Origin: Lutimonas halocynthiae
Lineage (GTDB): Bacteria; Bacteroidota; Bacteroidia; Flavobacteriales; Flavobacteriaceae
NCBI RefSeq assembly: GCF_030409835.1
Contig: NZ_JAUFQO010000016.1
Location: forward strand, 186,001 to 250,000
Reading direction: 5' to 3'
DNA length: 64,000 nucleotides
Of the stretch, positions 1 to 64,000 are shown in pieces. How positions within the stretch are numbered: position 1 is the stretch's first letter; each line of letters opens with the position of its first letter. The notes under the pieces are model-generated. The model was not told the DNA's origin and ran no database searches. It saw nothing but the letters and a program-made list of their open reading frames with translations. Position numbers and translations under genes: made by a program.

Positions 1-543
1 ATCAAGAATCATTTAGAGGAATTGTTGTTACCTACTTCAGTAGAAATTCCTTTGAAAAATTACATTCAACTTGTTGAAAAAGAAGTGTTTGAACTTATTT
101 CTGATAAGAAAATAATAGTAAAGGAATGTGTTTCTAGTTTGATTAAAAAAGTTTATTCTAAGTTATTCAATAAACTTTCAAGTACCATAGTAAAAACCTC
201 TTGGAGTCATGGTGATTTTCAAGCGGCTAATATCCTAGTGCGAGACACACACTATCAAGTAATTGATTGGGAAGCATCTAACAAACGTTTTTATTTATAT
301 GATGTATTTACATTATTGAGTAAAATAAGAAGTAATATTCCTCTTAAAGAAGCTATTGAGAATTTGAATAAAGCAAATACAAACTTTGAGAATGCCATTG
401 TAAGAAATTCAGATGAAATTATATTGTTTTTGATTGAGGAGTTGAGGTTTCAAATAAATGAAGAGTTTTCAGAAAATTTTTATTTTTCTGGAAGGAAAAC
501 AGAAAAATTATGCCATTCTATTATATCATACATTCTTGAGTAA
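1..543 (+). CDS. Phosphotransferase/choline-kinase-like protein, 5' end cut by window
   Basis: The open frame runs from base 1 without a stop, so the N-terminus lies outside the window and the internal TTG at 22 is probably not the real start. The visible C-terminal part has the Brenner motif SHGDFQAANIL (catalytic Asp, metal-binding Asn) followed by VIDWE, which takes the place of the DFG metal-binding motif in aminoglycoside phosphotransferase and choline kinase folds. Families of this type in glycan loci phosphorylate sugars, choline or similar small alcohols; the substrate cannot be told from this fragment. It is the first of a same-strand series of polysaccharide genes, and its stop overlaps the likely start of the next glycosyltransferase. 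Confidence 0.75.
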   Translation: MKNHLEELLLPTSVEIPLKNYIQLVEKEVFELISDKKIIVKECVSSLIKKVYSKLFNKLSSTIVKTSWSHGDFQAANILVRDTHYQVIDWEASNKRFYLYDVFTLLSKIRSNIPLKEAIENLNKANTNFENAIVRNSDEIILFLIEELRFQINEEFSENFYFSGRKTEKLCHSIISYILE

Positions 544-1669
544 AAAAGCAACACTAGTTAATCAAGTTACCGGGCCTTTATTTATTGATATTGCCAATGC
601 TTATATTAGTAAATTTGATGAAGTAATATTAATAACAGGTTCTATAGAACCTACTTCTGCAGAATTAGATTCCAGGATCAAAGTTCTTATGAAATGTAAG
701 TATAAAAGAAATAAAGGACATTTAAGAATATATACATGGCTTTTATTCTTCATGCAAATTTTTGTTTATATTCTGTTTAATAAAAATCATGGAAAAATAC
801 TGTTTGTGAGCAATCCTCCATTATTACCTTTTTTAGGAAGTAATTTTTCTGACAGAAAAAACTTTGACTTTGATGTGCTGGTCTATGACGTATATCCAGA
901 TGCGCTTTCAAACTTCGGTTATATTAAAGAAGGGTCACTTTTATATCGACTTTGGGATCGAATGAATAAGAAAGTATATCTAAAAGCTACAAGAGTTTTT
1001 ACAATTAGTAATGTAATGCAGAAGGTGATTTCTAGAACAATCGAAAAAGATAAAGTTGAAGTAATTTACCCTTGGGTAGATATGTCATTTATTAAGCCGA
1101 TAGAGAAGGAAAATAATTGGTTTGTAAAAGAACAAGGGTTGTTAGATAAGAAAGTAATTTTGTATTCTGGAAACATGGGGATAACTCACGATTTAATGAC
1201 GGTTCTAAAGACAGCTAAAAAACTATCCTTAATAACGAATAACTTTCATTTTCTTTTTATAGGAGACGGGGCGCAGAAAGAAAAATTAGTTGCATATAAG
1301 GAAGATAATAAGTTAAGTAACGTTACTTTTTTACCCTATCAAGCTTCCGAAATATTACCATTTTCTTTTGCATCTGCAGATTTCGGAATTGTATCTTTAG
1401 GGAAAGGCGCAGAAGGGTTATCCGTTCCAAGTAAAACCTTTTATATGTTGGCAACAGGATCAGCGATCATTTCAATCTCAAAACCAAATTCTGAAGTTAG
1501 TAATTTGTTGAGAGATAATAGCTGTGGAGTTTCTATTGGTCCTTCAGATTATCAAAGTTTATTCGAATTCTTAATTTCTATTGGAGATAGTGATTTGAAA
1601 AAATATAAAGAGAATTCAAGAAGTTTGAGTAATCATTTTACTCATAAAAATGCATATAAATTCCTATGA
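536..1669 (+). CDS. Glycosyltransferase family 4 (WcaI/WbuB-like)
   Basis: Two-domain GT-B glycosyltransferase that probably adds a sugar to a lipid-linked glycan at the inner membrane. The N-terminal acceptor domain opens with KKATLVNQVTGPLFIDIA and contains VLVYDVYPDALSNFGYI; the C-terminal nucleotide-sugar domain contains VILYSGNMGITHDL, FLFIGDGAQKEKL and VPSKTFYMLATGSAII, as in WcaI/WbuB-type enzymes. The frame is open from an ATG at 458, but that start would overlap the upstream gene by 86 bases and add an atypical N-terminus. The TTG at 536, overlapping the upstream stop, begins right at the conserved domain and is preferred here. Its stop overlaps the next start (ATGA). Donor and acceptor are unknown. 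Confidence 0.85.
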   Translation: MSKKATLVNQVTGPLFIDIANAYISKFDEVILITGSIEPTSAELDSRIKVLMKCKYKRNKGHLRIYTWLLFFMQIFVYILFNKNHGKILFVSNPPLLPFLGSNFSDRKNFDFDVLVYDVYPDALSNFGYIKEGSLLYRLWDRMNKKVYLKATRVFTISNVMQKVISRTIEKDKVEVIYPWVDMSFIKPIEKENNWFVKEQGLLDKKVILYSGNMGITHDLMTVLKTAKKLSLITNNFHFLFIGDGAQKEKLVAYKEDNKLSNVTFLPYQASEILPFSFASADFGIVSLGKGAEGLSVPSKTFYMLATGSAIISISKPNSEVSNLLRDNSCGVSIGPSDYQSLFEFLISIGDSDLKKYKENSRSLSNHFTHKNAYKFL

Positions 1670-2874
1670 AAGTTTTAAATTTATCAAATGTAGCAGGTGT
1701 TACAAGTGGAGGGATTGGAGATGTTGCACAAGCAATGACACGACATCAAAACAAGTTGAATGTAGAATCCAACTTATGGTTTCCAGGGGGCGACGATAAA
1801 AAAACAGAAGTACACAAGCTTACGGGTGTTCCTTTGAATCAAATTGAAGCGATTAAAACAATTGGGCCCCACCATTTAGGAATTGCCCCCAGTTTGATTA
1901 AGAAAAGGCATTTTGCTATTGAGAATTTTGATATCATTCATCAACATGGAGCATTTTTACCAATTTCATTATTTACAAAATCACTTTCTAAGAAAATAAA
2001 AATATTGATTAGTCCTCACGGTTTATTTGAACCAGAAAGATTAGAAATGCAGTCTCGAAAAAAAGCAATTGCCAGGTTTGTTTTTGAAAACTCTAATTTT
2101 AAAAAAAGTGCATGTTTAGTGACTTGTTCTAATCAAGAAGCTTTAAACTTAGCAGCGCTAAAATTTAACGTACCAATAGCAATTTTGCCTAATGGAATTG
2201 AAGAAAGTTTTTTGTTAGAAAAAACAACGGTAATAGAAAGAACTTCATTTAGAGATGAGAAAAACATTCCAATAGATAAAAGAGTGTTGCTTTTTATTTC
2301 AAGAATTCACCCTTTAAAAGGTTTGCCATTATTATTAGAGGTAATTTTAAAAATAAAAGCCGAATTTCAAAAAAGTAATTGGCTGCTAGTCATTGCTGGT
2401 ATTGATGAAAACAATCATGAACAAGAGCTGAAAAAGTTGGTCAAAGAATATAATTTGGAGGAGCTAGTTCAATTTGTCGGACCTGTTTTTGGCAGAGAAA
2501 AAATATTGATGTTCGATATTGCTTCGACATTTATATTACCTTCACATAACGAAAATTTCGGAATTGTGGTTATAGAGGCTTTGGCTAGAGGAATTCCAGT
2601 AATTACTACAAAAAATACGCCTTGGGCCGATTTAGAAGATTTCAACTGTGGTTGGTGGGTTGATAGAAATGAAAAAAGCATCACATTAATACTTGAAAAG
2701 CTATTAAAGCTGGATTCACAAGAGTTATCAACAATGGGAGAATCAGGAAAAAAACTAGTTGAGAAGAAATATTTATGGACATCTATTGCAAGGCAGTCTA
2801 TTAGTTTGTACAAATGGATTTTAAGTGATTACAGTGAAGACTTTAAGTCAGGATTTCAATTGTTAGAAAAATAA
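1666..2874 (+). CDS. Glycosyltransferase family 4
   Basis: Retaining GT-B glycosyltransferase of about 400 residues. The N-terminal glycine-rich loop is TSGGIGDVAQAMTRHQ, typical of GT4 acceptor-binding domains. The C-terminal domain carries LLFISRIHPLKGLPLLLE and the E-x7-E catalytic/donor-binding signature in NENFGIVVIEALARGIPVITT. It starts four bases before the end of the preceding glycosyltransferase, so the two are probably translationally coupled and act in sequence on the same glycan. The specific sugar cannot be inferred. Confidence 0.9.
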   Translation: MKVLNLSNVAGVTSGGIGDVAQAMTRHQNKLNVESNLWFPGGDDKKTEVHKLTGVPLNQIEAIKTIGPHHLGIAPSLIKKRHFAIENFDIIHQHGAFLPISLFTKSLSKKIKILISPHGLFEPERLEMQSRKKAIARFVFENSNFKKSACLVTCSNQEALNLAALKFNVPIAILPNGIEESFLLEKTTVIERTSFRDEKNIPIDKRVLLFISRIHPLKGLPLLLEVILKIKAEFQKSNWLLVIAGIDENNHEQELKKLVKEYNLEELVQFVGPVFGREKILMFDIASTFILPSHNENFGIVVIEALARGIPVITTKNTPWADLEDFNCGWWVDRNEKSITLILEKLLKLDSQELSTMGESGKKLVEKKYLWTSIARQSISLYKWILSDYSEDFKSGFQLLEK

Positions 2875-2881
2875 AAAAAAC

Positions 2882-3589
2882 ATGAAAATGGATTTCATTG
2901 GGTGTTTTAATGATTTCATTACTGTTTTAAATAAACATAAAGTGCGTTATGTTATTTTAAGAGGTTATGAAAATTTACCAGAAAACTTCTCAAATGATCT
3001 AGATTTTGGAATTCACCCTTTAGATAAGGATGCTTTTTTTTCTGCACTTAAAGAATATAAAATTGAACATAATTTAGAAATTAAGATAAACCTTTCTCGC
3101 TATGAAGTATTAAAACTAAGGTTCAGTTTTAAAAGTCAGGAGATTGATTTCGATTTTTGGTTTGATATCAATTATTGTGGCCTGGAATATATAAGCATAT
3201 CAGAAGTTTTAAGAAACGCAGTCCCCTATAAAAACTTTATGATTCCTAGTGCAGCAGATGAACTTACTATTTCTTTTCTGAAAGAATTGTTGCACATGAA
3301 AAGACTGCGTGAAGATAAGGTAGTTTGGCTAACAAGTAAGGTTGAAGAATCTGATTTGGGTTTTTTTGCAACTTTTTTTTCAAAAATAATAAGAAAACAA
3401 TTTATTAATGTAATTAAGATTCGCAAATTTGATCTCGAAAAATTATCAAGTAAAGCGAAAGTAGAATTGTTGAAGGTTCATTTAAAAAAAAGAAGTTTTA
3501 AAGCCACGTTTCAGAAAATCATTTCTTTTGTTTATCTAAGATTTCGAAATAATAAAAACCCTTTAGTAATAAAACTAAGAGATATATGA
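2882..3589 (+). CDS. Unrecognised protein with nucleotidyltransferase-like acidic motifs
   Basis: A 235-residue soluble protein I cannot assign to a named family. The N-terminal part reads VRYVILRGYENLPEN followed by NDLDFGI, and about 60 residues later EIDFDFWFDI. A DxD pair after a beta-strand plus a third acidic strand is the usual metal-binding layout of the nucleotidyltransferase (pol-beta-like) fold, so the protein may move a nucleotide or phosphate group; this is inference. The C-terminal half is Lys-rich and basic. It overlaps the next gene by four bases (ATGA), so it belongs to the glycan operon. Base composition is very AT-rich like its neighbours. Confidence 0.7.
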   Translation: MKMDFIGCFNDFITVLNKHKVRYVILRGYENLPENFSNDLDFGIHPLDKDAFFSALKEYKIEHNLEIKINLSRYEVLKLRFSFKSQEIDFDFWFDINYCGLEYISISEVLRNAVPYKNFMIPSAADELTISFLKELLHMKRLREDKVVWLTSKVEESDLGFFATFFSKIIRKQFINVIKIRKFDLEKLSSKAKVELLKVHLKKRSFKATFQKIISFVYLRFRNNKNPLVIKLRDI

Positions 3590-4557
3590 GCGCAAGAATT
3601 TTAGTTACAGGTGGTTCCGGTTTTATAGGGACCAACTTAATTGAGTATTATAAAAAGAAAGGGCATAGTCTTTTAAATCTTGATATTGACAGACCGTTGA
3701 ACAAAGAACAGTCGGATGTTTATGCGAAAATCGATATTTTAGACAGAGAAAAGTTTATTAATAAAGTTCAAGATTTTAAGCCAGATTATGTAATTCATTT
3801 GGCGGCTAAAGCAGATTTACTAGGAAAAGATCTGAAGTATTATGATGCTAATATTAATGGAGTTAGAAACCTAGTAGACGCTGTAAATTCTGCACCAACA
3901 ATAAAGAAATTAATAGTAGCTTCTACGATGCTAGTTTGTGAAGTAGGTTATATACCTGCTCATGATGATGATTATAAAGCTACCACTTTTTACGGTAAGA
4001 GTAAAGTAGAAACCGAAGAAATTATTAAGAGGAGTAAAATTAACTGTGACTGGTTAATTATTAGGCCTACTTCTATATGGGGCCCTTGGATTGTAAATAC
4101 TTCTTATAGGCCATTTTTTGAAATGATCTTAAATGAAAAATATAGAGACATAGGCGAAAACAGAACTTCAACCAAAACTTATGGATTTGTTCTGAATTCT
4201 GTTTTTCAAATAGATAAATTGTTATATTCTAAAGCGAAAGGAAAAGTTTTTTATATAGGGGATAAACCTTCATACAATATTTCCAATTGGGCACAAGTAA
4301 TAGCCGAAGAATCGAACAAAAAAAAGCCTAAGAAGGTTTCGTTTTTTATTGTGAAAATAGCGGCATTGTGCGGAGATGCTTTATCTTTCTTCAAAATATC
4401 ATTCCCACTTAACTCATTCCGATTGAAGAATATGACAAAAGATAACGAGTGTAATGTAGATCATATTTATAATTTGGCAGGAGAACCCCCATATTCGATG
4501 CGTGACGGTGTGAAAATTACATTAGAATGGTTTAAGACATTTTATTCTAAAGTTTAA
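3586..4557 (+). CDS. NAD-dependent epimerase/dehydratase (extended SDR)
   Basis: Extended short-chain dehydrogenase acting on nucleotide sugars. The NAD-binding Rossmann motif TGGSGFIGTN is at about residues 8-17, the conserved HLAAKADL strand follows, the catalytic Ser/Thr region is VASTMLVCE, and the Tyr-x3-Lys pair is in FYGKSKVE. The RPTSIWGPW segment is typical of UDP-glucose 4-epimerase-like members. Length (323 residues) is normal. It probably supplies an epimerised or dehydrated sugar donor for the neighbouring glycosyltransferases. ATGA overlap with the upstream gene. Confidence 0.88.
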   Translation: MSARILVTGGSGFIGTNLIEYYKKKGHSLLNLDIDRPLNKEQSDVYAKIDILDREKFINKVQDFKPDYVIHLAAKADLLGKDLKYYDANINGVRNLVDAVNSAPTIKKLIVASTMLVCEVGYIPAHDDDYKATTFYGKSKVETEEIIKRSKINCDWLIIRPTSIWGPWIVNTSYRPFFEMILNEKYRDIGENRTSTKTYGFVLNSVFQIDKLLYSKAKGKVFYIGDKPSYNISNWAQVIAEESNKKKPKKVSFFIVKIAALCGDALSFFKISFPLNSFRLKNMTKDNECNVDHIYNLAGEPPYSMRDGVKITLEWFKTFYSKV

Positions 4558-4570
4558 AATATAATGGCCA

Positions 4571-5176
4571 ATGTATAGAAAATACCTAAAACGCATTCTA
4601 GACTTTATACTTTCTGTTTTAGTCTTCTTACTTGCAAGCCCAGTATTTTTAATAGTAACCCTGATACTAGCCGTTACAAATAAAAACAAACCTTTTTTTG
4701 TCCAATTACGCCCTGGTAAAAATGGAAGAATATTTAAGGTCATTAAGTTTAAAACAATGACCGATGAGAAAGACAGTGATGGAAATTTAATTTCCGATGA
4801 AGATAGACTTACTGTTATTGGATCTTTTGTTAGAAAGACAAGTTTAGATGAAATTCCACAATTGCTTAATGTAATAAAAGGGGATATGAGCTTAATAGGT
4901 CCGAGACCTCTATTAGTTCAATATTTGGGTAGGTATAATAAAACGCAAGCAAGACGTCACGAAGTACGTCCGGGAATTACGGGTTTGGCTCAAATAAATG
5001 GAAGAAATGCCATATCTTGGAAGAAAAAATTTGAATATGATGTTTGGTATGTAGATAATTTGAGTTTTTGGATTGATATAAAAATAATTTTTAAAACGAT
5101 TTGGAAAGTGTTTAAAAGTGAGGGTATTTCTCAAGAAGGAAATGCAACTATGGAAGAATTTAATGGAAGTAAATAG
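4571..5176 (+). CDS. Undecaprenyl-phosphate sugar phosphotransferase (PglC-like, bacterial sugar transferase family)
   Basis: Small monotopic phosphoglycosyltransferase that would begin glycan assembly by moving a sugar-1-phosphate from its UDP donor to undecaprenyl phosphate. It has one N-terminal hydrophobic segment (about residues 8-33) and then the family core: VIKFKTMTD, the DEIPQLLNVIKGDMSLIGPRP block with the catalytic Asp-Glu pair, and RPGITGLAQINGR. At 201 residues it is the short PglC form, without the extra membrane helices of WbaP/WcaJ. The ATP-grasp, HAD and aminotransferase genes that follow suggest a modified 4-amino-sugar as substrate. Confidence 0.92.
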   Translation: MYRKYLKRILDFILSVLVFLLASPVFLIVTLILAVTNKNKPFFVQLRPGKNGRIFKVIKFKTMTDEKDSDGNLISDEDRLTVIGSFVRKTSLDEIPQLLNVIKGDMSLIGPRPLLVQYLGRYNKTQARRHEVRPGITGLAQINGRNAISWKKKFEYDVWYVDNLSFWIDIKIIFKTIWKVFKSEGISQEGNATMEEFNGSK

Positions 5177-5177
5177 G

Positions 5178-6146
5178 ATGAAAAATATATTAATAAGTTC
5201 TGCAGGAAGGCGTGTTTCGCTAATTAGGTCTTTTATTAAGGAAGCGAATAAAATAAATAAAAATATAAAGATTTATGCTGCAGACGCCAACCCAAATTCT
5301 TCTGCGGCTTGCTTAGTTGCTGATGCTTGGTTTAGAGTACCACTATTGGATTCTAAAGATTATTTAAATATTTTAATTGAAGAATGTAAAAGGTATAATA
5401 TTGGTTTAATAATACCAACCATTGATACAGAACTTCAGATATTAGCTGATAATATTTCTAAACTAAGAGAAAATGGAATAGATGCAGTTATATCTGATTC
5501 ATCATTTGTTAAGAAATGCAGAGATAAAAGAATGATTCATGATTTTTTTGAATCCAAAGGAGTTCAGGTAGCAAAGGAATATCCAAAAGACAAATTAGAA
5601 TTTCCGCTTTTTATAAAACCAAGTGATGGTAGTAGAAGTGTAGATATTTATTACATTGAAACGCAAGAAGATCTTACCGATTATCATTTTTCAAATGACA
5701 AGTTTATGTTTTTGGAGTACTTAGACCAAGAATTATATTGGGAGTATACATGTGATTTGTATTATGATAAAAAGGATAATTTAAAATGCGTAGTTCCTAG
5801 AAAACGAATAGAAGTTCGAGATGGAGAGGTAAATAAAGGAAAAACCGAAAAGAATGAGTTAGTGCCATTTATTAAAAACCATTTGCAGACTATAAAGGGA
5901 GCAAGAGGTTGCTTAACTGTACAATTTTTTTTTAATGAGAATTTAAAAAAAATTATTGGGATAGAAATTAACCCAAGATTTGGGGGTGGATATCCACTTT
6001 CTTATTTAGCTGGGGCAAATTTTCCAAAATGGATTATTGAAGAATACTTGCTTGGAAATAGTGTTAAATATTTTGATGAATGGGAAAAAAACTTACTCAT
6101 GCTGCGTTATGATGATGAAATACTAGTTCATGACTATGAAGAATAA
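5178..6146 (+). CDS. ATP-grasp domain protein (CarB/PylC-like ligase)
   Basis: ATP-grasp enzyme of about 322 residues. The N-terminal pre-ATP-grasp domain starts NILISSAGRRVSLIRSF; the central domain has FIKPSDGSRSVDI (ATP-binding Lys region), FLEYLDQELYWEYTCDLY, and a C-terminal metal-binding segment IGIEINPRFGGGYPLS with Glu and Asn ligands. ATP-grasp enzymes join a carboxylate to an amine or thiol through an acyl-phosphate. The frame is open from 5118, but the ATG at 5178, just after the sugar transferase stop, begins exactly at the conserved domain and is preferred. Its place between a PglC-type transferase and a PglE-type aminotransferase suggests it acylates an amino sugar; that is inference. 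Confidence 0.85.
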   Translation: MKNILISSAGRRVSLIRSFIKEANKINKNIKIYAADANPNSSAACLVADAWFRVPLLDSKDYLNILIEECKRYNIGLIIPTIDTELQILADNISKLRENGIDAVISDSSFVKKCRDKRMIHDFFESKGVQVAKEYPKDKLEFPLFIKPSDGSRSVDIYYIETQEDLTDYHFSNDKFMFLEYLDQELYWEYTCDLYYDKKDNLKCVVPRKRIEVRDGEVNKGKTEKNELVPFIKNHLQTIKGARGCLTVQFFFNENLKKIIGIEINPRFGGGYPLSYLAGANFPKWIIEEYLLGNSVKYFDEWEKNLLMLRYDDEILVHDYEE

Positions 6147-6801
6147 AGTCATCGTATTTGATCTAGATGATACATTGTATAAAGAAATCGATTTTCTTGT
6201 TTCGGCGTACAAAGAAATAATTCTAAGATTGAAAATAGACTTTAATATAGAAATGGATTTCGATCATTTATTTTCTATATATCAAAAGGGTAATAATGTG
6301 TTTGAAAATATTTTATCAAGTCACAAGAATAAAAAATTAAATATTGAGTATTTATTGAATATTTATAGATATCATTTTCCAAATATTAGTTTGAGAAGAG
6401 AAGTTAAAGATTTCTTGTTTCAATTGCTATCTGAAGGCTTTATTTTAGGGCTGATTACGGATGGTAGAAGTATTACTCAACGAAATAAGTTAAGAGCTTT
6501 GGGTATCCAGAAAATATTCAGTGAAATTGTTATTTCTGAAGAGTTTGGACACGAAAAACCGCATCTAGCAAATTATGAACATTTTCAAATTAAATATCCA
6601 AATTCATTATATTTTTATATTGGGGATAATTTGAGAAAAGATTTCATATCTCCTAATAGTTTGGCATGGAAAACTGTTGGAGTAAGAGATATAAAAGGTG
6701 CTAATATTCATTCACAAGTCCCTGAAAATTTTAAACAGAAATATTTACCTACATTTTGGATTAATGATATAAGTGAATTGAAGGTTGACGATCTAGATTA
6801 A
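6130..6801 (+). CDS. HAD-superfamily hydrolase (subfamily IA)
   Basis: Phosphatase-like HAD protein. Motif I is VFDLDDTLYKE with the nucleophile and acid Asp residues, motif II is LITDGRS, motif III contains the Lys in HEKPHLANYEHF, and motif IV is YIGDNLRKDF. A helical cap of about 80 residues lies between motifs I and II, as in subfamily IA. The start at 6130 (an ATG, with a second in-frame ATG at 6136) overlaps the end of the ATP-grasp gene by 17 bases, so the two are probably coupled. It may dephosphorylate an intermediate in the same amino-sugar pathway; the substrate is unknown. Confidence 0.85.
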   Translation: MTMKNKVIVFDLDDTLYKEIDFLVSAYKEIILRLKIDFNIEMDFDHLFSIYQKGNNVFENILSSHKNKKLNIEYLLNIYRYHFPNISLRREVKDFLFQLLSEGFILGLITDGRSITQRNKLRALGIQKIFSEIVISEEFGHEKPHLANYEHFQIKYPNSLYFYIGDNLRKDFISPNSLAWKTVGVRDIKGANIHSQVPENFKQKYLPTFWINDISELKVDDLD

Positions 6802-6820
6802 TTTGTTGAAATCGAAAAAT

Positions 6821-7948
6821 ATGAAAGAAAAAATATGGCTCTCTTCGCCTCACTTAACAGGTGAAGAACAGAAATACATAAAAGAAGCCTTTGATACTAA
6901 TTGGGTAGCGCCTTTGGGCCCAAATGTGAATGGGTTGGAAGCCGATATATGCGCTTATTCTCAAGTTAAATCATGCTCAGCTTTGACTTCAGGCACCTCT
7001 GCTATTCATTTGGCTTTGATTTTGCTAGGAGTAGAGGCTGATGATGAAGTTTTAGTCTCTAGTTTTACTTTCTCAGCAACGATTAATCCTATACGGTATC
7101 AAAAAGCCATTCCGGTTCTGATAGATTCTGAAAAAGACACTTGGAATATGAGTCCAGAATTATTGGAGCAAGCTATTCAAGATAGAATAGCTAAAGGAAA
7201 AACACCAAAAGCAATCATCTTAGTTCATTTATATGGCATGCCCTCAAAAATGGATGAGTTGATAGGAATTGCCAATAAATATAAAATCCCAATTATAGAA
7301 GATGCTGCAGAAGCTATTGGGGCATCTTATAAGGGTAGACCCATGGGAGGATTTGGCGAACTAGGTGTTTTTTCTTTTAACGGTAATAAGATTATTACCA
7401 CGTCTGGTGGTGGAGCATTAGTGTCAAATAATCCAGATTATTGTAAAAAAGCTACATTTTTGGCAACGCAGGCTCGTGACGAGGCGCCGCATTATCAACA
7501 CTCTCAAATTGGTTATAATTATAGAATGAGTAATATTGTGGCCGGAATTGGCAGAGGGCAAATTGAAGTACTAGATGATCGAGTAGCGGCTCGGAGAAAG
7601 AACTTTGAGTTTTATAAGAAGGAGCTGGGAGATATCCCAACTATTTCTTTTGTTGAAGAACCTGATGGCTTTTTCTCTAATAGGTGGTTGACCACAATCT
7701 TAACAGATAGTTTTGAGACGAGAGAAAGAATCAGACTCGTCTTAGAAAAAGAAAATATTGAGTCGCGACCATTATGGAAGCCTATGCATTTACAGCCTGT
7801 ATTTGAAGAATTCCCAGCGTATACTGACGGAACGTCAGAAGACCTTTTTAATCGAGGGCTTTGTTTGCCTAGTGGGTCGAATCTTTCTTTGGAAGATCTT
7901 AGGAGGGTAGTAGGGATAATTAAAGAAGTATTAAGGACTAAGTATTAA
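6821..7948 (+). CDS. DegT/DnrJ/EryC1/StrS aminotransferase (PglE-like)
   Basis: PLP-dependent sugar aminotransferase of about 375 residues, most like enzymes that transfer an amino group to C4 of UDP-4-keto-6-deoxy-GlcNAc. Visible landmarks are ALTSGTSAIHLAL (phosphate cup), IIEDAAEAIGASY (Asp that binds the pyridine nitrogen) and FSFNGNKIITTSGGGAL with the PLP-binding Lys. The C-terminal WKPMHLQPVFEEF and GLCLPSGSNLS blocks are typical of PglE-type members. The frame is open from a TTG at 6803, but the ATG at 6821 is preferred. The last codons and the stop fall inside a CTTANNN heptad array, so the 3' end was shaped by the adjacent inserted cassette. Confidence 0.9.
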   Translation: MKEKIWLSSPHLTGEEQKYIKEAFDTNWVAPLGPNVNGLEADICAYSQVKSCSALTSGTSAIHLALILLGVEADDEVLVSSFTFSATINPIRYQKAIPVLIDSEKDTWNMSPELLEQAIQDRIAKGKTPKAIILVHLYGMPSKMDELIGIANKYKIPIIEDAAEAIGASYKGRPMGGFGELGVFSFNGNKIITTSGGGALVSNNPDYCKKATFLATQARDEAPHYQHSQIGYNYRMSNIVAGIGRGQIEVLDDRVAARRKNFEFYKKELGDIPTISFVEEPDGFFSNRWLTTILTDSFETRERIRLVLEKENIESRPLWKPMHLQPVFEEFPAYTDGTSEDLFNRGLCLPSGSNLSLEDLRRVVGIIKEVLRTKY

Positions 7949-7956
7949 GGACTAAG
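7929..7956. repeat. Left inverted array of 7-nt CTTANNN repeats
   Basis: Read on the minus strand these bases are four tandem 7-mers: CTTAGTC, CTTAATA, CTTAGTC, CTTAATA. On the plus strand this makes a perfect 12-bp direct repeat TTAAGGACTAAG at 7931-7942 and 7945-7956. The array supplies the last codons and stop of the aminotransferase gene and overlaps the last codons of the minus-strand four-helix-bundle gene. It is inverted relative to the array at 8380-8407. Confidence 0.8.
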
Positions 7957-8317
7957 ATTTTGAAATTTTGGTTTTTTGAATGATACTTCCTAGTATTTTT
8001 TCCAATTCTCTTGATTCGATGAGGAGAGAGTTTAGATCATTATGTCCACTTTCTATTTCTAAAAGCGATGAGATGATTTCTAGCCAATATGTGGTTTCCG
8101 ATATTTCCTTCAATGAAATGTATACTTTGCTTCTAAAATCAGCTAAGGAAGAGGCAGATTGAGATTCTCTATAATTTGCTCCTACTGAAGTTACACTTTT
8201 TATTAGCTGGTATTTAATTATTTTGAACTCAGGACTTTTAGGTAAATTTCTCGAATACTTAATAACATTTGCTGCAAAAGATAATAATCGATTTGTTAAC
8301 TCGTTTTTATAACTCAT
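7952..8317 (-). CDS. Four-helix-bundle protein (TIGR02436/S23 family)
   Basis: A 121-residue all-helical protein with the features of the four-helix-bundle family first seen in intervening sequences of 23S rRNA genes and related to the Avd accessory protein of diversity-generating retroelements. Diagnostic segments are LTNRLLSFAANVIKYSRNLPKS, SVTSVGANYRESQSASSLADF and KISLKEISETTYWLEI-like (seen as YISLKEISETTYWLEIISS). It is the only minus-strand gene within the polysaccharide locus and is bounded on both sides by inverted CTTANNN arrays, so it appears to be the cargo of a small inserted unit. No transposase accompanies it. Its function is unknown; family members are basic and may bind nucleic acid. 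Confidence 0.9.
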   Translation of the reverse strand: MSYKNELTNRLLSFAANVIKYSRNLPKSPEFKIIKYQLIKSVTSVGANYRESQSASSLADFRSKVYISLKEISETTYWLEIISSLLEIESGHNDLNSLLIESRELEKILGSIIQKTKISKS

Positions 8318-8379
8318 TAAAATAATTTTTACATATTTGTTTATGAGTTATATGCAACATCGTAAACATTAATTTTTAA

Positions 8380-8407
8380 CTTAGTCCTTAGTCCTTAAAA
8401 CTTAAAC
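8380..8407. repeat. Right inverted array of 7-nt CTTANNN repeats
   Basis: Four tandem 7-mers on the plus strand: CTTAGTC (8380), CTTAGTC (8387), CTTAAAA (8394) and CTTAAAC (8401). Bases 8387-8398 are the exact reverse complement of the 12-mer repeated in the left array. The array ends two bases before the wecB ATG at 8410, so it replaces the normal upstream region of wecB. Confidence 0.8.
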
Positions 8408-8409
8408 AA

Positions 8410-9486
8410 ATGAAACTAGATATCATTGCTGGAGCCCGTCCCAACTTTATGAAAATTGCTCCTATTATAGAGGCATTAGAAAAAGTATCAGATAAAATTC
8501 AATATAGATTGATCCATACGGGTCAACATTATGATAAAAAAATGTCGGGTAATTTCTTTGAACAGTTAGGAATTCCGGAACCAGACGTAAATTTAGAAGT
8601 TGGCTCAGGCACTCAGGCTGAACAAACAGGCCGGATCATGGAACGTTATGAAGCTCTTTTGTTAAAGGAGTCATGTAACTGGATGTTGTGTGTAGGAGAT
8701 GTGACTTCGACCATGGCTTGTAGCATCGCAGCTAAAAAACTCAATATTGGTGTGATCCACGTAGAAGGAGGTATTCGATCTAACGATATAACTATGCCTG
8801 AAGAGATCAATCGTATGGTAACTGATTCCATTACTGATATATTTTATACAACCAGTGAAGTGGCAAATGAGAACTTAAGAAAACTCGGACATGATGAATC
8901 TAAGATTCGTTATGTTGGTAATACTATGATCGATACCTTACTAAAGAATATGCCCAGGTTTATCAAACCAGAGGCATGGGATGAAAATCAGTTATCTGAA
9001 AAGGCTTATTTCGTAATGACACTGCACCGTCCTGCTAATGTGGACCAAGAAGCTCAATTAAAAAAGTTAATTGATGAGATTGCAAAAGGATCCAAAGGAA
9101 TGCCCATTATATTTCCTGTACATCCACGTACAGCAAAAATGTTAAAAGGTATTGGTATTGAGGCGGAGAATTTACATATGATTGAGCCTTTGGGGTATTT
9201 GGAATTCAATTATTTAGTGCAGCATAGCTTCGCTATGATAACTGACTCAGGCGGCATTACTGAAGAGACAACAGTCATGAAAGTTCCTTGTATGACATTG
9301 CGTGATAATACTGAAAGACCAGAAACTATTACTATTGGGACCAATGAGCTTGTTGGAACCAATCCAGATAATGTGGCACCATATATGGAAAAACTGCATA
9401 AGGGAGACTGGAAAGCTGGTGAGATTCCTTATTTATGGGATGGGAATACAGCAGAGAGGATTGTCAAAGATTTGCTGTCCTTATGA
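8410..9486 (+). CDS. wecB: UDP-N-acetylglucosamine 2-epimerase, non-hydrolysing
   Basis: Interconverts UDP-GlcNAc and UDP-ManNAc, giving a donor for surface glycans. Family motifs are present in order: AGARPNFMKIAPI at the N-terminus, HTGQHYDKKMS, HVEGGIRSND, PEEINRMVTDSITD, TLHRPANVD, HPRTAKML and TDSGGITEETTV. Length (358 residues) is normal. It follows the heptad-flanked cassette with only two bases between the array and its ATG, and it ends at a clear intrinsic terminator at 9512-9537. Confidence 0.95.
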   Translation: MKLDIIAGARPNFMKIAPIIEALEKVSDKIQYRLIHTGQHYDKKMSGNFFEQLGIPEPDVNLEVGSGTQAEQTGRIMERYEALLLKESCNWMLCVGDVTSTMACSIAAKKLNIGVIHVEGGIRSNDITMPEEINRMVTDSITDIFYTTSEVANENLRKLGHDESKIRYVGNTMIDTLLKNMPRFIKPEAWDENQLSEKAYFVMTLHRPANVDQEAQLKKLIDEIAKGSKGMPIIFPVHPRTAKMLKGIGIEAENLHMIEPLGYLEFNYLVQHSFAMITDSGGITEETTVMKVPCMTLRDNTERPETITIGTNELVGTNPDNVAPYMEKLHKGDWKAGEIPYLWDGNTAERIVKDLLSL

Positions 9487-9511
9487 ATATTACAACATAA
9501 GAAAAAAACTG

Positions 9512-9537
9512 AATCCCACTGAAGTGGGATTTTTTTT
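9512..9537 (+). terminator. Intrinsic terminator after wecB
   Basis: Perfect 8-bp stem AATCCCAC / GTGGGATT (9512-9519 and 9524-9531), loop TGAA, followed by an unbroken T-tract through 9537. It closes the wecB transcription unit and separates it from the pglF/capD-like gene. Confidence 0.88.
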
Positions 9538-9645
9538 GATTCATAGAATCAAAGCAGCATTAACCTTGTTAAAAATGGTCTGAACAACTCACCATTTTCA
9601 ATGATTTATATAACTACCAACATTCAATGAATGAAAATTCTTATG

Positions 9646-9653
9646 TATATTTG
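9646..9653 (+). promoter_or_regulatory. Putative -7 element (TATATTTG) for the dehydratase gene
   Basis: TATATTTG matches the Bacteroidota -7 consensus TAnnTTTG and lies 30 bases before the ATG at 9684, downstream of the wecB terminator. No good -33 TTG element is visible at the usual spacing, so the call is tentative. Confidence 0.4.
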
Positions 9654-9683
9654 TTAAGTATTTTACAATAGCTTATAACCCCC

Positions 9684-11594
9684 ATGACCAAATCATTATT
9701 TAGCAACGCTACTTATACATCACGTTGGATTGTTTTCTTGATAGATCTTTCCTTAAGCATGCAGGCTTTCTTTTTTGCCTATCTGATTCGATTTAATTTT
9801 TCTTTACAGTTCGGATCACATGACTTTCTTCAGCAATTGCCTTTAGTCGGCTTGGCATCAATTTTAGGCTTTTTAATTGTAGGTTCATTTAAAGGAATTG
9901 TAAGGCATACTGGCACCAAGGATGCTATTAATGTGTTTTGGGCCTCCACTGCAGTAGCAGCCATCTTGTTTTCAATAGCTTTGATTACCAGAGGGTATGG
10001 AGTTGGGTTGTTATATTCTATACCACTCTCTATTATATCAATTCACTATCTGTTAAATATTGTTATTCTAATTGCAAGTCGCTTTATTTTTAAATATTTA
10101 TTTGACAGAATCGCTTCAAATTATAAGAAACCTAAAAATGTTTTGATTTACGGAGCTGGTGATTCTGGCCTATTAACTTATACAACATTAAGCAATAGTG
10201 TGAGTAGTAAGTATAAAGTGGTTGGTTTTTTAGATGATGCCCAACTAAAAATAGGGAAACAATTTAATAGAATTCGAATTTATGACCCTAGAATTATTGA
10301 TGAAAAATTTATTAAAAAACATGATATTGAAGAGGTAATCGTTTCTATTCAAAATATTAAACCCTTTGAACTATTTGGCAGGGTAGATGCCTTTACCAGT
10401 CTGCCAGTGACCATTAAGATGGTTCCTCCCGTGAAGCAATGGATTGATGGGGAGCTAAATGTGGGGCAGATCAAGGAGGTCAAAATTGAAGATCTATTGG
10501 ATCGAAGTCCTATTAAAATTAACAATCCTGTGCTTAGAAAAGAGTTGGATAATAAAGTTGTATTGATTACTGGAGCTGCAGGGTCTATTGGTAGTGAAAT
10601 TGCCAATCAGGTTCGAAAATATGATTATAAGCATTTGATTTTGTTGGACCAGGCAGAATCAGCATTATATGATCTGCAACAGAGTTTTAAAAGAAAGGAA
10701 GTTGAGAATTTTTCTGTGGAATTAGCAGATATTCGAAATGAGGATCGATTAAAAACTGTTTTTGATAATTATCAAGTTGACATGATTTTTCATGCAGCAG
10801 CATATAAGCATGTGCCGCTTATGGAAAATAATCCATATGAGGCGGTTAGAGTTAATGTTTTTGGTAGTAGTTTGTTAATGAAGATGGCCATTTCATATAA
10901 GGTACAGAAATTCATCATGGTGTCTACTGACAAGGCTGTGAATCCAACTAATGTGATGGGTGCTACAAAACGAGTAGCAGAGATTTATGCAAATTGCTTG
11001 AATACCCAAGGTAAGACAAAGTTTGTCACAACTAGGTTTGGAAATGTACTGGGCTCTAACGGATCTGTTATTCCTTTGTTTAAGAGACAAATTGAAAACG
11101 GTGGGCCACTTACCGTTACACATAGGGATATCACAAGATTTTTCATGACAATCCCTGAGGCTTGCCAGCTGGTTTTAGAAGCTGGTGTTATGGGGAATGG
11201 AGGAGAGATTTACGTTTTTGATATGGGAGAATCGGTTAAAATTTACGATCTGGCTAAGAAAATGATTCATTTAAGTGGTAAGAAATTTCCTGAAGAAATT
11301 GACATAAAAATTACAGGTTTGAGGCCAGGAGAGAAGTTATATGAGGAGTTATTGTCAAATGAAGAGAATACTATTCCTACGTATAATGAAAAGATCATGA
11401 TCGCAAAAACTGAGAACATGCATGTGGATCAAATCAAACTGAAGATTGATGCTTTGATCTCAGATTTAAATCTGGAACACGTTGAAATCGTTAAGAAAAT
11501 TAAGGGCATAGTTCCAGAATACCTTTCGAATAATTCTGAATTTGAGAAACTAGACCAGCCTCAAGTTAAAGTCAAGACTTTAAAAATCAGTTAA
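9684..11594 (+). CDS. Polysaccharide biosynthesis nucleotide-sugar 4,6-dehydratase (CapD/PglF-like)
   Basis: Membrane-anchored nucleotide-sugar dehydratase of 636 residues. Four N-terminal membrane helices (about residues 12-135) are followed by a CoA-binding-like Rossmann domain (NVLIYGAGDSGLL) and then the catalytic SDR domain with VLITGAAGSIGSEIA, FHAAAYKHVPLMENNP and VSTDKAVNPTNVMGATKR. The Met-x3-Lys pair in place of Tyr-x3-Lys is normal for PglF/CapD/FlaA1-type dehydratases. It would form UDP-4-keto-6-deoxy-GlcNAc, the substrate expected for the PglE-like aminotransferase upstream. It is transcribed separately, between a terminator and its own terminator at 11641-11672. Confidence 0.93.
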   Translation: MTKSLFSNATYTSRWIVFLIDLSLSMQAFFFAYLIRFNFSLQFGSHDFLQQLPLVGLASILGFLIVGSFKGIVRHTGTKDAINVFWASTAVAAILFSIALITRGYGVGLLYSIPLSIISIHYLLNIVILIASRFIFKYLFDRIASNYKKPKNVLIYGAGDSGLLTYTTLSNSVSSKYKVVGFLDDAQLKIGKQFNRIRIYDPRIIDEKFIKKHDIEEVIVSIQNIKPFELFGRVDAFTSLPVTIKMVPPVKQWIDGELNVGQIKEVKIEDLLDRSPIKINNPVLRKELDNKVVLITGAAGSIGSEIANQVRKYDYKHLILLDQAESALYDLQQSFKRKEVENFSVELADIRNEDRLKTVFDNYQVDMIFHAAAYKHVPLMENNPYEAVRVNVFGSSLLMKMAISYKVQKFIMVSTDKAVNPTNVMGATKRVAEIYANCLNTQGKTKFVTTRFGNVLGSNGSVIPLFKRQIENGGPLTVTHRDITRFFMTIPEACQLVLEAGVMGNGGEIYVFDMGESVKIYDLAKKMIHLSGKKFPEEIDIKITGLRPGEKLYEELLSNEENTIPTYNEKIMIAKTENMHVDQIKLKIDALISDLNLEHVEIVKKIKGIVPEYLSNNSEFEKLDQPQVKVKTLKIS

Positions 11595-11640
11595 TTTTGC
11601 TTTGAAACAAAAACTGCATTGAAGTTGTAATTAATATAAA

Positions 11641-11672
11641 AAAAAGAGGTAATGTGAAATTTACCTCTTTTT
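11641..11672 (+). terminator. Intrinsic terminator after the dehydratase gene
   Basis: Perfect 12-bp inverted repeat AAAAAGAGGTAA / TTACCTCTTTTT with the 8-base loop TGTGAAAT, ending in a T-run that reaches base 11674. It marks the right end of the polysaccharide locus. Confidence 0.88.
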
Positions 11673-11674
11673 TT

Positions 11675-11894
11675 ATGCCTTTATCAAGAATCGATTAACT
11701 TGTTTATCTGTTTTGATACAACAGATTGAAACTTATCTGCCGGCGGGCTGGAAATCAAGACTTATTTTATTTTTCTGTACATCTTACTCCACCGTAGCCT
11801 AAGCCCCTTCGTTTAAGGCTACTCATTCAGCTAACTAAAAATGATCAGGATGCAACGAAAATTTAAATAGGTCGCTTCAAAACTAAATAACTCT
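11675..11894. other. Non-coding junction with small palindromes
   Basis: No plausible gene. It contains a 7-bp hairpin ATCTGTT/AACAGAT at 11706-11726, a GC-rich fragment CTGCCGGCGGGCTGG at 11738-11752 that resembles half of the palindromes found in R3, and a hairpin GTAGCCTAA / TTAAGGCTAC at 11794-11822 (one bulged base). These look like decayed intergenic repeats. Confidence 0.5.
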
Positions 11895-12100
11895 CTTTGA
11901 AGAATAAAACATTAATTAAATCAAATCTTTTACGTCAGTGTAGTTTGAAAAGCCTGTTAATAATTTTTGAATCCCTGTAAAAAAATTAAGGCTTTTCAAA
12001 CCTTTTTTATGCGTTTGATAGAAAAGCTTAAAAAACACACCTCGTAAAAGTCTCCTTTTTTTTGAATCGTTTTTTTTGGAGAAGCAAAAAAAATGATTAA
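11895..12100 (+). repeat. Structured repeat R1 (three-way junction plus hairpin)
   Basis: First of three related elements of about 200 bp. Stem P1 is CTTTTACG (11927-11934) with CGTAAAAG (12043-12050). Inside it are P2, GTTTGAAAAGCC (11943-11954) with GGCTTTTCAAAC (11990-12001), and P3, TTTTTTATGC (12003-12012) with GCTTAAAAAA (12026-12035, one T-T mismatch). P4 follows, TCTCC (12051-12055) with GGAGA (12078-12082), enclosing a T-rich loop. It lies between the dehydratase terminator and the DUF4105 gene. It could be a non-coding RNA or a DNA-level repeat; no transposase or promoter is attached. Confidence 0.75.
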
Positions 12101-12208
12101 AATTAAATTAAAGTTTGATTTAAGCGATGTATGTTTAAATTTTTATGCTAAAAAGTTAATGAAATTAAACTTGTAAACTATATTTACGATCTAAATGAAA
12201 TATCAATT

Positions 12209-13393
12209 TTGAAAAGAATACTTTTTTTATTAATTATAATTACAGCAAGTAACTGCTTCGCTCAACAGATACAATTATCTACAACGGCCGAGGTTAGTGT
12301 TATCACTTGCGGACCAGGAACTAATGAATTATATGCAAGTTTTGGGCATAGTGCCTTCAGAATACTAGATTTAGAGAATAAAATTGACAGGGTTTATAAT
12401 TACGGGACTTTTAATTTTAATACGCCAAACTTCTACACAAAGTTTGCTCAGGGTAAATTACTATACCAATTAAGTGCTTATAATTTTGGGGACTTTTTAA
12501 AGGGATATCATCGAGAAAACAGATGGGTGGTTGGTCAGGTTCTTGATTTAGATCCGGTACAAGTTCAAAAAGTATATGATTATTTAGAAGAAAATGCCAA
12601 ACCTGAAAACCGGTCTTATCAATATGACTTTTTTTATGATAATTGCTCCACTAAATTGTATGATGTTTTAGAAGATGCTATCGGGGAAGATTTGGTTTTT
12701 AAAAGTGATTTCGATCAAGCTGATTATAGCCATCGAGATCTTATTGAATTATACATGGGGCATCAACCCTGGGCCGATTTCGGTATAGACCTGGCTTTAG
12801 GAGCTGATATTGACAGGAAAGCTTCTTCTAAGGAGTACATGTTCTTACCTGATTATGTTTTAGAAGCCTTTACAAGCATTGAAATCAAGAAAAATGGAGT
12901 GTTAGCGCCAATCGTCAAACGAACCGAAGAAATTCTTCTAAGCTATCCACAAGAATCTAAACAAGGCGGCTTTACCCCAATCATTCTTTTCTCAATTGTT
13001 GCCCTATTGATCATTTGGATTACTTATAAAGATTATAAAAATAATACTAGGACTAAAATCCTTGACACTGTCTTGTTTTCTATTACCGGTGTTGTAGGTA
13101 TCATTCTTTTATTATTATGGTTTGCCACAGATCATTCAGCCACCGCTAACAACTTCAATATATTATGGGCCTTCGCTCCAAATCTCATTTTTGCTTTTGT
13201 ACAACATAAAAATCCTAAGCTTAGTAAGTATTATATGGTTACCTTATTGATATTACTTGACATTATGGTTCTCTTATGGATCTTTAACGTACAGGTTTTT
13301 CATTTCTCTTTGATCCCATTTATTATTGCTCTTTATGTGCGGTATGTCTATTTGTGGTCGTGGAACTATCGTTCCTCAAAGCTCTCTAAATAA
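12209..13393 (+). CDS. DUF4105 (Lnb N-terminal periplasmic domain) membrane protein
   Basis: Exported, membrane-anchored protein of 394 residues. A signal peptide (RILFLLIIITASNCFAQ) precedes the DUF4105 domain with its conserved CGPGTNELYASFGHSAFRI, YNYGTFNF and FFYDNCSTKLYDVL segments; the His, Asn and Cys residues in these are the invariant ones that suggest a papain-like or NlpC-like hydrolase core. The C-terminal third has about five membrane helices. The start is a TTG at 12209, chosen because it places the signal peptide at the N-terminus. It lies alone between repeats R1 and R2. The substrate is unknown. Confidence 0.85.
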   Translation: MKRILFLLIIITASNCFAQQIQLSTTAEVSVITCGPGTNELYASFGHSAFRILDLENKIDRVYNYGTFNFNTPNFYTKFAQGKLLYQLSAYNFGDFLKGYHRENRWVVGQVLDLDPVQVQKVYDYLEENAKPENRSYQYDFFYDNCSTKLYDVLEDAIGEDLVFKSDFDQADYSHRDLIELYMGHQPWADFGIDLALGADIDRKASSKEYMFLPDYVLEAFTSIEIKKNGVLAPIVKRTEEILLSYPQESKQGGFTPIILFSIVALLIIWITYKDYKNNTRTKILDTVLFSITGVVGIILLLLWFATDHSATANNFNILWAFAPNLIFAFVQHKNPKLSKYYMVTLLILLDIMVLLWIFNVQVFHFSLIPFIIALYVRYVYLWSWNYRSSKLSK

Positions 13394-13397
13394 TATT

Positions 13398-13600
13398 CTT
13401 TGAATCTAAAACATTAATTGAATCGATTCTTTTACGGCAGTGTAGTTAGAAAAGTCTGTTAAGAATTTTTGAAGCCTTGGAGAAAATTCAAGGCTTTTCA
13501 AACGATTTTTATGCGTTCGATAGAAAAGCGTAAAAAACACCTTCGTAAAAGAAAGCTCCTTTTTTTGATTCTTTTTTTGGAGCAGCAAAAAAATGAATAA
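13398..13600 (+). repeat. Structured repeat R2
   Basis: Second copy, beginning five bases after the DUF4105 stop. P1 is CTTTTACG (13429-13436) with CGTAAAAG (13544-13551), extendable by two more pairs. P2 is GAAAAGTC (13449-13456) with GGCTTTTC (13492-13499), using a G-T wobble where R1 has a G-C pair. P3 is TTTTTATGC (13506-13514) with GCGTAAAAA (13528-13536), one wobble. P4 is GCTCC (13555-13559) with GGAGC (13579-13583), where R1 and R3 have T-A at the base pair that is G-C here. It sits between two convergent genes. Confidence 0.75.
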
Positions 13601-13611
13601 AAAATATTCTT

Positions 13612-13648
13612 ATGGACACCAATTGAGTAGGACTCAATAATTGTCCAT
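13612..13648. terminator. Interrupted long hairpin between convergent genes
   Basis: ATGGACA (13612-13618) pairs with TGTCCAT (13642-13648), and ATTGAGT (13622-13628) with ACTCAAT (13632-13638), separated by a small internal loop and a 3-base apical loop. There is no strong T-tract on either side. It may help stop transcription from the DUF4105 gene or the PorV-like gene, or be another small repeat. Confidence 0.35.
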
Positions 13649-13672
13649 CAAGACAAAAGAACAGAAAACATA

Positions 13673-13701
13673 ATAACCTGACGCCTCGCCGTCAAGGTTA
13701 T
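13673..13701 (-). terminator. Hairpin at the 3' end of the PorV-like gene
   Basis: ATAACCT-GACG (13673-13683) pairs with CGTC-A-AGGTTAT (13690-13701) around the loop CCTCGC. The stem spans the stop codon of the minus-strand PorV-like gene and is followed on that strand by a T-rich stretch. Its GC core resembles the palindromes inserted in R3, so a small palindrome may have been taken over as a terminator. Confidence 0.45.
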
Positions 13702-14771
13702 CTAAAATACCCAATATCAACCTTAACAGAAAAAACATTCGAATACAAAGTCCCACTGGCAGCACCAATATTAGCCAATGCATAATCGATCTGTATGCCT
13801 TTATATCTGAATCCGACTCCAAAGTTGGGTTCTAGGGAAGTTGATTTCGCGCCATCGAATTCAGTGAAGTATTGAAAATTATTAACACCCAGGCGTAAAT
13901 AAACCATTTTTAAATAATCAAATTGGAGGCCTACACCCGGGTCGATACTTAAGAAAGAAGTCGATAAGATATCATTGGTTTCTGAAAACCGCATATTTAG
14001 GTCAATCTCAGTCAGAATGCTAAAATCGCGGAAAGCAACAAATGTTTTCGCAACACCAAATTGTACTTTCGGTTTTGTTAATTCGAGTGATTCTGGTGCT
14101 TCTTGGTTTTCTCCTGGAATGGCATTTTGGATTTTATTAAACTCTTCTTCATCAATACTCCAGGCATTAAATGTTGTTGTGATATCTCTGACCATCAAAC
14201 CGAACTTCCATTCACTTTCCGTTTCAAATTGCAAGGCAGCATCCAGGCCAAATCCCCAGGAAGAGGCAAAATCTCCAATTTTTCGATGTACGATTTTTGA
14301 ATTAATTCCTATATCCAGTCCTTGAACTGGTAAACGTCTGGCATATGCCACGTTAAAAGCATAATCAGCTGCAGAGAATAGACTGATATTGTCATAGTTG
14401 ATGTTGCCTTGACTATCAATTAATTCAGTTGTATTTAAAATATCATCAACACCGAATCTAATAAAGGCAATGGCAAAGGTACTCTCGTCATTAATGGGTT
14501 TCGCGAAGGCTGCATAGTCATATTTTCCGATGCCCTGAAAATATTCAGCATGCATTAGGGCTCCTTGAATATCATCAACTTTAGTCAGACCAGCAGGATT
14601 CCAATAGATTGAATTAACATCACCACTAGAGGCAATAACCGCTTTACCCATGCCAAAGGCAGCAGCGTCAACACCAAGATTTAGAAATTCATTTGAGAAA
14701 CTTCTAAAAGCCTGGCCGTTGGCCAAGTGGCAGATAAATAAAATGATGAAGATTGACTTTTTCAATTTCAA
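13698..14771 (-). CDS. PorV/PorQ-like outer-membrane protein (type IX secretion-associated family)
   Basis: Outer-membrane beta-barrel protein of about 357 residues. After a signal peptide (FIILFICHLANGQ) the mature start reads AFRSFSNEFLNLGVDAAAFGMGKAVIASSGDVNSIYWNPAGLT, the hallmark of the PorV/UPF0164 family, and the rest alternates barrel strands. PorV proteins shuttle substrates of the type IX secretion system; close homologues in flavobacteria are often called PorV2. The frame extends to a TTG at 14798, but a TATATTTG promoter element lies inside that extension (14786-14793), so the TTG at 14771 (or 14765) is a better start. It lies between R2 and R3. Confidence 0.85.
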   Translation of the reverse strand: MKLKKSIFIILFICHLANGQAFRSFSNEFLNLGVDAAAFGMGKAVIASSGDVNSIYWNPAGLTKVDDIQGALMHAEYFQGIGKYDYAAFAKPINDESTFAIAFIRFGVDDILNTTELIDSQGNINYDNISLFSAADYAFNVAYARRLPVQGLDIGINSKIVHRKIGDFASSWGFGLDAALQFETESEWKFGLMVRDITTTFNAWSIDEEEFNKIQNAIPGENQEAPESLELTKPKVQFGVAKTFVAFRDFSILTEIDLNMRFSETNDILSTSFLSIDPGVGLQFDYLKMVYLRLGVNNFQYFTEFDGAKSTSLEPNFGVGFRYKGIQIDYALANIGAASGTLYSNVFSVKVDIGYFR

Positions 14772-14785
14772 AAACAAATTTGCTA

Positions 14786-14817
14786 CAAATATAGGCAAAT
14801 GAAAAGCAGGAAATCAA
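14786..14817 (-). promoter_or_regulatory. Putative Bacteroidota promoter for the PorV-like gene
   Basis: On the minus strand, TTG (14817-14815) is followed after 21 bases by TATATTTG (14793-14786), matching the -33/-7 layout TTG-N19-23-TAnnTTTG. Transcription from here would begin inside the longest open frame, which supports the shorter start. Confidence 0.5.
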
Positions 14818-15057
14818 GGATTAAATGATGCAAATCGAACGCACATTATGCAATAGAACTTCTATTATAAACGCAAAATGTAAAAATGAGATTGAACCCG
14901 GCCGGCGAGGTACGAATTGGTGATTTGTGACTTTTGAATATCCAATATCGAACAAGGAATTTCGAAACTATAAATTTCCCTCCTTTATAGAATTATTAAT
15001 TAGATCTAATCTTTTACGTCAGTGTAGGATGAAAAGGGCGTTAAAAATTTTTGAAGC

Positions 15058-15077
15058 CCTGCCTGCCGGCAGGCAGG
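15058..15077. repeat. Perfect 20-bp GC palindrome inserted in the P2 loop of R3
   Basis: CCTGCCTGCCGGCAGGCAGG is a perfect palindrome. R2 at the equivalent place reads GAAGCC directly followed by TTGGAG, so about 20 bp were gained in R3. Translated in one frame it gives LPAGRQA, a peptide I recall as a recurrent artefact in predicted proteins of Bacteroidota and other genomes. Confidence 0.8.
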
Positions 15078-15190
15078 CTTGGAGGAAATTTAACCCTTTT
15101 CAAAAGATTTTTATGCGTGAAATAGATAAGTAGCACCTATTTTCGAGTATGACTAAGCATAAAAAACACCTTCGTAAAAGTCTCCTTTTT

Positions 15191-15211
15191 CCTGCCTCGC
15201 CGGCAGGCGGG
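15191..15211. repeat. Imperfect GC palindrome inserted in the P4 loop of R3
   Basis: CCTGCCTCGCCGGCAGGCGGG interrupts the T-rich loop between TCTCC and GGAGA that is continuous in R1 and R2. Its centre GCCGGC and arms match the palindrome at 15058-15077 apart from a bulged base and one mismatch, so it belongs to the same small repeat family. Confidence 0.75.
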
Positions 15212-15333
15212 TTTGGTTCTTTTTTTTTGGAGAGGCAACTGCGAAGCACATCACGAATTCCTTAATGGAAATAAAAGAGGGATGAGTAAAAAAAATGAAC
15301 AAAAAGTGTTATTTAAAGCGCTATGCTTAAACC

Positions 15334-16305
15334 CTAGGCAAGTGTTTCGAAATAATCGATAATACGCCTTTCCAGCCAAAAGCCAGATCCATTCTCAAAA
15401 TTTGAATTATAACCTACATGACCACCGTAATTAGTGACTTCCAGATGAAAGTATTTGTTTTCCTTCGCTTCCTGCAAAGGAATACAAGACGCTGATAAAA
15501 ACGGATCATCTACAGAAGTGATCAATAAGCTGGGAATTTTTATGCCATCTAAGAACTGTTTACAACTGTTCTTTTTCCAATAATCTTCAGCATCCAAAAA
15601 ACCATTCACCGGTGCCGTAAAATAATTGTCAAAATCCAGAAAATTTTTCGAATTTAAGATGGCTTGTTTATCTAAGCCCATTTCTGGGAACTGCCCAATT
15701 TTGATGAGCGTTTTCTTTTTCAGAGAAATAAGAAACCTTTGCATATAGACCATATTCCAAAATTTGGCAATGCTTTCAGACGAACCCTTAAGATCACAAG
15801 GCACTGAAACACCAATTCCGGCCTTTAGTTTAGTAGAATAGTCGTTTCTTTCTTCTCCCAGGTATTTAAGCAATAAATTGCCTCCTAGAGAATAACCAAC
15901 CAGGCAGTAAGACTCATAGTTTTCTGAATGATCTAAAAAAGCAAGTATTTCTGCAAGATCATCTGTTTTACCGCTATGATAAGAATATAAATTACGATTA
16001 GCTTCACCGCTGCAACCTCTAAGGTTGATGGCTGCCACATCATATCCTTGTTTATTGGAAATATGGCTCAATGCCGTCACATATTTTGAACTTGAACTTC
16101 CTTCGAGACCATGTATGATCACCATCAATTTTGAAGATCCTGTTTTGGAAAAGTCGATGTCCATAAAGTCACCATCGCTGGTTTCCATTCTTTTTCTTTC
16201 AAAATTGACATTAATTCTATGAAAAAGAGTTCTATAAATGGTATTGAGATGCTTACTCCTAAAAGCCATACTCGGTTCATAAGTTGAAACATCAATTACT
16301 GCCAT
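15334..16305 (-). CDS. YheT-like alpha/beta hydrolase
   Basis: Alpha/beta-hydrolase of the YheT/ABHD1-3 family, 323 residues, no signal peptide. The oxyanion segment is VIIHGLEGSSSSKYV, then the family marker NLRGCSGEAN, the nucleophile elbow VGYSLGGNLLLKY with the catalytic Ser, the acid residue in TSVDDPFL and the catalytic His in YGGHVGYN. Members are predicted esterases or lipases, with a medium-chain ester activity known for some relatives; the substrate here is unknown. It is downstream of repeat R3 and transcribed towards it. Confidence 0.9.
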   Translation of the reverse strand: MAVIDVSTYEPSMAFRSKHLNTIYRTLFHRINVNFERKRMETSDGDFMDIDFSKTGSSKLMVIIHGLEGSSSSKYVTALSHISNKQGYDVAAINLRGCSGEANRNLYSYHSGKTDDLAEILAFLDHSENYESYCLVGYSLGGNLLLKYLGEERNDYSTKLKAGIGVSVPCDLKGSSESIAKFWNMVYMQRFLISLKKKTLIKIGQFPEMGLDKQAILNSKNFLDFDNYFTAPVNGFLDAEDYWKKNSCKQFLDGIKIPSLLITSVDDPFLSASCIPLQEAKENKYFHLEVTNYGGHVGYNSNFENGSGFWLERRIIDYFETLA

Positions 16306-16354
16306 CTTTTTTTACCAAATATATTTTTTAATCTGCAGTTCACAAAATTATCTT

Positions 16355-17434
16355 TTATTCATAAAAGACCGAATCAGGATAAAAGGATTCAACTGAAAAA
16401 TAATAGGACATCATTCCAGAATGCGATGTTTTTAAGAATTGACTTTTATTCGGGCCTGATAGTGCTTGGCCAAAGAGGTCCCACTGATTATTCTGATCAT
16501 CTGTCATGATCACCTCACCATCGTTAAAATCATAAGTGAAATCAAAATTAATTGTGTTCTCGTCAAGCTCAAATGAAACAATAAATTGAGAATTACCAAT
16601 TAAGACATAGTCTTTTCCTTCAAACTGGTCTTTTATAATTTTTCCATTCCCGAAGCTTTTAAATTGATATACTTTGGCTTTATTTCCAGAGTTAATGACA
16701 TATACACGCTCTTTTGCAGGAATGTTATTTATTAATGGATCAATTGGGTAAATAAATCTCTCATTATCTGTTTTATAACTGCCATAGGGATAATTTTGAT
16801 ACTGGCGGGCATGACCTGTATTGGTGCTGACAACCCTTGATGAAGGATATAATTTTTTCCATAGGCCCCATGTTAATTCAGTTAGTACCGTAGTTTCCGG
16901 AGTACTACCTATCAATTCTCCGTTGACACATTGACCGCTCAGTTGTGACCAATTACTGCCTGTGGCTCTATCATAGGGTACAATGTTGTTTTTATAGAGC
17001 AATCCTGAAACGCCAAAAGTAGTAGTCTCGTTATTGATCTTTGTATTCCAACCAATACCCGTTCCGGTTAAGGGGCAATAAACTACAGCCATTGTAGTAC
17101 CAAAATTATCCATATTGACAATTTCATGCCAGTCAAGAATCCTATGTGGAATAGCAATTTGATTGGTTCCATTAGAAATGCCAATTACCAGGTCATCATC
17201 CGCTAGATAAGTGATTTGATCTGCCATAATTGTTTCCGGATTAATCAGTGCGGGGATGCCGTCTATTCCTGGCCCTGCATCAATAATGAAATTAGGGTCG
17301 ATCAACCAGACATTTGGTTCTACAGGGTTTTCTCGAATTACACTTTGTTGGCTATTTGGTATGTCACTACTATCGCCTGAACAAGAAATAAATAACATCA
17401 AACAAAGGGCTAAAGTAATATTTACATATTTCAT
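16355..17434 (-). CDS. DUF3179 domain lipoprotein
   Basis: Exported lipoprotein of 359 residues: LMLFISCSGDSS is a lipobox with the acylated Cys at about residue 18. The DUF3179 domain fills the rest, with IPHRILDWHEIVN, VVYCPLTGTGIGW, FGVSGLLYKNNIVPYDR and a conserved Cys in SGQCVNGEL. The paired Cys and His residues suggest metal or thiol chemistry, but no activity is established. Its start overlaps the stop of the upstream beta-barrel gene by four bases (ATGA on the minus strand), so the two are probably made together and may act on the same envelope process. Confidence 0.85.
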   Translation of the reverse strand: MKYVNITLALCLMLFISCSGDSSDIPNSQQSVIRENPVEPNVWLIDPNFIIDAGPGIDGIPALINPETIMADQITYLADDDLVIGISNGTNQIAIPHRILDWHEIVNMDNFGTTMAVVYCPLTGTGIGWNTKINNETTTFGVSGLLYKNNIVPYDRATGSNWSQLSGQCVNGELIGSTPETTVLTELTWGLWKKLYPSSRVVSTNTGHARQYQNYPYGSYKTDNERFIYPIDPLINNIPAKERVYVINSGNKAKVYQFKSFGNGKIIKDQFEGKDYVLIGNSQFIVSFELDENTINFDFTYDFNDGEVIMTDDQNNQWDLFGQALSGPNKSQFLKTSHSGMMSYYFSVESFYPDSVFYE

Positions 17435-18423
17435 AATTGATTATTTAAATTTTGGAAATCATTTTTATCCTTCTTAGTTAAGGTTAGGAAAATTCCTGCG
17501 GTAATTCTGAACGTGGGTGTTAATTGGGTACCTTCAACATAATTATATAATGGAATCTCTGCCTTACTAATAAAAAGCAGACTTTTACTTAAATGTATAT
17601 TCAAACTGGGAACCAGGTTCACCCATTTTCCTCCTGTGTTTTCTAATGAAGCGCCTCCAATTTCGTCTTCACTGGTTTGTCTGTATTTTACACCTAATCC
17701 TGGGTCTAAAAGCGTTTTTGATACCAGAAATTGATCTGTATAATTTAAAAAGGCCTGAAATTCAGAACCAAAGCGATAGGTCGTATTATTATTGAAATAA
17801 TTATTATTTGTTCCGGTATATCGGTAAATCAATGAACCGGAGAACGTACCAGAAGGTCTGAAATCAAAACTTTGCAAATAGGTAGACCACAATATGAGAT
17901 CCCAGGCACCCGAGCCGGGCTGCAGGTCAGGATTCAGCAGAATTCCATTGTCATTGGTTTTATCCGTTGCTCCTAGCGGGATCTTAGGCCCTAAGCCAAG
18001 TCTGAGGGTGTTACTTCCACCAAGTAAGTCATTAAAATTATATTTAAATAATAATACAGCATCTCCAATGCCATAGGTTTCGTCAATGTTTATATTACCA
18101 AATTGATCAATTTCTCTTTTTTGATTGATATAAGTAAGTAAAAGTTCCACAGAAAGATCATTGGTAATGGTGTATCCGCTGTTGAATAATAAGGATTGTG
18201 TTATACGAAGTCGTGAATCGTCGTCTATCTGATCACTTCCGCTTAGAAGCGTATTTAATCGATTATAATCATAGCTAAGGCTAAGTTGCCAAGCTCCTTG
18301 ACTCTCGATAGGTAAACCAATACTATTGGATAAAGGAATACCTCCTGAGCAGCAGGTTTGTGCATCAACATGAATACTATAAAGGATTGAGAAACCCATA
18401 AGAAACAAAATTTTTTGCATCAA
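17431..18423 (-). CDS. Outer-membrane beta-barrel protein with N-terminal CCSGG motif
   Basis: Exported protein of 330 residues; signal peptide ILFLMGFSILYSIHVDAQ, mature N-terminus TCCSGGIPLSNSIGLP. The rest is alternating amphipathic strands with aromatic girdles (WQLSLSYDYNRLNTL, SVELLLTYINQ, AVLLFKYNFND), as expected for an outer-membrane barrel. The vicinal Cys pair right after the cleavage site could bind a metal ion; this is inference. It resembles transporter-like barrels of unknown cargo. Overlaps the DUF3179 lipoprotein gene by four bases, forming a two-gene operon. Confidence 0.75.
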   Translation of the reverse strand: MMQKILFLMGFSILYSIHVDAQTCCSGGIPLSNSIGLPIESQGAWQLSLSYDYNRLNTLLSGSDQIDDDSRLRITQSLLFNSGYTITNDLSVELLLTYINQKREIDQFGNINIDETYGIGDAVLLFKYNFNDLLGGSNTLRLGLGPKIPLGATDKTNDNGILLNPDLQPGSGAWDLILWSTYLQSFDFRPSGTFSGSLIYRYTGTNNNYFNNNTTYRFGSEFQAFLNYTDQFLVSKTLLDPGLGVKYRQTSEDEIGGASLENTGGKWVNLVPSLNIHLSKSLLFISKAEIPLYNYVEGTQLTPTFRITAGIFLTLTKKDKNDFQNLNNQL

Positions 18424-18481
18424 AAATCTATTTCACTATGTGTCGTGATAATGCTGTTAAGCTTACTAAAAAAAATAAAAT

Positions 18482-19798
18482 CTATTCTTCGCCGGCCCTT
18501 TCAAGTAAATTTGGAGGTAAGGCTTTTTTTGTTTTAGCCCCCAGTGTTTTTAAATTTTCAACCCGACTGATAAGATTCCCTTTTCCTTCAGTTAGCTTGT
18601 TCATTGCTGATTTGTATCCTTCCTGAGACGCATTAAGTTGTTTTCCAACTTTGATCAAATCCTGCACAAGACCTTCAAATTTGTCATATAGTGCTCCGGC
18701 TTGTCTTGCTATTTCAATAACATTTCGTTTTTGATCTTCCTGCTTCCAAATGGACGCCACAGTTGTTAATGTTGCCAGCAGAGTAGAGGTTGACACCATC
18801 ACCACATTTTTGTCTAATGCCTGTAAATAAAGATCCTGATCTTGCTGTAAGGCGATCATCAGGGCCGGTTCTATGGGTACAAACATGATCACATAATCTG
18901 GGCTGTTGATCCCATATAAGTCTGAATAGTTCTTTGTACCCAGTTCTTTAATATGTTTTTGAATACTCTGCACATGATTTTTGAGTCCTGATTTTTCATC
19001 AAGATCATTTTCCGCACTAAAGAAACGCTCATAACCAGTTAGAGACACTTTTGAATCAATAATCAAATGCTTGTTATCAGGCAAATTAATGATAAGATCG
19101 GGCTTCTTTAATTTTTCTTCTTCATCTCTATATCCGTCTTGAGTAGAAAAGTGTACATCTTTTTGAAGCCCTGCTTTTTCAAGTATGGTTTCCAACTGCA
19201 ATTCACCCCAGTCACCTTGTTTCTTTGAATCTCCCTTTAAGGCTTTAGTAAGGTTCACGGCATCTTTGCTCATTTGCTCATTGAGCTCTTTGAGCCCTAA
19301 AATCTGTTGACGCAAAGCAGATTGTTTTTCTATACTTTCTTTGTGCGTATCTTCAACTTTCTTTTCGAAGGATTGAATTTTTTCCTGTAAAGGATTTAAT
19401 ATCAATTCCATATTCTCTTTGTTCTTCTCCGTAAACTTATTTGATTTGTCTTCTAGAATTTTGTTGGCCAGAATTTCAAAATCCTTTGAGAATTTTTCTT
19501 GTAACTTTGATACTTCATCAGCTTGCTCTTTCAACTTTTCGGCCGAATGATCTAAAGCTGAATCCTTCTTAACCAGCTCCATTTGATGCTCATGAACTGA
19601 GGTTCTAAGTACTTCTATTTGAGTTTCGAGCTTGTGATTTTCCTTTTCTTTTTCATCCTTTTCAAAATTTAAAGAAGAGATTCTTTCATCAAGCGTAGAT
19701 ATGTTTTTCTCAAATTTTAATTTGCTGATCACATAAGTTAGCACCACGGCTGTAATGATGATGATCAACACAATTACAATAAGCATAGAATTTGACAT
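18482..19798 (-). CDS. rmuC: DNA recombination protein RmuC
   Basis: RmuC limits recombination at inverted repeats and carries a predicted nuclease-like domain. One N-terminal membrane segment (about residues 4-25) is followed by a long coiled coil rich in Glu and Lys (about 30-190) and then the RmuC core with KGDSKKQGDWGELQLETILEKAGL, PDLIINLPDNKHLIIDSKVSL and YVIMFVPIEPALMIAL. The PD...IDSK arrangement is the PD-(D/E)xK-like active-site region. Length (438 residues) is normal. It precedes a small exported DsrE-like gene's region on the same strand with a 6-base gap. Confidence 0.93.
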   Translation of the reverse strand: MSNSMLIVIVLIIIITAVVLTYVISKLKFEKNISTLDERISSLNFEKDEKEKENHKLETQIEVLRTSVHEHQMELVKKDSALDHSAEKLKEQADEVSKLQEKFSKDFEILANKILEDKSNKFTEKNKENMELILNPLQEKIQSFEKKVEDTHKESIEKQSALRQQILGLKELNEQMSKDAVNLTKALKGDSKKQGDWGELQLETILEKAGLQKDVHFSTQDGYRDEEEKLKKPDLIINLPDNKHLIIDSKVSLTGYERFFSAENDLDEKSGLKNHVQSIQKHIKELGTKNYSDLYGINSPDYVIMFVPIEPALMIALQQDQDLYLQALDKNVVMVSTSTLLATLTTVASIWKQEDQKRNVIEIARQAGALYDKFEGLVQDLIKVGKQLNASQEGYKSAMNKLTEGKGNLISRVENLKTLGAKTKKALPPNLLERAGEE

Positions 19799-19804
19799 AT
19801 TAGT

Positions 19805-20350
19805 TTAATTGAAATTAATAATTTGATATCCTTCTGATTGGTATTTCACAAGTGCGGTTAAAGCTGATAAGGAAATACCAACATGCTCAGAAATATCACT
19901 GGCATCATATCCTTTACTTTGCAAAGACTGTGCACAGACATATATTTTTACTTTTTTAGCAGCTAAGGCTGCAAGGAGTTTATAATTAGGGTGTTCGTTC
20001 TTAAACTCTTTTTTAAAGACAGCTTCGTTTAATGCGTTTTTTGTGGCTACGCCATGCAATACAAGTACGATATCCATATTGTCTTCTTTCACACCATTTT
20101 GAGCATGCATGTTCATAAATCGTGCTACGGTATTAATCAATGGATTCATTTGACTTGATTTTTTTTCATCAGAATAGACATCAAAAATAACTTTATACTT
20201 TTTGTCTTTGTCTAATAAGAGGTCAGCATCTTCAATAGGAAATACATAACCGAATTCTTGAAATACCGGCCCTGAAATTGTTTTGTGTTTTTGAGAATAA
20301 CCTGATGAAATACAGGTGATTAACACGAAGTAGAGTAGAAAATATTTCAT
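19805..20350 (-). CDS. Exported DsrE/DsrF-like protein
   Basis: A 181-residue protein with a signal peptide (FLLYFVLITCISSGYSQ) and a DsrE-like alpha/beta domain: KVIFDVYSDEKKSSQMNPLI, DIVLVLHGVATKNALN, and KVKIYVCAQSLQSKGYD containing the single conserved Cys of the family. Cytoplasmic DsrE proteins move sulfur; exported single-domain versions are common in Bacteroidota and have no assigned function. It lies six bases upstream of rmuC on the same strand. Confidence 0.82.
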   Translation of the reverse strand: MKYFLLYFVLITCISSGYSQKHKTISGPVFQEFGYVFPIEDADLLLDKDKKYKVIFDVYSDEKKSSQMNPLINTVARFMNMHAQNGVKEDNMDIVLVLHGVATKNALNEAVFKKEFKNEHPNYKLLAALAAKKVKIYVCAQSLQSKGYDASDISEHVGISLSALTALVKYQSEGYQIINFN

Positions 20351-20412
20351 AGAATCAAGTATATTGGAATTAATTACGATATTACAAAAAAAAAATCTCC
20401 TAAATTATTGCT

Positions 20413-20988
20413 ATGCAAAGTATTTCTAAGTTCATTCTTTTCAATGTTTTAGGTTGGAAAGTGGTAAATGGATTTCCAAAGGATCTCAATAAATATTTGG
20501 TGATCGCAGGGCCACATACTTCAAATTGGGATTTTCCCTTGGCCATATTGGCTCGATTTTCACAAGGGGTAATGATCAACTTTATTGGTAAAAAATCATT
20601 GTTCAAACCACCTTTTGGATTTTTCTTTAAGGCATTGGGAGGAACGCCTGTAGACCGAACCAAGAGTAAGAACATGGTTCAAGCGCTTATTGATGTATAC
20701 GATTCGAATGAAAAATTTGTTTTTGCGATCTCTCCAGAAGGCACAAGAAAGAAAGTTTCAACCTGGAAAACGGGTTTTTATCACGTGGCTAAAGGCGCTA
20801 ACGTACCTATAGTTATGGCCACTCTTGATTTTGGAAACAAACAAGTTTATGTGAATGATCCTTATTATCTAACAGATAATATGCAAGAAGACTTCAACTA
20901 TTTTCATGATTTCTTTAAGGATATTAAAGGGAAGAATCCAGATCAATTCGATCCTGATTTTCATTTGAATATAAAAAAGTCAAAGTAA
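20413..20988 (+). CDS. 1-acyl-glycerol-3-phosphate acyltransferase-like protein (LPLAT/PlsC)
   Basis: Acyltransferase of 191 residues. The catalytic HxxxxD motif is GPHTSNWDFPLA (His and Asp with four residues between) and the second acyltransferase motif is FAISPEGTRKK. An intermediate block GKKSLFKPPFGFFFKALGG matches motif II. Short members of this type acylate phospholipid precursors or other glycerol-like acceptors at the inner membrane; the acceptor here is not known. Divergent from the DsrE-like gene with a 62-bp AT-rich gap. Confidence 0.88.
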   Translation: MQSISKFILFNVLGWKVVNGFPKDLNKYLVIAGPHTSNWDFPLAILARFSQGVMINFIGKKSLFKPPFGFFFKALGGTPVDRTKSKNMVQALIDVYDSNEKFVFAISPEGTRKKVSTWKTGFYHVAKGANVPIVMATLDFGNKQVYVNDPYYLTDNMQEDFNYFHDFFKDIKGKNPDQFDPDFHLNIKKSK

Positions 20989-21085
20989 TGAATCTGCTCA
21001 CACCCTAAAAAGTGAAGGGTTCACTTCCGAAGGTTTCACTTCCCATCCGGTCGCTCCAGGCATGGTGAAAACATATAGAAATCTT

Positions 21086-21751
21086 TTATGAACTCCGTTT
21101 ATTTTGCATGAACTTAGCGATGTTTATAGCAATGATAACGCTTAAAAACAACTGACCTGAGAGGACCAACATCAAAGCTAATGCCTGAGATTTTTCGGTT
21201 GCAGGAATGATATCTCCGTAACCTAAGGTGGTCATGGTTACAAAACTGTAATAAATATAGCTGTAAAGGTCTAATGCCATACCTGTAGAATGAGAATAGG
21301 AATTCGCCTCCCAAAATTCTAATCCTGCAGCCAAAAAACCACCTACAAGACCAATAATCAGGTAACCTGTTATTGAAATCAGAATCATATTTTGAGTATC
21401 TCCTCGTAAAGACATGGCTTCTTTTAACACCAAAATAAAGGCATGAATAATTAGGAAAGACAAGCCTATTTGAGAGATATAGTTGAGTACATCATGCTCT
21501 AAAAAAGCATCGACAATAATCATGATAAATGTAACCACTCCTAAATACCGCGAAATCTTAAAGCGTCTTACGATTAGAAAACTGGTGGTGACAATCAATA
21601 AAAAATCAAACTTTATAAAATTATCAATAAAGGAATCTGTATCTCCCAAAAAAGGAGGCATAAAAACCAATATCAATATGGAAACCAATAGCATATGAAT
21701 ACTATGAGTATCGACATAATGAAGAAACTTGTTTTTCGACGAATCAATCAT
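21086..21751 (-). CDS. Voltage-gated-type potassium channel protein
   Basis: Integral membrane protein of 221 residues with about six predicted helices. The last two flank the pore loop YSFVTMTTLGYGDIIPA, whose TLGYGD is the potassium selectivity filter. There is no RCK/TrkA-N regulatory domain and no Arg-rich S4 segment, so voltage sensing is doubtful. It ends shortly after the last helix (INIAKFMQNKRSS). Convergent with the acyltransferase gene; the 97-bp gap contains a 7-bp hairpin AAGTGAA/TTCACTT at 21010-21026 without a T-tract. Confidence 0.9.
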   Translation of the reverse strand: MIDSSKNKFLHYVDTHSIHMLLVSILILVFMPPFLGDTDSFIDNFIKFDFLLIVTTSFLIVRRFKISRYLGVVTFIMIIVDAFLEHDVLNYISQIGLSFLIIHAFILVLKEAMSLRGDTQNMILISITGYLIIGLVGGFLAAGLEFWEANSYSHSTGMALDLYSYIYYSFVTMTTLGYGDIIPATEKSQALALMLVLSGQLFLSVIIAINIAKFMQNKRSS

Positions 21752-21775
21752 ATGTTGGATTTGAGCATGGTCAAT

Positions 21776-22858
21776 TTATGATTTGTAAAAAGGTAGTTTT
21801 ACTATAGTTGCTTCAAGCGATTTATTCCTGACCTTAATAAATATTTTACTACCAAATTTCGTGTAACCTGTCTTAACATACCCCATACCAATGCCTTTTT
21901 TTAGACTAGGACTCATGGTGCCGGAGGTAACAATACCAATTTTTTCATCATGCTCATTTACAATATCATATCCCTGTCTAGGAATACCTCTTGTTTCAAG
22001 TTCGAAAGCTCTCAACCTTTGGTTTACACCATTCTCTTTTTGTTCTAATAAAGCCTTGGAGTTCACAAATTCTTTAGTAAATTTTGTAATCCACCCAAGC
22101 CCGGCTTCTATTGGCGATGTTTCATCATTAATGTCATTACCATAGAGGCAATATCCCATTTCTAAGCGTAAGGTATCTCTTGCTGCTAAACCAATGGGTT
22201 TGATGCCATAATCTGCGCCTGCTTCAAATACTTTTTTCCACACCTGTTCTGCTTCACTATTCTTACAATAGATTTCAAAGCCTCCGCTTCCGGTATATCC
22301 GGTAGCTGAAATAATGACATGATCGATACCTGCAAAATCAGCCACCTTAAATTTGTAAAATGGAATCTCATTTAAATCTACAGAAGTCAAGGATTGCATG
22401 GCATCAACAGCCTTGGGTCCTTGAATAGCCAGTAGTGAATAATTATCAGATATATTCTTCATCTCGGCCTTGTTATCATTGTGCTGACTAATCCAATTCC
22501 AGTCTTTTTCGATATTAGATGCATTGACCACTAATAAATAGGTTTGCTCTTTAATCCGGTAAATGATAAGGTCATCAACTATCCCTCCCTTGTCATTTGG
22601 CATACAACTATACTGTGCATCCTCAATTTCAAGTTTAGACGCATCATTCGAACTTATTCTTTGAATTAATTCTAAAGCATGCTCGCCTTCAATCAAAAAT
22701 TCTCCCATATGAGATACATCAAACACACCAACTCCAGAACGCACGGTTTCATGTTCTACATTTATACCTTCATATTGCACTGGCATTAAATAGCCGGCAA
22801 AGGGTACCATTTTTGCTCCTAAAGATTCGTGTATATGGGTAAGGGCTGTGTTTTTCAT
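21776..22858 (-). CDS. gcvT: Glycine cleavage system aminomethyltransferase (T protein)
   Basis: Transfers the methylene unit from the aminomethyl-lipoyl H protein to tetrahydrofolate, releasing ammonia. Family blocks are [37 protein letters not shown], the folate-binding [12 protein letters not shown] and [21 protein letters not shown], plus the C-terminal beta-barrel segment [16 protein letters not shown]. Length (360 residues) is typical. It stands alone here; gcvH and gcvP are not nearby, as is usual in Bacteroidota. No glycine riboswitch is visible in the 119 bp upstream. Confidence 0.96.
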
Positions 22859-22909
22859 CTGTATAAAATTTATGCTAATTTATAAAATATGCACGTAAGA
22901 ATACCCATT

Positions 22910-22917
22910 TACCTTTG
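22910..22917 (+). promoter_or_regulatory. Putative -7 element (TACCTTTG) for the M24B peptidase gene
   Basis: TACCTTTG matches TAnnTTTG and lies 60 bases before the ATG at 22978. It also falls around the TTG at 22915 of the longest open frame, which argues for the later ATG. No convincing -33 element is visible. Confidence 0.35.
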
Positions 22918-22977
22918 AATTCCTATCTGTATTCATGCCTATATTTTTTATATCTTTCACAACCAAAACAAATCCCC

Positions 22978-24444
22978 ATGAGAATTAGAATAATTGTTAG
23001 CTTTTTAATGTTTTTATTTATGAGTCAGATTGAGGCGCAGAATGATAAGCCCGACGATTATTTAAATGCAGCATTTCATAAGAACAGGAGAGAAGCTTTA
23101 AGGGCAACAATGCCGGAGAATAGTGTTGCCGTATTTTTTTCTAACCCTATTAGAAACAGGGCAAATGATGTTGATTTTGTATACCATCAAGACCCAAATT
23201 TTTATTATTTAACGGGTTTAAAAGAACCACATTCAGTCTTGGTAATGTATGCTGAGGAACAGGAAAAAGATGGGAAAAAATTTAATGAGACGCTATATGT
23301 ATATGAAAGAGGACCTCGCTATAAAATATATATGGGTGAAGGTGTTGGTGTCAAAGGAGCCAAAGAGGACCTTGGATTTACCAATGTTTATGCAGGTCAA
23401 TCTTTTATAGATGAGCCAATAGATTTTTCAAAATTTGACAAAATCCTGTTTAAGGAATTTGAAGATGACGTGAGAGAAAAAGGAAGAGAACAACCTAATT
23501 TATATGCCCTTATCAAACAATTTAAAACAAGTGTTAACAGCATTCCTGCGCCACAAGGCAAAGACATAGATGCTGAATCTAAGGGAGCGCAAACACTAGT
23601 CGATAATAAATCTCTAAGAAAAATGATGGGTGGGTTGCGAGAAATAAAATCTGCAGAAGAATTGAAGTTGATCAAGAAAGCTGTTGAGATTTCGTGTGTT
23701 GGACAAATTGAAGTAATGAAAGCAATGCATCCTGGAATGTCTGAAACAGAGACCCAAGGCATACATGAAATGGTTTTTAAAAAGTATGGATCAGAATATG
23801 AAGGATATCCTTCAATAGTTGGAGCAGGAAATAATGGTTGCGTTTTACATTATATTGACAATAATAAACTGAATGTAGGAAATGAACTCGTTTTGATGGA
23901 CCTGGGAGCTGAATACAGAGGCTATACGGCCGATGTAACCAGAACGATACCTGCCAACGGAAAATTCACGAAAGAGCAGAAGCTTATTTATGACCTTGTA
24001 TATGACGCGCAGGAAGCGGGCATTGCAACTATGGTTATCGGGAATGATTACAAGAAAGTTGATGCGGCAGCCAGAGAAGTGATATACCAGGGCCTTTTGG
24101 ATCTGGGAATTATCGATACATTAAAAAATGGTCGTACTTATTTCCCTCATGGAACCTCCCACCATATTGGTCTTGACGTGCATGATTTAAATAATAGAGG
24201 TTCGTTTAAGGAGAACATGATCCTTACCGTAGAGCCGGGGATTTATATTCCGGAAGGTAGTAAATGCGATAAGAAATGGTGGGGTATAGCAGTGAGAATA
24301 GAAGATGATGTTTTGGTTACTAAAGACGGACCAATTAATTATTCAGCCTTGGCACCTAGAAAATCTGAAGAAATTGAAAAAATGATGGAACAGGAAAGTA
24401 TATTCAATAATTTGCAATTACCCAACCTGGACGCTGATGAATAA
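22978..24444 (+). CDS. Exported aminopeptidase P (M24B metallopeptidase)
   Basis: Removes N-terminal residues before proline. A signal peptide (IIVSFLMFLFMSQIEAQ) shows it is exported, unlike cytosolic PepP. The N-terminal aminopeptidase P domain includes VDFVYHQDPNFYYLTGLKEP; the pita-bread catalytic domain has the five metal ligands in LVLMDLGAEYRGYTADVTR (two Asp), HGTSHHIGLDVHD (His), TVEPGIYIPEG (Glu) and AVRIEDDVLV (Glu). The start at ATG 22978 is preferred over the longest open frame because it begins the signal peptide. Convergent with the M1 peptidase gene, five bases apart. Confidence 0.92.
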   Translation: MRIRIIVSFLMFLFMSQIEAQNDKPDDYLNAAFHKNRREALRATMPENSVAVFFSNPIRNRANDVDFVYHQDPNFYYLTGLKEPHSVLVMYAEEQEKDGKKFNETLYVYERGPRYKIYMGEGVGVKGAKEDLGFTNVYAGQSFIDEPIDFSKFDKILFKEFEDDVREKGREQPNLYALIKQFKTSVNSIPAPQGKDIDAESKGAQTLVDNKSLRKMMGGLREIKSAEELKLIKKAVEISCVGQIEVMKAMHPGMSETETQGIHEMVFKKYGSEYEGYPSIVGAGNNGCVLHYIDNNKLNVGNELVLMDLGAEYRGYTADVTRTIPANGKFTKEQKLIYDLVYDAQEAGIATMVIGNDYKKVDAAAREVIYQGLLDLGIIDTLKNGRTYFPHGTSHHIGLDVHDLNNRGSFKENMILTVEPGIYIPEGSKCDKKWWGIAVRIEDDVLVTKDGPINYSALAPRKSEEIEKMMEQESIFNNLQLPNLDADE

Positions 24445-24449
24445 ATCTA

Positions 24450-26078
24450 TTAATTAGACACATTGATATAAAAATTATCATCTAAGCTAAATTTAACTTC
24501 CTTTTTAATAAGGGGATACTTCTGCCATTTTTTTGTAGGATTCAACCAGACTTCCTTACCGTCTATAAAGGTTCTTACAGGTATTTTAAAGTCATTAACG
24601 ATATTCTTAAAGCGGTACGAAAGCGTACCGTTTTTTATTTTATGCTGGAACAACGGTATTTTGGTAGATCGAAGATACTGGTCAAAAAAGCCCTTAAGTT
24701 CAAGGCCTGTTTGTTCCATAATGTAATTTTCTAATTGCTGACTACTTACAGTTTGATGGAAATATTCTTTATTTATAGCTCTTAACAATGCTCTGAATTG
24801 TTCATCATCATTGATTATTTGTCTTAAGGTATGGATCATGGCCGCCCCTTTGATATACATATCTCCAGAGCCTCTTTGATTTACTTCATAAGTTCCAATA
24901 ATCGGACTGGTATTCATGGTTCGACTACGGTATCCTTTCAAGTATGAATTTCCTGATGCTGTCCCAAAATGATAATCAAGATAGAGTACTTCACTATAGG
25001 TGGTAAAACTCTCATGGATCCACATATCTGCAACGTCATAATTGGTAATACTGTTGGCAAACCATTCATGACCAGATTCATGAATAATAATAAAATCAAA
25101 TTTTAGTCCATTACCTGTATCACTGAGATCACCTCCTAAATAGCCATTTTGATAACCATTTCCATAGGTGACAGAACTTTGGTGTTCCATGCCTAGATAA
25201 GGAGCCTCAACAAGTTTATAGCCATCCTCATAAAAAGGGTAGGGGCCGAACCAATATTCAAACGCCTCAAGCATTTTTGGAACCTGCTTGAATTGTTCTT
25301 TCGCTTTATCAATATTATAACTTAGAACATAATAGTCAAGATCTAATGGTCCGTTTTTGCCTTTATAAATTTCACTAAAATGAGTATAATCTCCAATGTT
25401 CATATTGATTCCGTAACCATTAATTGGATTGGTTACTTTCCAATGGTAAGTGGTGGTTCCGTCTTTATTTAATTTAGAGTCAATAAGTCTGCCATTCGAG
25501 ACACTCTTTAAATCACCTTTGCTTGTTATTTGCATATCCATACCATGGTCTGGTTCATCATAAGGAATATCTTTAGAAGGTAACCAGGAACTGGAGCCGA
25601 TCGATTGATTTGCATTGGCCACAAAAGGTTTTTGATTCTCATCTCGTTTCCAGACAAAACCCCCATCCCATGGCGGATTTTGCGCTTCTCTAGGCACGCC
25701 TTCGAATTCAATACTTAACTCTTGAATACTGCCTGGTTGCTGGTCTTTCTTAAGCTTAATGAAATAGGCTGAATGCTCGCGTTTATAAGCTAGAAATTCT
25801 CCATCTTGTCGAATAATCGATATTTTCATCGGGCTCTGTAAATCAATTTGAATTACGGAGGAAGCATCAATCACCCTATATTGGATCACATTCGTTCCAG
25901 AAATTGATTTGTTGTCGATATCAACTTTTACCTCAATGTCATAATGCAGTAAATCCCACCAAACTCTTTCTTTTGTAATACTTCCTATAAGACTGTCTTT
26001 TCGTTGAAATTTTTGAGCAACAAGCTCAATAGGTAACAACAAAAAAATCAAAATAATAAAGGCGATTACTTTTTTCAT
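24450..26078 (-). CDS. Exported M1-family metallopeptidase
   Basis: Zinc aminopeptidase of the M1 (gluzincin) family, 542 residues. A signal peptide (VIAFIILIFLLLPIELVAQ) is followed by the N-terminal beta domain; LGMEHQSSVTYGNGY takes the role of the GAMEN exopeptidase loop, and HESGHEWFANSITNYD is the HExxH zinc site, with the third ligand Glu in WIHESFTTYSEVLYL. The DMYIKGAAMIHTLRQII block follows. There is no C-terminal ARM-type domain, as in the shorter Bacteroidota versions. Convergent with the M24B gene and divergent from the surface-antigen gene. Confidence 0.92.
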   Translation of the reverse strand: MKKVIAFIILIFLLLPIELVAQKFQRKDSLIGSITKERVWWDLLHYDIEVKVDIDNKSISGTNVIQYRVIDASSVIQIDLQSPMKISIIRQDGEFLAYKREHSAYFIKLKKDQQPGSIQELSIEFEGVPREAQNPPWDGGFVWKRDENQKPFVANANQSIGSSSWLPSKDIPYDEPDHGMDMQITSKGDLKSVSNGRLIDSKLNKDGTTTYHWKVTNPINGYGINMNIGDYTHFSEIYKGKNGPLDLDYYVLSYNIDKAKEQFKQVPKMLEAFEYWFGPYPFYEDGYKLVEAPYLGMEHQSSVTYGNGYQNGYLGGDLSDTGNGLKFDFIIIHESGHEWFANSITNYDVADMWIHESFTTYSEVLYLDYHFGTASGNSYLKGYRSRTMNTSPIIGTYEVNQRGSGDMYIKGAAMIHTLRQIINDDEQFRALLRAINKEYFHQTVSSQQLENYIMEQTGLELKGFFDQYLRSTKIPLFQHKIKNGTLSYRFKNIVNDFKIPVRTFIDGKEVWLNPTKKWQKYPLIKKEVKFSLDDNFYINVSN

Positions 26079-26159
26079 AGAGCTGGAATCAATAATAAAG
26101 ATACTAAATTAATAAAGGTTTAAATTTTATGTCTTAGATGTTTTGAATAAATTTGAAGG

Positions 26160-27284
26160 ATGACAAAGATATTCCCTCTGCTGTTTATTTTTCTTTTTTT
26201 GCCATCGATTATATCGGCGCAAGGCAATGTAATTGATACAGTAAATACCACAAAAAAAGATAAAAAAGTTAAGAAGGTCATTATTCCAACCATAACGTAT
26301 AACAATAGTTTTAAGGCAATTTTTGGTTTTATGGCTTCCGGGTTTTATAAGCTAAAAGCCAATGATACCATATCACCTGTGTCAAGTTCGACTTTGATAG
26401 GAACTTATTCTACTAATGATACCTGGTATGTGGTTCAGGCCAATAAATTTTATATTAAGGAAGATAGGTTCAGGTCAAAATTAGTGGGAGGCTTTGGGTC
26501 TGTTAATTTTCAAACATTTGTAGATTGGAGCGACATTATTGAAGGATTGCCTCCTGGTATTATTCCTGTACCTCCGCCTGAAGATGGTGTCTTTGTGGGA
26601 TATAATACAAAGTTCCAATTTGTTTACCTTGATTTCTTGGCTCGTGTTTATAAAAAATTATACCTCGGAGCTAATATGGTGTATTCACATGCCTTAACAG
26701 AATTTGATGCTCCTAATGTTCCTGGAGAGGAAGTAAACCTGTTTGGTTTTGGTTTTGCCTCAGAATATGATACCAGAAATAATCAATTCATGCCGCTGAA
26801 TGGCTTTAATGGAAAGTTTAATACCATGTCGTTTTTAGAAAGCTTAGGGAGTAGCTCAAATTATACCAATATCAATATTGAGTATAATAAATATTTCCCA
26901 CAAGGGGAAAGGAATACCATCGTGCTAAGGGCTTATGGACAAGCTGCAATTGGTGATGTGCCATTTGCAGGTCAAAATGTTGTTGGTAGGGATGACTTGC
27001 GGGGTTACTCAAACGGGAAATATAGGGCGAATCAGGTGTATGATGTACAGTCAGAATACAGGCATTGGTTTGCCAAACGTTGGGGTTACGTCGCTTTTGG
27101 AGGTGTCGCTACGGCCATAAATGACTCCAGCGATCTTTCATTTGATAACCTTTTACCTGCTGTAGGAGGAGGAATCAGATTTCTGGCTATACCTAGTTCC
27201 AATATCAGTGTTGGAATGGATGTGGCTGTTGGAAAAGACGATTGGGGCCTTTATTTTAGAATTGGTGAAGCCTTTACAAGATAA
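26160..27284 (+). CDS. BamA/TamA-family (D15) outer-membrane surface antigen
   Basis: Exported protein of 374 residues with signal peptide FPLLFIFLFLPSIISAQ and a C-terminal beta-barrel of the Omp85/D15 superfamily. The marker segments are GFGFASEYDTRNNQFMP and VGRDDLRGYSNGKYR, the latter holding the conserved RGY of strand/loop 6 in BamA. There are no POTRA domains; such short barrels are common in Bacteroidota and their role is unclear. The chain ends FRIGEAFTR rather than in the usual terminal aromatic. It ends one base from the convergent thrC. Confidence 0.85.
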   Translation: MTKIFPLLFIFLFLPSIISAQGNVIDTVNTTKKDKKVKKVIIPTITYNNSFKAIFGFMASGFYKLKANDTISPVSSSTLIGTYSTNDTWYVVQANKFYIKEDRFRSKLVGGFGSVNFQTFVDWSDIIEGLPPGIIPVPPPEDGVFVGYNTKFQFVYLDFLARVYKKLYLGANMVYSHALTEFDAPNVPGEEVNLFGFGFASEYDTRNNQFMPLNGFNGKFNTMSFLESLGSSSNYTNINIEYNKYFPQGERNTIVLRAYGQAAIGDVPFAGQNVVGRDDLRGYSNGKYRANQVYDVQSEYRHWFAKRWGYVAFGGVATAINDSSDLSFDNLLPAVGGGIRFLAIPSSNISVGMDVAVGKDDWGLYFRIGEAFTR

Positions 27285-27285
27285 T

Positions 27286-28578
27286 TTACTTTAATAAAAA
27301 GGCTTTTAATTCATCATATGTGCTAATCGAGTCAGCTACTTTTTTTCTATCCATGATTTCTTCAATTTGTGGAGGAAACGGAATACGTTTTTGAATCACC
27401 GGTTCAACCACATCAAGAAATTTCACAGGATGTGCCGTCTCAAGAAAAACACCTTGTGTCTTTTTCTGCTCTTTTAAATATTGCTTTAATCCTAAATATC
27501 CAACGGCTCCATGAGGATCCATCACATAGCCAGTTTCGGTATGAACATCCTGCATGGCTTCCCTGGTTTGATAATCAGAAAAAGAATAGGAAGAAAGATT
27601 CTTTTGTAGTTGTTTGAAATTGTCTTTAAAGATTTCACGAATACGAATAAAATTACTCGGATCTCCTACATCCATGGCATTAGATATCGTGGCAACAGAC
27701 TTTAAAGGTTCATATACCCCGTTAAGCATGAAATTTGGGACAACTCTATTGGCATTCGTTGCTGCGATAAAATGATGTATGGGCAGCCCTAATTGTTGCG
27801 CCATAAAACCCGCGCAAATATTGCCAAAGTTGCCACTTGGTGTTGAAAAAACTAATTTTTTAGACCTATCCTTAAGTTGTTTAAAGGCAAAAGCAAAATA
27901 GAACATTTGTGGCAGCCACCTGGCTACATTGATCGAGTTGGCTGATGTCAACTGTATTGAATCTGTGATCTCTGTATCTAAAAAAGCAGTTTTTACCATT
28001 GCCTGACAATCGTCAAATGTACCATCTACCTCCAGCGCTTTTATATTCTGCCCCAAAGTGGTAAGCTGTTTTTCTTGTACTGCGCTAACTTTTCCGCTAG
28101 GGTATAGGATAAGCACATTAACGCCCTTAACACCAAGGAATCCAGAGGCAACTGCGCCGCCAGTATCTCCTGAAGTAGCAACCAAAACCGTTACTTCTGT
28201 AGTTTGTTTCTTATTGAAATAAGAAAGACAACGCGCCATAAAGCGGCCTCCAACATCTTTAAATGCCATGGTTGGACCATGAAATAATTCAAGGCAAAAA
28301 ATACCTTCTTCAATAGGAACTAAAGGAAAATCAAAATTTAAAGTGTCCTCTATAATTGATTTAAGATCAGCTTCAGGAATATCATCACCAACAAATTCTT
28401 TGATCATTTCATAAGCGAGTTCCTGATGCGAGTAATCATCAATACGATCAAAAATCTTCTTATCTATTTTAGGAATGCGTTCCGGAAAGTAAAGCCCCTT
28501 GTCAGGTGCAATTCCTTTGATTACTGCTTCCTTAAAACTTACCTTGGGTGAGCTGTGATTTAAACTATAGAATTGCAT
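27286..28578 (-). CDS. thrC: Threonine synthase
   Basis: PLP-dependent last step of threonine synthesis: O-phosphohomoserine to threonine. Signature elements are FHGPTMAFKDVGGRFM with the PLP Lys, LVATSGDTGGAVASGF for phosphate binding, and SANSINVARWLPQ. Length (430 residues) fits the longer fungal/E. coli-like class. Its ATG overlaps the last base region of thrB (junction at 28578), so the genes are coupled in the order thrA-thrB-thrC on the minus strand, probably regulated together from the leader at 32077-32169. Confidence 0.96.
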   Translation of the reverse strand: MQFYSLNHSSPKVSFKEAVIKGIAPDKGLYFPERIPKIDKKIFDRIDDYSHQELAYEMIKEFVGDDIPEADLKSIIEDTLNFDFPLVPIEEGIFCLELFHGPTMAFKDVGGRFMARCLSYFNKKQTTEVTVLVATSGDTGGAVASGFLGVKGVNVLILYPSGKVSAVQEKQLTTLGQNIKALEVDGTFDDCQAMVKTAFLDTEITDSIQLTSANSINVARWLPQMFYFAFAFKQLKDRSKKLVFSTPSGNFGNICAGFMAQQLGLPIHHFIAATNANRVVPNFMLNGVYEPLKSVATISNAMDVGDPSNFIRIREIFKDNFKQLQKNLSSYSFSDYQTREAMQDVHTETGYVMDPHGAVGYLGLKQYLKEQKKTQGVFLETAHPVKFLDVVEPVIQKRIPFPPQIEEIMDRKKVADSISTYDELKAFLLK

Positions 28579-29519
28579 TATTTCTTATTTAAAATTTTCA
28601 CACCAACTTCATTGATCTTCGTGGTGTATAGATGATATGGAATTGTTGTTTTCTTATATACATTTTCTATCGCAAATTTCACATTTTCAGAAGTTTGCGA
28701 GTCTTTACTGAATGTAAATATTGAAGGTCCAGACCCAGAAATACCACCACCTAAAGCGCCAGCATTAATAGATTCCTCTATCACTTTATCGAACTTTGGA
28801 ATTAGTTTTGACCTGTGCGGTTCAACGATATAATCCTTTAATGAATCGGCAAAAAGCGCATGGTCATTTTGATGAAGTGCATGTACTAATGCACCCACAT
28901 TTGCCCACTGTTTTACTGCATTTTTAAGGCTTACATGCTCAGGAAGTATGTCTCTTGAAAGAGAGGTTTTGATTTCAATTTGTGGATGAATAATTGTAGC
29001 GTAGAGGCCATTAATTGACGGAAGCTCAACTATTTTTATGGGATCTGTCGATTTTACCAAAGTAAATCCTCCCAATAGAGCAGGTGCTACATTATCGGCA
29101 ATGGGTGCTCCACAGGCAACTCTTTCACCTTCGGCTGCAAAAGGAACCAATTCGTGATTGGTAAAAGGCCGGTCTAACAGTTCATTGGCTGCGAAAACTG
29201 CCCCTGCTGCACTGGCAGCGCTACTACCTATACCGCTTCCTGGCTTGATTCTTTTATCAATTTCTATATCAAATCCAAAATCAGGTTCATAATCAAGTGC
29301 TGCTAATAAGGCCATTATAGCAACTCCGGCAACATTATTTTCTGGCTCCATCGGAAGCACTTCCCCATGAATTTTACTAATGACGATGCCTTTGTCGACG
29401 GTTTTTTTAATGATCATTACATCACCAATAGCATCAAGACAGCAACCCATTACATCAAAACCACAGGATATGTTCGCTATGGTGGCAGGAGCAAAAACTT
29501 CTATTTCTTGTAAGTCCAT
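28578..29519 (-). CDS. thrB: Homoserine kinase
   Basis: GHMP-family kinase that phosphorylates homoserine, 313 residues. The N-terminus FAPATIANISCGFDVMGCCLD is typical, the ATP-binding glycine-rich loop is KPGSGIGSSAASAAGAVFAA, and the C-terminal GGISGSGPSIFTFS is the third GHMP motif. It lies nine bases after thrA and abuts thrC, the middle gene of the thr operon. Confidence 0.96.
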   Translation of the reverse strand: MDLQEIEVFAPATIANISCGFDVMGCCLDAIGDVMIIKKTVDKGIVISKIHGEVLPMEPENNVAGVAIMALLAALDYEPDFGFDIEIDKRIKPGSGIGSSAASAAGAVFAANELLDRPFTNHELVPFAAEGERVACGAPIADNVAPALLGGFTLVKSTDPIKIVELPSINGLYATIIHPQIEIKTSLSRDILPEHVSLKNAVKQWANVGALVHALHQNDHALFADSLKDYIVEPHRSKLIPKFDKVIEESINAGALGGGISGSGPSIFTFSKDSQTSENVKFAIENVYKKTTIPYHLYTTKINEVGVKILNKK

Positions 29520-29528
29520 ATGTGAATA

Positions 29529-31973
29529 CTATTTATTGCCGGTTCTAATAATGTCGCCAAAGATTCCTGAGGCTGTAACTTCTGCACCAGCACCAGCACC
29601 TTTAATGATCAAAGGTTGGTCCTTATAGCGATTTGTATAAAATAGAACGATATTATCCTTCCCGTCAAGATTATAGAAGGGATGGTCCTTAGAAATGTGT
29701 TGCAATCCAACTTTAGCCTGACCATCTTTAAAAGAAGCCACATATTTTAATCTGCAGTCTTCAAGCGCCGCTTTGTTTCTCAATTCATCAAAATGGTCTG
29801 ACGCTGTTTTTAAGGAGTCCATAAATTCAGGTACTGATTTGGCATCCAATGATAATTGTGGTAAAAAGGAATCATTTTTTATGTCTTCAAGTTCGCAGGG
29901 TTTACCGCTCTCTCTCATGAGAATCAAGATTTTTCTCATGACATCAACGCCGCTAAGATCAATTCGTGGGTCTGGTTCAGTATACCCTTCAACTCCGGCT
30001 TGCTCAACAATATCATAAAATGAATGTTCAGCATCAAAATTGTTGAAAATAAAATTTAAACTACCGGATAAAACAGCTTGTATTTCGGTGATTTCATCTC
30101 CTGAGGAAATCAAATTATTCAAAGTATCAATTATTGGTAGGCCCGCACCTACATTAGTTTCAAACAAAAATGGCGCATTGTATTTTCTGGATAAATATTT
30201 TAAATTTTTGTAATTCTCCAGACTGGATGAACAGGCAATTTTATTACAAGCCACTACCGCAATGCTGTGTTCAAGGCACGCAGCATAAAGGTCCGGCACC
30301 AAATTATTAGCCGTATTGTCAACAAATACGCTGTTTCTTAAATTCAGTTCCTTCATTGTTTTCATGAAAGAATTCATGTCGGAGACACTTCCGTTTTTAT
30401 TCAGTTCCTCTTGCCATTGATCAAGTTGGATTCCATGCTGATCAAACAGCATTTTTCTGGAATTTGCCACTGCCACAACTCTTATGTTTAAGTGCTGCTG
30501 CTCCAGAAGATAGCTATACTGTGACCTGATTTGATCGATCAATTTGCTTCCTACATTTCCGATTCCAACCACAAATAAATTAATTTGTTTAATCTGATCT
30601 TCAAAGAACACGGCATGCAATGAGTTAAGCGCTTTTCTGACATCTTTTTCATTGATAACAGCAGATATGTTCTTTTCTGTTGATCCTTGGGCAATGGCCC
30701 TGATATTTACATTATTGTTTCCTAATTCTGAAAACATTTTCCCACTGATTCCCTGATGCGATTTCATATGATCTCCCACAAGGGCGATAAGGGCCAGTCC
30801 ATCTTCTACTGTTAGAGGATTCACTTTGTGTTGTAAAATTTCAAATTCAAAGGCCTCATCAACGGACTTCTTGGCAATCTCACTTTCATTCGCATCTATT
30901 GCAATACATATAGAATGTTCACTTGAAGCTTGGGTAATAAATTTCACATTGATGTTGTTCTGAGCCAAAGCCCCGAAAAGGCGTTTAGAGATTCCTGGAA
31001 CCCCAACCATACCATTACCCTCTAATGTTAACAAGGCAATGTCTCCAATATGACTTATTCCTTTTACCGTAGTCCCTCCAACTAAAGACTTCTCTGTGAT
31101 GAGTGTTCCTTTATCTTCTGCTGACAGCGTATTTTTGATTAAAATAGGAATGTTTTTGTCTAAAACAGGTTGAATAGTAGGAGGGTAGAGCACCTTCGCA
31201 CCAAAATGAGAAAGTTCCATAGCCTCTTGGTATGAAATTTCATCGATCGGGTAAGCCTGTCTTACCAATTGAGGATTTGCAGTAAACATCCCGCTTACAT
31301 CCGTCCAAATTTCTAATAAGTCAGCTGAAACTGCATTTGCCACAAGAGCAGCAGTAAAATCAGAGCCACCACGACCAAGTGTTGTGATTTCTCCTTTATC
31401 ATTAGAAGCGATAAAGCCAGGAAGTATTTGCACCTTAGCATTACTTTCTTCGAAAGCCTTAAGTATATTTTTATAGGTAACTGAAAGATTCACCTGAGCA
31501 TTCAAAAAGTCATTATTGGTGCGAATGAGTTCTTGACTATATAATAGTTCTGCATTAAGATTGTCCTGAATCATCGTTTGATGAATGATAAAAGAAGACA
31601 ATAATTCCCCTAGACTTACGATCCTCGCTGAGGTTTTATCAGATAGATCGTTTAAAAGTGCTACGCCATTGAGAATATCTTTTAATTGATTTAACTTCTT
31701 CGCTACTTCTGCCTTTGAGACCGTTTGGTTGTCATGATGCAGTAAGCCTTCAATTGTTTCAAAATGTCTAAGCTCGATTTCATCGACTAATTTTATATAA
31801 GAAAGGTCATTGTTTAAGGCAAGATGCGAAGCTTTGATTAAAAGGTTTGTGACACCTCCCAGAGCAGACACAACCACTGCAGTGTTTTCTTCCTTACTTT
31901 GAACTATTTGAATTACTTTTTTTATGTTTTCAGCAGAACCAACTGATGTTCCGCCAAATTTTGATACTATCAT
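29529..31973 (-). CDS. thrA: Bifunctional aspartokinase / homoserine dehydrogenase
   Basis: Fused enzyme of 814 residues catalysing the first and third steps from aspartate to threonine and methionine precursors. The N-terminal aspartokinase has VSKFGGTSVGSAENI and TTLGRGGSDFTAAL; two ACT regulatory domains follow (for example TLEGNGMVGVPGISKRLF), the usual site of threonine feedback; the C-terminal homoserine dehydrogenase starts LFVVGIGNVGSKLIDQI and has TNVGAGLPIIDTL and EGYTEPDPRIDLSG. Operon leader. The 180 bases before it hold a Thr/Ile-rich leader ORF, so attenuation-type control is likely. Confidence 0.97.
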   Translation of the reverse strand: MIVSKFGGTSVGSAENIKKVIQIVQSKEENTAVVVSALGGVTNLLIKASHLALNNDLSYIKLVDEIELRHFETIEGLLHHDNQTVSKAEVAKKLNQLKDILNGVALLNDLSDKTSARIVSLGELLSSFIIHQTMIQDNLNAELLYSQELIRTNNDFLNAQVNLSVTYKNILKAFEESNAKVQILPGFIASNDKGEITTLGRGGSDFTAALVANAVSADLLEIWTDVSGMFTANPQLVRQAYPIDEISYQEAMELSHFGAKVLYPPTIQPVLDKNIPILIKNTLSAEDKGTLITEKSLVGGTTVKGISHIGDIALLTLEGNGMVGVPGISKRLFGALAQNNINVKFITQASSEHSICIAIDANESEIAKKSVDEAFEFEILQHKVNPLTVEDGLALIALVGDHMKSHQGISGKMFSELGNNNVNIRAIAQGSTEKNISAVINEKDVRKALNSLHAVFFEDQIKQINLFVVGIGNVGSKLIDQIRSQYSYLLEQQHLNIRVVAVANSRKMLFDQHGIQLDQWQEELNKNGSVSDMNSFMKTMKELNLRNSVFVDNTANNLVPDLYAACLEHSIAVVACNKIACSSSLENYKNLKYLSRKYNAPFLFETNVGAGLPIIDTLNNLISSGDEITEIQAVLSGSLNFIFNNFDAEHSFYDIVEQAGVEGYTEPDPRIDLSGVDVMRKILILMRESGKPCELEDIKNDSFLPQLSLDAKSVPEFMDSLKTASDHFDELRNKAALEDCRLKYVASFKDGQAKVGLQHISKDHPFYNLDGKDNIVLFYTNRYKDQPLIIKGAGAGAEVTASGIFGDIIRTGNK

Positions 31974-32013
31974 TGTATTTGTTTTATAAAATAAACTGTG
32001 TATTATTATTTTT

Positions 32014-32046
32014 AGATCCTTGATTTATTCCTTAGAAACAGGATCT
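32014..32046 (-). promoter_or_regulatory. Hairpin in the thrA leader
   Basis: AGATCCT (32014-32020) and AGGATCT (32040-32046) form a 7-bp stem around a 19-base loop, between the leader ORF stop and the thrA start. On the minus strand it is followed by A-rich sequence, not a T-tract, so it is not a standard intrinsic terminator; it could be an RNA control element. Confidence 0.4.
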
Positions 32047-32076
32047 TTATAGACGTAGTGATATATAATATAACCC

Positions 32077-32154
32077 CTAAAGGGTAATAATAGTGAACGT
32101 TGCAGTCGTTGAGTGACAGCGGATTGAAGTGTGTATGTTAACTATTTTTTGCAC
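32077..32154 (-). CDS. Putative thr operon leader peptide
   Basis: A 25-codon frame starting with GTG on the minus strand and ending in TAG, 103 bases before thrA. The peptide ends HSTTATFTIITL and contains six Thr and five Ile in 25 residues, the composition expected for an attenuator that senses threonyl- and isoleucyl-tRNA, as in ThrL of E. coli. A TATATTTG element is just upstream; this leaves almost no 5' leader, so the true start or promoter is uncertain. No canonical terminator with a T-tract follows, which is the main weakness of the call. Confidence 0.55.
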   Translation of the reverse strand: MQKIVNIHTSIRCHSTTATFTIITL

Positions 32155-32161
32155 GGTCTGG

Positions 32162-32169
32162 CAAATATA
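32162..32169 (-). promoter_or_regulatory. Putative -7 element (TATATTTG) of the thr operon
   Basis: On the minus strand TATATTTG matches TAnnTTTG, eight bases before the leader GTG at 32154. A clear -33 TTG is missing at the normal distance (AT-rich instead). Confidence 0.45.
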
Positions 32170-32406
32170 TACTACTTTTTTTAATTGATAAAGAATATTA
32201 TATTTTTTTTAATAAAACCTTGTAGAGTTAATGTTTGCTTGATAAATATATAGAAAATTAGATTTTTGTTTGTCAATGGAATAATGACTTTTCAAAGATG
32301 CTGTAAATAGCATAGAGAAATTAGTTTTGTACATATTAATATCTAATCCTGCTATTTAGAATAATATATAATCCATATCTTTATTTCAAACCTTAAATAT
32401 TAAATT
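32170..32406. other. AT-rich divergent intergenic region, thr leader to HdeD-like gene
   Basis: No gene recognised. The stretch is very AT-rich and presumably carries the + strand promoter of the HdeD-like gene and the -33 region of the thr operon, but no element with good consensus match was found. Confidence 0.5.
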
Positions 32407-32994
32407 ATGTCAAATATTATTTCTAAAGTAACCGGAACTGTCAAGAATTGGTGGGTCTTTTTAATCATGGGTGTATTATTGCTTATAAGCGCCTATTGGA
32501 TGTTCTCCACTCCGGTAGAGAGTTTTGTTGGCCTTGCGAGCCTGTTTAGTGCATTGATTTTTGTGAGTGGACTTTTCAGTGTGTTTTTCGCACTGACCAA
32601 TAAAGAGGATATTGATAACTTTGGTCTTTACCTGGCTGGTGGGGTACTCGATGTTATTATTGGATTTATACTTTTGAAGTATCCCGGTCTAACTATCGTT
32701 CTCTTTTCAATGTTTATCGGATTTTGGCTCCTTTTCAGAGGATTCAATATGATCTCTGTTGCATTCAAGATCAAAAGCGCTGGAGATGAGAATTGGGGCT
32801 GGATTTTAGTTTTTGGAATACTGATTGTCATCTTTGCAATGATGTCAATTATCAATCCTTTAATTGGAGCGAGTTATTTGGTATATACCTTAGCTTTTAC
32901 GCTGTTGCTTTTCGGCTTTGCGAATATCGCATTATCTCTGAGATTAAGGCGTCTCAAATCAACGGTAAAAGATTTGAAGGAGGGGTTAAGCTAA
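32407..32994 (+). CDS. HdeD-family (DUF308) membrane protein
   Basis: Integral membrane protein of 195 residues with six predicted helices arranged as three similar hairpins, the layout of HdeD/DUF308 proteins linked to acid resistance in enterobacteria. Typical segments are WWVFLIMGVLLLISAYWMF, GLYLAGGVLDVIIGFILL and WGWILVFGILIVIFAMMSI. The C-terminal tail is basic (SLRLRRLKSTVKDLKEG). Its function in this phylum is not established. It ends at a strong bidirectional terminator shared with clpC. Confidence 0.88.
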   Translation: MSNIISKVTGTVKNWWVFLIMGVLLLISAYWMFSTPVESFVGLASLFSALIFVSGLFSVFFALTNKEDIDNFGLYLAGGVLDVIIGFILLKYPGLTIVLFSMFIGFWLLFRGFNMISVAFKIKSAGDENWGWILVFGILIVIFAMMSIINPLIGASYLVYTLAFTLLLFGFANIALSLRLRRLKSTVKDLKEGLS

Positions 32995-33017
32995 TTAACA
33001 ATTACTTATTGAAAAAT

Positions 33018-33045
33018 AAAAAAGGTGGCAATTGCCACCTTTTTT
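33018..33045. terminator. Bidirectional terminator between the HdeD-like gene and clpC
   Basis: Perfect palindrome centred on GGTGGCAATTGCCACC (33024-33039) flanked by an A-run on the left and a T-run on the right, so it works as an intrinsic terminator for the + strand HdeD-like gene and the minus-strand clpC, which ends at 33049. Confidence 0.9.
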
Positions 33046-33048
33046 CAT

Positions 33049-35586
33049 TTATGATTTAGACTCTTTATGCTTGTCTATTTTAATCTTTAGTTCGTTTTTA
33101 TCCTTGTCAAGGTCTAAGTAGATCGTATCATTTTCATTCAAATTAGAATTGACAATTTCTTCCGCTAAAGCGTCTTCAACATACTTTTGAATAGCTCTTT
33201 TTAGAGGCCTTGCGCCATATTGTCTGTCAAAACCTTTATCTACGATAAAATCTTTCGCTTCATCACTTAGTTTGAGTTGGTAACCAAGATCTGAAATTCT
33301 CAACAATAATTTTTCCAATTCAATATCAATAATGGCATGAATGTCTTTCCTCTCTAATGCATTAAAAATAATGACATCATCAATTCTATTTAGAAATTCA
33401 GGAGCAAAGCTTTTCTTTAAGGCATTTTCAATAACACTTTTTGCATTTGCATCTACCTGGTCTTTTTTAGAAGATGTTCCAAAGCCTACACCTTGTCCAA
33501 AATCTTTTAATTGTCGAGACCCAATATTTGAAGTCATGATGATAATGGTATGTCTGAAATCAATTTTTCTTCCAAGACTATCCGTAATATATCCATCATC
33601 CAAAATCTGCAGTAACATGTTAAAAACATCTGGATGCGCTTTTTCAATTTCATCAAGTAATACTACGGCATAAGGTTTACGTCTGATCTTTTCAGTCAAT
33701 TGCCCGCCTTCTTCATAACCCACATATCCTGGAGGAGCACCAATCAACCTTGAAATGGCAAACTTCTCCATATATTCACTCATGTCAATTCTGACCAATG
33801 CATCAGGTGAATCAAACAACTGTGATGCTAGAATTTTAGCCAGCTGTGTTTTACCGACACCTGTTTGTCCCAAAAATATAAATGAACCAATTGGTTTGTT
33901 TGGATCCTTAAGGCCCACACGATTTCTCTGAATGGCTTTGACCACTTTACTAACAGCTTCATCCTGACCGATTACTTTTCCTTTAATTAAATTAGGAAGT
34001 TCTCTAAGTCTATTGCTTTCTGCTTCGGCAATTCTGTTAACCGGAATACCAGTCATCATGCTTACCACTTCAGCCACATTGTCTTCAGTCACTGTTTCTT
34101 TGTGAAGTTTAGAATGCTCTTCCCAATCGGCTTGTGCTGTTTCTAATTCTTTCTCAGTACGTTTTTCATCATCCCGCAGCTTAGCAGCTTCCTCGTACTT
34201 TTGACTTTTTACAACATCATTTTTATGTTCTCTGATCTCTTCAAGTTTTTTTTCTAATTCAAGAACTGTTTTTGGAACCACGATGTTCGTAATGTGTATT
34301 CTAGAACCAGACTCATCAAGCGCATCAATAGCTTTGTCAGGTAAATACCTGTCAGTCATGTACCTATTGGTAAGCACTACACAAGCCTTGATGGCTTCAG
34401 GTGTGAATACCACATTATGATGGTCCTCATATTTATTTTTGATATTTTCTAAAATTTGAATAGTCTCTTCAACACTTGTCGGTTCAACCATTACTTTTTG
34501 GAAACGTCTTTCTAAAGCACCGTCTTTTTCGATATTTTGTCTAAACTCATCAAGGGTAGTGGCTCCAATACATTGAATTTCTCCTCTTGCCAAAGCGGGT
34601 TTAAACATGTTCGAGGCGTCAAGTGATCCGGTTGCACCACCTGCTCCGACAATAGTGTGTATTTCATCAATGAACAAAATGATATCATCATTCTTTTCTA
34701 ATTCATTCATCAATGCTTTCATTCGTTCTTCGAACTGGCCTCTGTATTTAGTCCCTGCAACAAGGCTGGCTAAATCAAGGGAAACAATTCGTTTATTGAA
34801 CAATATTCTCGAAACTTTTTTCTGAATGATGCGCAATGCCAATCCTTCAGCTATTGCAGATTTACCTACACCAGGTTCACCAATCAAGATAGGGTTGTTC
34901 TTTTTTCTCCTGCTCAAGATCTGTGAAATACGCTCAATTTCTTGTTTTCGACCTACTACAGGATCTAATTTACCGTTTTCAGCCATTAGGGTTAGATCCC
35001 TTCCAAAGTTATCTAAAACAGGTGTTTTTGATTTTTTTACTACTTTCCCTTTTGATCCTTGATAAGGATTTTTTTGAGGATCATTAAAATCTTCAGGAGG
35101 CGTTTCTGCCACCGGGCTTTCAGTTATGTCATCTTCTTTAGTCCCTGCAAATAATTCTTGAAATACTTCTTTCACGTCTTCGTAGAAAACATCGAAGTTA
35201 TGAAGAACCTTAGTTGTGGGGTCGTTCTCATTTCTTAAAATACAAAGCAAGAGATGCGCTGTACTGATGGCATCGCTTTTATATAGTTTGGCCTCAAGAA
35301 AGGTTGTTTTTAGTGCTTTTTCAGCTTGTTTGGTCAAATGAAGACTTTTTTTGTCGTTTACCTCAGCTGAAGCTGATCCAATTTCATGTAGTAATTCAAT
35401 CTTCTTGCGCAAGGCAGAAAAATTCAATTCAAAAGTGTTCAATATGTCGTAGGCTTCGCCCTTACCTTTACGTAAAATACCAAGCATCAGGTGTTCAGTA
35501 CCTATAAAATCGTGCCCCAATCTCAAAGCTTCTTCTTTACTATAGGCAATTACATCCTTTACTTTTGGTGAAAAATTATCGTCCAT
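33049..35586 (-). CDS. clpC: ATP-dependent Clp protease ATP-binding subunit ClpC
   Basis: Hsp100 unfoldase of 845 residues that feeds substrates to ClpP. Two N-terminal Clp repeats (about residues 1-145, starting FSPKVKDVIAYSKEEAL) precede AAA module D1 with Walker A GEPGVGKSAIAEG and Walker B ILFIDEIHTIVG; a UVR-like middle region (KYEEAAKLRDDEKRTEKEL) marks ClpC rather than ClpB; D2 has GQTGVGKTQLAKI and VVLLDEIEKAHPDV and ends in the ClpB_D2-small domain. A linker of about 40 acidic and Pro-rich residues separates the N-domain from D1. Divergent from gyrA with a 223-bp gap. Confidence 0.97.
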   Translation of the reverse strand: MDDNFSPKVKDVIAYSKEEALRLGHDFIGTEHLMLGILRKGKGEAYDILNTFELNFSALRKKIELLHEIGSASAEVNDKKSLHLTKQAEKALKTTFLEAKLYKSDAISTAHLLLCILRNENDPTTKVLHNFDVFYEDVKEVFQELFAGTKEDDITESPVAETPPEDFNDPQKNPYQGSKGKVVKKSKTPVLDNFGRDLTLMAENGKLDPVVGRKQEIERISQILSRRKKNNPILIGEPGVGKSAIAEGLALRIIQKKVSRILFNKRIVSLDLASLVAGTKYRGQFEERMKALMNELEKNDDIILFIDEIHTIVGAGGATGSLDASNMFKPALARGEIQCIGATTLDEFRQNIEKDGALERRFQKVMVEPTSVEETIQILENIKNKYEDHHNVVFTPEAIKACVVLTNRYMTDRYLPDKAIDALDESGSRIHITNIVVPKTVLELEKKLEEIREHKNDVVKSQKYEEAAKLRDDEKRTEKELETAQADWEEHSKLHKETVTEDNVAEVVSMMTGIPVNRIAEAESNRLRELPNLIKGKVIGQDEAVSKVVKAIQRNRVGLKDPNKPIGSFIFLGQTGVGKTQLAKILASQLFDSPDALVRIDMSEYMEKFAISRLIGAPPGYVGYEEGGQLTEKIRRKPYAVVLLDEIEKAHPDVFNMLLQILDDGYITDSLGRKIDFRHTIIIMTSNIGSRQLKDFGQGVGFGTSSKKDQVDANAKSVIENALKKSFAPEFLNRIDDVIIFNALERKDIHAIIDIELEKLLLRISDLGYQLKLSDEAKDFIVDKGFDRQYGARPLKRAIQKYVEDALAEEIVNSNLNENDTIYLDLDKDKNELKIKIDKHKESKS

Positions 35587-35809
35587 ATGCTTGTTGTTTA
35601 TGATGTAAATTTAGTAGAATTTTTTACTAATTCATTACAAAAGTTATTAGCAACTTTTAACTTGACACTAAGTTACTAAAATTCAGCCAAATAATTCGGA
35701 AGTATTGTTAATAACTAATCTTAATAAAATCAGGCCCTAGCATCCCTAAAAATAAGAATAATTGTATATTGCTCGTGCTAAAAAAAACGATTAAAAACGG
35801 TTAAATAAT

Positions 35810-38344
35810 ATGGCTGAACACGATAAGATAATTCCAATTAATATTGAAGAGGAAATGAAATCTGCATACATTGATTATTCAATGTCTGTAATTGTTTCAA
35901 GAGCTTTACCTGATGTGAGAGATGGTTTAAAACCAGTTCACAGAAGAGTGTTGTTTGGAATGCATGAATTAGGAATCAAAGCGACAGGAGCTCACAAGAA
36001 ATCTGCAAGAGTTGTAGGGGAGGTTTTAGGTAAGTACCACCCACATGGTGATACTTCAGTTTATGATGCAATGGTGCGTATGGCTCAAGAATGGAGTATG
36101 CGTTACGAATTGGTAGACGGACAAGGGAATTTCGGTTCTCCTGATGGGGATAGCCCGGCGGCGATGCGTTATACTGAGGTGAGGATGAAAAAGATTTCCG
36201 AAGACATGCTTGCTGATATAGAAAAAGACACAGTTGATCATAGGTTAAACTTTGATGATACATTAAAAGAACCAACAGTATTGCCTACCAGAATTCCGAG
36301 TTTACTCGTGAACGGAGCTTCAGGTATTGCTGTGGGTATGGCAACCAATATGGCGCCTCATAACTTGAGTGAAGTTGTTGATGGAACCATTGCATATATT
36401 GCTAATAATGATATTGAGATTGAAGAGTTGATCGAATATATTAAGGCTCCAGATTTCCCGACAGGTGGTACTATTTATGGATATGAGGGCGTGAAGCAGG
36501 CATTTTTGACAGGTAAAGGTAGAGTCATGATGCGTGCGAAAGCGAATTTCGAAGAAGTAAATGGCAGAGAATGTATTATTGTTACCGAATTGCCTTACCA
36601 AGTAAACGGTTCTGAGTTATTGAAGAAAACTGTTGATTTGATCAACGATCATAAAATCGATGGGATCGCTTCAATTCGAGATGAAACAAGTAGAAAGGGT
36701 AGAAGGCTGGTATATGTTCTGAAAAGAGATGCTATTCCAAATATTGTAATGAATAAGTTGTATAAATATACGGCTTTACAGACCTCATTTAGTGTCAATA
36801 ATATTGCCTTGGTTAATGGTAAGCCTGAGGTGTTAAATTTGAAAGACCTTATTGTTCATTTTGTTGCACACAGACATGAAGTAGTCATAAGACGTACGGA
36901 GTTTGAACTTAAGAAAGCTGAGGCGAGAGCGCACATACTTGAAGGTTTAATCATTGCAAGTGACAATATTGATGAAGTAATTAAATTGATTCGTGCTTCC
37001 AGTAATGGTGATGAGGCAAGAATGAAGTTGATGGATCGCTTTGAGTTGACAGAAATTCAGGCTAGGGCGATTGTTGAAATGCGTCTAAGACAGTTGACAG
37101 GTCTTGAACAAGAAAAATTAAGAGCTGAGTACGAAGAGATCATGGCCTTGATTATAGATCTTAAAGATATTCTTGCTAATGAGCCTAGAAGAATGGAAAT
37201 CATTAAGGAAGAATTACTAGAGATTAAAGCTAAATATGGTGACGAGAGAAGGTCGGTAATTGAATACGCGGGTGGTGAATTGAATATTGAGGATATGATA
37301 CCTGATTCTAAGGTTGTCGTTACGATTTCTCATGCAGGTTATATTAAACGTACGGATCTTTCAGAATATAAAACACAAAATAGAGGAGGTCGAGGACAAA
37401 AAGGAGTGACTACAAGAAATGAAGATTTTCTTGAGCATTTATTTGCAGCGACGAATCACCAATATATGTTGTTCTTTACACAGAAAGGAAAAGTATTCTG
37501 GATGCGGGTTTATGAAATCCCTGAAGGAAATAAAACTTCAAAAGGAAGGGCTATTCAAAACCTGATCAATATAGAGAATGATGATAAGGTAAAAGCATTC
37601 CTTGTTACTCAGGATCTTAAGAATGAAGAGTATGTAAATAGTAATTACGTAGTGATGGTGACCAAGAAAGGGCAGACCAAAAAGACCTCACTTGAACAAT
37701 ATTCGAGACCAAGAACCAATGGTATTAATGCCATCACTATTAAAGATGGTGATGAATTATTAGAAGCTAAACTTACAAACGGTGACAGTCAGATCATGAT
37801 TGCTGCTAGATCAGGTAAGTCTATCAGATTTGAAGAAGGTAAAACAAGACCAATGGGTAGAAATGCCTCAGGTGTTCGAGGTATTAGATTAAGAGATGAA
37901 CAAGATGAAGTTGTAGGTATGGTTTCTATCTCTGATGATGATAGTGATATTCTTGTGGTTTCTGAAAAAGGTTACGGAAAAAGATCTAAACTTGATGACT
38001 ATCGAATTACGAACCGTGGAGGTAAGGGTGTTAAGACCATTAATATTACTGAAAAAACGGGCGGATTGGTTGCTATCAAAAATGTAACTGACGATGACGA
38101 TTTAATGATCATCAATAAATCAGGTATTGCCATACGAATGACAGTGTCTGATCTTAGGGTTATGGGTAGGGCTACACAAGGTGTAAAACTGATAAATATT
38201 AAGGAGAATGATTCAATTGCAGCAGTTGCCAAAGTAAAAAGTGAAGACGACGAAGTTCCGGAAATCATTGATTCTGAATTAAAAACTGATGATAATGATG
38301 AAAATACTGATGAAAATCATGAAAATACTGAGCAAAATGATTAA
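35810..38344 (+). CDS. gyrA: DNA gyrase subunit A
   Basis: Breakage-rejoining subunit of gyrase, 844 residues. The catalytic Tyr is Y121 in [10 protein letters not shown]. The quinolone-resistance region reads [18 protein letters not shown]82 and D86 correspond to E. coli Ser83 and Asp87, so no classical resistance change is evident. The C-terminal six-bladed domain has the gyrase-defining GyrA box [10 protein letters not shown]. The tail is an extended run of Asp, Glu and Asn (from about residue 820), as often seen in this phylum. Followed 44 bases later by a TPR gene on the same strand. Confidence 0.98.
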
Positions 38345-38388
38345 TTTTGCACGCTAAATAAATCGATATATAATTTAAGTAAATTACA

Positions 38389-39654
38389 ATGAAAAATCAA
38401 ATCTTGTTGTTAGCGGCATTCTTCGTATGCACGGCAACATTTGCTCAAAAGGATGAATTAAAGGCCGCAGAAAAGGCGATTAAAAAAAGTGATTATGTTA
38501 CTTCAGCTGCAGAAATAACAAAAGCAGAAGCGTCGATCTCAGGTGCGGATGATAAAACAAAAGCAAAGTTTTACTACTTAAAAGGTGAGACTTATGCAGC
38601 AATTGCAAAAACTGACCCAAGTGAAGCTAATTATGCAACAGCGGCGGAGTCATTTAATTCGCTTTTTAAGGTTGAAAAAACTTTAGGATCTGATAAGTAT
38701 TCTGTTTTGGCTGCGCCAACATTGAATACAATGGTTTCTGAAGTTTCAGCTAAAGGAATCGAATCTTATCAGAACAAAAATTATTCAGCTGCAAAAACAG
38801 AACTTTTTCAGGTGTATAATTTAAGCCCAAAAGACACAGTTTATCTAGAGTATGCAGCTAATGCAGCGTATTTAGATAAAGACTTTGACATGGCTCTTGA
38901 TTATTTTACAACTTTGAAAGATCTCGGATTTACAGGTGTTTCAACAGAGTATACTGCAAAGAATAATGATAGTGGTGAAAGAGAAAATATGGGTACCCAA
39001 AACAATATGGACCTTATGGTTAAAACGGGAACATACAGTGAACCTAAAGTTGTGACTTCTGAATCTAAGCAACCAAACATTATTAAGAATATAGCATTTG
39101 TCTATGTTGAAAAAGGAGATACTGAGAAAGCTTTGGCTGCAGTTAGAGATGCAAGAGCTGTTGCTCCAGAAGATGTAAACCTAATTTTAACTGAAGCAAA
39201 CTTGCAAATCAAACTTGGTAATAAAGATGAGTTTGCAAGGTTGATGGGTGAGGCACTTGAGCTAGATCCTACTAACGCTTCGCTTTATTTTAACATAGGT
39301 GTTATTAGCGGTGAGCAAGGAGATTATGACAAAGCAAAAGAGTATTATACCAAGTGTATTGAATTGGACCCTACTTATGTTGATGGTTATATCAATTTAG
39401 GTTCTGCTCTTCTTGAAGACGATAAGATTTTGGTAGAAGAAATGAATCAAAGCTTAAATAATTTTGACAAATACGACGAGATTAAAGCAAAACAATCTGA
39501 TTTATACAAGACTGTTATTCCATTATATGAAAAGGCTTATGAGCTTAGACCAGATGACGTTGACACCATCAGAACCTTGATGAGTTTATATGAAAACACT
39601 GAGATGGACGACAAGTTCAAAACAATGAAAGAAAAATATGATTCTCTAAAATAA
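38389..39654 (+). CDS. Exported tetratricopeptide repeat protein
   Basis: A 421-residue protein with signal peptide ILLLAAFFVCTATFAQ and several TPR units: clear ones are IAFVYVEKGDTEKALAAVRDA, ASLYFNIGVISGEQGDYDKA and DGYINLGSALLEDDK, with Ala-rich N-terminal helices before them. TPR proteins of this type act as scaffolds in the periplasm; nothing shows a specific partner. It follows gyrA closely and may be co-transcribed with it, and is closed by a strong terminator. Confidence 0.85.
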   Translation: MKNQILLLAAFFVCTATFAQKDELKAAEKAIKKSDYVTSAAEITKAEASISGADDKTKAKFYYLKGETYAAIAKTDPSEANYATAAESFNSLFKVEKTLGSDKYSVLAAPTLNTMVSEVSAKGIESYQNKNYSAAKTELFQVYNLSPKDTVYLEYAANAAYLDKDFDMALDYFTTLKDLGFTGVSTEYTAKNNDSGERENMGTQNNMDLMVKTGTYSEPKVVTSESKQPNIIKNIAFVYVEKGDTEKALAAVRDARAVAPEDVNLILTEANLQIKLGNKDEFARLMGEALELDPTNASLYFNIGVISGEQGDYDKAKEYYTKCIELDPTYVDGYINLGSALLEDDKILVEEMNQSLNNFDKYDEIKAKQSDLYKTVIPLYEKAYELRPDDVDTIRTLMSLYENTEMDDKFKTMKEKYDSLK

Positions 39655-39670
39655 TTGAATCTTATTTCAT

Positions 39671-39708
39671 AAAAAAAACCATCTGTCGTCGGCAGATGGT
39701 TTTTTTTT
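39671..39708. terminator. Intrinsic terminator after the TPR gene
   Basis: ACCATCTGTC / GGCAGATGGT forms a 10-bp stem (one G-T pair) with loop GTC, flanked by A8 on the left and T9 on the right. The symmetric flanks make it able to act in both directions; the minus-strand gene that ends at 39731 converges on it. Confidence 0.9.
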
Positions 39709-39730
39709 GTCCCTGACTTTTGGAGCTTAT

Positions 39731-40606
39731 CTAATCAATAGGATAGGCATAAAGATTACCTCCAATTCCTCTAAATTTTTCATCAGCTATTACTACAAGC
39801 GAGTCATTCATAAAAGTAATGGCTTCTTTTTGTGTTATGAGCCCCAGATCAATATCGGTCACTTCTCCTGAAAAGAAGTCGTCTCCTTTCCAATTTTTAA
39901 AAATCCAGATCTTATTAGAACCTAAGAGTGCAAGTGTCTTTCTATTTGGGCTTATGGCTGCGCCGGTTATCCAACATTGGTATTTTCCTGATTTACAGGT
40001 TTTAAAACGACTTACTTTTTGAGCCCTTTGGTTAGAAGCATAGTCTTCCATTCTGTAGAGGTTGGTATATCCGTCAAATGGTTTGGTTCTGTTTTTTGTA
40101 AATAAATACAGCCGTCCTTTATAGAAAATAAAAGCCTCCATATCAAAATTCTTTATACTATCATTGGTGTTATCTAAGTCTTGATCGCTAAATTTAAACC
40201 TAATAATTTCAGCCTCCGTTTCAGTAGCTTTTATGTCAATTGGATTCTCAATTTTATAAATGGTAAGGTCTCTTCTTTTGTTAGAATTATTTCCAAAATC
40301 TCCAACAAAAAAATGCCCAAAATCATCTTGGGTAAGATCTTCCCAATCAATGTTCTTAGCGTTAGTTATTTCTATTGATCTATGGATTTCGCCTAAAGAA
40401 TCTATCTGATGAATCTCTGTACTGTTTCCACTATCATTTATGGCCCAAAGATTACCGTCTTTGTCATACTCTATGCCTGATATTTCACCTAGGTCAGAAG
40501 TAACCGAAAGTATCTTGTTGTCATAGTTTAAAAAGGCTTTCCAAAGTAAAAAAATAATGATCAGTGAAACTGATATTTTAAATAGCGTACGTTTTCTAAT
40601 TTCCAT
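39731..40606 (-). CDS. Membrane-anchored protein with beta-propeller-like repeats, unrecognised
   Basis: A 291-residue protein with one N-terminal hydrophobic segment (KISVSLIIIFLLWKAFL), probably an uncleaved anchor or signal. The rest shows repeated short strands with Asp/Asn-Gly turns (ISGIEYDKDGNLWAINDSGN, DLTQDDFGHFFVGDFGNN, MEAFIFYKGRLYLFTKNR, AISPNRKTLALLGSNKIWIF), as in beta-propeller proteins of the SdiA-regulated or esterase-like groups. No catalytic motif is seen and no function is assigned. Confidence 0.7.
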   Translation of the reverse strand: MEIRKRTLFKISVSLIIIFLLWKAFLNYDNKILSVTSDLGEISGIEYDKDGNLWAINDSGNSTEIHQIDSLGEIHRSIEITNAKNIDWEDLTQDDFGHFFVGDFGNNSNKRRDLTIYKIENPIDIKATETEAEIIRFKFSDQDLDNTNDSIKNFDMEAFIFYKGRLYLFTKNRTKPFDGYTNLYRMEDYASNQRAQKVSRFKTCKSGKYQCWITGAAISPNRKTLALLGSNKIWIFKNWKGDDFFSGEVTDIDLGLITQKEAITFMNDSLVVIADEKFRGIGGNLYAYPID

Positions 40607-40651
40607 TATTCTCGTTATTGAATCCTAAGAATATTCAGGTATTTTTAAAGC

Positions 40652-41422
40652 TTAAAATATTTGCTTCATCACCCTTAATTTATGGGTATGTCTATTGGTG
40701 TCTACATTGTAAATCCCACTTGAGTCTAATCTGTCTATTCTGACTTTTCCATTACAATGAATGATATAGTTATTCGCTAACACAATTCCGGTATGAATGA
40801 TTTCACCAGCTTCATTATCAAAGAAAGCCAAATCACCTGGTTCGCATTCCTCAATGAAACTCAAAACTTCACCTTGACTTGCCTGCTGATGGGCATCCCT
40901 AAATAATTGGTGACCATTGATCTTGTAAACCATTTGTGTAAAACCCGAGCAATCAACGCCAAAAATGGTTCTTCCTCCCCAGAGATAAGGGGTGTTGACG
41001 AATTTATAAGCAGTTCGTACCAAATTTAACTTTGCCATTTTACCAGAAATGACATCTCCATCAAATTCATAGGTGTGATTCGCGATACTAAATTTTCCAT
41101 CTTTATACTCAGGTAGACTTGCCCCTAATGTCAAAATTTGTAATTGATCCTTCTCATCCTGTATGAATGTCGCCATTTCATCAGAACAGGTATTATTGTT
41201 CGCAGATATTCTTTTATAAGAAGCCTCTGTTAATTCGGTAACCTGCTTTTTAAGCACCCAGCCTTCGTAAAAGTCATAATCTAAATGAATTTTAATCCAA
41301 TCTCCATCACTGATTAATACCTGAAAAGTTTCTCCAAAAAGTATTTGGGAGACCATCTCACTTCGATCTGAAGGTTCGTTTCTGATCGCAATAAAATTCA
41401 AATGACAGATTCCAAATTCCAT
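40652..41422 (-). CDS. C40 (NlpC/P60) peptidase with N-terminal SH3-like domains
   Basis: Peptidoglycan-peptide hydrolase of 256 residues, similar to YkfC-type gamma-D-glutamyl-L-diamino acid endopeptidases. Two bacterial SH3-like segments (about 1-120, for example GETFQVLISDGDWIKIHL) precede the NlpC/P60 domain with the catalytic Cys in GVDCSGFTQMVYK, the His in IIHTGIVLANNYIIHCNG and the conserved GDLAFFDN. No signal peptide, which fits a cytosolic role in recycling muropeptides. It is 32 bases downstream of the thiolase gene on the same strand. Confidence 0.92.
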   Translation of the reverse strand: MEFGICHLNFIAIRNEPSDRSEMVSQILFGETFQVLISDGDWIKIHLDYDFYEGWVLKKQVTELTEASYKRISANNNTCSDEMATFIQDEKDQLQILTLGASLPEYKDGKFSIANHTYEFDGDVISGKMAKLNLVRTAYKFVNTPYLWGGRTIFGVDCSGFTQMVYKINGHQLFRDAHQQASQGEVLSFIEECEPGDLAFFDNEAGEIIHTGIVLANNYIIHCNGKVRIDRLDSSGIYNVDTNRHTHKLRVMKQIF

Positions 41423-41454
41423 GAAAACTTTTTATGGGTTCTTTGCTATACTTT

Positions 41455-42630
41455 TTAAGCTAAACTAATTACCATAGCACTTGCGCCTCCACCACCATTA
41501 CAAATTCCTGCTGCACCAACCTTAGCATTATGCTGCTGTAATACATTTATCAAGGTGACAATTATCCGGGCTCCTGAGCAGCCTAAAGGATGTCCAAGAG
41601 AAACGGCTCCACCATGCACATTAACTTTGGCAGGATCTAAATCAAGTAGTTTAATATTGGCCAATCCTACAACAGAAAAGGCTTCATTCAGCTCGTAATA
41701 ATCTACTTCGCTGGCGTCAATGCCTGACTTAGCTAATGCCTTAGGTAAGGCCTTTGCCGGAGCGGTTGTAAACCATTCGGGTTCTTGCGAAGCATCAGCA
41801 TATCCATTGATAACAGCTATAGGGTCAATCCCGAGTTCAATTGCTTTTTCTTTACTCATGATGACCAAGGCGGCTGCCCCGTCATTTAAGGTAGAAGCAT
41901 TAGCAGCAGTTACTGTCCCGTCTTTACTGAACGCAGGTCGAAGATTTGGTATTTTATCAAGCTTGACATTTTTAAACTCTTCATCCTCGGTCAGAATAAT
42001 CGGTTCACCTCTTCTTTGAGGGATTTCCACAGGAATAACCTCATTATTAAATTTTCCAGTTTTCCAGGCATTTGCAGATCTTTTATAAGACGCTATGGCA
42101 AATTCATCTTGGTCTTCTCTTGAAAAGTCATATTTATCAGCACAGGCATCACCACATGTCCCCATATGTTTGCCGTCATATACATTTACCAAGCCGTCTT
42201 TCAATAAACCGTCTTCAATTTGAATATTTCCAAATTTCTGACCCTTTCTTCCGTGCATATAGTGCGGGATCATACTCATGTTTTCCATACCACCTGCCAC
42301 CACAATATCCGCATCACCTGATTTAATTGCCTGTGCAGCGAAAGCGATAGATTTCATTCCAGAGGCACAAACTTTATTAACAGTTGTACAAGGTACACTA
42401 TCCGGTAAGCCGGCAAACAAAGCGGCTTGTTTCGCCGGAGCCTGTCCAACTCCTGCCTGAACAACATTACCCATAAACACTTCATCAACCAAAGATGGAT
42501 CAAGGTCAATTTTCTGGAGGGCTCCCTTTATGGCAGCAGCTCCTAGTTTACTTGCTGAAACCTCAGATAAACTTCCTAAAAAACTACCAATTGGCGTTCT
42601 TACGGCAGAAACAATGACAACTTCTTTCAT
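41455..42630 (-). CDS. Acetyl-CoA C-acyltransferase (thiolase)
   Basis: Thiolase of 391 residues, interconverting two acetyl-CoA with acetoacetyl-CoA or cleaving 3-ketoacyl-CoA. The N-terminus VVIVSAVRTPIGSF, the acyl-carrying Cys in VNKVCASGMKSIAFA, the NEAF motif, the His in GGAVSLGHPLGCSGAR and the proton-shuttle Cys in GICNGGGGASAMVI are all present. Length and motifs fit the biosynthetic acetoacetyl-CoA thiolase group, but substrate length cannot be decided by eye. Confidence 0.94.
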   Translation of the reverse strand: MKEVVIVSAVRTPIGSFLGSLSEVSASKLGAAAIKGALQKIDLDPSLVDEVFMGNVVQAGVGQAPAKQAALFAGLPDSVPCTTVNKVCASGMKSIAFAAQAIKSGDADIVVAGGMENMSMIPHYMHGRKGQKFGNIQIEDGLLKDGLVNVYDGKHMGTCGDACADKYDFSREDQDEFAIASYKRSANAWKTGKFNNEVIPVEIPQRRGEPIILTEDEEFKNVKLDKIPNLRPAFSKDGTVTAANASTLNDGAAALVIMSKEKAIELGIDPIAVINGYADASQEPEWFTTAPAKALPKALAKSGIDASEVDYYELNEAFSVVGLANIKLLDLDPAKVNVHGGAVSLGHPLGCSGARIIVTLINVLQQHNAKVGAAGICNGGGGASAMVISLA

Positions 42631-42868
42631 ATTAAATCCTATTTAATTCAAACAATTGTTCTTTGACAATTTTGACTAAAATTGCTTATGCGAAAGTAAA
42701 TAAATTTAGTGAGATTATTCTTGTATGCACTAAAGAATAAGGATTGAGTAAAATCATAATTTCACTAGTTTGTAAGTCTAAATGGGTGATTTCTTCTTTA
42801 ATCCATGGTTATATTGTTAGGTATGCGCATAAGTTCCTGAATTTATGCTGTTTTGATATATAATTTTT

Positions 42869-42876
42869 TACTTTTG
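42869..42876 (+). promoter_or_regulatory. Putative -7 element (TACTTTTG) for the PgpH-like gene
   Basis: TACTTTTG matches TAnnTTTG and lies 18 bases before the ATG at 42895. A TTTG at 42852 is closer than the usual -33 spacing, so support is partial. The rest of the 264-bp gap from the thiolase start holds nothing else I recognise. Confidence 0.4.
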
Positions 42877-42894
42877 AAATTGTAATTGAATTGC

Positions 42895-44952
42895 ATGAAG
42901 GATTTCCTAAACAAATATTATCAAAATCACGCCCTTGTCTATAAAATATCGCTTTTTATAGTCATTACGGTTACCATTGTTTACCTGTTTCCAAAAGGAG
43001 GACAGTTTCCATATAATATTCAAAAGGGGAAGCCCTGGCAATATGAAAATCTATATGCACCATTTGATTTTGCCATCCTAAAAACGGATGAAGATGTGGC
43101 AAATGAGATTGAAGAAATCGAAGCCAATAAAAAACTGTTTTTTACCATAGATGAGGAAGTATATCAAAAGGTAGAAGAGCAATACCTGTCTAAAATTTTA
43201 TTGATCCAGGAAGATTCGGCTGCAGCTGGTTTAGGTAAAACCAGGATAAAAACCTTTGGACAGCGATTTCTTAAGAATGTCTATAGTGAAGGGTTTTTAA
43301 ATAAATCAGATAATGAAAGGGTAATTAACAATACGATTGTTTCGCTGAGAAGAGGTAATGAGGTCGAAGATATTCTATCTGATAAATTGTTTACAACTGA
43401 AATGCTGGTTCCGGCTATTCAAAAGTATTTCAACAATACCAGGTATCAAAAGCTAGAACAAAATTTTAGCACTTTGTTTTTTGAAATTTTAGAACCCAAT
43501 ATTTTTTATGACGAAGAATTTACGCAAAAGGTAATTGATGAAGACATAAAAAGCATTACAGTTAATAAGGGTTTGGTTACAGAAAATGAACGAATCATTG
43601 CTAAAGGTGATGTTGTTGAAGGGTCTAAATACGAGATACTTATGTCTCTAAAGAGCGAATATGATTCACAGTTATGGAGCAAGTCAAACTACAACTGGAT
43701 TGTTTTTGGTTATACTATATTGGTAGCCCTTGTTTTGCTGATGTTGATGTTGTTTTTGCAGCGTTATCGGAAGAATATTTGGGAGAATAATACCAAGCTT
43801 ACCTTCATTTTCTTCAATATTATTTTAATCGTTTTCCTTGTAACCATAGTTCAGAAATACTGGTTGAACTATATTTATGTGGTCCCGATTATTATTTTAC
43901 CCATCATTTTTAAAGCTTTTTTTGATGCACGTTTGGGTTTATTTGCCCACGTAGTAACCGTACTAATTCTCGGGTTCATCGTTCCGAATAGTTTTGAATT
44001 TATATTCCTTCAAATTATTGCGGGTATCGTGACGATTCTCACCGTATCCGAATTACACAGAAGGGCCAACTTGTTCTTCTCCATCATTAAAATAACGGGT
44101 GTTTATATCTTGTCTTATTTGGCTTTTTCAATCATACAGGAAGGGAATGCCCAACAACTTAAATGGGGCTATTTTGTAATGTTTGCGCTTAACGGCGTAT
44201 TATCATTTTTGTCTTTATTCCTTATTTTGATTTATGAAAAGACTTTTAACCTGGTATCGGATGTCTCTTTACTTGAATTGTCAAATACAAATTCTAAGCT
44301 GCTTCGTGAGCTGAATGAAAAAGCACCAGGAACATTTCAACATTCTATGCAAGTTGCAAATCTTGCAGAGGCTTCAGCGAATGAAATAGGGGCCAATGCA
44401 ATGCTCGTTCGAACGGGTGCATTATACCACGATATTGGCAAAATGGTCAACCCGATGTATTTTATTGAAAATCAAACAACCAGTGTCAACCCACATAATG
44501 AATTGCCACCTCATGATTCTGCCAATATTATCATTGATCATGTGCTGAAGGGAATTGAAATTGCTAAAAAGAACAGACTGCCAGACAGAATTATAGATTT
44601 TATAAGAACCCATCATGGTACGAGTATGGTCTATTATTTTTATAAGAAACAAAATGATATTACGCCAGATCAGGTAAACCCTAAAGATTTCACTTATCCA
44701 GGACCCATTCCTTTTTCAAAAGAAACGGCAATTCTGATGATGTGTGATGCTTGTGAAGCGGCATCGAAGAGTATAAAGGATCCAACGGCTATTTTGATTG
44801 ATAATCTTGTTGAAAAGATTATTAACGGACAAATGAGTAATGGGCAGTATATGAATTCTGATATTACTTTTAAAGAGATACAGACTATCAAAAAAGTGAT
44901 CAAGAAGAAATTGAATAATATATACCATCTCCGAATTGAATACCCTGAATAG
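42895..44952 (+). CDS. PgpH-like 7TM-HD cyclic di-AMP phosphodiesterase
   Basis: Membrane protein of about 685 residues. One N-terminal helix, an extracytoplasmic 7TMR-HDED domain (about 40-260), a bundle of about seven helices (260-465) and a cytoplasmic HD domain. The HD metal ligands are visible in FQHSMQVANLAE, GALYHDIGKM and further downstream in ELPPHDSANIIIDHV and IRTHHGTSMVYYF. This architecture is that of PgpH, which hydrolyses c-di-AMP in Firmicutes; the same role is inferred here. The frame is open from a TTG at 42886, but ATG 42895 is preferred. Confidence 0.92.
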   Translation: MKDFLNKYYQNHALVYKISLFIVITVTIVYLFPKGGQFPYNIQKGKPWQYENLYAPFDFAILKTDEDVANEIEEIEANKKLFFTIDEEVYQKVEEQYLSKILLIQEDSAAAGLGKTRIKTFGQRFLKNVYSEGFLNKSDNERVINNTIVSLRRGNEVEDILSDKLFTTEMLVPAIQKYFNNTRYQKLEQNFSTLFFEILEPNIFYDEEFTQKVIDEDIKSITVNKGLVTENERIIAKGDVVEGSKYEILMSLKSEYDSQLWSKSNYNWIVFGYTILVALVLLMLMLFLQRYRKNIWENNTKLTFIFFNIILIVFLVTIVQKYWLNYIYVVPIIILPIIFKAFFDARLGLFAHVVTVLILGFIVPNSFEFIFLQIIAGIVTILTVSELHRRANLFFSIIKITGVYILSYLAFSIIQEGNAQQLKWGYFVMFALNGVLSFLSLFLILIYEKTFNLVSDVSLLELSNTNSKLLRELNEKAPGTFQHSMQVANLAEASANEIGANAMLVRTGALYHDIGKMVNPMYFIENQTTSVNPHNELPPHDSANIIIDHVLKGIEIAKKNRLPDRIIDFIRTHHGTSMVYYFYKKQNDITPDQVNPKDFTYPGPIPFSKETAILMMCDACEAASKSIKDPTAILIDNLVEKIINGQMSNGQYMNSDITFKEIQTIKKVIKKKLNNIYHLRIEYPE

Positions 44953-44979
44953 TTCAATTCATTAATTTAATATTTGATA

Positions 44980-46476
44980 ATGGATAAGCTGAAATCGACA
45001 TTTTTATTTCTCGTGTTTTTTTGTGCTGATATGTTTCTTTTTGCTCAGGATATTGAAATCCCGTCAGACACAACTGTAGTAACAAATCATAATGTTACGA
45101 TTAAAGGGCAAAAAGTGAGTTATACAGCCACCACTGGTACACAACCTGTTTGGGATGAAAATGGAAAAGCTATTGCCACCTTATTTTACACGTATTACAA
45201 GAGAAGTGATGCGGGTAATGCTGCTAAAAGACCCTTGGTCATATCTTTTAATGGCGGCCCTGGTTCAGCATCTGTATGGATGCATGTGGCTTATACCGGA
45301 CCCAAAGTATTAAACATTGATGAGGAAGGCTATCCTCAACAGCCTTATGGGGTTCATGATAACCAACATTCAATATTGGATGTAGCTGATATTGTCTATG
45401 TAAACCCAGTTAATACCGCCTATTCCAGAACGATACCATCAAGTGGAGAAGAGGTGAAAAAGGAAACATTTTTTGGTATCAATGCGGATATTAAATATTT
45501 AGCTTCGTGGTTAAACACCTTTGTAAATAGACATAATAGATGGTTGTCGCCTAAGTTTCTAATAGGGGAAAGTTATGGAGGGACAAGAGTTTCTGGCCTT
45601 GCATTAGAACTTCAGGAAATGCAGTGGATGTATTTAAATGGTGTAATTCTCGTATCACCTGCAGATTATAAGTTTTTTGAATCAGATCCTGCCATTTCAT
45701 CAGCCTTGAATCTTCCGTATTTTACGGCAGCAGCCTGGTATCATAAGATGCTTCCTGAGGCATTACAACAGAAAGATTTGTTAGAGGTGCTTCCTGAGTC
45801 TGAAGACTATGCATTGAATCAACTTATGCCAGCATTGGCCAAAGGAGGTTCATTGAGCCGAGAAGAGAAGGAGCAGGTAGCTCAAAAGATGTCCTATTTT
45901 TCAGGTTTGTCAGAGAAATCAATAATGGAGCATAATTTGAATGTGCCAACGAGTTTCTTCTGGAAAGATTTGTTGAAAGAATCTTCAGGTAAAACAATAG
46001 GGAGATTGGATTCTAGGTATTTAGGAATTGATAAAAAGCTGGCCGGTACCAGTCCGGATTATTCTCCAGAGCTGACCTCATGGCTGCACTCCTTTACACC
46101 GGCCATAAATTATTATATACGAGAGCATTTGAAATTCAAGACAGACATTAAGTATAATATGTTTGGAAATGTTCATCCATGGGATAGAAGAGACAATAAA
46201 ACACGTGAGGGGCTGAGAAAAGCAATGGCTCAGAATCCTTATCTGAATGTTTTGTTTCAATCAGGCTATTACGATGGGGCTACTACCTATTTCAATGCAA
46301 AATATACCATGTGGCAATTGGATCCAAGCGGAGTTTTGCAAGACAGAATGAGCTTTAAAGGATACCGAAGCGGGCATATGATGTATTTGAGAAAAGAAGA
46401 TTTAGCATCTGCCAATCAAGATTTAAGAGATTTTATTGAAAAATCTTCTCCCAAAGGTAAAGCGGCTAAATATTAA
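44980..46476 (+). CDS. Exported serine carboxypeptidase (S10 family)
   Basis: S10-type alpha/beta-hydrolase peptidase of about 498 residues with signal peptide TFLFLVFFCADMFLFAQ. The oxyanion segment SFNGGPGSASVWMH, the nucleophile in LIGESYGGTRVSGLAL, the Asp in FQSGYYDGATTYF and the His in GYRSGHMMYL are all present. Such enzymes release C-terminal residues from peptides outside the cytoplasm. ATG 44980 is preferred to the TTG at 44974. It starts 27 bases after the PgpH-like gene and may be co-transcribed. Confidence 0.92.
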   Translation: MDKLKSTFLFLVFFCADMFLFAQDIEIPSDTTVVTNHNVTIKGQKVSYTATTGTQPVWDENGKAIATLFYTYYKRSDAGNAAKRPLVISFNGGPGSASVWMHVAYTGPKVLNIDEEGYPQQPYGVHDNQHSILDVADIVYVNPVNTAYSRTIPSSGEEVKKETFFGINADIKYLASWLNTFVNRHNRWLSPKFLIGESYGGTRVSGLALELQEMQWMYLNGVILVSPADYKFFESDPAISSALNLPYFTAAAWYHKMLPEALQQKDLLEVLPESEDYALNQLMPALAKGGSLSREEKEQVAQKMSYFSGLSEKSIMEHNLNVPTSFFWKDLLKESSGKTIGRLDSRYLGIDKKLAGTSPDYSPELTSWLHSFTPAINYYIREHLKFKTDIKYNMFGNVHPWDRRDNKTREGLRKAMAQNPYLNVLFQSGYYDGATTYFNAKYTMWQLDPSGVLQDRMSFKGYRSGHMMYLRKEDLASANQDLRDFIEKSSPKGKAAKY

Positions 46477-46608
46477 GCTCTTTCCGGTTATTTGAGTCTT
46501 CCTAAACGGATTAGTTAGAAAGAAATAGAATTCTTATGAGCTCAATATTATGTATGGATCAAAATGGGTTGGTTCATTTTTTTTATATTTAGGCTATTGT
46601 AAACTAGT

Positions 46609-48417
46609 ATGATGAAAAAATTATTATTTGTTCTATTTATTATTTCTTTGAACTTTGTAGCATGTGAACCTGATAAACCTGAGCTGGTTATATTGAATCC
46701 ATTGGAAGTAAGAGCAGAGTTTTCAGAATTCCTTGATTCTTATTATGATGGGAGCCTGGCTTTAGATCCTTTGAGCGCTACGGCAAAAGGGGATCACAGA
46801 TTTAATGCCGCATTCCCTGATTACTTATCTAAATCGTATAAAGACAGCAGTATTGCATTTTATAAAAAGTATAAAAAACTGGCTGAGAAATACGATAACC
46901 AATATTTGACGGCAAATGATACCATCAGCAAAGCAATTCTATTATGGGATTGCAATGTTAACTTACAAAGTTTAAAATTTCGAAGTGAATTGTTTCCCTT
47001 AGACCAAATGTGGACCAGAAACTTTGTGATGGGCCAATTTGCAAGTGGGGTCAGTGCACAGCCGTTTAAGACAGTAGAAGATTATGAAAACTGGTTGCAG
47101 CGCATAGACGGATTCGTAATTTGGTTACAATCTGCAGAGAAAAGAATGAAAGAAGGGGCAAGTTTAAGATTCGTTTTGCCTAGTTCACTTATTATAAAGG
47201 TTGTTCCTCAAATAAAAGCAATGTGCGTTAGCAATGTTGAAGAGCATTTGTTTTATGCGCCTGTAAAGAATTTTCCAAAATCATTTTCGGAAGAAGACAA
47301 AGAGCGTCTTAAGATGGAATATGAAAAGATGCTTTCAGAAAAACTAATACCTGCCTTTATAAACCTCCATGACTATGTAAGCACGGATTATTTGACTGCA
47401 GGAAGAAATTCCAGTGGGATTGATGCACTTCCGAATGGCAGAGCTTATTATAATACATCCATTAAAAAGTATACTACAACCAATTTAACAGCAGAAGAGA
47501 TTCATCAGATTGGTCTGGATGAAGTGGCAAGGATATTGTCTGAAATGAATCAGGTTAAAGAAGAATTGGAATTTGAGGGAGATTTGATGGCGTTTTTTGA
47601 TCACGTGAGAACATCAAAAGAGTTGATGCCATTTAGCAAACCTGAGCAGGTGATTAATCATTTTGAAGAAATTCATCAAAAATTAAAACCGCATTTAAAA
47701 AGACTTTTCAAAGAGACACCGAAGACCGAGTTTGTCGTGAGAAGGACAGAATCATTTAGAGAGTCTTCTGCCAGCGCGCAGTATAATGCAGGTTCGTTAG
47801 AAGATAACCGCCCAGGAATATTTTATGTACCCATACCTGACGCCAGCAAGTACAATATTCAAAGAGATGAATCCTTATTTTTACATGAAGCAATTCCAGG
47901 TCATCATTATCAAATCGCTTTGGCTCAGGAAAATGATTCCTTGCCAAAGTTCAGAAAGAACCTATGGTTAAGTGCTTATGGAGAAGGTTGGGCACTTTAC
48001 ACTGAGGCGTTAGGTAAAGAAATGGGAATGTATAAGGACCCTTACCAATATTTTGGAATGCTTGGGGCTGAAATGCATCGGGCAGTTCGGCTGGTTGTTG
48101 ATACCGGGCTACATTCTAAAGGATGGACCAGAGAACAAGCCATTCAATATTCTCTAGATAATGAAGCGCTTTCAAAGGATGTAATTACCAGAGAAGTAGA
48201 ACGCTATATGGCCAATCCGGGTCAGGCGCTATCCTATAAAATAGGTCAATTAAAGATTCTTGAATTAAGAGCCAAAGCAGAAGTGGAATTAGGAGATGAA
48301 TTTGATATTAAAGAATTTCATCATATGATTTTAAATAAAGGAAGTCTTCCATTAGCAATTCTAGAAGAATCAATTATGCAGTGGATAAAAGAAAGCAAAC
48401 AAGTAAATAAAAGCTAA
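46609..48417 (+). CDS. DUF885 family lipoprotein (predicted metallopeptidase)
   Basis: Lipoprotein of 602 residues: FIISLNFVACEPD contains a lipobox Cys at about residue 20. The DUF885 domain spans nearly the whole chain and has the HExxxxHH-type site LFLHEAIPGHHYQIAL plus SAYGEGWALYTEALG with the expected Glu, as in zinc peptidases related to the M1/M32 clan. AQYNAGSLEDNRPGIFYVP is a conserved family block. The next gene begins right after its stop, so the two are one operon. Confidence 0.88.
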   Translation: MMKKLLFVLFIISLNFVACEPDKPELVILNPLEVRAEFSEFLDSYYDGSLALDPLSATAKGDHRFNAAFPDYLSKSYKDSSIAFYKKYKKLAEKYDNQYLTANDTISKAILLWDCNVNLQSLKFRSELFPLDQMWTRNFVMGQFASGVSAQPFKTVEDYENWLQRIDGFVIWLQSAEKRMKEGASLRFVLPSSLIIKVVPQIKAMCVSNVEEHLFYAPVKNFPKSFSEEDKERLKMEYEKMLSEKLIPAFINLHDYVSTDYLTAGRNSSGIDALPNGRAYYNTSIKKYTTTNLTAEEIHQIGLDEVARILSEMNQVKEELEFEGDLMAFFDHVRTSKELMPFSKPEQVINHFEEIHQKLKPHLKRLFKETPKTEFVVRRTESFRESSASAQYNAGSLEDNRPGIFYVPIPDASKYNIQRDESLFLHEAIPGHHYQIALAQENDSLPKFRKNLWLSAYGEGWALYTEALGKEMGMYKDPYQYFGMLGAEMHRAVRLVVDTGLHSKGWTREQAIQYSLDNEALSKDVITREVERYMANPGQALSYKIGQLKILELRAKAEVELGDEFDIKEFHHMILNKGSLPLAILEESIMQWIKESKQVNKS

Positions 48418-48999
48418 ATGTCAAAATCAATTAAAGTTTGGATTACCATACCACTCATGTTTTTTTGCATGGTTATGAGTAGTCAAACCAGTTTTGAGGC
48501 AAATGATGCGTATCCTTTTGGTCGCGCTAATCCTGATGCCCCTGAACAGATCAAGGATTTTGAGAAATTGATTGGCCTGTGTGATTGTCTTTCGGAATCA
48601 AGAAATCAGGATAAATCTTGGAATGAACCGGTTAAAATGACCTGGAAGTTTAAATATATAATGAATGGAATGGGGGTTCAAGATGAAACTTTTAAAGATG
48701 ATAAAAGTTATTCAGGAAGTATTAGACAATTTGATTCTGAAACCGAAAAATGGTATGTTCATTATTACTCACATCCGAAAATTTCAAAACAGCTTTCGGT
48801 TTGGGTAGGTGGAAAAACAGAAAATGGTGATATCGTATTGTATAGAGATAGTACAGCTCCAAATGGAACAGAGGGATTTTATCGATTGACATTTTATGAA
48901 ATAAGTGACAGTGGATTCAATTGGGTAGGAGAATGGACTGATAAATCAGAATCAGTCGTATATCCTACATGGAAAATAGCTTGTAAAAAGCGATTGTAA
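48418..48999 (+). CDS. Exported protein of DUF1579-like lipocalin type, unrecognised
   Basis: A 193-residue protein with signal peptide VWITIPLMFFCMVMSSQ. The mature part has a mixed beta pattern: KMTWKFKYIMNGMGVQDETF, GSIRQFDSETEKWYVHYYS, YRLTFYEISDSGFNWVGEW, similar to the lipocalin-like DUF1579 group, with a Cys pair LCDC and a Cys near the end. ATG directly abuts the DUF885 stop (TAA then ATG), indicating translational coupling. No activity can be assigned. Confidence 0.7.
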   Translation: MSKSIKVWITIPLMFFCMVMSSQTSFEANDAYPFGRANPDAPEQIKDFEKLIGLCDCLSESRNQDKSWNEPVKMTWKFKYIMNGMGVQDETFKDDKSYSGSIRQFDSETEKWYVHYYSHPKISKQLSVWVGGKTENGDIVLYRDSTAPNGTEGFYRLTFYEISDSGFNWVGEWTDKSESVVYPTWKIACKKRL

Positions 49000-49020
49000 T
49001 CAATTTTCGAGTCGTATCCA

Positions 49021-49077
49021 CTTAAAAAAATGATATAATCAGCTCATAATTAATGTGCTATCATTATATTTTTTTAA
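49021..49077 (+). terminator. Terminator-like hairpin after the DUF1579-like gene
   Basis: CTTAAAAAAA (49021-49030) can pair with TTTTTTTAAG (49068-49077) and, inside it, TGATA with TATCA (49031-49035 and 49059-49063), with a 5-base bulge on the 3' side. The T-run is within the stem. The rest of the 297-bp gap to the next gene is AT-rich with nothing else recognised. Confidence 0.45.
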
Positions 49078-49296
49078 GAGAAATTCAATAAAAATCAATT
49101 TTTATCGTTTATAAAGGACGTGTTTTGATTTGGTATTTCAAATATTCACAAGACTGGTTCTAACAAATCAAACTAGTGATTTAAATGCTAAGTCATATTG
49201 TATAACGAAAAGACGGGAAAATACTGTGTTAATGTTTTTTGCAGTTTCGATGATTTTTTATACTTTTCCACGTCTTAAAACAGTAACAAAATTTAT

Positions 49297-50487
49297 ATGA
49301 AAAGGAGTGTTAATATTAAGTATTTTCTACTTATTATTTTCTTTGTGTTTAATAGTTTTAGTGTATCTACTTCGATAAGAGATAGTTCTGATGCAGTTGA
49401 TACTGAAACTAGTTTAAATCGGGATGTGCCATTGGTATTCTATCCGGAGGAAAACACATTGAAGGTGAATGAGAAATTAGACTCTTTATTTACTCGTTTT
49501 AATAAAAGACATGACTTTCACGGCAGTGTAATAGTAGCTCAAAAGGGAAAAGTCATTTTCAAGAACCATTATGGATATGCAGATTTTAAGGCAAAATCTA
49601 AGATAGATGATACTTCTGTATTTCAATTAGCCTCAGTTAGTAAGCAATTTACAGCTGCTGCTATTCTTATCCTTTATGAAGAAAACAAGCTTGACCTTGA
49701 TGATAAAGTAATAAAGTTTTATCCAAATTTTCCATACACAGAAGTGACTATAAGACAATTGTTGAACCACACTTCAGGCCTTCCTAAATATTTTTGGTTA
49801 GCTGAACATAAATGGGAACAAGATCATGCACCTTCGAATAAGGAAATGATGGAGATGTTGAGCCAACATGATGTTCAAAGATTCTTTAGTCCGGGAGCAA
49901 ATTTTGACTATTCTAATACAGGTTATTTTGTACTGGCATCGATAGTTGAAAAAGTTACAGGTACTTATTTTGGTGATTTTGTTGAGAAGCAAATCTTCAA
50001 ACCGCTTCATATGAAAAACACCTTCGTCTATAGATACGAACAAGATGCTATTAAAGAAGGACAACTTGATGGATACAGGATTTACAGAAGAAGATGGCAC
50101 GCAAAGATAGGTGGCACTGTTAATGACGCTATCGTAGGAGATAAAAACGTGTACTCAACAACAGAAGATATGTTTAAATGGGTACAGGGCTTGAATTCAG
50201 GTAAAATCATTTCGAAAAACACCTTGGATGAAATGTATACTAAAGGTGAAACAAAATATAATAGAGCGGTTCCTTACGGTTTTGGATTCAGAATTAAAGA
50301 AGCTGATTCTAAGAAGATCGTATATCACAATGGACGTTGGAATGGATTCAGTACATCTTTAATGCAGTATCCCGAAGAAGAATTAGTTGTGATCACCCTT
50401 GAGCATTCAAATTATAATTCAATGAAGACCCTTAATGAAAAGGTTAAAACTATCGTTGATGATAATTTTAACCCTTCGTTAAACTAA
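49297..50487 (+). CDS. Exported serine hydrolase (beta-lactamase/class C family)
   Basis: Serine hydrolase of 396 residues in the beta-lactamase-related (S12) family. An N-terminal hydrophobic segment (YFLLIIFFVFNSFSVS) suggests export. The SxxK motif is LASVSKQFTAAAIL, the YxN motif is FDYSNTGYFVLA, and the third motif HxG is YHNGRWNGFST. Other members include esterases, D-aminopeptidases and penicillin-binding-like enzymes; substrate cannot be deduced. Convergent with lysA, 17 bases apart. Confidence 0.9.
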   Translation: MKRSVNIKYFLLIIFFVFNSFSVSTSIRDSSDAVDTETSLNRDVPLVFYPEENTLKVNEKLDSLFTRFNKRHDFHGSVIVAQKGKVIFKNHYGYADFKAKSKIDDTSVFQLASVSKQFTAAAILILYEENKLDLDDKVIKFYPNFPYTEVTIRQLLNHTSGLPKYFWLAEHKWEQDHAPSNKEMMEMLSQHDVQRFFSPGANFDYSNTGYFVLASIVEKVTGTYFGDFVEKQIFKPLHMKNTFVYRYEQDAIKEGQLDGYRIYRRRWHAKIGGTVNDAIVGDKNVYSTTEDMFKWVQGLNSGKIISKNTLDEMYTKGETKYNRAVPYGFGFRIKEADSKKIVYHNGRWNGFSTSLMQYPEEELVVITLEHSNYNSMKTLNEKVKTIVDDNFNPSLN

Positions 50488-50504
50488 TATTTTAGATTGA
50501 GAAT

Positions 50505-51716
50505 CTATATATCTAAAGTCACTTCAACTTGTTTGTTTAGAATATCTTCAATAGTTTCTCTTTCCCTAATCAGATAATCTTTTCCTTTAAATACTAATAC
50601 TTCAGCAGGCCTGTAACGAGAGTTGTAATTAGAAGCCATTGAATAGCAATAAGCTCCTGCGTTTTTAAAGCTCAGAATGTCTCCCTCTTTGATTTCACAT
50701 ATTTGACGATTCGTTCCAAATGTATCCGTTTCACAGATATATCCTACCACTGTGTAAAACCGCTTTTTACCTTCAGGATTTGATATGTTTTCGATATGAT
50801 GATGCGAATCGTAGAACATGGGGCGGATCAAATGGTTTAAGCCGCTGTCTATACTTGCAAATACGGTAGAAGTGGTTTGTTTTACAACATTAACATGAAC
50901 AAGGAACTGACCTGCTTCAGAAACAAGGTATTTACCTGGTTCGAACATCAATGTTAGATCGCGTCCAAATTCTTTACAAAAATCATTGAAGCGTTTAGAC
51001 AGTTTTTCTCCTAACTCTTCAATGTCAGTGTGAATATCTCCTTCTTTATAAGGAACCTTAAAGCCACTGCCGAAATCAATATATTCAAGGTTTTTAAACG
51101 ACGCAGCAACATTAAAGAGAATTTCAGTTGCCCTCAGAAATGCGTCAATATCATAAATGTCAGATCCTGTGTGCATGTGTACACCGTTTATAAGCATGCC
51201 TGTATTTTCAACTACTCTGTGGATATGAGGTAATTGGTGAATTGAAATTCCAAATTTTGAATCAATATGACCAACTGATATTTTTTTATTACCACCCGCC
51301 ATTACATGAGGATTCATTCTGATGCAAACAGGAACTTCAGGATATTTTTGACCAAATTGTTCAAGGATAGAAATATTATCAATATTGATCTGCACACCCA
51401 AATGCATGGCTTGTTCAATTTCATCAAGTGAAACGCCATTAGGTGTGAAAATAATATCCTTTGGATCAAAACCAGCTTTTAATCCTAATTGCACTTCTTG
51501 AACTGAAACAGTATCCAATCCGGCATTGAGAGAATTAAATATTTTTAAGATGCTGACATTAGATAAGGCTTTTGTCGCATAATTAATTTTCAAATTTTTA
51601 ACCGATGAAAAGGCATTTGTCAACTTATTATATTGAGAAATTATTCTTTCGGCATCATAGACATATAGAGGGCTCTCATATTTATTGGTCAATGATTTTA
51701 GAAATTTGTTCGTCAT
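50505..51716 (-). CDS. lysA: Diaminopimelate decarboxylase
   Basis: PLP-dependent fold-III decarboxylase making lysine from meso-diaminopimelate, 403 residues. PLP Lys is in INYATKALSNVSIL; other family blocks are HTGSDIYD, IDFGSGFKVPY, FEPGKYLVSEAGQFLV and the second-subunit catalytic Cys in YICETDTFG, with NAGAYCYSMASNYNSR near the C-terminus. Not fused to an aspartokinase, unlike some Bacteroidota versions. A well-formed promoter lies at 51737-51766. Confidence 0.96.
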   Translation of the reverse strand: MTNKFLKSLTNKYESPLYVYDAERIISQYNKLTNAFSSVKNLKINYATKALSNVSILKIFNSLNAGLDTVSVQEVQLGLKAGFDPKDIIFTPNGVSLDEIEQAMHLGVQINIDNISILEQFGQKYPEVPVCIRMNPHVMAGGNKKISVGHIDSKFGISIHQLPHIHRVVENTGMLINGVHMHTGSDIYDIDAFLRATEILFNVAASFKNLEYIDFGSGFKVPYKEGDIHTDIEELGEKLSKRFNDFCKEFGRDLTLMFEPGKYLVSEAGQFLVHVNVVKQTTSTVFASIDSGLNHLIRPMFYDSHHHIENISNPEGKKRFYTVVGYICETDTFGTNRQICEIKEGDILSFKNAGAYCYSMASNYNSRYRPAEVLVFKGKDYLIRERETIEDILNKQVEVTLDI

Positions 51717-51736
51717 GGAAATCTGTTTTAAGAAGG

Positions 51737-51766
51737 CAAAAGTAGTATACTGTTAGGATTATCAAA
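51737..51766 (-). promoter_or_regulatory. Promoter of lysA
   Basis: On the minus strand TTTG (51766-51763), an 18-base spacer and TACTTTTG (51744-51737) match the Bacteroidota TTTG/TAnnTTTG promoter. The -7 element ends 20 bases before the lysA ATG at 51716, giving a short leader. Confidence 0.65.
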
Positions 51767-51816
51767 ATTTTTAATAAATAATAACAGATACTTGTATTCC
51801 GTGTAATTTTAAAATG

Positions 51817-53046
51817 CTAGTATTTTTGAGCTGTTAGTTCTGCAATCTTTACAATTACCTTTGAGGCTTTGATCATTGATTCTACTGGAACATATTCATA
51901 GCGTCCATGGAAATTATGGCCACCTGCAAAAATATTAGGGCAGGGTAGTCCTTTGTATGATAGCTGAGAGCCATCGGTTCCGCCTCTAATTGCTTTGATC
52001 AAAGGTTTTATCCCTAGGTCTTTCATGGCTTGTTCAGCTATATCAACAATATGCATAACTGGTTCAACTTTTTCACGCATATTGAAATACTGATCCTTAA
52101 TCTCTATTTCTATGGCCTCAGAACCCAATTTGTCATTAATACTTTTAGCTGCAGCCAGCATCTGTAACTTTCTTTGCTCGTATAGTTCCAAGTCATGATC
52201 TCTAATAATATACTCAAGCATCGTTTTTTCTACTGAACCTTTTATGTCAGTTAAATGGAAAAAGCCTTCATAACCTTCAGTTTCCTGAGGGATTTCATTT
52301 TGAGGTAAAGCAGAAATGAACTCATTGGCAATTAGCATGGAGTTTACCATTTTACCTTTAGCATAGCCTGGATGCACAATTTTTCCATGAACGGTAACTA
52401 CGGCACCAGCTGCATTAAAATTTTCATATTCTAATTCCCCAACCTGACTTCCATCCATAGTATAGGCCCATTCTGCATTAAACTTATCCACATCAAATTT
52501 ATGAGCGCCAAGGCCAATTTCCTCATCCGGTGTAAAGCCGATTCTAATTTCACCATGCTTAATTTCAGGATGTTGTATTAAGTATTCCATCGCTGTTACG
52601 ATTTCAGCAACGCCAGCCTTGTCATCTGCACCTAAGAGGGTGGTGCCATCAGTAGTGATTAGAGTCTGACCTACGTATAACAGTAAATCATCAAAATAGG
52701 AAGGTGAGAGCACAATGTCTTGTTCCTTATTCAGAATGATATCCTTGCCATCATAATTCTCGTGAATTTGAGGTTTTACATTGGTAGCGGTGTAATCAGG
52801 ACTTGTATCAAAATGTGAAATAAACCCGATAACCGGCACTTTGTGCGCCACATTACTTGGCAAGGTGGCCATGATATAGGCATGACTATCTATGCTTATA
52901 TCTTGTAATCCAATACCTTTCAGCTCTTCAACCAGGTGATTTGCAATATCCCATTGTTTTTTAGTACTTGGTGTTGTATCGCTTGTAGCGTCTGATTGGG
53001 TATCAAAGCTTACGTATTTTAAAAATCGATCTGTTATATTTTTCAT
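51817..53046 (-). CDS. pepT: Peptidase T (tripeptidase)
   Basis: M20B zinc tripeptidase of about 409 residues. Metal ligands and active site are in [13 protein letters not shown] (His, Asp), [14 protein letters not shown] (bridging Asp), [15 protein letters not shown] (catalytic Glu pair), [15 protein letters not shown] and the C-terminal [17 protein letters not shown] (His). The frame extends to a TTG at 53064, but ATG 53046 is preferred because it begins the conserved [19 protein letters not shown] hairpin sits directly before that ATG. Confidence 0.95.
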
Positions 53047-53047
53047 G

Positions 53048-53065
53048 TTTGAGTCTTTACTCAAA
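53048..53065 (-). other. Short hairpin just before the pepT start
   Basis: TTTGAGT (53048-53054 read on the plus strand) and ACTCAAA (53059-53065) form a perfect 7-bp stem with a 4-base loop that ends one base before the ATG. It would cover the ribosome entry region and may tune translation; it could also be chance. Confidence 0.4.
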
Positions 53066-53141
53066 AATAATTATTCTCAGACAGATGGCTAAAAAAAAAG
53101 ACTGTTATTTCTAACAATCTTTTTTGGTTTAATGTTTTGGA

Positions 53142-54350
53142 TTAGCGTTTTGGGCAAACCTTGATATGGCTGATAAAATAGCTGACATCATACCACGGAA
53201 TGTCGGTGATGTTATACGAAGAGGTATTCAATCCACTCAGTGAAAAATCAAAATCTGCATTATCAATTGATTCCCGTCCATTTTGATCTAAGGGATAAGG
53301 CGACTCACCGACGAAAAAATTAAACTCCTCTATCATAAGATCCGAATTGGTCAATACGACTTTGATATTAGCATATGGGATCCCATCACCTCCAGAGATA
53401 TGAATTTGCAAATAACCAACTTCCATGCTGTTTTCAATATCACATTGAAAGGCACTTGCAAAGATTGGATACCTATAAGTGATGCCAAGTGGTTCTGTAT
53501 GTTGCTCGTTGAAGCCTATGTAATTCGTCCAGCCCCAGCTGTTGAAATCTTCATAAAAACAGATGGCATTTCCTTGGTTCTTTTTGTCAAAGGCATAGGC
53601 ATCCATGCAGCCATTTGGATCTATCCCATCATTTCCGGACCCAGCAGTATCATTTCCATTAGTATCGGAATTGCCTTCAACTTCGTCGTCAACAATTTCA
53701 TCGGTTGTTTCTTCATCCTGATCTTCAGAATTTGTTTCATTCTCATCAGATTCACAATCCATATTACAAATATCCAAATACCAGCCCCATCTATTTCCGT
53801 CAAATGTGTTGTCTCCCAAGCCAAAGGCGGTTTCATTGGCGGTTTCGCTGCCATCTGAGATGAGTACAACCACAGCGTGTGTTATAACTGAAAAGCAATC
53901 ATTTAATTCATTCAAGGGTATTCTAAAAGGGTGTTCATTAACAAGGCCATGATCACCATGGTATGGGAAATGACCAATTTTAGGATTTCCGCTATTAGTA
54001 AATGGGGCATCATTCATATCTCCCACAAATAAATGGGATTCTTTTAGCTGCCAATCAGTGGATGAGAGGTCATAAGTTATAACGAGTTCCTCATTTTCTT
54101 TTCTGATGAGAATTTCTCCAACGTAGATATCCTGGCCAGCCAGAAGGTCTCTTCTTATGGTTTCATCACAATCGATTTCCTCAATTTCCTCTTGATCGAG
54201 GACAATATTTAAAGGATCGTTTGCACTTTTAAAGGTTGAATTTTCTGATTCTGTTGATTTGAAAGCACCAATTTGATCTTCTTGTTCACATGAATATATT
54301 ACAAGGAACAACAATACCAAACCAGCAGTGATACTAGTTTTCTTTTTCAT
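53142..54350 (-). CDS. Unrecognised acidic lipoprotein with two similar halves
   Basis: Lipoprotein of 402 residues with lipobox LVIYSCEQEDQ (Cys about residue 21). The N-terminal half has LVITYDLSSTDWQLKESHLFVGD, ETAFGLGDNTFDGNRWGWYLDI; the C-terminal half has DAYAFDKKNQGNAICFYEDF followed by SWGWTNYIGF and later IKVVLTNSDLMIEEFNFFVGE. The shared pattern (FVGD or FVGE, and an Ala-Phe segment leading to WGW) suggests a duplicated or split surface domain. A linker of about 50 residues rich in Asp, Glu, Asn and Thr separates the halves. A surface adhesin or binding role is possible; nothing proves it. Confidence 0.75.
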   Translation of the reverse strand: MKKKTSITAGLVLLFLVIYSCEQEDQIGAFKSTESENSTFKSANDPLNIVLDQEEIEEIDCDETIRRDLLAGQDIYVGEILIRKENEELVITYDLSSTDWQLKESHLFVGDMNDAPFTNSGNPKIGHFPYHGDHGLVNEHPFRIPLNELNDCFSVITHAVVVLISDGSETANETAFGLGDNTFDGNRWGWYLDICNMDCESDENETNSEDQDEETTDEIVDDEVEGNSDTNGNDTAGSGNDGIDPNGCMDAYAFDKKNQGNAICFYEDFNSWGWTNYIGFNEQHTEPLGITYRYPIFASAFQCDIENSMEVGYLQIHISGGDGIPYANIKVVLTNSDLMIEEFNFFVGESPYPLDQNGRESIDNADFDFSLSGLNTSSYNITDIPWYDVSYFISHIKVCPKR

Positions 54351-54427
54351 AACTTTTGTTTTATTATTTGTAGGAGAGAATAAAACGACTCATAGCAATA
54401 ATAAAACGCAAAAAGAAGCTGTTTATT

Positions 54428-54988
54428 TTAATCCAGAAATTTCATATCACCAAAAATGCTGAAAGAAGCGCATATTCGTTCACTTACAAATTCATCACCA
54501 TATATTTTTGCAGTAAAAATATAATACTCATCAACTTTGTGTTGTACGTAAACTTCAAGATAGTGCCAGCTTAAATCATCGCCTTTTCCGGTAGCGATAT
54601 GGTAATAGGCTGGTTGACCTAAATACTCTCCAAAACCAGATTTTACAGGAACTAATTTTAGATTTCTTGTTGCATTTTGCGCCACCCTGACTTCAAAATC
54701 TTTGTTGAGAACTAATTCACCTTGTCGCCAGGCTATATCCAAAATAAAAGTTTCCCTGAGTGCTTTGGTTGTGTCTGCTGTATAAAGTGCTGATTGATAT
54801 TCATCGTAGTAAAGTTCTGTTTTCCAACTTATTGGTACATCAACTTCGAAATGACCCAGAACATCTTTATAGTTTTTCGTTTGGGTGTATATTGAAGGGG
54901 TTTCACATTCGAATTCTCTCTCAAACTTACTCTTTTGACAAGAGATGAACAATAGGCTAAAAACTATCGGGGTAAATAAATATTTCAT
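54428..54988 (-). CDS. Small lipoprotein, PsbP/DUF1795-like, unrecognised
   Basis: A 186-residue lipoprotein with lipobox VFSLLFISCQKSK (Cys about 17). The mature chain contains FEVDVPISWKTELYYDEYQSALYT and later YYHIATGKGDDLSWHYLEVYVQHKVDEYYIFTAKI-type strands (quoted in parts: YLEVYVQHKVDEYYIFTA), a pattern like PsbP/MOG1-fold proteins with the typical P-x-x-W start. It is three bases from the BNR-repeat gene upstream on the same strand, so the two are probably co-expressed. Confidence 0.65.
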   Translation of the reverse strand: MKYLFTPIVFSLLFISCQKSKFEREFECETPSIYTQTKNYKDVLGHFEVDVPISWKTELYYDEYQSALYTADTTKALRETFILDIAWRQGELVLNKDFEVRVAQNATRNLKLVPVKSGFGEYLGQPAYYHIATGKGDDLSWHYLEVYVQHKVDEYYIFTAKIYGDEFVSERICASFSIFGDMKFLD

Positions 54989-54991
54989 GGA

Positions 54992-56032
54992 TTATTGTAA
55001 TTTAATCTTAACTATTTTTTCATGGGTTGACAGCCAGGCTGTTTCTTCATTTATAAATCTAAGGCTGTAATATCCTTTTTCTTCAATTTTTTTCCAGGTC
55101 TTGGCCATATCATTAGAGAGGTACATACCTTCAGTAGATACTGCCATGATTCTTTTTCCTTTCCCCTTAGGTATAAATTGGACACAGCTAATATAACCAG
55201 GAAGTTCACCATCTGCTATTAAGGTCCATGACGCACCACCATTATCGGTCACTGCTTTACTAGCCTTTCCGCTTTTCTTGTTTTCCCAATCTCCCCCCAT
55301 AATAATACCAGTGTTATTATCGTAAAAATCAGTACTAAAGATTCCTGTCATTTTACCTCCTTGAATTATGGGCGTTTCAACAACATTCCAATTTTTACCG
55401 AAGTTATGGGTCTTAAAAACGCGTGCCTTAGCCCCACCGGTAACAATCCATGCATTTTTCTTAAAGGTAGCAATATTCGTATTACTCGCAGCAAAAGCAG
55501 CTTCACCTTCAGCTATTTGGGGCAGTTGTTCACAGGGAATTTTTGTCCAATTATTTCCACCGTCATTTGTTAATAGAATAGACAAACATTCATCGGTGGG
55601 ATCTCCCATGGCTATGCCTTTATCTTGGTCAAAAAAAGTAAGAGTATCATAAAAGACTTTTTTATGAGATTCTTGATAAACTAATTCATATTGGCCTAAA
55701 GGCGCGGAGGGATCAATTTTATAAATCAAAGCAGGGTTCTCAATACTTAATAAAAAGATAGCAGTTCCATTATACCCAATAGATCTGAATTCAGGAAATT
55801 TCCCTTCATGGCTTATGGAGTCAATTTCCAGTTTTTCATTAATAATTCTACCATATTTGCCTCCAGAGCCTGCAAACCAGAGTGTGTTTTCATTGATAAC
55901 TTCTATAGCCCTAACACTTGTGTTGGTTATTTTGAATTTGGCTAGAAACGCAACTTCAACCTTATTTTGTGCAATACTTGAATTCAGAATGAATAGTATT
56001 AAAACTGATAGATAGATACTTTTTTTCATCAA
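54992..56032 (-). CDS. Exported BNR/Ycf48-like beta-propeller protein
   Basis: Exported protein of 346 residues (signal peptide IYLSVLILFILNSSIAQ) with Asp-box/BNR-type repeats: LLTNDGGNNWTKI, FKTHNFGKNWNVV, VTDNGGASWTLI and LSNDMAKTWKKI, each the S/T-x-D-x-G-x-x-W turn of a propeller blade, two of them degenerate. Similar proteins include sialidase-fold oxidoreductase-like and photosystem-assembly-like propellers; no catalytic residues of sialidases are seen, so a binding or scaffold role is likely. Confidence 0.82.
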   Translation of the reverse strand: MMKKSIYLSVLILFILNSSIAQNKVEVAFLAKFKITNTSVRAIEVINENTLWFAGSGGKYGRIINEKLEIDSISHEGKFPEFRSIGYNGTAIFLLSIENPALIYKIDPSAPLGQYELVYQESHKKVFYDTLTFFDQDKGIAMGDPTDECLSILLTNDGGNNWTKIPCEQLPQIAEGEAAFAASNTNIATFKKNAWIVTGGAKARVFKTHNFGKNWNVVETPIIQGGKMTGIFSTDFYDNNTGIIMGGDWENKKSGKASKAVTDNGGASWTLIADGELPGYISCVQFIPKGKGKRIMAVSTEGMYLSNDMAKTWKKIEEKGYYSLRFINEETAWLSTHEKIVKIKLQ

Positions 56033-56096
56033 TTTTGGCTTATTTTTTCCAAAAGTAATTTTTTTATATTTATCAAACTATACTAAAAAAAAATAA

Positions 56097-56978
56097 ATGA
56101 AGGCATTAGTCATTTCTGGAGGAGGAAGTAAAGGCGCGTTTGCAGGTGGCATTGCTCAATATTTAATAGAAGAAAAGAAACAGAACTACGATCTGTTTGT
56201 AGGAACTTCAACCGGTAGTTTAATGCTGACTCACCTTGCGTTGGGAAAACTGGATGAGTTAAAAGATATTTATTCTAATGTGGATCAAAAAACCATATTC
56301 AGCAATTGCCCGTTCAAAATAAAAAAATATAAAGGGCATACCATTGTTGGAATAAATCATTTTAATACGGTAATGAGCTTTTTAAAGGGTAGTAGGACTT
56401 TTGGCGAAAGTCTTCACTTAAGAGAAATGATCAATAAAACGGTAAAGGATAGTTATCTCAGAAAAGTAAAGGGTCAAAATAAAAGAATATTGGTAACGGT
56501 TTCAAATTTAACATTGAATCAAGTAGAATTTAAGGATTTAAATGAGCATTCTTTTGATGATTTCAGAGATTATATATGGGCTTCAAGTAATTTTGTTCCG
56601 TTTATGAGTTTACTTGTTAAGAATAATTATGAGTACGCTGATGGTGGCTTTGCAAATTTGGTTCCGATAAGAGAAGCCATCAGGCAGGGGGCAACAGAAA
56701 TAGATGCCATCATTTTAGAAACTGAAGTGACGCAGCTCAATAGAATGCCATCTAAAAATCCATTTAGTCTTATGATGAACCTGTTTAACTATATGCAGAT
56801 CCATATTGAGAAATACAATATTTCAATTGGTAAACTTGCGGCTGATAACAAAGATGTGAAGCTCAATTTATATTATACACCTACTGTTCTGACAACAAAT
56901 ACCTTGGTATTTGAAAAGGAGAAAATGCGTAAATGGTGGACAGATGGACTTAAGTATGCCAGAGAAAAGGAAAACTAA
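56097..56978 (+). CDS. Patatin-like phospholipase
   Basis: Patatin-family acyl hydrolase of 293 residues, no signal peptide. The oxyanion loop is ALVISGGGSKGAFAGG, the nucleophile Ser is in LFVGTSTGSLML (GxSxG form GTSTG), and the catalytic Asp is in YADGGFANLVPI (DGG). These are the Ser-Asp dyad elements of patatins and RssA-like proteins. It may hydrolyse membrane phospholipids; no partner is suggested by the context. It is the last gene before the histidine operon. Confidence 0.92.
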   Translation: MKALVISGGGSKGAFAGGIAQYLIEEKKQNYDLFVGTSTGSLMLTHLALGKLDELKDIYSNVDQKTIFSNCPFKIKKYKGHTIVGINHFNTVMSFLKGSRTFGESLHLREMINKTVKDSYLRKVKGQNKRILVTVSNLTLNQVEFKDLNEHSFDDFRDYIWASSNFVPFMSLLVKNNYEYADGGFANLVPIREAIRQGATEIDAIILETEVTQLNRMPSKNPFSLMMNLFNYMQIHIEKYNISIGKLAADNKDVKLNLYYTPTVLTTNTLVFEKEKMRKWWTDGLKYAREKEN

Positions 56979-56997
56979 ATTATTTTTAAATTCCCCA

Positions 56998-57027
56998 TTG
57001 AATTTTTAAAATATATGTTTACATTTG
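56998..57027 (+). promoter_or_regulatory. Promoter of the histidine operon
   Basis: TTG (56998-57000), a 19-base spacer and TACATTTG (57020-57027) match the Bacteroidota -33/-7 pattern. The expected transcription start is about base 57033, 12 bases before the leader peptide ATG. Confidence 0.7.
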
Positions 57028-57044
57028 TGCCTGATTTTATTAAA

Positions 57045-57101
57045 ATGAGAACAAACACTTTACATCGTCATCATATTCATACTTGCACTCAAGCGAGCTA
57101 A
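57045..57101 (+). CDS. his operon leader peptide
   Basis: An 18-codon frame encoding MRTNTLHRHHIHTCTQAS with four His among residues 7-12, ending in TAA. It lies between the promoter and an intrinsic terminator, so ribosome stalling at His codons when histidyl-tRNA is scarce would favour read-through into hisG. This is the layout of the classical hisL attenuator of enterobacteria; the peptide itself is different. Too short for normal gene callers. Confidence 0.85.
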   Translation: MRTNTLHRHHIHTCTQAS

Positions 57102-57130
57102 ATATGTTGTGATTAAAGTCAAAATATTTA

Positions 57131-57162
57131 AAACCCGTTTGAGCATTCAGGCGGGTTTTTTT
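57131..57162 (+). terminator. his attenuator terminator
   Basis: AAACCCGTTTGA (57131-57142) pairs with TCAGGCGGGTTT (57147-57158) around the loop GCAT, 12 pairs with two G-T wobbles, followed by T through 57162. It stands 37 bases before hisG and 30 bases after the leader stop. Confidence 0.88.
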
Positions 57163-57198
57163 ATGACCAAATGCGATGCTCAGACATAACTAACAAAA

Positions 57199-58059
57199 AT
57201 GGAAAGATTAAAAATAGCAATACAAAAGTCGGGAAGATTAAATGATGATTCCCTTAAGATTCTTAAGGAATGCGGTATTTCAGTCAGTAATGGTCTAGAC
57301 CAATTAAGGGCAACTGTATCTAATTTTCCAATGGAAATTCTTTATTTAAGAAATAGTGATATTCCACAATATTTAATAGATGGAGTAGTAGATATCGCCA
57401 TTATTGGCGAGAATTTATTAGTTGAAAAAGACGAAGGAAGTATAGCTGTTTTAGAAAGGCTTTCTTTTTCAAAATGTCGCGTTTCACTGGCAGTTCCTAA
57501 ATCTTTTGAATATAATTCGATCAGTGATCTGGATGGAAAAAAAATAGCGACTTCGTATCCCAACACCTTGAATCTGTTTTTAAAAGAAAAAGGTATTGAA
57601 GCTGAGTTGCACCAAATTTCTGGTTCTGTTGAAATTGCACCTAATATAGGATTGGCTGATGCCATTTGCGATATTGTTAGTAGCGGAAGTACTTTGTTTA
57701 AGAACAATTTAAAAGAAGTAGAAGTTATTGCAACCTCTGAAGCAGTTTTAGCGGTTTCTCCAACGATTAGCAAAACCAACCAAGAAACTTTAAAAAAATT
57801 AAGATTTAGACTTCAATCGGTATTGAAAGCGAGGAACTTTAAGTATATATTAATGAATGTTCCGAATGAAAATATTGAAGAAGTAATTACTATTTTACCA
57901 GGAATGAGAAGCCCAACGGTTCTGCCTTTAGCAGAAAAGGGATGGAGTTCTATACACACGGTAATAGAAAAGAATAAATTTTGGGAGGTTATAGATGAGT
58001 TACAGGCGCTTGGTGCAGAAGGTATTTTGGTTGCTCCTATAGAAAAAATGGTCATATAA
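57199..58059 (+). CDS. hisG: ATP phosphoribosyltransferase (long form)
   Basis: First committed step of histidine synthesis, joining ATP and PRPP. The N-terminus LKIAIQKSGRLNDDSLKILKECGI and the PRPP-binding block ICDIVSSGSTLFKNNLKEVE are typical. At 286 residues it is the long HisG form with a C-terminal ACT-like regulatory domain (AEKGWSSIHTVIEKNKFWE), so it should work without HisZ and be inhibited by histidine. First structural gene of the operon, 37 bases after the attenuator stem. Confidence 0.97.
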   Translation: MERLKIAIQKSGRLNDDSLKILKECGISVSNGLDQLRATVSNFPMEILYLRNSDIPQYLIDGVVDIAIIGENLLVEKDEGSIAVLERLSFSKCRVSLAVPKSFEYNSISDLDGKKIATSYPNTLNLFLKEKGIEAELHQISGSVEIAPNIGLADAICDIVSSGSTLFKNNLKEVEVIATSEAVLAVSPTISKTNQETLKKLRFRLQSVLKARNFKYILMNVPNENIEEVITILPGMRSPTVLPLAEKGWSSIHTVIEKNKFWEVIDELQALGAEGILVAPIEKMVI

Positions 58060-58069
58060 TATTCATGTC

Positions 58070-59368
58070 ATGAAAAAGATATTTGACCCCAAAAGAGCTA
58101 CTTGGCCTAAAATATTAGAAAGGCCCACCCAAAGTTACAGCGACATAGAGCCAATTGTGAAACAGATTTTTGATGAAGTTTCTGTTGAGGGTGATACTGC
58201 TTTAAAAAGGTATATTAAAAAATTTGACGGGGCAGACTTGGATAGTTTGAGCGTCTCACAAATTGAAATTGATCTTGCTAAAGAGAATGTAAGCGAAGAA
58301 CTAAAGAATGCGATTGCCCTGGCTAAATCGAATATAGAAGCGTTTCACACTTCTCAAGTAGTTCCATCGAAAAAGACAGAAACAACCAAGGGCGTAATTT
58401 GTTGGCAAGAAAAGCGTGCGATAGAAAAGGTAGGCCTCTATATACCAGGTGGCACGGCACCCTTATTTTCAACAATCTTAATGTTGGCCGTTCCTGCTCA
58501 AATTGCCGGTTGTGAGGAGATCATTATGTGTACTCCAAGTGACGCTAATGGAAATGTTCATCCAGCCGTTTTATACACGGCAGATTTATGCGGGGTTCAA
58601 AAAATATTTAAAATTGGTGGAATCCAGGCTATTGCAGCCTTGACATTTGGTACAGAATCGGTTCCTAAAGTATATAAATTATTCGGCCCAGGAAATCAAT
58701 ATGTAACAGTGGCAAAGCAAATGGCACTGAAATTTGACATGAGCATTGACCTGCCTGCCGGACCAAGTGAATTGTTAGTCTATGTGGATGATAGTGCCAC
58801 AGCGAGTTTTATGGCAGCTGACTTGCTATCACAAGCCGAACATGGCACAGATAGCCAGGTCATATTGGTTTCCAGTTCTGTTACAAAATTGGAGGAAATA
58901 GAAAGTGAAGTATATACACAATTGGCTAAACTTCCTAGAAAGGATATAGCCAAGACGGCTGTAGCTAATTCAAAACTGATTTATTGTAGTGTGCAGGATG
59001 ACGCTATTGATTTGATTAATTCTTATGCGCCGGAACACTTAATTATCAGTACTGTCGACGCGCAGAAAATTTTGCCTAAAATCAAAAATGCCGGTTCAGT
59101 TTTTGTGGGAGACTATACACCTGAAAGCGCAGGAGACTATGCTTCAGGGACCAATCATACACTTCCCACAAATGGTTATGCAAAGAATTATAGCGGCGTA
59201 AACCTCGATGCGTTTCAAAAATCAGTAAGTTTTCAGGAGATTTCAGAGAATGGTTTATCGCTCATTGGAAATGCTATTGAGATCATGGCCGAAGCTGAAG
59301 GGCTTTATGCTCATAAAAATGCGGTAAGTTTGAGACTCGATAAAATTAAAGATAAATCATCCGAATAG
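58070..59368 (+). CDS. hisD: Histidinol dehydrogenase
   Basis: Zinc-dependent NAD enzyme oxidising L-histidinol to histidine, 432 residues. Family blocks: GLYIPGGTAPLFSTILML, AGPSELLVYVDD, DLLSQAEHGTDSQVIL with the zinc-ligand Gln/His region, YAPEHLII and VGDYTPESAGDYASGTNHTLPT. Starts ten bases after hisG. Normal length, all visible catalytic regions intact. Confidence 0.97.
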   Translation: MKKIFDPKRATWPKILERPTQSYSDIEPIVKQIFDEVSVEGDTALKRYIKKFDGADLDSLSVSQIEIDLAKENVSEELKNAIALAKSNIEAFHTSQVVPSKKTETTKGVICWQEKRAIEKVGLYIPGGTAPLFSTILMLAVPAQIAGCEEIIMCTPSDANGNVHPAVLYTADLCGVQKIFKIGGIQAIAALTFGTESVPKVYKLFGPGNQYVTVAKQMALKFDMSIDLPAGPSELLVYVDDSATASFMAADLLSQAEHGTDSQVILVSSSVTKLEEIESEVYTQLAKLPRKDIAKTAVANSKLIYCSVQDDAIDLINSYAPEHLIISTVDAQKILPKIKNAGSVFVGDYTPESAGDYASGTNHTLPTNGYAKNYSGVNLDAFQKSVSFQEISENGLSLIGNAIEIMAEAEGLYAHKNAVSLRLDKIKDKSSE

Positions 59369-59372
59369 CCTT

Positions 59373-60440
59373 ATGTCAAAAAGAGAGTTAGATATTTTGA
59401 AAATGGCAAGACCTTCTATAAGGAGTCTGAAACCCTATGCCTCAGCCAAAGATGAATTTAAGGATTTTGATCAGGAATTGATTTATCTGGACGCCAATGA
59501 GAATCCTTATGAAAACGGTTTAAATCGTTATCCTGACCCACATCAGTTAGAATTAAAACAAAGAATATCCCAAATTAAAAAAGTTCCTGTTGAAAATATG
59601 TTGCTTGGAAACGGCAGTGATGAGATCTTGGACATGATCTACAGAGTGTTTTTTGAACCTGCTCAAGAAAATATCATTATAAACACGCCAACTTTTGGCA
59701 TGTTTAAAGTCTTAGCTGGTATAAATAATGTGGGTTGTACAGAAGTCTTAATGACTGATGATTTTCAGTTAGATGTGGCATCTATAAAGAAGGCGGTAAA
59801 TAACGACACCAAAGCAATATTCATATGCTCACCAAATAATCCAACAGGGAATGTGATAGCCGAAACAGCTATATTGGCACTCCTTGAATTAGACGTTCTG
59901 GTGGTTGTTGATGAAGCCTATATTGATTTCTCTGACACTTCAAGTTGGTCTTTAAGACTTAAGGACTACAACAACCTCATTGTGACCCAAACTTTTTCTA
60001 AAGCCTATGGCTTAGCAGGTATCAGACTTGGTGCATGTTTTGCGAATACTGAGATCATTGAACTCTTGAAAAAAGTAAAAATGCCCTATAATGTAAATGT
60101 CTTAACACAAAGGACTGCTTTAAAATATTTGGAAAATGAGAAGTTAAGAGAACAGGAAATATTTGAAATAAAGGAAAATCGGAATAAATTATCCAAAGCT
60201 ATTTTAAAAATAGGTTTTGTAAAAAAAGTATATGCATCTGACAGTAATTTTATTTTGGTAAAAGTTGATGATGCAAACAAAAGGTATGGTCAATTGATTG
60301 ATAAGGAGTTGGTTATTAGGAACAGAACCAATCAGCCACTATGTGAAAATTGTATCAGAATTACTGTAGGAACGCCCGAGGAGAATAAGTTTTTATTAAA
60401 AAGTATGGCGTATTTAGACGCTGATAAAATGATTGACTAA
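59373..60440 (+). CDS. hisC: Histidinol-phosphate aminotransferase
   Basis: PLP aminotransferase (fold type I) of 355 residues converting imidazole-acetol phosphate to histidinol phosphate. Landmarks: [49 protein letters not shown] and [19 protein letters not shown] with the PLP Lys. The start at 59373 is four bases after the hisD stop; a second ATG at 59403 is also possible. Overlaps hisB by one base. Confidence 0.96.
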
Positions 60441-61573
60441 TGAAACGAGTATTATTTATAGACAGAGATGGAACCATGATTAAGGAGCCTGCTGATGAAC
60501 AAATAGATAGTTTTGCAAAACTTAAATTCTATCCGAAGGCATTGTTTTATTTGTCGAAGATTGCGACAGAGCTTGATTTTGAGTTGGTAATGGTCACAAA
60601 CCAGGACGGGCTGGGTACAGAAGTTTACCCAGAAGATACTTTTTATCCTGTTCATAATTTTATTATGGAAACTTTTGCTAATGAGGGTGTGGTGTTTGAT
60701 CAGGTATTTATTGACAGAAGTTATCCTAAAGATAATTCCCCAAACAGGAAGCCTAAAACAGGTTTGTTAGACTCTTTTTTTACCGATGCCTATGATCTTG
60801 CAAATAGCTTCGTCATAGGGGATAGAATGACTGATATGGAGTTGGCTAAGAACCTGAATTCAAAGGGTATTTATATCAATGATAAATCGAGTTTAGGTGA
60901 AGGAGAAACCACGGTTTCTGACGATGAAATAAGTGCATTTATAGCATTAGAAACAAAAGATTGGAAAGAGATTTATGAATTTTTAGTATTGAGCGAAAGA
61001 ACAGCTGAGATCTCAAGGAAAACTAAAGAGACAGATATTTATATCAAATTGAATCTGGACGGAACCGGAATCAGTAAGATTGATACAGGCTTGTCATTCT
61101 TTGATCACATGCTTGATCAAATTTCAAGGCATGGAAATATGGATCTGGAAATTAAAGTTAAGGGTGATCTTGAAGTAGATGAGCACCATACTATGGAAGA
61201 TACAGCCATTGTCTTGGGTGAAGCTTTTGCTCAGGCCCTTAGCGATAAGAGGGGTATGGAAAGATATGGGTTCACACTTCCAATGGATGACTGCTTAGCA
61301 CAAGCAGCTATTGATTTTGGTGGAAGAAACTGGTTGGTTTGGGATGCAGAATTTAAGAGGGAGAAAATAGGTGACATGCCTACTGAAATGTTTTATCATT
61401 TCTTTAAGTCTTTTACAGATGGAGCTAAGGCCAATTTGAACATAAAAGCTGAAGGTCAAAATGAGCATCATAAAATTGAAGCGATCTTTAAGGCCTTTGC
61501 AAAGGCAATAAAAGTTGCTGTCAAAAGGGATGCAGAAAAAATGATTTTACCAAGTACAAAAGGATTATTATAA
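60440..61573 (+). CDS. hisB: Bifunctional histidinol-phosphatase / imidazoleglycerol-phosphate dehydratase
   Basis: Fused enzyme of 377 residues. The N-terminal HAD phosphatase starts [13 protein letters not shown] (nucleophile Asp) and has [11 protein letters not shown] and [16 protein letters not shown]. The C-terminal dehydratase (from about residue 190) has metal-binding segments [34 protein letters not shown] and [19 protein letters not shown]. The fused form is known from enterobacteria and many Bacteroidota. Confidence 0.97.
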
Positions 61574-61574
61574 A

Positions 61575-62159
61575 ATGAAAATCGTCATCATAGATTATGG
61601 AGCAGGCAATGTGAAATCTGTTCAATTTGCGCTTGAAAGACTTGGTTATGAAGCTATTTGTACGAATAATCCAGAGGAAATTATAGCAGCTGATAAGGTG
61701 ATTTTCCCAGGAGTTGGAGAAGCACAAAGTGCCATGAATGAAATTGTAAAATTTGGTTTGGATACAGTGATTCCAAACTTAAAACAACCGGTTCTGGGTA
61801 TATGTTTAGGAATGCAATTGATGTGTGACTATTCTGAAGAGAATCACACTGAATGCTTAGGAATTTTTCCTGTTAAGGTGAAGAAGTTTGAAGTTGAATA
61901 TAAAGTGCCGCATATTGGTTGGAATCAAATTACAGGGCTTAAAAGTGATCTCTTTAACAAAGTAACAGAGAATTCATACATGTACTATGTGCACAGTTAT
62001 TATGTCCCTGAAAGTGAATACACAATCGCCAGTACTGACTATGGGATTGTCTATGCAGGTGCCATTAAAAAAGATAATTTTTATGCTTGCCAGTTTCATC
62101 CTGAAAAGAGTGGGGATATGGGTGAGCAAATATTAAAGAATTTTATAAACATCGTTTAA
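61575..62159 (+). CDS. hisH: Imidazole glycerol phosphate synthase, glutaminase subunit
   Basis: Class I amidotransferase supplying ammonia to HisF, 194 residues. The triad is visible: nucleophile Cys in [11 protein letters not shown], and His and Glu in [28 protein letters not shown] at the N-terminus and [10 protein letters not shown] are HisH-specific. One base after hisB. Confidence 0.97.
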
Positions 62160-62160
62160 A

Positions 62161-62886
62161 ATGAGGATCATTCCAGCTATTGATATTATTGATGGAAAAT
62201 GTGTAAGACTTTCAAAGGGAGATTACTCAACTAAAAAAATATATAATGAACATCCATTAGAAGTGGCTAAAGCTTTTGAAGGAGTAGGGATCAAATATTT
62301 ACATCTGGTAGATCTAGATGGTGCGAAGAGCAAAGAAATTGTCAATTATAAAATTTTGGAGCAGATAGCAAGCAAAACAAATTTAAAAATTGATTTTGGT
62401 GGCGGATTGAAGTCTGATAAAGATTTGAATATCGCCTTTGAATGCGGAGCCAACCAGGTTACCGGTGGCAGCATAGCGGTAAAGGATCCTGAAGTATTCA
62501 AATCATGGTTAAAGGTTTATGGAGCAGATAAAATCATTCTTGGAGCCGATGCTCATGATGAGAAAGTGGCTATATCCGGATGGTTAGAGTCTTCAGATAA
62601 GGAGCTAATCCCTTTTATCGAAGGCTATAAAAATGAAGGAATCAATTATGTGATTTGCACAGATATATCAAAGGATGGGATGCTAGAGGGCCCGTCATTT
62701 GAGCTTTACAAAAGGATTTTAATGCAAATTCCAGAGATTTCATTAATTGCTTCAGGAGGAATTTCGCACTATGATGAATTAGCTAAGTTGGCTGAATTGG
62801 GTTGTGAAGGAACCATTATTGGTAAAGCGATTTATGAGAACAGAATTAGTATGCAACAATTGGAAGCGTTTATACTTTCAAGTTGA
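62161..62886 (+). CDS. hisA: Phosphoribosyl-formimino-AICAR-phosphate isomerase
   Basis: TIM-barrel isomerase of 241 residues converting ProFAR to PRFAR. The first strand [18 protein letters not shown] contains the catalytic Asp, the second catalytic Asp is in [16 protein letters not shown], and phosphate-binding glycines are in DFGGGLKS and [12 protein letters not shown]. One base after hisH. Confidence 0.97.
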
Positions 62887-62920
62887 TTAAAATATAAAGC
62901 TCATAAGAGCAGTAATAAAA

Positions 62921-63676
62921 ATGGTAAGTAAAAGAATTATTCCTTGTTTGGATATCAAAGACGGACGGACTGTTAAAGGCGTCAACTTCGTTGGATTGCA
63001 AGATGCAGGGGATCCTGTAGAATTGGCAGACCGGTATTCAAGAGAAGGTGCAGATGAGCTGGTATTTCTGGATATTACAGCAACTAAGGAAAAAAGAAAG
63101 ACCCTCTTGAAATTGGTTGAGAAAGTGGCCAAAAAAGTAAATATTCCATTTACTGTAGGGGGAGGGATATCAAGTGTTGAAGATGTCAACATGTTATTAC
63201 GAGCAGGGGCCGATAAGGTTTCAATCAATTCTTCTGCGGTTAAGAATCCTGAGTTGATCAGAGAACTGGCCAATAAATTTGGGAGCCAATGTATTGTTTT
63301 AGCAGTAGACGCTAAATGGATCAAAGGGAAGTGGAAAGTATTTTTGGTAGGTGGCCGTATAGAGACTGAATTAGAGCTGTTTGATTGGGTTAAACAGGGT
63401 GTCGAACTTGGTGCAGGAGAGATACTTTTTACATCAATGGATCATGATGGTACGAAAAATGGTTTTGCCAATGAGACATTAAGACAATTATCAGAAATGG
63501 TTAAGGTACCAATTATTGCTAGTGGTGGCGCTGGCCAAATCCAGCATTTTTGCGATACTTTTGTTGAAGGGAAGGCTGACGCTGCCTTGGCAGCAAGTGT
63601 GTTTCATTATAAAGAAATTGAGATTAAGGATTTGAAGTTAGCATTAAAAAATCAAGGAATAAACGTAAGATTATGA
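62921..63676 (+). CDS. hisF: Imidazole glycerol phosphate synthase, cyclase subunit
   Basis: TIM-barrel cyclase of 251 residues partnering HisH. The catalytic Asp residues are in [19 protein letters not shown] and [13 protein letters not shown]; phosphate-binding glycines are in [12 protein letters not shown] and [13 protein letters not shown] 34-base gap separates it from hisA, and its stop overlaps the hisI start (ATGA). Confidence 0.97.
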
Positions 63677-64000
63677 CAATTAAATTTGACGAACAAACGG
63701 GCTTAGTTCCTGCAATTATTCAGGATGCACAAACAAAAAATGTACTGATGCTGGGCTATATGAATCAAGAATCATATGATAAGACAATTGATTCTAAAAT
63801 GGTTACATTTTACAGTAGGAGTAAGGGAAGACTTTGGACCAAAGGAGAAGAAAGTGGTAACTTTTTGAAATTGGTCAGTATTAAAAATGACTGTGACAAT
63901 GATAGTTTGCTGATATCAGTTTTGCCACAAGGGCCAACGTGCCATAAGGGAACAGATACTTGCTGGGCAGAGACAAATGACGCTAATTTTGGGTTCCTGA
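63673..64000 (+). CDS. hisI: Phosphoribosyl-AMP cyclohydrolase (HisI or HisIE), 3' end cut by window
   Basis: Starts with ATGACAATTAAATTTG and stays open to base 64000 (109 codons), so the stop and any C-terminal HisE (phosphoribosyl-ATP pyrophosphatase) domain lie outside. The HisI cyclohydrolase core is clear: [37 protein letters not shown], the metal-binding [12 protein letters not shown] and the Zn-ligand Cys residues in [12 protein letters not shown]. In this phylum the enzyme is usually the HisIE fusion, which would finish the pathway. Confidence 0.95.

Follow-up and report, generated by a model that had tools for sequence, protein, structure and literature searches.

Three copies of a structured element, R1, R2, and R3, are present in the window, i.e., the whole stretch of 64,000 nucleotides of Lutimonas halocynthiae DNA analyzed here. 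They are probably (at roughly 60%) insertions of a mobile element that is non-coding, dispersed, and copied in trans, and the body of which functions as a folded single strand, most probably of RNA. A three-way junction, in which P1 encloses P2 and P3, is followed by an H-type pseudoknot, an arrangement shown by covariation, that is, by the substitution patterns of aligned copies. A covariance model search of the window returned only R1, R2, and R3 (E 4e-37, 2e-36, and 2e-21, respectively), with the next best score at E 0.03. The features of the three copies are as follows.

11923–12098, + strand: full structured body of R1 (three-way junction and pseudoknot), covariance model match of 168.9 bits, E 3.8e-37 (alignment A3)
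11927–11934, + strand: 5' strand of R1 P1, paired with 12043–12050 and covarying among copies (helix 1)
11944–11954, + strand: 5' strand of R1 P2, paired with 11990–12000
11990–12000, + strand: 3' strand of R1 P2
12002–12041, + strand: R1 P3 hairpin (helix 4 of the alignment)
12043–12050, + strand: 3' strand of R1 P1
12052–12055, + strand: 5' strand of R1 pseudoknot stem S1, CTCC (originally read as P4)
12056–12063, + strand: R1 loop L1, T8, the predicted third strand of a triple helix (from the mirror relation of L1 and S2)
12067–12077, + strand: 5' strand of R1 pseudoknot stem S2, TCG followed by T8
12078–12081, + strand: 3' strand of R1 S1, GGAG
12086–12096, + strand: 3' strand of R1 S2, A8TGA
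13393–13424, + strand: left flank module of R2 (AATATTCTTTGAATCTAAAACATTAATTGAATCGA region), resembling the flanks of other copies and head family B
13425–13598, + strand: full structured body of R2, covariance model match of 166 bits, E 1.7e-36
13429–13436 and 13544–13551, + strand: strands of R2 P1
13555–13598, + strand: R2 pseudoknot, with S1 GCTCC/GGAGC, L1 T7, and S2 ATTCT7/A7TGAAT (3' strand of S2 at 13587–13598)
15007–15300, + strand: structured body of R3, with palindrome insertions and an insertion of ~50 nt before the last pseudoknot strand; the covariance model match spans 15007–15235 (100.2 bits, E 2.2e-21)
15011–15018 and 15173–15180, + strand: strands of R3 P1
15182–15300, + strand: R3 pseudoknot, broken by a GGCAGG palindrome (15191–15211) and an insertion (about 15238–15287), with the 3' strand of S2 at 15288–15300

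The pairings named P1 to P4 in the original prediction are all present. P1 (CTTTTACG/CGTAAAAG) is the same in all three copies. P2 reads AAAAGCC/GGCTTTT in R1, AAAAGTC/GGCTTTT, with a wobble, in R2, and AAAAGGG/CCCTTTT, a double change, in R3, while P3 is ATGC/GCTT with one mismatch in R1, ATGC/GCGT with a wobble in R2, and ATGC/GCAT in R3. The closing pair of P4 is T-A in R1 and R3 and G-C in R2; in R3, small GGCAGG palindromes are also present at the tip of P2 and inside P4. The pairing pattern of R1–R3 by themselves could be due to chance, whereas that of a wider alignment is not, as judged from the substitutions it contains. This alignment comprises 23 copies from Flavobacteriia and 53 pairs, with shuffles and slid helices as controls. 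Double compensatory changes are found at 29 of the 53 pairs, and in alignment A3 they affect 11/11 pairs of P2 (helix 2). The number of double-change cells, counted over sequences without correction for their relatedness, is 126, compared to 31.9 ± 5.0 after shuffling and to at most 37 in the slid controls, and 94.4% of cells are paired versus 82.5% in shuffled alignments. Sequences held out from model building are recovered by the model with E values of 1e-39 to 1e-12, and their stems are compensated. The original suggestion that structure is under selection, at the level of RNA or single-stranded DNA, is thus borne out by strong covariation in the larger alignment, where substitutions do not ignore the stems, as well as in the held-out sequences; none of the outcomes named at the outset as refuting it was observed.

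P4, originally described as a hairpin, does exist as a stem, but it is only one of the two stems of an H-type pseudoknot; the 3' strand that completes the second stem lies just after it. The mean length of stem 1 is 4.88 bp, as against 3.99 ± 0.09 after permutation (116 loci), and the corresponding values in Kangiella are 4.64 bp and 3.25 ± 0.16. The two stems are interleaved and covary, as in a triple-helix H-type pseudoknot, and the pyrimidines of loop L1 mirror the pyrimidine strand of S2, as a major-groove U·A-U/C+·G-C triple helix requires. Position 5 of the tract agrees in 26/26 cases with C-G in the stem and in 55/55 with T-A, and the lengths of the L1 and S2 tracts are correlated (Spearman 0.76). 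In Kangiella, the entire tract is a mirror image in 21–22 of 28 copies and follows the direct register in 3 of 28; permutation gave at most 16 perfect mirrors, compared to the 21 observed. This mirror relation is the signature of a U·A-U/C+·G-C major-groove triple helix, the helix itself being predicted. The C+·G-C triples require protonation. A Watson–Crick switch between the two T tracts was also considered and ruled out, with the positions of C fitting the mirror rather than the direct register.

Heads of more than one kind are attached to the pseudoknot tail. Such tails were found in Bacteroidota, Balneolaceae, Proteobacteria, and Desulfobacterota, each behind folded heads, and the domains upstream of the pseudoknot are more strongly folded than those downstream (median z −2.06 versus −0.61, p 7e-8). 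In the source genome, a second head family (B) has the same flank and tail as the R1–R3 type. The head in Kangiella is that of the Rfam family TwoAYGGAY (RF01731), the model of which is matched by the Kangiella relatives; the other heads have no Rfam match. R1–R3 match no Rfam family at either gathering or loose thresholds, and TwoAYGGAY (gathering score 43 bits) has no match in the window or in the source-genome copies tested. Flavo-1 (RF01705), another candidate, was rejected, since nothing in R1–R3 exceeds its gathering score (42 bits) and both sequence and structure differ; in L145, two Flavo-1 copies are present as separate units. The family thus deserves the description of unrecognized that it was given at the outset. 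What had been missed at that stage was the presence of a pseudoknot and a predicted triple helix, of another family of heads, and of such elements in several phyla. The pseudoknot end-piece is hardly described in RNA databases, and a published description of the element was not found in the open-access literature (subscription papers being outside the scope). A recurrent class of intergenic sequences, tract-GGTTCG-tract ... tract-TGAAC, with a GGTTAC form, is found in many genomes.

Rfam groups TwoAYGGAY in clan CL00106 with PrrB/RsmZ, in keeping with the idea that the copies are stand-alone small RNAs, paralogous to each other and with a function in the cell (e.g., as protein sponges similar to CsrA-binding RNAs), that were multiplied by ordinary duplication. 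The source-genome copies share a conserved block of ~40 nt ahead of P1 that could hold a promoter. However, the Kangiella copies have no common sequence upstream of P1 and therefore no common promoter, the sets of copies vary between relatives, and target duplications occur in a Balneolaceae relative, making this explanation very improbable.

The source genome contains at least 13 full copies in addition to fragments, so that the three originally reported are real but only a part of the set. The copies are dispersed, their sets differ between relatives, and the site of R3 is empty in relatives, as befits the undescribed structured RNA or mobile repeat that had been proposed. In a Balneolaceae relative, the element ends in inverted repeats (CTGACATTACC...GGTAATGTCAG), and 10-bp target duplications are seen in five copies (10/10 three times and 9/10 twice); this relative has the pseudoknot and the P1/P2 fold, but no clear P3 or similarity of head sequence (model E 0.26). 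Because of these ends and duplications, and of the relatives lacking R3, the elements appear to move. In the source genome, no significant terminal inverted repeat was detected in 11 copies tested, except for one short match at R3, and no target duplication could be demonstrated for the older copies. A search for plasmid copies giving near-identical empty sites yielded none that were useful. In the Balneolaceae genome G040, all paired ends are ~225–340 bp apart with no gene inside, indicating that there is no autonomous partner with the same ends.

Multicopy, intergenic repeats that consist of structure only, without an open reading frame, could also be relics of a single-stranded DNA transposon (REP/RAYT, IS200/IS605, or attC-like), with the fold read as single-stranded DNA by a tyrosine/HUH enzyme during replication and not as RNA. 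DNA too forms pyrimidine triplexes, and the conserved unit in Kangiella extends from the 5' strand of P1 to the end of the pseudoknot or shortly beyond. Nevertheless, this origin seems rather unlikely. Y1 transposase (PF01797) is absent from the source genome and from three Kangiella genomes (G042–G044) with 7–16 copies each, and a single stretch of 65 kb contains copies in either orientation. The 10-bp target duplications with inverted ends of the Balneolaceae relative are not known as a trait of IS200/IS605. On one strand, G-U is commoner than A-C (25 versus 10 columns, p 0.017), as in RNA, an excess that is modest and weakly expected for DNA as well. RAYT/REP was rejected for the lack of Y1 transposase in several carriers. 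Integron attC sites were considered, as neighboring copies are separated by one gene, at a spacing of ~1.5 kb, and were rejected by reading only, the genes between copies being ordinary chromosomal ones with no attC core consensus seen. A resident reverse transcriptase was likewise rejected as a general mobilizer: the source genome has one RVT_1 gene, and there is none in Kangiella G042–G044 or in Balneolaceae G040.

The position of the copies relative to genes might instead suggest a cis-acting element of mRNA 3' ends, a terminator or a stability clamp, incidentally spread by recombination. The upstream neighbor is co-oriented in 60/92 cases, and divergent gaps are fewer than convergent ones (7 versus 20). 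Protection of RNA 3' ends by a triple helix is established for MALAT1/ENE elements, and the tail might act similarly. Between co-directional genes, however, the difference between 32 sense and 22 antisense copies is not significant, R3 is antisense and upstream of a PorV-like gene, and a scarcity in divergent gaps would be expected of any insertion that leaves promoters intact; we consider such an origin quite unlikely.

For the mobile element preferred here, we infer that a host enzyme would copy it in trans and that its strand would be transcribed, often by read-through, since no gene is visible in the unit. The triple-helix tail would clamp and protect the 3' end of the RNA, and the exchangeable head would serve as the protein-binding surface, for example, through CsrA-type AYGGAY loops in Kangiella. 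A broader, tentative proposal, somewhat less probable than not, is that of a single, undescribed superfamily of structured RNAs that spread themselves, the bacterial equivalent of SINEs, with swappable three-way-junction heads and a universal 3' triple-helix pseudoknot tail as a handle for copying or for RNA 3' end protection, distributed in Bacteroidota, Balneolaceae/Rhodothermaceae, Proteobacteria, and Desulfobacterota.

Bacterial genomes commonly contain short structured repeats, and for most of these no reason for the structure is known. In the present case, the structure is directly readable, as two stems and a predicted base triple covary across phyla in a module that joins different heads and travels on mobile units. 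It accounts for the recurrent intergenic class, supplies TwoAYGGAY with a tail and marks it as probably mobile, and makes testable both the role of the triple helix, as an RNA end guard or a copying handle, and the identity of the enzyme that moves the unit.

Comparison with known systems reveals both similarities and differences. In TwoAYGGAY (RF01731; Weinberg et al. 2010), a pseudoknot of the same kind lies directly downstream in 28/30 inspected matches, from Kangiella and one other carrier (automatic parse), and the other two have it with a mismatch or insert. The Rfam matches stop before the pseudoknot and do not cover it, the R1–R3 head and the remaining heads do not match the family, and mobility is not described in the parts consulted of the TwoAYGGAY paper (PMC2864571). 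Flavo-1, like the R1–R3 element, is a structured motif that is dispersed in Flavobacteriaceae, and it may point in either direction with respect to transcripts (PMC9723704). REP/BIME sequences with RAYT are also multicopy, intergenic, structure-only repeats, whereas the element described here has a larger body with a three-way junction and a triplex pseudoknot, and several of its carriers lack Y1 transposase. MITEs, such as BrickBuilt of Porphyromonas (PMC4596501), are also short non-coding insertions, and the inverted ends and duplicated targets of the Balneolaceae relative are MITE traits; in contrast to MITEs, it is the folded interior that is conserved and the ends that differ from one lineage to another, and source-genome copies have no clear inverted ends. 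Telomerase RNA and the SAM-II, SAM-V, and preQ1-II riboswitches likewise contain triple-helix H-type pseudoknots with a pyrimidine-rich L1 parallel to the purine strand of S2. Unlike in these, the tail described here has no ligand gene context, is joined to exchangeable heads, and spreads as a mobile unit, with tract length and positions of C covarying across 4–10 nt.

The three structured copies of the original prediction (R1, R2 and R3), with all the pairings listed for them, were found in the sequence. A covariance model of their type (A, with a three-way junction head in which stem P1 encloses P2 and P3) matched these three copies in the window and nothing else. Since P1 has the same sequence in all three, compensatory changes inside the window are limited to P2, P3 and the hairpin P4 that follows. 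The copies and associated features are:

11895-12100, copy R1
12209-13393, Lnb/DUF4105-type gene, between R1 and R2
13398-13600, copy R2
13698-14798, minus strand, PorV-like gene, neighbor of the Lnb/DUF4105-type gene in relatives
14982-15306, copy R3
15059-15077 and 15191-15211, short GC palindromes in hairpin tips of R3
15238-15287, insert of ~50 nt (CTGCGAAGCACATCACGAATTCC...GGGATGAGT) in the tail of R3

In genus relatives with a readable locus, the Lnb/DUF4105-type gene comes after the PorV-like gene on the same strand; here it is inverted, and the limits of the inverted segment are exactly R1 and R2. The host genome (4.0 Mb, 20 contigs) contains 13 full copies, besides fragments, with many located at 799-864 kb of contig C16. 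Copies of type A and of family B (described below) are densely clustered there among paralogous ORFs whose sequences resemble those of DUF6090-type and universal-stress-type genes, and the cluster includes a putative restriction-modification island with a reverse-transcriptase gene.

The proposed pairing was borne out by covariation in 23 type-A copies from the host genome, a genus relative, and other Flavobacteriia (Leeuwenhoekiella, Dokdonia, Gillisia, Tenacibaculum and others), with palindrome insertions taken out by hand, making the count independent of them. Paired cells amount to 94.4%, compared to 82.5% after shuffling, and 29 pairs, with 126 cells, are changed on both sides (31.9 ± 5.0 cells when shuffled, at most 37 with slid partners), including all 11 counted pairs of P2. 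Held-out sequences matched the model with E values of 1e-39 to 1e-12, their stems rebuilt with other bases, as in P1 of Winogradskyella (GTTGAAAT/ATTTCAAC).

The loop of P4 (CTCC...GGAG) consists of T8-GGTTCG-T8, and GGAG is followed by AAGC and A8-TGAAC. Stem S2 is formed by A8-TGAAC and the second T tract together with GTTC, and stem S1 by CTCC and GGAG, the latter lying inside the S2 loop; the tail is an H-type pseudoknot in which the first T tract serves as loop L1. A scan of one genome per species, with a pattern fixing part of S2 only, yielded at least 115 stretches, mostly from Bacteroidota. Other carriers among the matches listed are Balneolaceae, Rhodothermaceae, Gammaproteobacteria (Kangiella, Methylophaga isolates), Zetaproteobacteria, and Desulfobacterota, while the Firmicutes listed are single metagenome bins that could be contamination. 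Bases 5' of L1 pair with the S2 loop in varied forms of S1 (such as CTTGAT/ATCAAG, GTGTCC/GGACA, and CTTGAC/GTCAAG), with a mean, ignoring common descent, of 4.88 bp among the matches listed vs 3.99 ± 0.09 with loops permuted, and of 4.64 vs 3.25 ± 0.16 in Kangiella (looser scoring, permutations). In virus-collection contigs, the GGTTAC/GTAAC form gave four matches and a non-complementary control pattern none. In Leeuwenhoekiella aequorea (L134) and Neolewinella aurantiaca (L121), tail-bearing units form head-to-tail tandem arrays, with periods of 265 bp and about 750 bp.

Pyrimidine-motif triples have a third strand parallel to the purine strand, which requires L1 to mirror the pyrimidine strand of S2. 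In 116 loci among the matches listed, counted without regard to common descent, position 5 of L1 is occupied by C in 26/26 with a C-G pair there and by T in 55/55 with T-A, and the lengths of the L1 and S2 tracts are correlated (Spearman 0.76). The tracts vary between Kangiella copies (TTTTCTT, TTTTTCTT, TTTCTCTT, TTTTCTTT, TTTCTTT), and in 22 of 28, again ignoring descent, L1 mirrors S2 exactly, whereas the direct register, which alternative Watson-Crick pairing would predict, holds for three cases only, all self-symmetric. A looser second scoring gave 21 perfect mirrors vs 10 in direct register, with at most 16 in 1000 permutations. Descent alone would be an unlikely cause of such mirror counts, because the tracts vary within one genus and across phyla. 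A triple helix of the U.A-U/C+.G-C type is predicted for the tail.

Folding is stronger in the 200 bases before the tail than in the 200 after it (median z -2.06 vs -0.61, p 7e-8, 103 loci), and a closing stem commonly lies near S1. Folds of single loci from Flavobacteriia, Proteobacteria, and Desulfobacterota contain a P1 stem and a long P2, to which a short P3 is often added. The Kangiella head is the Rfam family TwoAYGGAY (RF01731), and the tail lies directly downstream of all 30 matches examined, which come from three Kangiella genomes and one further carrier (28 parsed automatically). The Rfam search gave no match for type-A, type-B, or other heads tested, in line with the original failure to recognize the family. 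Family B has the left flank (CTAAAATCATTAATTGGACCGA-like) and right-hand tail of R1-R3 around a different core; tail and flank are thus shared, and heads exchanged. Its loci, and those of a further pseudoknot-like repeat (CCTTGAT-T5-GGTTCTTTTG-CATCAAGG-CAAAAGAAC) that is common beside copies and also adjoins Flavo-1 (RF01705), are:

C16 811-845 kb and C12 183.6 kb, family B loci L052-L055, core CTGCACG...CGTGCAG
L025 downstream flank; L095; L145 2973-3081 region, pseudoknot-like repeat

Several copies, in the host as well as in a Balneolaceae genome (there CCCGANGCNTCGGG), carry small inserted palindromes (CCTGCCGGCAGG-like) at the tips of their hairpins, as if short GC palindromes targeted hairpin loops. 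The ~50-nt insert of R3 is found at the same tail position in several copies, including those at C16:850 kb and C16:909 kb.

Every genus relative with a readable locus lacks an insertion at the R3 site. In the Balneolaceae genome, same-tail relatives are units of about 330 bp that end in CTGACATTACC...GGTAATGTCAG and are flanked by 10-bp target duplications (TCTCGAGAGG, CCCTAAATCC, GGTTCTGATC, each 10/10; two more 9/10); for unbiased bases and a fixed offset, a match of 9/10 or better has a chance of about 3e-5 in each case. Similarity between Kangiella copies extends from the P1 5' strand to the tail end or shortly past it. A gene-bearing partner of the Balneolaceae units was sought and none was found. 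Neither a Y1 transposase (REP/RAYT, IS200/IS605 kind) nor a reverse transcriptase accounts for all carriers, the former being absent from the host and three Kangiella genomes and the latter from the Kangiella and Balneolaceae genomes.

On the described strand G-U pairs exceed A-C mismatches (25 vs 10 columns, p 0.017). Copies occur in both orientations within one 65-kb region, and the orientation of neighboring genes follows no trend other than avoidance of divergent gaps. RNA, rather than single-stranded DNA, is favored as the working strand, though not proven, and the tail might act as a 3'-end clamp or a copying handle. The open literature searched contains no description of the element, although one may exist elsewhere. 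The element spreads in the manner of MITEs and REP elements, although some traits that define those families are missing here or are seen clearly only in the Balneolaceae genome, and its tail would work like the triple-helix pseudoknots of the telomerase type.
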